IMG/VR virus record: IMGVR_UViG_3300033144_004293
Location: 1-25,539 of that record
Length of the DNA: 25,539 nt
Direction: 5' to 3' (one strand)
Origin: a virus
Made by a program: the position numbers and the translations under genes. This document shows positions 1 to 25,539 of the stretch, in pieces; within the stretch, counting starts at the first letter, position 1; each line of letters begins with the position of its first letter. Below the pieces are notes generated by a model. That model was not told the origin of the DNA and ran no database searches. It saw only the letters and a list, made by a program, of their open reading frames with translations.

Positions 1-1
1 C

Positions 2-91
2 GAGAATGAGATAATTTTGACTTGTCCAAAGTGTAAAACAAAAACAAAGTTTTGGTTAGAAGTTAAACAAAAATCTAAAATAGTGAAGTAG
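2..91 (+). CDS. C-terminal fragment of a small zinc-ribbon protein (cut by window edge)
   Basis: The frame is open from the first bases and ends in TAG at 89-91, giving the last 29 residues of a protein that begins outside the window. A CPKC knuckle near the visible N-terminus followed by a Lys-rich tail is what is left of a treble-clef or zinc-ribbon fold. Several other tiny Cys-pair proteins occur in this window, so it fits the local gene style. Function cannot be assigned. Confidence 0.5.
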   Translation, partial: ENEIILTCPKCKTKTKFWLEVKQKSKIVK

Positions 92-118
92 TTTAACCTG
101 TACATAATTGTACTACTT
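86..118 (+). promoter_or_regulatory. Nested inverted repeat just upstream of the membrane-protein gene
   Basis: AAGTAGT (86-92) is complementary to ACTACTT (112-118), and inside it GTACA (100-104) pairs with TGTAC (109-113) around TAAT. The element ends 2 bp before the ATG at 121. It could be an operator or an RNA hairpin closing the previous transcript; there is no U-tract, so a classical terminator is unlikely. Confidence 0.35.
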
Positions 119-120
119 AT

Positions 121-333
121 ATGACACAACAAAATCCAACTGAACCCCCCGATAGATTGCTATTCTGGTTTAACATAGTTTGGATAATAATGGTAATCAT
201 TCTTATATGGGGAATCAGGGCTCAAAAAATAGAGTTTGACAAAGCCGACATCAGTTCAAAAGATTATTATTTAGAAAGTCGTTTCTATAATGGTAGAAAT
301 GAGGTGCAAAATGAACTCCAAATAACTTTATAG
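121..333 (+). CDS. Small single-pass membrane protein, possibly the anchor of the adjacent transglycosylase domain
   Basis: The 70-residue product has a charged N-terminus, one strongly hydrophobic segment at about residues 13-32 (RLLFWFNIVWIIMVIILIW), then a polar tail rich in Asp, Glu and Tyr. It reads as an N-terminal signal anchor with the tail outside the cytoplasm. The start is the ATG behind ACTTAT; no Shine-Dalgarno is visible. The stop TAG (331-333) is immediately followed, in the +1 frame, by a transglycosylase-like domain that has no usable start codon of its own. Shifting +1 at the last TTA codon would yield one membrane-anchored cell-wall hydrolase. Alternatively it is an independent holin- or spanin-like small protein. 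Function is inferred only from this context. Confidence 0.65.
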   Translation: MTQQNPTEPPDRLLFWFNIVWIIMVIILIWGIRAQKIEFDKADISSKDYYLESRFYNGRNEVQNELQITL

Positions 334-580
334 CACTATTATAGATAAAATAATTCATTGTGAAAGCAAGGGCGACCCAACTGCACAAAATCCTTATTCA
401 ACTGCTTATGGGCTATGTCAGTTTATAGATGGCACTTGGGAGTATGTTCAAGATAAGTGGAATATGAAATTAGATAGAAAAGATAAATATGACCAAAGAT
501 ATGCCTGTGAGAGGTTATTCCGTGAGGAGGGCAAATCTCATTGGAAATCAACAGAATGGTGTTGGAGTAAGGGGGAGTAG
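332..580 (+). CDS. Lytic transglycosylase / lysozyme-like domain lacking a start codon
   Basis: The frame beginning STIIDKII-HCESKGDP encodes about 82 residues with the hallmark of the transglycosylase SLT/Rpf-like fold: a catalytic Glu in HCES, the A-x-NP-S-AYGLCQFIDGTW block, a D-Y-Q-x-x-A-C-E-R-L helix and a final SHW...CW. It would cleave peptidoglycan during entry or lysis. No ATG/GTG/TTG opens it. The only in-frame ATG (311) is followed four codons later by TAA (323-325). The next possibilities are ATT at 338 or a +1 shift out of the upstream membrane ORF at TTA-TAG. The stop TAG lies inside the tRNA. It is either a broken gene, a sequencing indel, or a recoded fusion; the well-preserved domain argues for function. 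Confidence 0.7.
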   Translation, partial: STIIDKIIHCESKGDPTAQNPYSTAYGLCQFIDGTWEYVQDKWNMKLDRKDKYDQRYACERLFREEGKSHWKSTEWCWSKGE

Positions 581-641
581 TGAAGTAGTATCATTCGTGG
601 CTCATATCCACGAGGCATCTGTGCAATTCAGGTCTCCCCTA
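571..641 (+). tRNA. tRNA-Met (anticodon CAU), no encoded CCA
   Basis: A full cloverleaf can be drawn. The acceptor is GGGGGAG (571-577) with CTCCCCT (634-640), closing on a G-U pair. The D-stem is GTGA/TCAT with loop AGTAGTA, the anticodon stem CGTGG/CCACG (596-600, 608-612) with loop CTCATAT giving CAU, the variable region AGGC, and the T-stem ATCTG/CAGGT with loop TGCAATT. The discriminator is A641. CAU could be elongator Met, initiator, or lysidine-modified Ile2; I cannot tell which. The last 10 bases of the upstream transglycosylase frame overlap its 5' end. Confidence 0.85.
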
Positions 642-657
642 CTACCAGCGTAAAGTC

Positions 658-691
658 CACTTAACAATAAACCACCATTTATTGTAAAGTG
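658..691 (+). terminator. Strong stem-loop after the tRNA
   Basis: Positions 658-671 and 678-691 are complementary over 14 positions with a single A-A mismatch, around a CCACCA loop. No U-run follows (TAATTAAC), so this may be a processing or stabilising hairpin at the 3' side of the tRNA rather than a textbook intrinsic terminator. The next gene starts 17 bp later. Confidence 0.5.
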
Positions 692-707
692 TAATTAACA
701 CCAAATT

Positions 708-1097
708 ATGGATATAAACAATATAATATACTTCTTTCCTCGCTTATTTGAGGAAGCAAAGTATGAAATAAAATGGGCATTACAACGGGTTTTTAGAGGA
801 TTTGACGATAGATGGTATTGGTCATTAAACAGTGCATTAGAAGAAGTAGTGCCAAAATGCGTAAGATATATGAAAAAAAATGGCACTGGTTGTCCGCCAG
901 AATTCTATGATAAGAAAACAGATAGTTGTAAAAAGTGGGAAGATATATTAGAAAAAATTGCCAGAGGGTTTGAGGCATCAAAGAAGATAGAAGATGATGT
1001 TCTCTATAATGAGGGTAAGAAATATAAAAAACTCTTTGAAGAAAGAAACGAGGGACTTCAACTCTTTGTAGATAATTTTACATCATTATGGGACTAA
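708..1097 (+). CDS. Conserved-type phage hypothetical protein, 129 aa
   Basis: The layout resembles a widely seen phage family of unknown function: an N-terminal helix, a FRGFDDRWYWSLNSAL segment, a middle segment with two Cys (GTGCPPEFYD, TDSCKKW), an EDILEKIARGFEA helix, and a terminal LQLFVDNFTSLWD. No catalytic motif is visible and there is no signal peptide. The start is an ATG behind CAAATT without a Shine-Dalgarno. It overlaps the next ORF by 10 bases, suggesting coupled translation. Family resemblance is from memory of the motif order, not a search. Confidence 0.8.
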   Translation: MDINNIIYFFPRLFEEAKYEIKWALQRVFRGFDDRWYWSLNSALEEVVPKCVRYMKKNGTGCPPEFYDKKTDSCKKWEDILEKIARGFEASKKIEDDVLYNEGKKYKKLFEERNEGLQLFVDNFTSLWD

Positions 1098-1330
1098 AGA
1101 AGAGAATATCTTTTAATAAAGAAGATGCAGGGCATATATACGAACTTTTAAGGTTTTATTGGACTGAATTTTTTATGAGATACCCTGAAATGAGAAAACC
1201 AGTAAATAAGTTTGGAAATTGTGGATTATGTGAAAGCATAGGCACAAGATTAGAAAAGTTTATAGGAGAAGATGAAGTTAAGTTCGTTGAAAAATTAGTA
1301 AAAGAACATAAAAAGAAATATGAAAAATAA
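1088..1330 (+). CDS. Hypothetical protein, 80 aa, helical
   Basis: A short Lys/Glu-rich protein with a NCGLCESIGTRLEKF segment (two Cys spaced by two) in the middle and a Lys-rich C-terminus. Its start overlaps the end of the preceding gene and its own end overlaps an upstream ATG of the phosphoesterase frame, so it is in a tight operon. I do not recognise the family. The single CxxC is not enough for a zinc site unless it dimerises. Confidence 0.7.
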   Translation: MGLKKRISFNKEDAGHIYELLRFYWTEFFMRYPEMRKPVNKFGNCGLCESIGTRLEKFIGEDEVKFVEKLVKEHKKKYEK

Positions 1331-1385
1331 CAAAGGTCGTATTAAAGGTAAATTAAAAATTAAAAAAGGAAAGGAGGAAAAGAAA

Positions 1386-2138
1386 ATGACAGTATTACAA
1401 AAAACAGGAGTAGCATATTATGACTTGCATTATCCTCATCACAATGAACCTCTCTGGAAGAATTTTCTAAAAGTAGTTAGGAAATTAAAACCTAAAGTGT
1501 TTGTTTTTGGTGGAGATAATATGAATATGGATGCTGTTGACCACTGGATGCACGAACAAAAGAGAACAAGAAAAATGGAAGGGAAAAGAATACTCGCTGA
1601 ATATAATGGGTTTAAAGAGGAAATTCTTAATCCATTAGAAAAAATCCTTCCTAAGGATTGTAGAAAGATTTGGTTAAATGGTAATCACGAAGAATGGATG
1701 GAACTTGCTATTGATAAAATTACACAAGGAGAAGGATACTGGGAGATTGAGAATAATCTGCACCTAAAAGAAAGAGGCTGGGAAACATACAAGTATGGCA
1801 AATATGCTAAGGTTGGCAAACTATATTTTATTCACGGACAATATACAAATCTTGCACACGCCAAGAAAACAGTTAATGTTTATGAAAAGAATGTAGTCTA
1901 TGGTCATATTCATAGTCCTCAAGTATTTACCAAGATAACACCAGTAGAAAACGAACCTCATACTGGAATGTCTGTGCCTTGCGGATGCAAGATGAATCCT
2001 GACTTTATGAGAAACAGACCTCACTCTTGGGTAAATGGTTTTCTGGTATTCTATTTCACAAAGAAAATCTTTAGCTTGTTCCCTGTAATTTCCATATTTG
2101 ATGGAAAGTTTATTGCTCCGAGTGGTAAAAGATATTAA
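1386..2138 (+). CDS. Calcineurin-like metallophosphoesterase (phage type)
   Basis: The order of metal-binding motifs is that of the calcineurin-like superfamily: DLH at 13-15, GGD at 42-44, GNHEE at 99-103, H150 in FIHG, and GHIH at 173-176. Such enzymes hydrolyse phosphodiesters or phosphomonoesters with two metal ions; phage members may act on nucleic-acid ends or cyclic nucleotides, and the substrate here is unknown. The frame is open further upstream (from 1320), but a strong GGAAAGGAGG site 8 bases before ATG 1386 fixes this start and the conserved domain begins right after it. The expected length of about 250 residues is intact. A stem-loop follows the stop. Confidence 0.9.
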   Translation: MTVLQKTGVAYYDLHYPHHNEPLWKNFLKVVRKLKPKVFVFGGDNMNMDAVDHWMHEQKRTRKMEGKRILAEYNGFKEEILNPLEKILPKDCRKIWLNGNHEEWMELAIDKITQGEGYWEIENNLHLKERGWETYKYGKYAKVGKLYFIHGQYTNLAHAKKTVNVYEKNVVYGHIHSPQVFTKITPVENEPHTGMSVPCGCKMNPDFMRNRPHSWVNGFLVFYFTKKIFSLFPVISIFDGKFIAPSGKRY

Positions 2139-2146
2139 AACAAAGA

Positions 2147-2185
2147 GAGGGAGAAGATTTGCGACGACCTCATTTCTTCTTCCTC
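2147..2185 (+). terminator. Stem-loop after the phosphoesterase gene
   Basis: GAGGGAGAAGA (2147-2157) pairs with TCTTCTTCCTC (2175-2185) with one G-U, around a 17-base loop. The following TATTCTAAAAAATTA is not a clean U-run. It probably ends the 1386-2138 transcript or protects its 3' end. Confidence 0.45.
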
Positions 2186-2205
2186 TATTCTAAAAAATTA
2201 TAACG

Positions 2206-2763
2206 ATGAAAAGTATATTAAAGAGAGCAAAAAAACAAGATAAAAAGGAATATAATAAGAGATATGACCAATCTCCTAAAGGAAAAGAAACTCGTAGAAG
2301 ATATAGTTTATCTCTTAAAAGGAAAGAAACCCGTAAAAAGTATGACCAATCTTTAAAAGGGAGAGAAAGAAGTAGGAGGTATGAGAAATCCGCTAAGTCT
2401 AAAGAAACTAATAAAAAGTATAGACAAACTCCTAAGGGAAAAGAGATTGTTAAAAGAGGAAGAAGGGTGCAGAGAGCAAAAAGAAAGCAATTTGGTTTTA
2501 TTCCTCTTAATAAATCTTTTGAGGGGTCTGAGGGACATCACATAGATATAGAAAGAGTTATTTATATTCCAAAAGAAATACATCGTAGTGTTTGGCATAG
2601 TGTTTCTTCAAATATAAATATGGATAAAATAAATAAATTGGCTTTTGATTATCTAGAGTTGGAGCAAAGAAGTAAATTAAACGACCCTATTTTCCCTCAC
2701 CTGTATCTCTACAACATACAATTGTATGTAAATAAGATACAACTATTGACAAATTATATGTAA
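2206..2763 (+). CDS. HNH homing-type endonuclease with tandem basic repeats
   Basis: The N-terminal half (about residues 10-85) is made of roughly 13-residue repeats of the form K(Y)xQSxKGKETRR(K)Y, five or so copies, highly basic and probably DNA-contacting. The C-terminal half has FNPLNK-like FIPLNKSFEG followed by EGHHIDIERVIYIPKEIHRS and NMDKINKLAFDYL, a pattern I associate with phage HNH proteins whose HH pair is the nuclease core. It probably nicks or cuts phage DNA and may be a mobile intron-less homing gene. It stands between its own terminator-like hairpin upstream and a promoter inside its 3' end, consistent with an independently acquired unit. C-terminal codons overlap a perfect 16-bp palindrome. 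Confidence 0.8.
   Translation: MKSILKRAKKQDKKEYNKRYDQSPKGKETRRRYSLSLKRKETRKKYDQSLKGRERSRRYEKSAKSKETNKKYRQTPKGKEIVKRGRRVQRAKRKQFGFIPLNKSFEGSEGHHIDIERVIYIPKEIHRSVWHSVSSNINMDKINKLAFDYLELEQRSKLNDPIFPHLYLYNIQLYVNKIQLLTNYM
2714..2729. repeat. Perfect 16-bp palindrome ACATACAATTGTATGT
   Basis: The sequence equals its own reverse complement. It lies inside the 3' coding end of the HNH gene and 17 bp upstream of a -35 box, so it is well placed as an operator for the promoter at 2746-2774. Confidence 0.55.
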
Positions 2764-2774
2764 TATGATACACT
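2746..2774 (+). promoter_or_regulatory. Sigma-70-type promoter driving the gene at 2794
   Basis: TTGACA (2746-2751) is a consensus -35. A 17-base spacer leads to TACACT (2769-2774), preceded by TG-A, an extended -10. Transcription would start near 2781, leaving a leader of only about a dozen bases before ATG 2794. Confidence 0.6.
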
Positions 2775-2776
2775 GT

Positions 2777-2790
2777 AACTAACGCATTAG
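2777..2790 (+). repeat. Leader motif AACTAACGCATTAG, copy 1
   Basis: This 14-mer recurs exactly at 9833-9846, in both cases just upstream of an ATG and at the predicted transcription start. Related CTAACAATTA leaders precede the genes at 6742 and 7115. It may be an operator or a 5'-leader element. Confidence 0.5.
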
Positions 2791-2793
2791 GAT

Positions 2794-2994
2794 ATGAAAA
2801 AAATAATACAATTAGGTCACTGCTTTGAGTGCCATCGCTTAATGCCATCAAAATGGTTAAGGCAAATAGAATATGTAGAGGGACACTTTGCCCCTGGCGA
2901 AATCCACCACAAGCTCATTTGTCTGGGTTGTATAAAAAAGGCAGAAGAGTTAGGCGAGGTATTTAAAAGAATAAAAAATGAAACCAATATTTAA
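2794..2994 (+). CDS. Small Cys-rich zinc-binding protein, 66 aa
   Basis: Two knuckles, CFEC at 10-13 and CLGC at 43-46, are separated by about 30 residues that contain an HH pair, giving a plausible four-ligand zinc site. It is the first gene behind the promoter at 2746-2774. The last 17 bases overlap the next, two-helix membrane ORF. No enzymatic motif is present; a DNA- or protein-binding adaptor is possible but not shown. Confidence 0.7.
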   Translation: MKKIIQLGHCFECHRLMPSKWLRQIEYVEGHFAPGEIHHKLICLGCIKKAEELGEVFKRIKNETNI

Positions 2995-3145
2995 AAACGA
3001 GAATATGGACAAAGGAATGTTAATCTTTGCCCTAATAATAGTAGGAACAATATCGGCATTAGAAGTAGTAATGAATCAAAATATCTTAGCAAGTTTAATC
3101 TTAATTATGTTTGCAGTTATTATTAGTTCGTGGTTTATATATTAA
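2978..3145 (+). CDS. Two-helix small membrane protein, 55 aa
   Basis: The ATG lies inside the 3' end of the preceding gene. The product starts with a short basic stretch and then has two hydrophobic segments, about residues 13-31 and 36-54, separated by VMNQN. Size and hairpin topology are compatible with a holin or a superinfection-type membrane peptide, but this is topology only. No downstream lysin is adjacent. Confidence 0.6.
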   Translation: MKPIFKNENMDKGMLIFALIIVGTISALEVVMNQNILASLILIMFAVIISSWFIY

Positions 3146-3197
3146 TGAGCAATAAACTAAAGGTTACGCCACATAGGATATTTAGACGAAATCAGTA

Positions 3198-3286
3198 TGT
3201 GCAAAAATGGAACGAACTGAACCTGTGCAAAAATGGAACAAGTTGAACTCAGAACTGACTACAACCGAACTCCAAATTGACTACAA
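3198..3286. repeat. Short direct repeats in the 3146-3318 intergenic region
   Basis: The 16-mer TGTGCAAAAATGGAAC occurs at 3198-3213 and 3224-3239, spaced 26 bp. TGACTACAA occurs at 3256-3264 and 3278-3286. GAACT recurs five times in between. No ORF with a convincing product covers the stretch. It could be a protein-binding array or decayed coding DNA. Confidence 0.5.
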
Positions 3287-3318
3287 TCTATACAGAAACT
3301 AATCAAAACTATACATAT

Positions 3319-3495
3319 ATGAAAAAAGAAAAACCAAAATACTATCCCTGTATGATTTGTGGAAAAGATGCTATTGGTTGCTATTCTCCAGATTTAGATA
3401 TTAAAGGATTATGTTTTTGTAAAAAACACCAAGAAGAAGTGTTTGCAAAATATTGTAAAATTATATACGAAGCAAGAAGTAAATATAAAGACTGA
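3319..3495 (+). CDS. Small zinc-finger-like protein, 58 aa
   Basis: The product has YYPCMICGKDAIGCY and CFCKKHQEE, that is CxxC...C...CxCxxH, typical of a treble-clef knuckle. The frame is open back to a TTG at 3277, but ATG 3319 behind CATAT matches the start style of its neighbours and removes an unlikely N-terminal tail. It is followed after 3 bp by the next gene. Function unknown. Confidence 0.65.
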   Translation: MKKEKPKYYPCMICGKDAIGCYSPDLDIKGLCFCKKHQEEVFAKYCKIIYEARSKYKD

Positions 3496-3498
3496 ATT

Positions 3499-3687
3499 AT
3501 GACTAATAAAGAATATATAGAATTAACAAAACAATTAGTAGCCAAGAAAAACAAGGATTGTAGAAGGTATTTAAAAGAGCAAAAAGAAGAGATTAAAAGA
3601 GAATTAAAGAAAATACAAATACTTGCAGATGAAGAACAATGTTTAAAAACAGATTTAGCACTTCAAAATTTATTAGAAAAATTATGA
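3499..3687 (+). CDS. Charged coiled-coil protein, 62 aa; may be joined to the next ORF by frameshift
   Basis: Nearly the whole product is a Lys/Glu-rich helix (CRRYLKEQKEEIKRELKKI) that should form a coiled coil, ending ALQNLLEKL. Its stop TGA (3685-3687) follows a TTA codon. Skipping the T of the stop continues directly into the next, conserved domain in the +1 frame. This is the same arrangement as at 328-333. It may therefore be a separate small protein or the N-terminal part of a fusion. Confidence 0.6.
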   Translation: MTNKEYIELTKQLVAKKNKDCRRYLKEQKEEIKRELKKIQILADEEQCLKTDLALQNLLEKL

Positions 3688-3982
3688 TACAAGAGATACA
3701 AATGAAGGAAAATATGATTTAGAGGGGTTTTTAAGCCCGATAGTTTTACAAAGATTTGCTGAATATATGCATTTTCATCGCCAACAAACAGATGGGAAAT
3801 TAAGAGCAAGTGATAACTGGCAAAAGGGAATGAGTAAAGAAGTTTATATGAAGTCCCTTACAAGACATTTTATGGACTTATGGTTAGAACATAGAGGATA
3901 TAAAAGCCGAGAAGGAAAAGAAAAAGCATTATGTGGTATTCTATTCAATACAATGGGATACCTTTACGAGATATTAAAATAA
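3686..3982 (+). CDS. Phage dNTP-pyrophosphohydrolase-like protein (DUF5664-type), no proper start
   Basis: The conserved protein reads DTRDTNEGKYDLEGFLSP, then RFAEYMHFHR, LRASDNWQKGM, and H-FMDLW...ALCGILFNTMGYLYEIL, the order I know from phage dATP/dGTP diphosphohydrolase-like proteins. These are all-alpha proteins thought to hydrolyse nucleotides. A conventional start exists only at ATG 3767, which would delete the conserved TRDTNEGK-FLSP block. ATG 3684 is one frame off, as if one base were missing after ATGAT. The alternatives are a +1 shift from the preceding ORF at TTA-TGA, a sequencing indel, or a truncated gene. The domain itself is intact and in frame to its TAA. Confidence 0.7.
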   Translation, partial: DTRDTNEGKYDLEGFLSPIVLQRFAEYMHFHRQQTDGKLRASDNWQKGMSKEVYMKSLTRHFMDLWLEHRGYKSREGKEKALCGILFNTMGYLYEILK

Positions 3983-3986
3983 AAAT

Positions 3987-4109
3987 ATGGCAAAATTACC
4001 AAAAAGAGGAACAGGTCTTCGCAATGGCAATGCAGGACAAAGGAGAGCAGGTCGCCCAAGAACACAAGCAGAGCGTCAACGAAGACATAATAGATTAGGG
4101 AGGAAATAA
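3987..4109 (+). CDS. Very basic 40-aa protein with an AT-hook-like GRPR core
   Basis: ATG behind AAAAAT, stop TAA at 4107-4109. The peptide is mostly Arg, Lys, Gly and Gln with RRAGRPR in the centre, matching the minor-groove-binding AT-hook core (R-G/A-GRP-R). It probably binds nucleic acid. It is too short for any enzyme. Its start is 5 bases past the previous stop, so it belongs to the same transcript. Confidence 0.55.
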   Translation: MAKLPKRGTGLRNGNAGQRRAGRPRTQAERQRRHNRLGRK

Positions 4110-4387
4110 TAGTTCTTTTTTTAGTCCAGCTGAGTTGGTATATATACTACCAAGAGTAAATCAGCCCTTCAAAATAGCTCCGACATGACTTATTTATACA
4201 GTGAGCCTGAGAAGAATAATGGCAAGGTATGTGAACTTATCACTTTATCACTAAAAAAAATAAGGGGGTGGTGACGACGGAATTCCACCAATTAAATAGC
4301 TCGGGGAGTTGGCGATACTTGGTATGCTCGGCTGGCTTAAAAAGAGAATTATTAAGTAAATTAAAAATTGAATAGGAGGTGAAAAGT
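4110..4387. other. 278-bp intergenic region with structured RNA potential, no convincing gene
   Basis: The first half (4124-4184) can fold: GCTGA (4129-4133) pairs with TCAGC (4161-4165), enclosing TTGGTA/TACCAA (4135-4140, 4148-4153), and an alternative outer stem joins GTC-AGCT with AGCT-GAC. A T8 run (4115-4122) sits just before it. The second half contains only 11-codon ORFs, one of them (4324-4359) encoding a basic amphipathic peptide MLGWLKKRIIK. A strong leader with AGGAGGT closes the region. Confidence 0.45.
4361..4383 (+). promoter_or_regulatory. Strong Shine-Dalgarno leader, copy 1
   Basis: The core ATAGGAGGTGAA with its A-rich flank is nearly identical (two differences in 23 bases) to the leader at 5872-5894. 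AGGAGGT (4374-4380) lies 7 bases before ATG 4388 and decides that start over the in-frame GTG at 4379, which is inside the site. Confidence 0.7.
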
Positions 4388-4957
4388 ATGTTGATAATGA
4401 TTGACCTTGACGGAACATTATTTCCAACATATCACGAAATAGATATACTACACAAAGCACTATTTGGCAAAGAGTTAGATTGGGAAGCATTAAAAGATAA
4501 AGATGACTCTTACTGGAAAACATCAGAAGGTATTTGGACAATGCAAATGTTCCAAAACGACCAATTCTATGCCGAACTCCGAGCATACAAAGGAGCAAGA
4601 GAAGTTTTAAGGATATTTATGAGAAATCCTAAGAATGAGATTTTGTACTGTACAGCAAGAGCCAATAAACTTGAAGAAGCAACTGCCTATTCTCTGGGAT
4701 TAAACAAAATGCCGTATGGCGACTTAATCTTTGTAGATAGGAAAGATACCCATTTAAGAAAGTTGGAAATAGCAGTATTGGAATGTCCCGATGTATGTAT
4801 AGATGATGAGCCACGAGTATTATTCGCTTTACGAGAACAATGTTTGGCAACAATCTGTTTTACACAGGATTATAATCTTAAATATCCATTCGGACTCCGT
4901 GCATCAAATTGGTTAGAAGTGGGAGAGCATCTCGAACAAATGCAAAAGGGTTTTTAG
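4388..4957 (+). CDS. HAD-superfamily 5'(3')-deoxyribonucleotidase-like phosphatase
   Basis: The N-terminus MLIMIDLDGTLFP is HAD motif I with nucleophile D6 and acid/base D8. LYCTARAN is motif II with its Thr. The helix before VCIDDEPRVL supplies motif III/IV, where DD binds Mg. The 189-residue length suits the NT5C-type nucleotidase family that phages use to dephosphorylate deoxynucleoside monophosphates or otherwise shape the nucleotide pool. An upstream dNTP-pyrophosphohydrolase-like gene fits that role. Start chosen on the strong AGGAGGT 7 bases upstream. Substrate is inferred. Confidence 0.75.
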   Translation: MLIMIDLDGTLFPTYHEIDILHKALFGKELDWEALKDKDDSYWKTSEGIWTMQMFQNDQFYAELRAYKGAREVLRIFMRNPKNEILYCTARANKLEEATAYSLGLNKMPYGDLIFVDRKDTHLRKLEIAVLECPDVCIDDEPRVLFALREQCLATICFTQDYNLKYPFGLRASNWLEVGEHLEQMQKGF

Positions 4958-5001
4958 AGGAGGTTTTACCCAATAAAATAATCTCCTCATATAATAAAAT
5001 T

Positions 5002-5148
5002 ATGAAAAAAGAAATAAAAAATATAACAGAAAAATTGAAAGAGGATGTAAAAGAAATATGTAAAATGGCAGGAGTTCCAGCTCTTCTTATAATTGAAGAC
5101 ATAGAATATTTAGAGGAACTTATTTTAAAGGCAAAAACAAAATGTTAG
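5002..5148 (+). CDS. Short helical hypothetical protein, 48 aa
   Basis: ATG behind AAAATT gives a compact product with a charged helix (NITEKLKEDVKEICKM), a GVPALL turn and a second helix (IEDIEYLEELILK). The frame is open further upstream but that part overlaps the nucleotidase. The end overlaps the methyltransferase start by 7 bases, indicating coupling. It may be a helix-turn-helix-size regulator or partner for the methyltransferase; nothing proves this. Confidence 0.55.
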   Translation: MKKEIKNITEKLKEDVKEICKMAGVPALLIIEDIEYLEELILKAKTKC

Positions 5149-5867
5149 AAAAATACGAAAACAAAATAATCTGTGGCGACTGTTTGGAAGTAATGAAAGA
5201 TATTCCCAATGAAAGTATTGATTGTATTATTACAAGTCCACCATACAATAAACATTCTGCTGATAGAAAATGTAGTAAGACAGATAGTTGGCAACAAGCC
5301 AATATAGGTTATGGAGATTTTAAAGATGATTTACCGGAGTCAGAATACCAAGAACAACAAAAACAACTTTTGAGAGAGTGTGTGAGAGTTTTGAAAAAAG
5401 AAGGGAGTATTTTTTATAATCATAAAGTTAGAATTGTAAATCATAGGGCTATAATCCCAACAGAATGGTTGAATGAATTTAACATAAGACAAATTTTAAT
5501 TTGGGATAGAGGAAGTAGTCCTCAGTTAGCACCAATTAGATGGTTTCCAACAACAGAATATATCTATTGGATTACAAAAACAAATATACAACCGAAGTTT
5601 TATAAAAGGTCAAAATATCAAAAAGAGATTTTAAAAATATTACCCAAAAAAGATAAAGAACACCCAGCACCATTTCCCAATGAGTTAGTGGAAATATTAT
5701 TAGGAAATACAACTGATGTAGGAGATGTGGTTTTAGACCCATATATGGGAAGTGGGACAACAGCAATAGTAGCAAAAAAGATGAACCGAAATTATATAGG
5801 AATAGAGCTTAATCCTGATTATATAAAACTGACCAACCAAAGATTAAGACAAGAAGTATTATTATAG
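5142..5867 (+). CDS. DNA methyltransferase, beta class (N4-cytosine / N6-adenine type)
   Basis: Catalytic motif IV is TSPPYN at 31-36 near the N-terminus, and the SAM-binding motif I is DPYMGSGTT at about 199-207 near the C-terminus, an order that defines the beta class (PF01555-like). The helix KKMNRNYIGIELN after motif I is also typical. It transfers a methyl group to exocyclic amino groups in DNA, probably to mask phage DNA from restriction; no cognate restriction enzyme is next to it, so it is an orphan. TSPPYN is common in both m4C and m6A enzymes, so specificity cannot be read. Full length, 241 residues. Confidence 0.93.
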   Translation: MLEKYENKIICGDCLEVMKDIPNESIDCIITSPPYNKHSADRKCSKTDSWQQANIGYGDFKDDLPESEYQEQQKQLLRECVRVLKKEGSIFYNHKVRIVNHRAIIPTEWLNEFNIRQILIWDRGSSPQLAPIRWFPTTEYIYWITKTNIQPKFYKRSKYQKEILKILPKKDKEHPAPFPNELVEILLGNTTDVGDVVLDPYMGSGTTAIVAKKMNRNYIGIELNPDYIKLTNQRLRQEVLL

Positions 5868-5871
5868 AAAC

Positions 5872-5894
5872 TTAAAAACTAAATAGGAGGTGAA
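5872..5894 (+). promoter_or_regulatory. Strong Shine-Dalgarno leader, copy 2
   Basis: A near-repeat of 4361-4383 ahead of the HNH gene. AGGAGGTG (5885-5892) is 7 bases before GTG 5900 and supports that non-ATG start. Confidence 0.65.
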
Positions 5895-5899
5895 TTAAG

Positions 5900-6193
5900 G
5901 TGAAGAAGAAAGTAAGAGCAAAAGCTCTGATTTCAAAGAGAAAGAAAAGAAAGTGTTATTTCTGTGGAAAAACAGCAACATCAAGACACCATATAATTCC
6001 AAAAAGAATAGGAGGAAGCGGATTAAAGAACAACCAAGTAGATATGTGCGAAGACTGCCATAAAAAGACGCACAGACTGCTTGACCCTGTAATAGATTAC
6101 TTGTTAATCTATATTAAGGGGCTTCAAAAAACGAAAGCACCGCCACAGATGAGAAAGATAGGATTTATTAGAAATGGAAGGAGGAAAAAATGA
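5900..6193 (+). CDS. HNH endonuclease family protein, small
   Basis: The motif string is CYFCGK (C19, C22), RHHIIPKR (H30-H31), a Gly-rich GGSG turn, Asn near 45, then MCEDCHKKTH (C50, C53, H58). This is a complete beta-beta-alpha-metal HNH core with a structural zinc, the form used by homing-type and restriction-like nucleases. The rest is basic. GTG start set by the strong upstream site. It overlaps the next gene by 4 bases (ATGA). It follows a DNA methyltransferase, so a methyltransferase/HNH functional pair is conceivable but the leader duplication suggests separate mobility. Confidence 0.85.
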   Translation: MKKKVRAKALISKRKKRKCYFCGKTATSRHHIIPKRIGGSGLKNNQVDMCEDCHKKTHRLLDPVIDYLLIYIKGLQKTKAPPQMRKIGFIRNGRRKK

Positions 6194-6477
6194 GAATATT
6201 TAAGAAAAAGAAACGGAAATTAGATAACTGCTTGTTATTCTATCCAGAGATTTTAGAACCACTTTGTTGTAGTTTTCCATTAGAGGAAAAATGTGGGAGA
6301 TATACCAAAATAATTATGCTTAAAAAGGGCAAAAGAGTAAGTATATCATTATGTAAGTATCGCTGTGAAATAATTGGCAGAAAACAATGTATGTATCAAA
6401 GAGCAACTAAAATTGAAAGAATGGGGTGCAAAATAAAACAAAGGGGAAGTGGCAATCCTGCTTCCCCTCTAAATTAA
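6190..6477 (+). CDS. Cys-rich hypothetical protein, 95 aa
   Basis: Start ATG overlaps the preceding stop and has GGAAGGAGG 6-7 bases upstream. The basic N-terminus is followed by paired cysteines (LCCSF, EKCGRY, LCKYRC, KQCMY), more than a single zinc knuckle needs. No secretion signal. The last 12 or so codons coincide with a perfect stem-loop (6442-6468), so the C-terminus may be constrained by RNA structure. Family not recognised. Confidence 0.65.
   Translation: MRIFKKKKRKLDNCLLFYPEILEPLCCSFPLEEKCGRYTKIIMLKKGKRVSISLCKYRCEIIGRKQCMYQRATKIERMGCKIKQRGSGNPASPLN
6442..6468 (+). terminator. GC-rich stem-loop at the end of the Cys-rich gene
   Basis: AGGGGAAG (6442-6449) pairs perfectly with CTTCCCCT (6461-6468) around an 11-base loop. 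It lies inside the coding end and is followed by CTAAATTAAAT, without a strong U-run. A weak terminator or mRNA-stabilising hairpin closing the 4388-6477 block. Confidence 0.5.
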
Positions 6478-6488
6478 ATATAAATTAT

Positions 6489-6725
6489 ATGAAAAAAGAA
6501 AATAAAATACATATAAATGAAGTAGAAAATATAGCAAATATAAAATTAATGTCTGAATGTTGTGATGCAGAAGTAGATATTAGTGGTGGTGGTTATGAAG
6601 GAGAGGATATTGTTCCAATTACTGAGCGTTGTAGTAAATGTGGAAAGTTGTCTCCTAAAACATATAGTTTGGATACCAAAACAGGTAAGAAGGTATCTTA
6701 TGAGGGCACAAGTATACCATTTTAA
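6489..6725 (+). CDS. Phage zinc-ribbon protein, 78 aa
   Basis: SECCDAEVD in the N-terminal half and ERCSKCGKLS in the second half form the four-Cys ribbon seen in a common group of small phage proteins. Between them is a Gly-rich acidic loop. The frame is open from 6426, but ATG 6489 after AAATTAT starts cleanly behind the hairpin and matches other starts. Probably a zinc-stabilised binding protein; no role is established. Confidence 0.7.
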   Translation: MKKENKIHINEVENIANIKLMSECCDAEVDISGGGYEGEDIVPITERCSKCGKLSPKTYSLDTKTGKKVSYEGTSIPF

Positions 6726-6741
6726 CTAACAATTAAATTAT

Positions 6742-7101
6742 ATGGACAAAGATATAAAAATAGAAAAAGGATTTACATTTATAACAGAAGCAGGAAATTT
6801 ACCTATCATTACAAAGGTATTTAAAAATGGGACAATATATGCTTATGAGTTTACAGGAACAGGTGTAGAGGAAGTAGAATATACCTATGATGAGAACGAT
6901 AGGTTGCTTGGAAAAGATAGCCATATTGTCTATGGTGTAGTGGGTAATGATAAAAAAATACTTGAAAATCAAACATCGTTTTATTTTAACAAAGATTATG
7001 CCCGTTCGGCTACTCAACAGATGAATAGACATATTGCGGAAAAGAAAAAACCATATAGGGTTAAGAAATATTATTTGCTTGATTTTAACCAATCTAACTA
7101 A
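6742..7101 (+). CDS. Hypothetical protein, 119 aa, beta-rich
   Basis: The sequence is a run of alternating beta-type segments (FTFITEAG, IITKVFKNGTIYAYEF, HIVYGVVG) with an acidic hairpin DENDRLLGKD, then a basic tail KKKPYRVKKYY. No Cys pairs and no catalytic motif. The leader TAACTAACAATTAAA is shared with the next gene. Family not recognised. Confidence 0.65.
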   Translation: MDKDIKIEKGFTFITEAGNLPIITKVFKNGTIYAYEFTGTGVEEVEYTYDENDRLLGKDSHIVYGVVGNDKKILENQTSFYFNKDYARSATQQMNRHIAEKKKPYRVKKYYLLDFNQSN

Positions 7102-7114
7102 CAATTAAAATTAT

Positions 7115-7321
7115 ATGAAAAATAAAAAAGCATTAGAAAGTATGTTCAATATGTTAAAATCAAAAGGGCTATACAAAACATATGATAGTTATGAAGATTA
7201 TAATGCAAAACAAGACCAATTAAGAGCAGAAAAAGAAGAAGACCCCTATAAATCAGTAGAAAGAGAAAGCGAACAAGCAATACAAGACCAAAATAACGAA
7301 GATATACAAAGATATGAGTAA
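7115..7321 (+). CDS. Charged hypothetical protein, 68 aa
   Basis: A basic helical N-terminus (KALESMFNMLKSKGLYKTY) is followed by an extended acidic/Gln-rich tail, likely disordered. Its start is preceded by the CTAACAATTA leader that also precedes 6742. It overlaps the next ORF by 8 bases. No function visible. Confidence 0.55.
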   Translation: MKNKKALESMFNMLKSKGLYKTYDSYEDYNAKQDQLRAEKEEDPYKSVERESEQAIQDQNNEDIQRYE

Positions 7322-7514
7322 AGAATTAGTTGAAAATATACATTATATGTATGCCCAAACAGCAAAGAGTTTTATTGCCTATGATATTATAGACACAGGA
7401 AAGTATATTAGTATTTTACAACGAGATAAAAATGGGGACTTAACGACAAGAATGATTTTACCAAAAAATAAATTAAAGTTTAGAAAAATATTAAAAGCAA
7501 TAGAAAACTTATGA
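7314..7514 (+). CDS. Hypothetical protein, 66 aa
   Basis: A compact alpha/beta-looking peptide: helix ELVENIHYMYAQ, strands SFIAYDIIDTGKYISILQRD and TTRMILPK, then a final helix FRKILKAIENL. Start and stop both overlap the neighbours by 4-8 bases, so it is part of a coupled run. Family not recognised. Confidence 0.6.
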   Translation: MSKELVENIHYMYAQTAKSFIAYDIIDTGKYISILQRDKNGDLTTRMILPKNKLKFRKILKAIENL

Positions 7515-8020
7515 ATAAAATAATAACAGATATAACTGGCTTAGTTACAATGATTAACCAAGCCAAGAAGAATATGGTAGGGAATTGTCTAATTATAGGC
7601 AAGTGTCTATCCTCAATATCCTCTCAGGAGCTCTGGAAGGGCTATGGTGAGCATTTAGAGACCTTTGACGACTTCCTCAAGGAGATAGTCATTCCGAAGT
7701 CAACAGGACACCATTATATGCGAATATGGGACAAGTTTGGAGAGTATTTATCGGCTAATGGGTTAGCCATACCAACAAGACGGCTTATAAAGTTATTACC
7801 AATAGCCACAGAGGAAAACAAGGAAGAATTATTACATAAGGCAGAGATATTAAATGAAGTTGATTTTAACAAGGAATTACAGGAAGAGAAGGGAATAATA
7901 GATTGCCAGCATCCTTTAAAAGATAGAAAATACTATTACCAATGCGGAATCTGTAAGGCTTGGAAGTTATTATCAAAAGAAGATATAATTGAATTAGCTA
8001 AACAATTAAATGAAGAGTAA
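7511..8020 (+). CDS. Hypothetical protein, 169 aa, helical with C-terminal Cys/His motif
   Basis: The N-terminal 130 residues are helical with the spacing of a phage or plasmid DNA-binding protein: a Gly-rich turn IIGKCL, the helix ETFDDFLKEIVIPKSTGHHYMRIWDKF, and a TRRLIKLLP segment. The C-terminus has DCQH and QCGICKAW, a likely zinc site. A role in DNA binding next to NinG would make sense but this is inference. It overlaps NinG by 11 bases. Confidence 0.65.
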   Translation: MNKIITDITGLVTMINQAKKNMVGNCLIIGKCLSSISSQELWKGYGEHLETFDDFLKEIVIPKSTGHHYMRIWDKFGEYLSANGLAIPTRRLIKLLPIATEENKEELLHKAEILNEVDFNKELQEEKGIIDCQHPLKDRKYYYQCGICKAWKLLSKEDIIELAKQLNEE

Positions 8021-8405
8021 GAAGAAGACAAAAATTAAAGAGGTATCAATTACCAAATTAAGAAAGAAAGCGTGGAAACTTCAATCAGAATATATTCGCA
8101 GGAAAGAAAAAGGAGTATGTTTTACTTGTGGAGATAAGAGAAACTGGAAAGAACAACAAGCAGGACACTTTGTTCACGGACATAATATGGACTTCGTAAA
8201 AGAGAATATACATTGCCAATGTGTCCATTGTAATAAATGGTTGCATGGAAACCTGATAAACTATGCGATTAAGTTGGAAAAGAAATATGGCTATGGCATA
8301 GTCCAGAAGTTAAAACGGCAAGGAGATAAGATAAAAAGGTATAAAGTTAAGGAACTTCAAGCCATAATAGATAAATATAAGAAGTTATTAGAAGAATATG
8401 AATAA
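8010..8405 (+). CDS. ninG: NinG-family recombination protein (lambda Rap-like)
   Basis: The signature is CFTCG (C37, C40), QAGHF, NIHCQCVHCN (C69, C71, C74) and WLHGN followed by helices with KYG, matching PF05766. Lambda NinG/Rap is a Holliday-junction and branched-DNA endonuclease that promotes RecA-independent steps of recombination. At 131 residues it is shorter than lambda NinG (about 200) but contains the whole zinc and HxN core. It sits just before the sigma-like gene, the usual nin-region position. Confidence 0.85.
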   Translation: MKSKKKTKIKEVSITKLRKKAWKLQSEYIRRKEKGVCFTCGDKRNWKEQQAGHFVHGHNMDFVKENIHCQCVHCNKWLHGNLINYAIKLEKKYGYGIVQKLKRQGDKIKRYKVKELQAIIDKYKKLLEEYE

Positions 8406-8571
8406 CCAAAAACCAATATATTGTCCCGAATGCAACACCTTACTTGATAAGAGAACCTTAAATGATGGTGAAACTATTGAAAAATACTGCCCAAAGTGTA
8501 AGATAAATTGGATTTTCGTTGTAAAAGTAAGTTTAACGCCATATAAAGAGTATGAAAAAGAAGAAGTTTAA
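8398..8571 (+). CDS. Zinc-ribbon protein, 57 aa
   Basis: CPEC at 9-12 and CPKC at 31-34 form a canonical two-knuckle ribbon in a short basic peptide. The ATG overlaps the end of ninG and the stop overlaps the next start, so it is translated from the same message. Too small for an enzyme; a nucleic-acid- or polymerase-binding module is possible. Confidence 0.65.
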   Translation: MNNQKPIYCPECNTLLDKRTLNDGETIEKYCPKCKINWIFVVKVSLTPYKEYEKEEV

Positions 8572-8668
8572 AAGTAAAGATGTTCTACTTTGTAGAAAAC
8601 TTGCGAAACTTGTAATAGAAGATAGGAAATTTGGGGAAATGATGTTAAAAATATTTAAATTAAAATAA
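8552..8668 (+). CDS. Basic 38-aa peptide
   Basis: ATG inside the end of the preceding gene. MKKKKFKSKD then a helical basic tail. Overlap and start style support it, but it is short and has no motif. Confidence 0.4.
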   Translation: MKKKKFKSKDVLLCRKLAKLVIEDRKFGEMMLKIFKLK

Positions 8669-8681
8669 AGAATAGTTAAAA

Positions 8682-8716
8682 CTTTACGAAGTTTGACTAA
8701 AAGAACCTTTACGAAG
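8682..8716. repeat. Direct repeat CTTTACGAAG upstream of the sigma-like gene
   Basis: Exact copies at 8682-8691 and 8707-8716, spaced 25 bp, in the only non-coding gap of this gene run. They could be binding sites for a regulator of the sigma-like gene. No clear -10 follows at normal spacing. Confidence 0.35.
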
Positions 8717-8745
8717 GGACTGCTTATAAAAAGTAAGTGCCTTTT

Positions 8746-9057
8746 ATGTTAGATGAAATAAAACAATTTGATAAAACAATAATAAAATTAAGCCGAGCAT
8801 ATAAAATAAAGCCCCTTGAACCTTGCGATATTCAGCAGGAATTAAGGATAGCCCTATGGTTAAACAGGGCTAAGTATAATAAAGACAAAGGAAGTTATAA
8901 AAGCTGGGCTTACATGGTATGCAGAAACAAGTTAAAAGATTTATATAAGCATTATAATCGTCAAAAAAGAGACATATTTAAAGAAATAAGCTTAGATGCC
9001 TTAATGAATAAGGGTTTTGATGTAGGGGTTAAGAGTGATTTTGACATAAGGACTTGA
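8746..9057 (+). CDS. Small sigma-70 region-2-like protein, candidate late-gene regulator
   Basis: The stretch DIQQELRIALWLNRAKYNKDKGSYKSWAYMVCRNKLKDLYK carries the sigma region 2 pattern (DIxQE...AL..A...Y...KG.F..WA....RN...D). Here it is split for reading: DIQQELRIALW, then YNKDKGSYKSW, then CRNKLKDLYK. Region 4 (-35 recognition) is absent in this 104-residue product, so it resembles the compact sigma-like activators phages place just before terminase genes. It would bind RNA polymerase core and redirect it to late promoters. ATG 8746 is preferred; GTG 8737 is an alternative three codons earlier. Followed by a structured element. Confidence 0.7.
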   Translation: MLDEIKQFDKTIIKLSRAYKIKPLEPCDIQQELRIALWLNRAKYNKDKGSYKSWAYMVCRNKLKDLYKHYNRQKRDIFKEISLDALMNKGFDVGVKSDFDIRT

Positions 9058-9090
9058 CTTTTAAAATCGTTTGTCGTTATCTATAGTAGA

Positions 9091-9157
9091 GGGGCAAAAT
9101 TCCAGCTTAACCGACTCGGCTAGAGTAAATTATGAAGCTGTTTAACTATCCCCTCAT
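9091..9157. terminator. Multi-stem element between convergent genes, probable bidirectional terminator
   Basis: GAGGGG (9091-9096) pairs with CCCCTC (9152-9157), CAGCTT (9105-9110) with AAGCTG (9136-9141), and inside them ACTC-GGCTA-GAGT. GTTTTTATT follows on the + side after about 10 bases. It lies between the + sigma-like gene and the end of a minus-strand gene, as a shared terminator should. It shares CCAGCT...GAGTAAAT with the structure at 4124-4184. Confidence 0.5.
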
Positions 9158-9169
9158 TTCGCTTAGTTT

Positions 9170-9328
9170 TTATTGATATAAAGAGAAAGCAAAGATTAAC
9201 ATAGTTATTGATATAACAAGCATTACTGCTAACATTACTTGTGTTAGTATATCAACAACCATTTCTTTTATCTTTTCTCTTTTCTTTCTTCTTATCCGCA
9301 TTTTACGAGCATATAAAGTATAATTCAT
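9170..9328 (-). CDS. Small single-pass membrane protein, 52 aa
   Basis: On the minus strand, the ATG at 9328 lies behind AATATAAAAAT, the same start style as the + strand genes. A very basic N-terminus (KMRIRRKKREKIKEM) precedes one hydrophobic helix VMLAVMLVISITMLIFAF, giving an N-in anchor by the positive-inside rule. An in-frame TTG at 9352 is less likely. Together with the next gene it forms the only minus-strand unit of the window. Function unknown. Confidence 0.55.
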   Translation of the reverse strand: MNYTLYARKMRIRRKKREKIKEMVVDILTQVMLAVMLVISITMLIFAFSLYQ

Positions 9329-9467
9329 ATTTTTATATTCCCGCCCCGCCAAGTAAAAGACATAATATATTATTTAATTCTCAATTCGGCAGGGCAGGTT
9401 CAATTAGTTTCTCATTATTGCCCACTTTCGCTCCTTAAAAAATGAGCAATATCAGAAGCCAATTATG

Positions 9468-9680
9468 CTACCATCTTATGATATTATATTTCCACGGACT
9501 ATGATTGAAAGACTTATCATCCAATAATCTATCTATCACCACATCTTTATTTTTATCATCCTTATAAACTTTATGAATTCTATCTTCTTGCCGTTCTGTT
9601 CTAAATTTAGATAAAGCAGATGAAAACATAACTCCATTTCTTTTTTGCTCTTCTGTTAATTTTTTAAATACTTTTTTCAT
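9468..9680 (-). CDS. Small charged protein on the minus strand, 70 aa
   Basis: ATG at 9680 behind ATAAAGTT, with a consensus-like minus-strand promoter at 9750-9722. The product is hydrophilic: a basic N-terminal helix (KKVFKKLTEEQKRNG), a DRIHKVYKDDKNKDVVIDR centre and a SFNHSPWKYNIIRW end. It may be a small regulator read away from the late genes. Family not recognised. The 9353-9467 gap to the following minus gene holds only GC-rich patches and no ORF. Confidence 0.6.
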   Translation of the reverse strand: MKKVFKKLTEEQKRNGVMFSSALSKFRTERQEDRIHKVYKDDKNKDVVIDRLLDDKSFNHSPWKYNIIRW

Positions 9681-9721
9681 AACTTTATATTATATTATTA
9701 ACTTCGACCTTTACTATCTCT

Positions 9722-9750
9722 ATTATTTCATAAATTAACATGCTTGTCAA
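9722..9750 (-). promoter_or_regulatory. Minus-strand sigma-70-type promoter
   Basis: Read on the minus strand: TTGACA (9750-9745), a 17-base spacer, and AATAAT (9727-9722), five of six at the -10. Well placed for the gene starting at 9680. Confidence 0.6.
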
Positions 9751-9771
9751 TAGGCAAAAAACCCTTATAAA
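9744..9771 (+). promoter_or_regulatory. Candidate divergent plus-strand promoter
   Basis: TTGTCA (9744-9749), a 16-base spacer, TATAAA (9766-9771). Its -35 overlaps that of the minus-strand promoter, forming a divergent control region for the genes at 9680 and 9854. TTGACT at 9774 has no suitable -10. Confidence 0.4.
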
Positions 9772-9832
9772 CATTGACTAAATTGCCCTGTGGATAAAAA
9801 ACAAGCAAAAATCAAAAACCAATTATAACAAA

Positions 9833-9846
9833 AACTAACGCATTAG
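9833..9846 (+). repeat. Leader motif AACTAACGCATTAG, copy 2
   Basis: Exact repeat of 2777-2790, again just ahead of an ATG (9854) and a few bases past a TATAAC -10-like box (9824-9829). Supports a shared regulatory role. Confidence 0.5.
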
Positions 9847-9853
9847 ATTACAT

Positions 9854-10021
9854 ATGTCATCATCAAATTTAAACATACCATTAAACACCGAAAAATATGC
9901 AATCGGTTATGAGAGGATATTCGGCAACAAGTCCAAGTCCAGAAGCAAGTTAAAAAGCAAGTCCAAAAAGAACATAAAAGATAATAAACCAGCTAAGAAA
10001 GAAACTAAAAGGGATAAATAA
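9854..10021 (+). CDS. Basic 55-aa protein with Lys/Ser-rich tail
   Basis: A short ordered start (NIPLNTEKYAIGYERIFG) precedes a tail almost entirely of Lys, Ser and Arg (NKSKSRSKLKSKSKKN). It lies where a small terminase gene might be expected but has no helix-turn-helix and is far too short. DNA binding by the tail is plausible. Start style and leader motif support expression. Confidence 0.55.
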   Translation: MSSSNLNIPLNTEKYAIGYERIFGNKSKSRSKLKSKSKKNIKDNKPAKKETKRDK

Positions 10022-10289
10022 AGGTATTATAAAGGGGCATAAAAGGTATAATAGCATAACTAATAGAATTAAACGGCTTAGAAGGCAATATACGAGCCCT
10101 TATTATTAGAAAATCCCGAGAAAGCCCGTAAATATACGCCGTAGGCCAAGATATAGAGTAGATAGTAGTATAGTAATAGACCTTAATATAGTAAGATATA
10201 GCAATGGATAAGGGGCATTTGATTATACTATATAGGCAAACACTACTAAATATAACCCATTATATACCCAAGAATATCTAAAATATAAC

Positions 10290-10357
10290 CCCATTTATTA
10301 GAAAATAGACCAATAAATCGCATAATATAGCCCATTTAATAGAAAAGAGACTAAAAA
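10290..10357. repeat. Tandem-like degenerate repeat (about 26 bp, period 41)
   Basis: CCCATTTATTAGAAAATAGA at 10290 and CCCATTTAATAGAAAAGAGA at 10331 differ at two positions over 20 bases. A weaker copy (CCCTTATTATTAGAAAAT) starts at 10097. The pattern is iteron-like. Confidence 0.5.
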
Positions 10358-10399
10358 ACCATCAAAACTGACACTCTAAGACCAATAAACATAGGGGTC

Positions 10400-10430
10400 A
10401 GTACTCTATTTACCGAGGAGTACTAAATAG
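10400..10430. repeat. Overlapping inverted repeats
   Basis: AGTACTC (10400-10406) pairs with GAGTACT (10418-10424), and CTATTT (10405-10410) pairs with AAATAG (10425-10430). The two pairings interleave and could form either a cruciform or a pseudoknot in RNA. A dyad operator is an alternative. Confidence 0.5.
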
Positions 10431-10436
10431 GTATAA

Positions 10437-10464
10437 ACTTCGATTATTGTCTATTCTACGAAGT
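10437..10464. repeat. Inverted repeat ACTTCG/CGAAGT
   Basis: Six perfect base pairs around a 16-base loop, 6 bp after the preceding dyad. Short, so only suggestive. Confidence 0.3.
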
Positions 10465-10566
10465 ATATAAAACAAGGACATAGATAGATATAAGACATTA
10501 TAAGAGCAACCCCACCCCTCCGATTGTGAATGGGATAGTAAATATATAGGTACCATACAGAATTTT

Positions 10567-10827
10567 ATGAAAAAGACAAGATTACATATTAATAAACTCA
10601 AGATAGGAGGCTTTGATGTAGAGATTAGATATGTTAAGGATTTGCCTGATGATGGTAATCTATGTGGCGAAAATACTATTCTAATAGATGCTAATTTAAG
10701 TCCTAATGAAAAGGATTTAACCCTTATTCACGAGATATTACATAAAATTAACCCTGCGATGGAGGAAAGGGAGGTAGAATACCTTTCCAGAGCCCTTCAT
10801 CAAATATATAAAGATGCCCAGAGCTAA
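10567..10827 (+). CDS. Minimal zinc-metallopeptidase-like protein (HExxH)
   Basis: The 86-residue product has LIHEILH (HExxH) followed by NPAMEEREVEYLSRALHQI, where Glu in VEYLS is placed as the third zinc ligand, a pattern frequent in tiny phage proteins related to SprT/ImmA-type gluzincins. The upstream half has a VDLPxGxxxGE-like KDLPDDGNLCGENTI strand pair. It may process a phage or host protein, or be a degenerate fold used for binding. It opens the head operon and overlaps terL by 14 bases. Confidence 0.75.
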   Translation: MKKTRLHINKLKIGGFDVEIRYVKDLPDDGNLCGENTILIDANLSPNEKDLTLIHEILHKINPAMEEREVEYLSRALHQIYKDAQS

Positions 10828-12286
10828 GAAAATAACTCCTAAAATAGTAAAAAAGATACTCAAAGATATAATTGAGGGAGATGACAAGGATTCGGCTATG
10901 AAAGCCATTAAATTGGATATGGATATTCAAAAGGAACTGGATGCCAAGAAACAAACCCAAAGAGGTAAGGTTATTGTAAAAACCGTAGATGATAAGAAAC
11001 TATTTAATATAATCCAATGGAGTCCTTATTATAATTATGAAAAGGGAAGAGCTTGTCGGCACGAGGAACAAATCAAGGCTTTAGAGTCAAATGCAGATGA
11101 AATTGTAATTAATGCTGGAAGGCAGGGCGGAAAGACCGTTGTAGCCGCGTATATTGCCCTCAGAACGCTTTTAGAGGAAAAGAAGTCTATTTGTCTTATT
11201 GCACCTACTTATACTCTTACAGGGCGAGTTATGGACTATTTAAGGATTTGGATAGCAAAATACTTTAAAGGGGAAATGAGAGTTATAAATAGACCATTTC
11301 CAATGATTACTACCCAATGGGGTTCTTATTTAGATGGAAAGAGTGCTGAACAGCCAGACCAGATATTAGGAAAGGGGTATGATTTGATTATAGTTGATGA
11401 ATGTGCCCGTGTTTCGGAGAATGTTTATCTAAAATATATAATGGCTGCCTCTGGTATTAAGATAGGAAAATATGTTTTTATCTCTACTCCAACAGGAAGG
11501 ACTTGGTTTTGGAGAAAATGGAGAGAAGCAGATAAGGTTGGTGGTGCTTTTCACTGGCAATCAATAGATAGTCCTTATTTTTCAAAAAAGAAGTGGGAAC
11601 AAGAGAAGAAAAGAATGCCTGAATTTATCTTTAGGCAGGAATATCAAGCCGAGTTTCTGGAAAATGCTACTGTTTTTCAAGGAATTGATGGCTGTATAAA
11701 AAATTATCCATTTCCACAAGAGTATAATCCCAAACATCTTTATATTATGGGTATAGATTTAGCCCGATATGAAGATTTTACCGTAATAACCGTAATGGAT
11801 AGGATGACTAACCAGTTAGTCAATGTCCACAGGTTTCAAGGTGGATGGGCTTTACAAAAAAAGAAGATTGTCTCTGTTATAGAGAAATATGGAAATTGTC
11901 CTGTTTGGATAGATGCTACTTCAATTACAGTAGGAGATGCCTATGTAGAGGAGTTAGAAAACGCTGGATATAGCGTTACTGGCTATAAAATCAGTTCTAA
12001 TCTATCTAAAAGGGAATTAACAGAAAAATTAGTAGTTGCTATTCAAAATGGCTACATTCAGATTCCTGTTAAAGGAACACCTGAAAGTGAAGAGTTAATA
12101 ACTGAGTTAAGGGCTTTTACTTATGATATGAGCCCATCAGGTATGATTCGTTATCACGCCCCTCAGGGTGAGCACGATGATGCTGTTATGTCATTGGCTC
12201 TAAGTTGTTTTGATTTAGATGATAAAGTATTAAATGAATTAAAGGAAGATGGGGGAGCTTTAATCCAACCTATCCAAACTTTTTAA
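10814..12286 (+). CDS. terL: Terminase large subunit (ATPase and nuclease)
   Basis: The packaging motor is recognised by GRQGGKT at 102-108 (Walker A), LIIVDE at 191-196 (Walker B), STPTG at 224-228 (coupling motif), and a RNase H-like nuclease with acidic residues in GIDLARYED (D315), VWIDATS (D367) and GEHDDAV (D455-D456). At 490 residues it is full length. It pumps DNA into the prohead through the portal encoded next and cuts the concatemer. The N-terminal about 60 residues are a Lys-rich helical extension. No canonical small-subunit gene precedes it. Starts inside the metallopeptidase gene, so translation is probably coupled. Confidence 0.97.
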   Translation: MPRAKKITPKIVKKILKDIIEGDDKDSAMKAIKLDMDIQKELDAKKQTQRGKVIVKTVDDKKLFNIIQWSPYYNYEKGRACRHEEQIKALESNADEIVINAGRQGGKTVVAAYIALRTLLEEKKSICLIAPTYTLTGRVMDYLRIWIAKYFKGEMRVINRPFPMITTQWGSYLDGKSAEQPDQILGKGYDLIIVDECARVSENVYLKYIMAASGIKIGKYVFISTPTGRTWFWRKWREADKVGGAFHWQSIDSPYFSKKKWEQEKKRMPEFIFRQEYQAEFLENATVFQGIDGCIKNYPFPQEYNPKHLYIMGIDLARYEDFTVITVMDRMTNQLVNVHRFQGGWALQKKKIVSVIEKYGNCPVWIDATSITVGDAYVEELENAGYSVTGYKISSNLSKRELTEKLVVAIQNGYIQIPVKGTPESEELITELRAFTYDMSPSGMIRYHAPQGEHDDAVMSLALSCFDLDDKVLNELKEDGGALIQPIQTF

Positions 12287-12293
12287 CAAAAAT

Positions 12294-14129
12294 ATGGCAA
12301 ATATAGAATTAAAATATGAACCTACCGATAAGGAGAAGAAAATCATCCAAATAATGAGGGATGAAAAACAGGAATGGGAACAAGGTCAAGTATGGGTGAC
12401 TGATAGGGTTCATTATAAGATGAGAGATAAAATTCAGAAAGCCCGAAAGAACTATCTTGGTGTTTTTGATGTAGAAAATGATGAAGTTACGGGAAGAAAA
12501 AAATATTTTGTTCCTTTAACCGAGGATATGGTGGAAACAGTGGTTAAAAACATTGATTTAGACACTATTGACATAAATATTCGCTCAACAAACCCTAATG
12601 GATATGCTTCTTCTAATATTTTACGCTATTTGATTAGTTATTTTATGAGAAAAAACTATTGGGGAGAGATTTTGAATGAAATGTTGCGATTATTCTGTAT
12701 TGATGGCACGGTTATTCTTAAGAATTTGAAGAATTATGATAAAAAACTCAATAGACAGGTTATAAAATCACGAATAGTTGACAGAACAAACTTCTTAATT
12801 GACCCATCAGAGGATAATATTCAGGAAGCAGGAGCAACTATTGAAAGAAGTATCCTTAGAAAGTCCGAAATGGCAAAATATCCGTGGAAAAACCTTGATT
12901 ATGTCAACGAAACCACTTCTTTTAGCCGATTAGACACATTAGTAGGCAATGAAACTAAAACTCAAGTGCCTTATGTGGAAGTTTTTGAGAGATGGGGTGA
13001 ATTACCAATAGGAAAAGATGGAAAATGGGTATCAGCAGTAGCAATTGTATCAGATTTAGAGGCAAATCCTGTTGTTCACCTTATAAAAGAAAATAAAAAT
13101 GGCATTAAACCTTACGAGGAATGCCGATATAGAAAGATATTTGGTCGCTGGGATGGTAGAGGAGTTGGAGAAATGTTAATTCCCTTACAAAGATACCTAA
13201 ATGAAACCGTTAATTTAAGAATAAATGCTGCTCGTATTGCTCAATTAGGACTATTTAAAGTTAGAAAAGGTGCTGGGATTACTCGCCAACTGCTTAAATC
13301 ATTGATTTCAGGGGGTGCTATTCCGGTAACCAGAATGGATGATATTGCCGAATTAAGAACTCCTGAAATAAAGGAATCTTCTTATAGAGATGAAGAAACG
13401 ACATATAATTGGGCTCAAAGAGTTACAAGTGCTTGGGATATATCCAGAGGAGAGGGATTACCTGCTTCTCAACCAGCAACTACTGCTATTTTACAGGAAA
13501 AAGGTGCTAAAAGTGGATTTAATCTTATTCAGGAAAGTTTAGGAATGTTTTTATCCAGAGTATTTGAAAGACATATTATTCCTTTGTTAATAGAAAACTT
13601 AAAAATGAGTGATGTTATTTCTATTGTAGGTTCACCAAAAGAGTTAAAAGAACTGGATAATAACTATATTAACAAAAAAACAAAAGATTATTATATTGAT
13701 TCAATAAAGAAAGGAAAACTTCCTACTGCCGAAGATGTTGGTATGTTTAAAGAATTACAGCAACAAATGTTAAATAAGTTTGGAAAGAACAGATATTTAT
13801 CAGACTTGAAGAAAGTATTACAGGGTTGGGAATATGAAGTTCAAATTTTTGTAACCAAAGAATCCTTTAATAAAGCAGTTATCGTTCAGCAATTAAATGA
13901 ATTATTGATTAACTATGCTAAAATCCCTGGAACAAACCTTGATACAGATGCTCTATTCAAAGAGATACTTGACTTAATGGGAATTGGTGGTTCAAGATTT
14001 TTAGAAGCCAAACAGGGTGTAGTTCCTCAATTGCCACAAACTGGTGGACAACCACGAACAGCAAGACCAGCAAGACCAGAAGTAGAAATGGCAGGTGAAG
14101 CCCTTACAAGAGAAAAAGTAGGAAAATAA
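12294..14129 (+). CDS. Portal (head-tail connector) protein
   Basis: The 611-residue product follows terL by 7 bp, the invariant position of portal genes. Features of the podovirus/SU10-like portal group are seen: an early YLGVFDVEN segment, RKKYFVPLTEDMVETVV, and a stem region GRWDGRGVGEMLIPLQRYLNETVN. The core QPATTAILQEKGA and IQESLGMFLSRVFERHI helix resembles portals of this type. The C-terminus is a low-complexity Gln/Gly/Arg tail. It forms the dodecameric ring at the unique capsid vertex through which DNA moves. Confidence rests on order and motif style. Confidence 0.9.
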   Translation: MANIELKYEPTDKEKKIIQIMRDEKQEWEQGQVWVTDRVHYKMRDKIQKARKNYLGVFDVENDEVTGRKKYFVPLTEDMVETVVKNIDLDTIDINIRSTNPNGYASSNILRYLISYFMRKNYWGEILNEMLRLFCIDGTVILKNLKNYDKKLNRQVIKSRIVDRTNFLIDPSEDNIQEAGATIERSILRKSEMAKYPWKNLDYVNETTSFSRLDTLVGNETKTQVPYVEVFERWGELPIGKDGKWVSAVAIVSDLEANPVVHLIKENKNGIKPYEECRYRKIFGRWDGRGVGEMLIPLQRYLNETVNLRINAARIAQLGLFKVRKGAGITRQLLKSLISGGAIPVTRMDDIAELRTPEIKESSYRDEETTYNWAQRVTSAWDISRGEGLPASQPATTAILQEKGAKSGFNLIQESLGMFLSRVFERHIIPLLIENLKMSDVISIVGSPKELKELDNNYINKKTKDYYIDSIKKGKLPTAEDVGMFKELQQQMLNKFGKNRYLSDLKKVLQGWEYEVQIFVTKESFNKAVIVQQLNELLINYAKIPGTNLDTDALFKEILDLMGIGGSRFLEAKQGVVPQLPQTGGQPRTARPARPEVEMAGEALTREKVGK

Positions 14130-14130
14130 T

Positions 14131-14271
14131 ATGCCTATACCAACTCCAAATAAAAATGAAGAAAGAGATAAGTTTATTTCTCGTTGTATAAGTCGTCTAT
14201 CAAAGATAGACACTAATAGAGAAAAGAAACAAGTAATTGCCATCTGTTATACAGCTTGGCGTAAAAAATAA
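14131..14271 (+). CDS. Small head-module protein, 46 aa
   Basis: The start follows the portal stop by one base and the stop overlaps the next ATG (TAATG). The peptide PIPTPNKNEERDKFISRC...AICYTAWRKK matches a motif I know from short proteins or protease N-termini in phage head regions (P-x-P-x-x-x-E-x-x-x-F-I-S-R-C followed by AICY). Role unknown, but the position argues for a conserved head-assembly part. Confidence 0.7.
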   Translation: MPIPTPNKNEERDKFISRCISRLSKIDTNREKKQVIAICYTAWRKK

Positions 14272-14546
14272 TGAAAAAACCTCAAAAAGACCAAATAAGA
14301 GATTTAGTTAAAAGCGATAGTTTCCAATGGTTCTTAAAAAGAATGGCTACTTTTCTTAACGAGATAGACACAGTTAGAAATGTAGAAAATGGTGGTGAAT
14401 TAGTTGCTCGTAAATTAGCAATCTCAATTATTGAAAATGCTTTTGCTGATTTATTTGAAGCAGGTGATTTGGCTGAATTACAGAAAAAGATAGCCGAAGA
14501 TGAGGAAAACATTATAAGTAAAATACAAAGAATAGAAAAATATTAA
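14271..14546 (+). CDS. Head-module hypothetical protein, 91 aa
   Basis: A helical protein (FQWFLKRMATFLNEIDTVR, LAISIIENAFADLFEAGDLAELQKKIAEDEEN when read in parts) with no Cys and no catalytic motif. It sits between portal and scaffold and is translationally coupled to the preceding small gene. It may be a capsid-assembly accessory or connector-associated protein. Family not named with certainty. Confidence 0.7.
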   Translation: MKKPQKDQIRDLVKSDSFQWFLKRMATFLNEIDTVRNVENGGELVARKLAISIIENAFADLFEAGDLAELQKKIAEDEENIISKIQRIEKY

Positions 14547-14603
14547 AGGTTGGGCAACTATGCCTTAAATAGCGAGTTCCTTAAATCATAACAAACAAAA
14601 AAT

Positions 14604-15245
14604 ATGGTTGAAGAAAACAAACCCTCCGAAACCAACGAGTCAGAACTGGAGCTTGGTTCTGAGCCAGGAGAAGAGAATGTTTCTGACGATGAGACATCTA
14701 CCGACTCACTTGACGATTCGGAGTTAGAAAAGCTCAACAAATTAACTGGTAAAGATTTTAAGTCAGTTGATGACTTCAAAAAGCATTATGACAATCTTAA
14801 AAGTTTTTCTGGGACAGAAGAAGCTCAAGATTTACGCAAAAAGGCGAAACTCTATGATGAACTTCAAAAAGAAGCAGAAAAAGTAAAAGATGACATAGGT
14901 AAAGAAGACACCACTGGCGATAAGTTTAATCAGTTAGAAGACAAGTTTAATAAATCCGAGTTCATTAGAGAAAATCCTGATGCCAAAGAACACTTTGATT
15001 TAGTAGAGGCAATAGCCGACCAAAAGAAAGTGTCATTTCAAGAGGCTTGGGATAGTTCAGTGAAGGATTTAGCTGCCGCAAAGTTAGAAAAAGATAAGGA
15101 GCACTCAGACATAATTGATTCAAAAACAAAGACAGCTCCATTAAATACTCAAAAGATAAACCAGTTAGTTGATATTGTGAAGAAAACGGATTCGTTTGAC
15201 GCAAAGCAAAAACTGGTAGAGAAATTTTTGGAGATGTCTGAATAA
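14604..15245 (+). CDS. Scaffolding-like protein
   Basis: A 213-residue, highly charged protein with a strongly acidic, Ser/Glu/Asp-rich N-terminal third, a long helical Lys/Glu middle (KKAKLYDELQKEAEKVKDD) and a short Lys-rich C-terminus (DAKQKLVEKFLEMSE) ending 2 bp before the capsid gene. Composition, length and position immediately before the capsid gene are those of phage scaffolds, which template prohead assembly and are then expelled. No protease gene is evident, so removal without cleavage is likely. A 57-bp gap precedes it, without a clear promoter. Confidence 0.8.
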   Translation: MVEENKPSETNESELELGSEPGEENVSDDETSTDSLDDSELEKLNKLTGKDFKSVDDFKKHYDNLKSFSGTEEAQDLRKKAKLYDELQKEAEKVKDDIGKEDTTGDKFNQLEDKFNKSEFIRENPDAKEHFDLVEAIADQKKVSFQEAWDSSVKDLAAAKLEKDKEHSDIIDSKTKTAPLNTQKINQLVDIVKKTDSFDAKQKLVEKFLEMSE

Positions 15246-15247
15246 AT

Positions 15248-16159
15248 ATGGCAGAAATATTAAACAGTTATTTAGACACAACAAGAAAGCCTGATGTATT
15301 GAGTTTAGTTGAAATTCTTACTGCTAAGGAAAATTGGTTTCTTACCAACCTTGGAAAGAATATCGCTAAAGAAACAACTCATCAGACAATGACCGACACG
15401 CTTAGAACTGCTGCAAGTGCTGCTGTTACTGAAAGTGCTGACTATACTAATTTAGCAAGAACCACTCCTACGTTAGTTCCTAACGTTGTAGAGGTAATCG
15501 CTATTCCTTTTAGAGTCACCAAAACACAGCAACAGGTTGCACATTACCACGAACAGAATGAGCTTAGTAGACAAACTACTAAAGCTTTAGCTGATTGGGG
15601 AAACGCCGCAGAATTTGATTTGGTTCGTTCAACACTCGTTTCTGGAGCATCTGGAACAGCCCCAAAGATGAATGGTATAATTAGAGGGATTTCAAAATCC
15701 ACTACCTATACTCTTCAAACTTCTGGAACTACTTTCAGTGCATCTATTTTACGAGGATTGATGAAAGACCAATGGGATAATTCTAATGGTGATGTTGCTA
15801 CTGACATTTTTGTTGGTTCATACTTATCAAATGTTATTGATGAGTTCACTAACAAATCTTATACCGTTATTGACGGCTCAAACGAGAAATCTATTGTTCA
15901 CGCAGTAGACGTATTTGAGACAGGTCTTGGTAAAGTTAGAAAACACAACCACAGATATATCCAATCAAGTGATGCAAATGGTAGAATTCTTGGTGTAAGA
16001 CCAGAGAAGTTAAGAATCGCTTACTTACAAAAACCATTTATTGATACTGGTTTAGCAAGAAGTGGTGATTATGACTCAAGAGCAATAGTTGGAAAACTTA
16101 CTCTTGAAACCATAAACAAAGATTCTAACTTTTTCGCTGATGGTTATAATATAGGTTAA
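15248..16159 (+). CDS. Major capsid protein, SU10/DUF5309 type (HK97 fold)
   Basis: At 303 residues the product shows the family layout: an N-terminal arm, then VEVIAIPFRVTKTQQQVAHYHEQNELSRQTTKALADW with the conserved R-Q-x-x-K-A-L helix (read in parts), a long helix with LVRSTLVSG, a Thr/Ser-rich E-loop-like region TTYTLQTSGTTF, and a Leu/Arg-rich C-terminal strand LRIAYLQKPF. It assembles into the icosahedral shell. Position after the scaffold is diagnostic. Followed by a strong hairpin/pseudoknot, consistent with high expression followed by controlled read-through. Confidence 0.88.
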   Translation: MAEILNSYLDTTRKPDVLSLVEILTAKENWFLTNLGKNIAKETTHQTMTDTLRTAASAAVTESADYTNLARTTPTLVPNVVEVIAIPFRVTKTQQQVAHYHEQNELSRQTTKALADWGNAAEFDLVRSTLVSGASGTAPKMNGIIRGISKSTTYTLQTSGTTFSASILRGLMKDQWDNSNGDVATDIFVGSYLSNVIDEFTNKSYTVIDGSNEKSIVHAVDVFETGLGKVRKHNHRYIQSSDANGRILGVRPEKLRIAYLQKPFIDTGLARSGDYDSRAIVGKLTLETINKDSNFFADGYNIG

Positions 16160-16179
16160 TTTTAACTAATATTCGTTTT

Positions 16180-16221
16180 ATTGGGTATTGACCTCTCGGA
16201 AGATACCCAATATACGAGAGG
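16180..16221 (+). promoter_or_regulatory. Potential H-type pseudoknot masking the ribosome-binding site of the gene at 16228
   Basis: Stem 1: ATTGGGTAT (16180-16188) with ATACCCAAT (16203-16211), perfect. Stem 2: CCTCTCG (16192-16198), in the stem 1 loop, with CGAGAGG (16215-16221) downstream, perfect. The second strand contains GAGAGG, the Shine-Dalgarno placed 6 bases before ATG 16228. Loops are 3, 4 and 3 bases. Stem 1 alone could act as a weak terminator or attenuator after the capsid gene. Confidence 0.6.
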
Positions 16222-16227
16222 AAACGA

Positions 16228-16518
16228 ATGGAAAATATACAAATAAGACAGCAATTCATTATGGATGCTGTTAAAAGGTTCATTAAAAATCATCCGACAG
16301 AATATAAAGCGGTTTGTGATTCTGTTAAAAGATTAAAACTACATAAAGATAAGTTTGGCAGAATGGATGGAGAAGAATTTTCCCGAATGACATTAAGAAT
16401 ACCAGAAGGATTATTTAAGGTATTAGATTATTCTTTAGATAATCCAAGATTTTTAGAGGCAGACATAGAAAGTAATTGGTTTAAAAAAACCTTCCCTATG
16501 TTTAGGGTTGGTAAATAA
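16228..16518 (+). CDS. Hypothetical protein, 96 aa, first gene after the capsid
   Basis: A basic helical protein with MDAVKRFIKNHPTEYK, a FGRMDGEEFSRMTLRIPEG segment and an acidic C-terminal helix LEADIESNWFKKTF. The RIPEGLFKVLDYSL stretch has the look of a small DNA- or protein-binding fold. It has one of the few Shine-Dalgarno sites in the window, and that site lies in the pseudoknot. No family recognised. Confidence 0.65.
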   Translation: MENIQIRQQFIMDAVKRFIKNHPTEYKAVCDSVKRLKLHKDKFGRMDGEEFSRMTLRIPEGLFKVLDYSLDNPRFLEADIESNWFKKTFPMFRVGK

Positions 16519-16522
16519 ATAT

Positions 16523-19384
16523 ATGAAAATATCACTTTGTATTATTGCTAAAGCAGATTATAAAGAAGCCAAACTACTTGATAGATGCTTAGAATCTATT
16601 TCTAAATATGTTGATGAGATTTGTATTACCATTACAGGTAAAAACAATGAAGTAGAAAAGGTGGCTAAAAAATATGATGCCGAAATATCTTATTTTAAAT
16701 GGGTAAATGATTTTGCTAAGGCACGAAACTTTAATTTTTCACGAGCAACAGGAGAGTGGATATTATGGTTAGATGCTGATGATATAGTTGAGGGTGGACA
16801 ATATCTTGAAAAGATGACTGTCCTAATGGATAAAGAAGGAGTAGATACGGGTATAGCCGAATACTTATATGATTTTGACCAGTATGAACAATGCACAGTT
16901 AGGCATAGAAAAACCCGCCTTGTTAAAAATGATGGCTGCGTTAAATGGATTGGAAAACTCCACGAAGATTTAGTAGAACAAAGAAATATTAAAGCATATT
17001 TAATGGAAAACTTTAATATTATTCATAAAAGAACAGATGAAAGAAAAGTAGAAGCAGGTAAAAGAAATCTTGAAATCGCATTAGAACAATTAGATGATGA
17101 CCCAAAAACAATTTGGGATGTGGCTAATGCTTATTTACAACTAAACGACTTTTTAGAAGCAATTAGTTATTATTATAAATTTATTCCTGTTTCTGGTTCA
17201 GACGAGGAGAAATTCCTTGCTTGGCACAGAATGGCAGGAGCATTATTAGAATTAAAGCAATATGATAGAGCAATAAGTGCTGGATTAGAGGCACTTAAAT
17301 TAAGACCTTGGTATCCAGACCCATATCTTATTTTAGGAGATATATATTATAAAAAAGGAAATAGAAAAAATGCTAAAGAGTTTTTAGTTCAAGGGTTATC
17401 AAAGGAAGTTCCCAAAGATACAGCAATAGTATGGAATCCAAGAGATTATGACTTTAATCCTCTGATAACTTTATCAAATGTTTATTTTGAACTTAATCAG
17501 CCAGAGAATGCCAAAAAGTGTTTAATGGAATGCCTTAAAATCTATCCAAAACACAAAGGGGTTAAAAATATGATAGAAGTGTTAGACAAGGAAATTATTA
17601 ACCTTCAAAAGATAGATGACATTTGTGAGAAAATTAAAAAGGCAAAAACAAAAGAAGATATTAAAAAGTTAATAGATTCAGCCCCAGATGAATTAAGGTC
17701 TCACCCAAAGTTAGTATACTTAAGAAATCTACATTTTACTAAAAAGGAAAGTTCAGGTAAGGACTTGGCAATTTATTGCTACTTTACAGAAGAACCATTT
17801 GACCCTGATATTATACAAAAACAAGGAAGAGGGGGTTCAGAAGAAGCAGTTTATCATATGTCAGAACAATTATCCGATTTAGGTTGGAATGTCACGGTCT
17901 ATGCTAATTGTGGTTATAAAGAAAGAAAGTTTGGTAAAGTATGGTGGAAACCATTTTGGTCGTTTAATCCAAGAAATAAACAAGATGTGTTAATTGCTTG
18001 GAGAAATCCTGCTTTATTTGAAATTAAAGAAGTAAATGCCACTAAATCTTATGTCTGGTTACACGATATAATGAAACCTCGTGAGTTTACGGCTCGTAGA
18101 TTAAACAAAATAGATAAAATATTACCCCTATCTCAATGGCAGAGAGATTTATTCCCCAATATAGATGATGACAAGTTTATGATAACATCTAACGGGTTAG
18201 ACATTAAAAGAAAAAATATAAAGCGAAATCCAAATAGATTAATTTGGAGTAGTAGTTATGACCGAGGATTAGAAACATTATTAAAACTTTTTCCAGTAGT
18301 TAAAAGGGAAGTGCCAGAAGCAGAATTACATATATTCTATGGTTGGAATTTATGGGATGAATTATACCAAAATGATAAACCAATGATGGAATTAAAAAAG
18401 AAGATAAATGAAATGATGAAACAGCCAGGAGTTTATCATCACGGCAGAGTATCCCAAGAACAGATAACAGAAGAATACCAGAAATCAAGTATATGGGCTT
18501 ACCCTACAGAGTTTGGTGAAATAAGTTGTATTACAGCAATGAAATGTCAGGCACTTGGAACTATACCAATAACTACCAATGTTGCTGCATTAGATGAAAC
18601 CGTGCAATTTGGGTTAAAGGTTAAAAGTGAAGAGATTTATTCTGATATAGATGCTCAAGAAGAGTGGGTTCAAGGAGTAATAAATGTCCTTAAAAACCCA
18701 CCAACAGAAAAGGAAAGACAAGAAATGATGAACTGGGCAGAAAAAGAGTTCTCTTGGAAAAAAGTGGCTCTCCAATGGGATAAAGAGTTTAAGTCTGGTC
18801 AAAGAGGAGAAGATATTGAAGTAGTTGAAATGGATAGACTTAAATGGATTAGAGGTCATTGTCTACCAGAAGAAAAGATAGTAGATATAGGAGGAAATCA
18901 AGGTCATACATTTAAGGGTTGGAAAAATGCGACAACCGTAGATATAGATTTATATGATATTCCAAACTTTGTTCAAGCTAATGCTGAGGATTTACCATTT
19001 GAAGATAACTCGTTTGATACTGCGATTCTTGCAGAAGTATTAGAACACATAGATAATCCTGTCAAGGCAATGAAAGAAGCCAAGAGAGTTGCTAAAAAAG
19101 TAATCATCACAGTTCCAAATGAATATGAGTGGAAAGATGGATTAGGTGCATTTATAAAGCCAGAAGATGCAGCTAAAGAACAGGGATTAACCGTTGAAGA
19201 GATGGCAAAAAGAGATAATCCTGCTAAAAAGCATTATAAAGACAATTACAAACATATATATCATCAAAGATATTACACAAAAAAGATGTTAGAAGAACAC
19301 TTACAAAAAGCCGAAATTAAAAATTATAAAATAGCGAAACTATACACAGAAGGATTTGCTTTCTGGACAGTAGTTTGCAAATAA
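16523..19384 (+). CDS. Multidomain glycosyltransferase: GT2 + TPR + GT4-like + SAM methyltransferase
   Basis: A 953-residue fusion. Residues 1-180 are a GT-A fold glycosyltransferase of GT2 type (KISLCIIAK start, KARNFNFS, metal/nucleotide site DADD at 84-87). Residues about 195-360 are tetratricopeptide-like helices (YLQLNDFLEAISYYYKF, YDRAISAGLEALKLRP). Residues about 413-760 are a GT-B, GT4-like transferase (GRGGSEEAVYHMSEQL, WSSSYDRGLETLL, GEISCITAMKCQALGT). Residues about 780-930 are a class I methyltransferase (VDIGGNQG, DLPFEDNSFDTAILAEVLEHID). Together it could build and cap a glycan chain. ATG 16523 is preferred to an in-frame TTG at 16508. Acceptor and sugar are unknown. Confidence 0.88.
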   Translation: MKISLCIIAKADYKEAKLLDRCLESISKYVDEICITITGKNNEVEKVAKKYDAEISYFKWVNDFAKARNFNFSRATGEWILWLDADDIVEGGQYLEKMTVLMDKEGVDTGIAEYLYDFDQYEQCTVRHRKTRLVKNDGCVKWIGKLHEDLVEQRNIKAYLMENFNIIHKRTDERKVEAGKRNLEIALEQLDDDPKTIWDVANAYLQLNDFLEAISYYYKFIPVSGSDEEKFLAWHRMAGALLELKQYDRAISAGLEALKLRPWYPDPYLILGDIYYKKGNRKNAKEFLVQGLSKEVPKDTAIVWNPRDYDFNPLITLSNVYFELNQPENAKKCLMECLKIYPKHKGVKNMIEVLDKEIINLQKIDDICEKIKKAKTKEDIKKLIDSAPDELRSHPKLVYLRNLHFTKKESSGKDLAIYCYFTEEPFDPDIIQKQGRGGSEEAVYHMSEQLSDLGWNVTVYANCGYKERKFGKVWWKPFWSFNPRNKQDVLIAWRNPALFEIKEVNATKSYVWLHDIMKPREFTARRLNKIDKILPLSQWQRDLFPNIDDDKFMITSNGLDIKRKNIKRNPNRLIWSSSYDRGLETLLKLFPVVKREVPEAELHIFYGWNLWDELYQNDKPMMELKKKINEMMKQPGVYHHGRVSQEQITEEYQKSSIWAYPTEFGEISCITAMKCQALGTIPITTNVAALDETVQFGLKVKSEEIYSDIDAQEEWVQGVINVLKNPPTEKERQEMMNWAEKEFSWKKVALQWDKEFKSGQRGEDIEVVEMDRLKWIRGHCLPEEKIVDIGGNQGHTFKGWKNATTVDIDLYDIPNFVQANAEDLPFEDNSFDTAILAEVLEHIDNPVKAMKEAKRVAKKVIITVPNEYEWKDGLGAFIKPEDAAKEQGLTVEEMAKRDNPAKKHYKDNYKHIYHQRYYTKKMLEEHLQKAEIKNYKIAKLYTEGFAFWTVVCK

Positions 19385-19385
19385 T

Positions 19386-19556
19386 ATGGAAGAAAAAATA
19401 TTAAAAGTTTTAAGAGAAGTATCTCAAGAGAGATTAGGTAGAGCAGTTCCAGAAGAAGAAGAAGCCAAAAGAATTGCCGAAGCATTAAATATTAAACCAA
19501 AGGTTGAAAAGGTTGTAAAACCAAAGAGAAAACTTTTTGGAAAGAAGAAAAAATAG
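19386..19556 (+). CDS. Small charged protein, 56 aa
   Basis: Acidic N-terminal half (KVLREVSQERLGRAVPEEEE) and Lys-rich C-terminal half (KPKRKLFGKKKK). Start is 1 base past the glycosyltransferase stop; its stop shares one base with the next GTG. The tight spacing suggests it is translated. A binding adaptor is the most one can say. Confidence 0.6.
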   Translation: MEEKILKVLREVSQERLGRAVPEEEEAKRIAEALNIKPKVEKVVKPKRKLFGKKKK

Positions 19557-20122
19557 TGAAAAGACGCTGGGTGAAAACTAAAGACATTATTCCTTTTGAC
19601 AATATGCATAGGGAAACGCCCAGCGGATTTGAAGTAGATAAAGAAAAAGACGGCAAATCAACCGAAGAACATAGACAAGGAATTGACTATATCAAAGATG
19701 TTATTAAAAATGGACAAAAGATATTCCCTATCCTCGTTTATGAAGAAGGAGAAGAATATCATAAATTAGATGGATTTAAGCGTTTAATGGCTCATAGGGA
19801 ATTGAATAAAAAAATCGTTGAATGTTTTATATGTGATAATCAAGATATGAGTGAAAGAAAGGTTTATCAGTTTATGGGACATCCAATGACTTGTGTTCAG
19901 GGAGGACAATCTTATATGGACTATCGCTTTCCATTATTTGAAGGAAAAGAGGGAGAAAATCCAGAAGACATTTATTTTCTTTATAATGGACAAGTAAGAA
20001 TAGAGGCAAGAGAAAACATACATTTACATTGGGGAGAAGCAGGTAGATATAGATTAGAGTTAGGATTAAGGGACTTTATGGAGTTGGCTAACTTATTTGA
20101 AAAATATGAGCAAAGTGATTAA
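19556..20122 (+). CDS. ParB/sulfiredoxin-fold domain protein
   Basis: Residues 1-95 match the ParB-like N-terminal fold: VKTKDIIPFDNM, then IDYIKDVIKNGQKIFPILVYEEGEE with YHKLDGFKRLMAH (72-80) in the position of the DGERR box. In phages this fold serves as NTP-binding regulators, kinases (free-serine kinase-like) or nucleases. The C-terminal third adds HLHWGEAGRYRLELGLRDF, which resembles the short protein encoded next. No HTH DNA-binding domain of true ParB is present, so partitioning is unlikely. Start GTG overlaps the preceding stop by one base. It may make or regulate a precursor for the glycosyltransferases. Confidence 0.72.
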   Translation: MKRRWVKTKDIIPFDNMHRETPSGFEVDKEKDGKSTEEHRQGIDYIKDVIKNGQKIFPILVYEEGEEYHKLDGFKRLMAHRELNKKIVECFICDNQDMSERKVYQFMGHPMTCVQGGQSYMDYRFPLFEGKEGENPEDIYFLYNGQVRIEARENIHLHWGEAGRYRLELGLRDFMELANLFEKYEQSD

Positions 20123-20324
20123 ATCATCTACGGCATTAATAAACGATATACCAGATAGACATTGTAATCGCCTTATTATAGAAAAAACCCCAGATGGATA
20201 CCATATTCATTTTAGAAACTTAAAAATTCAACTAAATGAAAGCGAATTTGCAGAGTGGAGAATGGCTTTTCAAATAGCCAAAGAGAAAATTATAAATGAG
20301 AAATTATTTCAAGGAGATATATGA
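20106..20324 (+). CDS. Small protein resembling the C-terminal domain of the ParB-like gene
   Basis: 72 residues with DRHCNRLIIEKTPDGYHIHF followed by RNLKIQLNESEFAEWRMAF. The HxH, basic-hydrophobic strand and E-F...F pattern parallels HLHW...YRLELGLRDFMELANLF at the end of the gene just upstream, so the two look like paralogous beta-alpha domains. It overlaps the upstream gene by 17 bases and the downstream GT by 4. It is probably a partner subunit. ATG 20106 is preferred over an in-frame upstream codon at 20097. Confidence 0.65.
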   Translation: MSKVIKSSTALINDIPDRHCNRLIIEKTPDGYHIHFRNLKIQLNESEFAEWRMAFQIAKEKIINEKLFQGDI

Positions 20325-21259
20325 AATTAAGTGTTATATGCGATTGGGAAGCACCATTAATCCAAACAATTACAAGGGGAGATGGATTTATAAAAGCATT
20401 GGAGATTCTAAAAAAAGAGTGGGATGTTAAACTTTACAGATTAGGAAAAGAGTGTTCTATTCCATTGCCAGTTCCAGTAATACAAAAACCAACTCCAGAA
20501 AGGATAGCCCAAGCAGTTTTAGCAGATAAACCAGATATTATTCTATTTTTTAGAGACTTTACATCAAAAACTACTCAATTTTTACAAGGGAAGGGAATAC
20601 CAATGGCAATTTGCTTAACTGGTGGAACATTTAGACAGAATATAGATGCTTATGATTTGGTATTTGTAGAAAGCAAGGTATATGAAGATGAGTTTAAGGC
20701 ATTAGGTAAGCGAGTTATTAGAGCATTTGGAATAGATACAGACCTTTTTAAACCAATAAAACAACCAAAGATATGGGATGCTATTTTTCCAGCAACATTT
20801 GCTAATTGGAAAAGACACTCTATATTTGCGGAAACAATGGGAAATAAGGGAGTGGCTTGTGGTTGGATGTATCCAGACCACGAACAAGAGAATTGGCAGA
20901 TATGCCAAGAGAAAGGAACAATGATTTTACCTCATTTATCTCATAAAGCAGTTGCTTATCTGATGAATGCCGCAAAGACCTGTGTAATCACCTCAGACAG
21001 CACAGGAGGCTCACAGAGAACAGTATTAGAGGCAATGGCGTGTAATATACCCGTGATAGTTGCAAGTGATAGCGACAAAACTACGGAGTATATAAGAGAT
21101 TGCGGAATTGGTGAAACAATCAACCCAGACCCTAACTCTATTAGAAAAGCAATAGAAAGATTAAAAGATAAAGAAGTAAATTCAAGAGAGTGGGTTATAA
21201 AAAACTATTCTGCCCAAGTATATGCCGATAAACTAAAACAAGGATTATTAAGTTTATGA
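20321..21259 (+). CDS. GT4-type glycosyltransferase (GT-B fold)
   Basis: 312 residues. The two-Rossmann-domain layout is seen from KPDIILFFRDF and DLVFVESKVYEDEF in the N-lobe, linker FGIDTDLFKP (136-145), and the C-lobe sugar-nucleotide site with SQRTVLEAMACNIPVIVAS (231-249), where Glu 237 is the usual phosphate/ribose contact, then GIGETINPD. Such enzymes transfer a sugar from a nucleotide donor with retention. The length is a little short for GT4 (usually 350-400), with the N-lobe reduced. Overlaps neighbours by 4 bases at both ends. Confidence 0.85.
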   Translation: MKLSVICDWEAPLIQTITRGDGFIKALEILKKEWDVKLYRLGKECSIPLPVPVIQKPTPERIAQAVLADKPDIILFFRDFTSKTTQFLQGKGIPMAICLTGGTFRQNIDAYDLVFVESKVYEDEFKALGKRVIRAFGIDTDLFKPIKQPKIWDAIFPATFANWKRHSIFAETMGNKGVACGWMYPDHEQENWQICQEKGTMILPHLSHKAVAYLMNAAKTCVITSDSTGGSQRTVLEAMACNIPVIVASDSDKTTEYIRDCGIGETINPDPNSIRKAIERLKDKEVNSREWVIKNYSAQVYADKLKQGLLSL

Positions 21260-21873
21260 AAGTATCAATTATAACGATGGCATATAACGGGTATGAGAGA
21301 TTTATTCCACAATATCTTAAATATGTTGCAAGATTAGAACCTAAACCCGAAGAAATTATTTTAGTTCTTTCAAAGGGAAGTATATTAAAAGGAATTCCTC
21401 AATGGATAAAGATTGTTGAATCAGAGGCAACAAATATGGGTGAATTTCTAAATGATGGTATTAAAAAGGCAACTGGTGATGTAATTTTATCTTTTCCCGT
21501 TGATGATGAGTTATTAAAAAATGCTATTAGAGAAATTCAGGCAATAAATGCTGATGTTATAACCCTTAAATATTATCTGAATGATAAAGTTTGCGATACT
21601 CCTAAAATGAAAAAAGAAAGAATTAAATATTGGAGAAAATATTATTTAGGAGCTTCTGGTTATCTTGCATTTAAAAAACAATATGTTGAAAACAATGATT
21701 TCTGGAAATATCCATTATTATTTAAAACTATTGCCGAAGGTAAAACTATTAAAAGCACTAAAAATCCTTGTGTAATATGGCATCAAAGAGGAGATGGTCA
21801 CGGTTCTGGTCAAAATTGTGCTAAGGCAACAAGGGAAATAGAGGAATATGCAAATAGATATTTATCAAAGTAG
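21256..21873 (+). CDS. GT2-type glycosyltransferase (GT-A fold)
   Basis: N-terminal VSIITMAYNGYERFIPQYL, the helix NDGIKKATGDVI, then FPVDDELLKN with the metal-binding DD at 83-84, and the acceptor region KYWRKYYLGASGYLAFKK ending WHQRGDGHGSG. This is the inverting GT2 pattern. It is 205 residues, so a core domain only, without a membrane segment. It overlaps the nitroreductase-like gene by 26 bases. Acceptor not known. Confidence 0.82.
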   Translation: MKVSIITMAYNGYERFIPQYLKYVARLEPKPEEIILVLSKGSILKGIPQWIKIVESEATNMGEFLNDGIKKATGDVILSFPVDDELLKNAIREIQAINADVITLKYYLNDKVCDTPKMKKERIKYWRKYYLGASGYLAFKKQYVENNDFWKYPLLFKTIAEGKTIKSTKNPCVIWHQRGDGHGSGQNCAKATREIEEYANRYLSK

Positions 21874-22444
21874 ATATTTAGAACATCAAGAAAGAAAGAA
21901 GAAGTTTCAGACAGAAATAAATAAAACAATATATTCCTTAAAGGGAAAAGACCTTGTATTTAGAGTTATTAAAAATAGAAGAAGTCAAAGAACATTTAAT
22001 AAAAAGCCAATTACCAAAACAGAAATCAATTTATTAATGGAAAGTGTTAGATTTGCACCATCTTCCTGTAATAGACAGGCAATTTATATCAAGATATTAG
22101 ATGAAATTGAGGATATATTAGTTGGTGGTAAGGGTTGGATAAATAACGGCAACAAGATATTCCTTATATTTGCTGATATGAAAGCATATAAATCACCCAA
22201 TGAAATCAGTTTTATGCCTTATTTAGATGCAGGAGTAGTTATAGAGAATATCTATTTAATGGCTGAAGTTTTAGGAATAGGAGTATGTTTTGTCAACCCA
22301 AACATAAGAGAAAAAATTAGGTTTAACAATTTATATAATAAAGAAAATAATAGGTTTTGTGGTGCTATCGTTATAGGACATTATAATAAAAAAGCAATTA
22401 AACCGCCGAAACATGAAGGTATCAGTAATTATTTTAACAATTAG
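21848..22444 (+). CDS. Nitroreductase-family flavoprotein
   Basis: KNRRSQRTFNKKPI at 42-55 and VRFAPSSCNRQAIY at 67-80 are the FMN-binding signatures of the nitroreductase superfamily. MPYLDAGVVIENIYLMAEVLGIGVCF (read in parts) is the dimer-forming helix, and GAIVIGHYN the last FMN-proximal strand. At 198 residues it is of normal family size. The family reduces nitro groups, quinones, flavins or carries out dehydrogenations. A phage copy inside a glycosylation cluster is unusual: it may modify a sugar, a lipid carrier or a small antimicrobial, or be captured host cargo. Starts within the preceding GT and ends within the next. Confidence 0.87.
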   Translation: MQIDIYQSRYLEHQERKKKFQTEINKTIYSLKGKDLVFRVIKNRRSQRTFNKKPITKTEINLLMESVRFAPSSCNRQAIYIKILDEIEDILVGGKGWINNGNKIFLIFADMKAYKSPNEISFMPYLDAGVVIENIYLMAEVLGIGVCFVNPNIREKIRFNNLYNKENNRFCGAIVIGHYNKKAIKPPKHEGISNYFNN

Positions 22445-23150
22445 AGGGAGAGAAAAGATGTTACAAGAAGCATTCCGTTCTATTTGTAAGCAAACGGTAA
22501 AACCTTATGAAGTTATAGTTGTATTTTCAGAAGAAAACCTAACAAGAAAATGGGCAATAGAAAATGAAGCAATTGCTAAAAGTGATGGAGATGCTTTTAT
22601 TCCATTCTGTGATGACGATATTTTAGACCCTACTTATATTGAGAAAACTACTCGTAGAATGAAAGAAACAAAAGCAGATATTATAGGAACATATTTAGAA
22701 AACTTTGGAAATGAAACAGGAATACACGGATTTAGTGAAATACCACCAGGTACTTCACTTATTAGAAAGAGTATTTGGGAAAAAGTTGGTGGATATGATG
22801 AAACAATGACATTAGGTGGAGATGTAGATTTTTTTAAGATGTGTAGGGAAAAAAGAGCAAAAATAGAAATATTGCAAGAACCATTATTAAAATATAGAAG
22901 ACATTTACATAATTGGGGAAATACCAAAGAATTAAAAGGGTCATATAAGACAATGAAAGAAAAAGATGATAAAAGGAAAATGTCATCTATTGCAGAAAAG
23001 GGATTTAGTAATGGTTATAGATGTCTTGTGTGTGGAAAAAAGATTCACAATTCGGCTGGTTCAATAGACCAAGACCATCAACTCTTTTGTAGTCCAGAGT
23101 GTATGAGTAAATATGATAATTCTTTAAAATGTATTCCAAATCAAAAATAG
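22413..23150 (+). CDS. GT2 glycosyltransferase with C-terminal zinc-finger extension
   Basis: Residues 1-190 are GT2 (VSVIILTIRGREKMLQEAF, DGDAFIPFCDDDILDPTYI with the metal motif DDD at 67-69, and GGYDETMTLGGDVDFF for the acceptor-side Asp). The last 45 residues add C204LVC207...C226SPEC230, a zinc knuckle with MYM/TRASH-like spacing that is not part of the GT2 fold. Frame is continuous, so it is a fusion, not a separate gene. Starts 32 bases before the nitroreductase stop. The zinc module may anchor the enzyme to a protein acceptor or partner. Confidence 0.82.
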   Translation: MKVSVIILTIRGREKMLQEAFRSICKQTVKPYEVIVVFSEENLTRKWAIENEAIAKSDGDAFIPFCDDDILDPTYIEKTTRRMKETKADIIGTYLENFGNETGIHGFSEIPPGTSLIRKSIWEKVGGYDETMTLGGDVDFFKMCREKRAKIEILQEPLLKYRRHLHNWGNTKELKGSYKTMKEKDDKRKMSSIAEKGFSNGYRCLVCGKKIHNSAGSIDQDHQLFCSPECMSKYDNSLKCIPNQK

Positions 23151-23569
23151 TAGTAAGTGGTGGGTTTGACCCTGTCCATATTGGACATATCAGATTATTT
23201 CAAGAAGCAAAAAAGCTGGGATACTTAATAGTGATATTAAACAGTGATGAATTTCTTATTAGAAAAAAAGGTCAACCATTTATGCCCTTCCAAGAAAGGA
23301 AAAAGATTTTAGAAAGTATTAAATATATAGATAAAGTTGTTGAATGTATAGATAAAGACCAAACAGTTTGTAAAACCCTTAAAAAAATAAAACCAGATAT
23401 ATTTGCCAACGGAGGAGATAGAACTTCAAGTAATATTCCCGAAATAGAAGTCTGTGAAAAATTAGGTATTAAAATGATATTCGGAGTTGGAGGTCAAAAA
23501 ATAAGGTCAAGTAGTCAATTTATAAAAAATGCCATTAGTTTCCATAATAACACCATCAATTCGTTGTAA
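23129..23569 (+). CDS. Nucleotidylyltransferase (glycerol-phosphate / heptose-phosphate type)
   Basis: GGFDPVHIGHIRLFQEA carries the HIGH box (17-20) of the cytidylyltransferase-like superfamily. ILNSDEFL, FMPFQERKKIL and ANGGDR are the other conserved blocks, and FGVGGQKIRSSSQF resembles the end of the HldE/RfaE C-terminal and related enzymes. It joins a sugar- or polyol-phosphate to a nucleotide (CDP- or ADP-activated) and releases pyrophosphate. It would supply an activated donor to the adjacent transferases. 146 residues, complete. Overlaps both neighbours by more than 20 bases. Confidence 0.87.
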   Translation: MYSKSKIVVSGGFDPVHIGHIRLFQEAKKLGYLIVILNSDEFLIRKKGQPFMPFQERKKILESIKYIDKVVECIDKDQTVCKTLKKIKPDIFANGGDRTSSNIPEIEVCEKLGIKMIFGVGGQKIRSSSQFIKNAISFHNNTINSL

Positions 23570-24167
23570 AGGATTGGAAATAGTCCAGAAATGTCTATCT
23601 GAGCAAACCATTACCGATTATGAGTGGTTAGTTGAGATAGGTATTCCACCTAAAAATGATTTATCTGCTGCTCTTAACCGAATGCTTAAAAGGGCTAAAG
23701 GCAAGTGGGTAGTGATGTTACAGGATTATATCAAAATAGAACCTAACGGGTTAGAACAATTCTTAAAAGTAGCAGATGAAAAGAAACTAATAACGGGTGC
23801 TGGGGGAAAAACAACTGATTGGGAACATATAAAATGGGATTGGAGAGAAGTAGGAGAGTTTAGGCAGATAGAATCTCGCCAATGGGAAGGAGATTGGGCA
23901 ATCGCACCATTACAAGCATTTAAAGAAATTGGTGGATATGACGAGGAATATGATAAACACTGGTCATTTGATAATGTAGAGTTGGCTCATAGATTAAATA
24001 AAATAGGATATACCTTTTGGGTATTACCAACCAATAAATCAATTCATTATGACCACGATAAATTTACAAAACACCCATTTAGAGAAAGATGGTCTCCCGA
24101 TTTTCACAATAATAGAATGAGGGAAATTGATATGGAAATTAGGAAAATTAAATTAAATTATTTATAA
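23529..24167 (+). CDS. GT2/GT7-like glycosyltransferase
   Basis: N-terminal PLVSIITPSIRCKGLEIVQKCL is the GT2 start. KRAKGKWVVMLQDYIKIEPN replaces the usual DxD with QDY. The C-terminal part EGDWAIAPLQAFKEIGGYDE with HWSFDNVELAHRL resembles the GT7/galactosyltransferase C-terminal metal and acceptor helix, with WSFDNVE as the acidic site. The loss of the first Asp makes metal coordination uncertain. It is the last gene of the cassette; a 4-bp gap separates it from the structural adaptor gene. Confidence 0.78.
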   Translation: MPLVSIITPSIRCKGLEIVQKCLSEQTITDYEWLVEIGIPPKNDLSAALNRMLKRAKGKWVVMLQDYIKIEPNGLEQFLKVADEKKLITGAGGKTTDWEHIKWDWREVGEFRQIESRQWEGDWAIAPLQAFKEIGGYDEEYDKHWSFDNVELAHRLNKIGYTFWVLPTNKSIHYDHDKFTKHPFRERWSPDFHNNRMREIDMEIRKIKLNYL

Positions 24168-24171
24168 ATAT

Positions 24172-24871
24172 ATGATATTAAGTGCATTAGATGACATCCT
24201 TAACAGGATAACAAATACAGATACTACATCTTATTCAGATGATGATAAACACGTTGACTTAACCAGAGCCACTCATTTAATGGTGTCTGAAATCATTAAA
24301 TCGCAAGGTTCTTGGGATTTTCAAGGTGAAATAGCAACTGCTGATTTAGTTGCTAATCAAAGGGAATACATATTTCCTACTGATATTTTAAAGATTAAAA
24401 AGATTGAACTTAAAATTGATGGTTCTAATTGGACAAAAGCCCAAATTATAGATGTATCTGAGATAGGAACACCAGTTGGTTCAGAAAGCGATATAACTAA
24501 TAACTTTGATAGCACGCAACCAAAAGTGGAACTATTTGATACGGGTTATAGGATTTATTCAGGAACTATTAGTGCAGTTACTAAAGGAATTAAGATATGG
24601 TATTCAGAAGAAAATGTGGGAGTTGATGATAGTGGTGCTGATATAACTTCCTTTTCCACTGATACTGATAAACCAAACATAAATGAAGCATTTCAGATGG
24701 GATTAGTTTATGGAGCAGGTAAAATATATGCCCAGCAATATGAATTATGGGAAAAAGTAAAGGCATTTAATATAGAGTCTGAAACTTATATTAGAAGAGC
24801 AAAGGAATGGTATGGAAATAGAGCACCAGATACTCCAATAACTGTCGCAGGGGCAAGTAATTTTTCAAATT

Positions 24872-24879
<8 letters not shown>
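24172..24879 (+). CDS. Head-tail adaptor protein, SU10-like
   Basis: 235 residues with the pattern of the SU10/P22 gp4-like adaptor group: an N-terminal helix ALDDILNRITN, a second helix HVDLTRATHLMVSEIIK, the QGSWDF strand, a REYIFPTDILKIKKIELK beta-meander (read in parts), IKIWYSEENV, and a C-terminal helix NIESETYIRRAKEW. It would form the ring under the portal that joins tail to head. Its place after capsid genes (across the cassette) supports this. Overlaps the next ORF by 8 bases. Confidence 0.75.

Positions 24880-25539
<660 letters not shown>

Follow-up and report, generated by a model that had tools for sequence, protein, structure and literature searches.

Which molecule is modified by the glycosyltransferases (GTs) that a virus encodes between its capsid and head-tail adaptor genes? 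The window (the whole stretch of DNA analyzed, 25,539 nucleotides, positions 1 to 25,539 of IMG/VR record IMGVR_UViG_3300033144_004293) carries a run of mostly overlapping, codirectional glycosylation genes between the genes for the major capsid protein (MCP) and an SU10-type adaptor (Table 1). The run opens with a GT2-TPR-GT4-methyltransferase fusion and continues with a GT4, three GT2s, a nitroreductase, and a nucleotidylyltransferase. Because the fusion contains two GT domains, the five proteins have six GT domains in all, with conserved catalytic motifs, as is expected if a phage glycosylates its own virion. Pfam and PHROG matches placed TerL, portal, scaffold-like, and MCP genes upstream of the cassette and an SU10-adaptor-like protein and a collagen-like fiber downstream. 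The adaptor assignment was backed by position, and the adaptor borders the slot, i.e., the interval that follows the MCP gene, in 47 contigs. All the cassette parts listed in a first-pass annotation were found, but its premise that capsid and adaptor genes usually lie near each other applies to Pseudomonas phage Bjorn, in which only small open reading frames (ORFs) follow the capsid gene, and not for the family of the window phage, in which the slot was filled in every informative contig. The explanation that we favor, with moderate confidence, is that the cassette is a virion-glycosylation module of a podovirus-like family, in which a soluble pathway would glycosylate a head protein during assembly, with the MCP as the likeliest acceptor.

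Table 1. Features of the cassette and its borders in the window
Feature	Position	Strand	Evidence or remark
Major capsid protein (MCP)	15248..16159	+	phrog_1328, E 1e-34; constant upstream neighbor of the GT fusion
Small conserved helical protein between MCP and GT	16228..16518	+	Possible head/accessory protein
GT2-TPR-GT4-SAM methyltransferase fusion	16523..19384	+	Pfam, motifs, AlphaFold, fold matches
Lys-rich ORF, 56 aa	19386..19556	+	ORF call only
ParB-fold-like protein, probable passenger	19556..20122	+	Weak PHROG match
75-aa partner of ParB-fold gene	20097..20324	+	Position after ParB-fold gene
GT4 glycosyltransferase	20321..21259	+	PF00534, E 2e-9
GT2 glycosyltransferase	21256..21873	+	PF00535, E 1e-6
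FMN-type nitroreductase-family protein	21848..22444	+	PF00881, E 5e-19
GT2 with Cys-rich zinc-ribbon-like tail	22413..23150	+	PF00535, E 8e-10
Nucleotidylyltransferase (HldE-C/TagD/Pcyt2-like), putative donor activation	23129..23569	+	PF01467, E 1.5e-17
GT2 abutting adaptor	23529..24167	+	PF00535, E 6e-4 (weak, below Pfam cut-off)
SU10-type head-tail adaptor, right slot border	24172..24879	+	PF24175, E 0.0013 (below cut-off)
Collagen-like fiber with G-x-T repeats	25078..25539	+	PF01391, E 8e-13

The domain structure of the fusion offers the first indication of its acceptor. Pfam matches defined GT2 (5e-15, about residues 6 to 180), TPR (9e-17, 197 to 350), GT4 (2e-9, 420 to 762), and SAM methyltransferase (4e-13, 780 to 957) domains. 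Residues were counted from a TTG at 16508 (ORF 16508[16523]-19384); alignment with relatives indicates that the ATG at 16523 is the likely start. Across 35 sequences D89/D91/D92, GGSEE 442-446, and E671 were invariant, and the AlphaFold model had a pLDDT of 89. The fusion has a GT-A domain with a DxD motif followed by TPR helices, the layout of GT2-TPR protein glycosyltransferases. The closest phmmer matches were GmaR (2e-18) and SunS (3e-14), and the best Foldseek matches were SunS, ThuS, SPINDLY, and OGT, all of which are protein or peptide glycosyltransferases. TPR-bearing folds dominate the structural matches, and therefore the OGT-type matches exaggerate the similarity; against the SunS family model TIGR04195 the fusion scored 51 bits, compared with a curated cut-off of 350. 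Because the GT2-TPR portion matches GmaR, SunS, ThuS, and OGT-type enzymes, the acceptor of the fusion is likely to be a protein. The first-pass annotation had proposed either a virion protein or a host receptor as the target; this likeness speaks for a protein acceptor, and the host receptor fits less well.

GmaR, the Listeria flagellin O-GlcNAc transferase, likewise has a GT2 domain, which glycosylates flagellin, followed by a TPR that is proposed to recognize flagellin, and it acts on a self-assembling structural protein (PMC9638930), but it has an antirepressor domain where the fusion has GT4 and methyltransferase domains. The peptide S-glycosyltransferases SunS and ThuS, which rank first among relatives by fold and next best by sequence, also combine a GT2 with helical repeats but lack a GT4 and modify bacteriocin peptides. 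OGT and SPINDLY (GT41) join a TPR superhelix to a GT-B catalytic domain and act on proteins; they belong to another GT family, gave low overall TM-scores, and lack the additional GT-A domain of the fusion.

The position of the fusion gene points to the capsid. When homologues in unrelated places were sought, a GT2-TPR-GT4 gene was found behind the MCP gene in all 47 distinct contigs recruited by MCP alone and having at least 4 kb of downstream sequence, as well as in a prophage relative within a Patescibacteria contig. The gap between the two genes was 297 to 2,133 bp. Among all contigs with at least 1.5 kb downstream, 88 of 91 had the GT gene after the MCP gene. L023 and L137 lack the GT gene; in both of these contigs GroEL occupies the gap and the sequence ends soon after; GroEL also sits in the gap of 13 GT-bearing contigs. 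In one relative, MW202497, GT2-TPR and GT genes lie between TerL and portal and not behind the MCP gene. Divergence of the GT tracked that of the MCP (Mantel r, 0.81; best of 999 permutations, 0.34; n = 79). These comparisons indicate that the fusion is an old core gene, coinherited with the MCP, and the cassette is not a recent insertion into a single phage; the description of it as inserted is thus not supported, whereas the idea of a dedicated, virion-linked glycosylation pathway is supported by a nearly absolute linkage of GT and MCP genes throughout the family. Such linkage is also expected from a stable place in the late operon without a functional tie to the capsid.

A cellular origin for the fusion was rejected. 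When 84,980 species genomes were scanned, there was a single match, on a 4.4-kb contig judged to be phage-like because it also has a homologue of the small gene that adjoins the MCP gene. The 96-aa product of that small gene has homologues in 93 of 95 contigs, encoded between the MCP and GT genes; its AlphaFold model (pLDDT, 78.6) gave no usable match in a fold search, and it is possibly a head or accessory protein.

The rest of the slot is far from constant. It ranges from 3.5 to 12 kb, and its 216 genes fall into 82 sequence clusters, mostly singletons. This variability, like the location of the ParB-fold pair in four relatives (see below), would be consistent with a mixed slot in which only the fusion and the GT2 preceding the adaptor act on the virion, and the ParB-fold pair, the nitroreductase, and other genes are carried in a hypervariable locus without being related to this function. 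We regard this as possible though doubtful, and it can coexist with the core of the glycosylation-module explanation. Against it, most recognizable slot genes are glycan related: further GTs occur in 41 of 47 complete slots, a methyltransferase occurs in many, and FkbM, LicD, DegT, dehydratase, and sulfotransferase families recur. Homologues of the separate GT4 are present in 24 of the 47 slots, and in 34 of the 47 contigs the slot ends with a GT2. The nitroreductase has no obvious role, which counts against a glycosylation module, but it probably belongs to the pathway because two other slots, independent of this one, also keep it beside a GT2 (L057/L058 and L092).

The ParB-fold-like gene, in contrast, is best left out of the pathway in which it had initially been included. 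Its PHROG matches were weak (3e-5), and Pfam gave none. Its 75-aa partner follows it in five of five related loci, and in four relatives (L075, L076, L078, and L079) the pair is found before the head genes and apart from the GTs. Because of this location elsewhere, we consider the gene a probable passenger.

Nor can the cassette be called a complete set, because the donor pathway is represented by a single nucleotidylyltransferase. This protein conserves the HxGH motif, and its relatives in the PDB are TagD and Pcyt2, but it scored below the cut-offs for both the HldE C-terminal model TIGR02199 (rfaE_dom_II; 79 versus 181.5 bits) and TagD, glycerol-3-phosphate cytidylyltransferase (68 versus 165 bits).

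Another possibility is that the cassette alters a host surface glycan, for receptor masking or superinfection exclusion, and that it sits in the late operon for historical reasons. The GTs that pelagimyophages and cyanomyophages carry in a hypervariable region near structural genes have been interpreted in this way for pelagimyophages (PMC7029224), one relative of the window phage is a temperate prophage, and the nucleotidylyltransferase, LicD, and DegT families also serve surface-polysaccharide pathways. However, those phages are myoviruses whose GTs lie in a host-recognition region, with no constant GT described behind the MCP gene, whereas here the GT is fixed beside the MCP gene in every informative contig and its GT2-TPR portion resembles protein-modifying enzymes. 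The window has no membrane GT, flippase, polymerase, or undecaprenyl-phosphate transferase. No transmembrane segments were predicted in its cassette proteins, at odds with Gtr-type O-antigen conversion, which employs a membrane flippase and a membrane GT, and just 9 of 208 slot ORFs were likely to have such segments. We therefore consider modification of host glycans unlikely. Decoration of phage DNA with hypermodified bases is very improbable: DNA-glycosylating phage GTs exist (Pyle et al. 2024, as cited in PMC12619734) and outside the cassette the window has genes for a DNA methylase and a 5'-nucleotidase-like protein, but the GT is linked to the MCP gene rather than to replication genes, and no thymidylate synthase/hydroxymethylase family member (PF00303) was detected in 24 phage records, including the window fragment and several that may be incomplete, by a search whose control gave hits in 9 of 14 genomes (no control gave a hit in a TET/JBP search).

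For virion glycosylation, we infer a protein acceptor, the MCP or another head protein, together with an order of transfer and a biological role. The cytosolic GT2-TPR-GT4 enzyme would be made from the head operon alongside the capsid, and its TPR superhelix would recognize the head protein. The GT-A domain would add the first sugar and the GT-B domain a further one. The variable genes (GT4, GT2s, nucleotidylyltransferase, methyltransferase, and perhaps nitroreductase) would provide an unusual donor, a longer glycan, and methyl caps, so that extension and capping would differ by lineage. The particle would thereby gain a variable sugar coat, which might function in shielding, adsorption, or stability. 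A stronger version can be advanced only tentatively: that capsid glycosylation is obligatory in head assembly in a podovirus-like family at least partly infecting Patescibacteria, with the bifunctional enzyme, GmaR-like plus a second transferase, building a methylated, lineage-variable capsid glycan as the sugar coat.

Phage protein glycosylation is known from few isolates. Mycobacteriophages such as Che8 (gp110), Corndog (gp38), and Myrna encode their own GTs, which modify capsid or tail-tube proteins (PMC12363180, PMC12619734). Their hosts are unrelated, and the acceptor is proven there, whereas it is predicted for the window system; neither a GT2-TPR-GT4 fusion nor a family-wide place behind the MCP gene is described for them in those two papers. 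The Manatee Spring podoviruses MW202524, MW202718, and MW202743 have the order MCP, small ORF, GT2-TPR-GT4 (35% identity to the window fusion), further GTs and methyltransferases, and tail genes, as in the window, although their methyltransferase is not fused. The first two are 42.6-kb circular GenBank records; the podoviruses were deposited annotated but without interpretation. No published description of this gene order was found in the open-access literature, for which coverage was incomplete. Compared with known phage virion glycosylation, what appears to be new is a family-wide, capsid-linked system built around a bifunctional enzyme.

Patescibacteria and their phages are poorly known, and the prophage inside a Patescibacteria contig provides a host lead. 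Our sequence analysis predicts that protein glycosylation is nearly universal in an uncultured phage family, and it names an initiating enzyme and a specific candidate acceptor; the two-domain enzyme could also serve as a tool for glycosylating proteins.

The collagen-like fiber was also considered as an acceptor, an idea that came from analogy with spore BclA proteins. A common role was rejected: among 27 relatives in which at least 3 kb of sequence follows the adaptor, none has such a fiber. The fiber may be an extra, lineage-specific acceptor in the window phage.

The window, a viral fragment of 25.5 kb, carries a normal head operon, in the order TerL, portal, scaffold-like gene, major capsid protein (MCP), 96-aa gene, glycosylation genes, SU10-type adaptor, and collagen-like fiber. 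The first cassette gene encodes 953 aa, counted from its likely start at 16523, and fuses four domains: glycosyltransferase (GT) GT2, TPR, GT4, and SAM methyltransferase. Downstream, a ParB-fold gene and its 75-aa partner come first, followed in order by genes for GT4, GT2, nitroreductase, GT2, nucleotidylyltransferase, and a final GT2. The methyltransferase is a separable part of the GT fusion: the window and related contigs L019 to L021 have it joined to the other domains, L025 and L026 encode it as its own ORF, and in most other relatives the fusion lacks it.

Relatives were gathered in three ways, with the MCP alone, the adaptor, or the GT fusion, and duplicate contigs were removed. In all 47 MCP-recruited contigs with at least 4 kb behind the MCP, the GT2-TPR-GT4 gene was co-directional with the MCP and lay 0.3 to 2.1 kb downstream, and 88 of the 91 contigs with at least 1.5 kb behind the MCP carried it there. 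The exceptions were the GenBank phage MW202497, in which GT2-TPR and GT genes sit between TerL and portal; Pseudomonas phage Bjorn, which lacked the gene in the stretch read; and contig L023, in which GroEL/GroES occupy the gap behind the MCP and the contig then ends. A homologue of the 96-aa gene lay between MCP and GT in 93/95 contigs; none was found in Bjorn. MCP distances correlated with GT fusion distances (r = 0.81; permutation maximum, 0.34). This linkage and correlation indicate that the GT fusion is an old, co-inherited member of the head operon.

The closest sequence relatives of the GT2-TPR part are SunS and GmaR, which glycosylates flagellin and whose TPR domain is the proposed binding site for its structural-protein substrate (PMC9638930). 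A confident AlphaFold model of the fusion (pLDDT 89) had SunS, ThuS, SPINDLY, and OGT as top PDB matches, and the acceptor of all these enzymes is a protein or peptide. Because the global TM-scores are low, with domains matched one after another and TPR helices weighing heavily, these likenesses support, short of proof, a protein acceptor. The GT2 acidic motif (D89, D91, and D92, numbered from the TTG at 16508) and the GT4 motifs (GGSEE and E671) were invariant in 35 sequences, which argues that both active sites are under selection.

Modification of another target was also considered. The window cassette is unlike O-antigen conversion systems in that no transmembrane segments were predicted in its proteins. 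A search of 24 phage records for members of the thymidylate-synthase/hydroxymethylase family found none, which speaks against glucosylation of DNA; in the TET/JBP search, no control gave a match. The nucleotidylyltransferase was intermediate among HldE-C, TagD, and ethanolamine-phosphate cytidylyltransferase and fell below every family-specific curated cutoff.

Mycobacteriophages are an established case of virion glycosylation by phage-encoded enzymes (PMC12363180, PMC12619734), and GT-rich variable regions have been described in pelagimyophages (PMC7029224). A search of the openly accessible literature found no account of a GT2-TPR-GT4 enzyme constantly linked to the capsid gene.

The entire MCP-GT-adaptor interval was covered by 47 contigs and spanned 3.5 to 12 kb (8.0 kb in the window). 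Additional GTs were present in 41/47 of these slots (GT2 in 40, GT4 in 24), and a GT2 immediately preceded the adaptor in 34. The main Pfam families among 138 nonredundant slot proteins were GT2, GT4, and methyltransferases, followed by LicD, FkbM, NDP-sugar dehydratase/epimerase, DegT aminotransferase, and sulfotransferase. From gene content, this pattern looks like a fixed core around which glycan structure changes rapidly. The ParB-fold gene and its partner are probably passengers because the pair lies upstream of the head genes in four other contigs. The nitroreductase is a probable pathway member because the window, L057, and L092 all have a related GT2 directly after it, and many residues are invariant among the three nitroreductases.

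Cellular genomes almost never carry the GT fusion: among 84,980 species there was one match, on a 4.4-kb contig of a Candidatus Taylorbacteria metagenome-assembled genome. A search of 380 genomes of that phylum yielded a second, on a 67.8-kb contig (G113:C1). Its order is TerL-size and portal-size ORFs, MCP, small gene, GT2-TPR-GT4, GT4, DegT aminotransferase, two GT2s, adaptor, and then integrase. Cellular genes follow from about 36 kb (queuosine synthesis, MgsA, type IV secretion system pilin, and a glutamyl-tRNA synthetase with 67% identity to the one in another genome of the phylum). For this relative, the contig is best read as a Patescibacteria contig containing a prophage of the window phage's family, a lead on possible hosts.

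The MCP-GT gap exceeded 1.5 kb in 13 contigs and was filled by GroEL in 13 GT-bearing contigs; phage GroEL also occurred elsewhere in further contigs. The MCP gene, uninterrupted in the window, is split in many relatives by 0.4- to 1.1-kb inserts at several different positions (L019, L020, L021, L023, L024, L027, L039, L088, L093, L097, and L099), most with HNH or LAGLIDADG ORFs. L027 gave only a weak match to the group I intron model RF00028. The collagen-like fiber was not seen in 27 relatives. The sigma-70 region-2-like protein is possibly a phage late-gene regulator, and regulatory sequence might sit in the gap that follows it.

Coordinates of features in the window and in related contigs
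Feature	Location	Remark
Sigma-70 region-2-like protein	8737-9057	106 aa; upstream of late genes
Gap of low coding content	9057-10567	GC skew locally reversed
MCP	15248-16159 (+)	
GT fusion	16523-19384 (+)	
ParB-fold gene	19556-20122	
75-aa partner	20097-20324	
Nitroreductase	21848-22444	
Nucleotidylyltransferase	23129-23569	
SU10-type adaptor	24172-24879	
Collagen-like fiber	25078-25539	G-P-T/G-Y-T repeats; cut off by window end
Interrupted MCP gene	L020:8835-10486	insert contains group I intron (RF00028, 60 bits)
Phage GroEL	L023:10051-12052	directly behind capsid gene, with GroES-like ORF
Phage GroEL	L032:4885-6453	
Probable prophage L161-L162	G113:C1:1-36000	integrase; DegT sugar aminotransferase in slot
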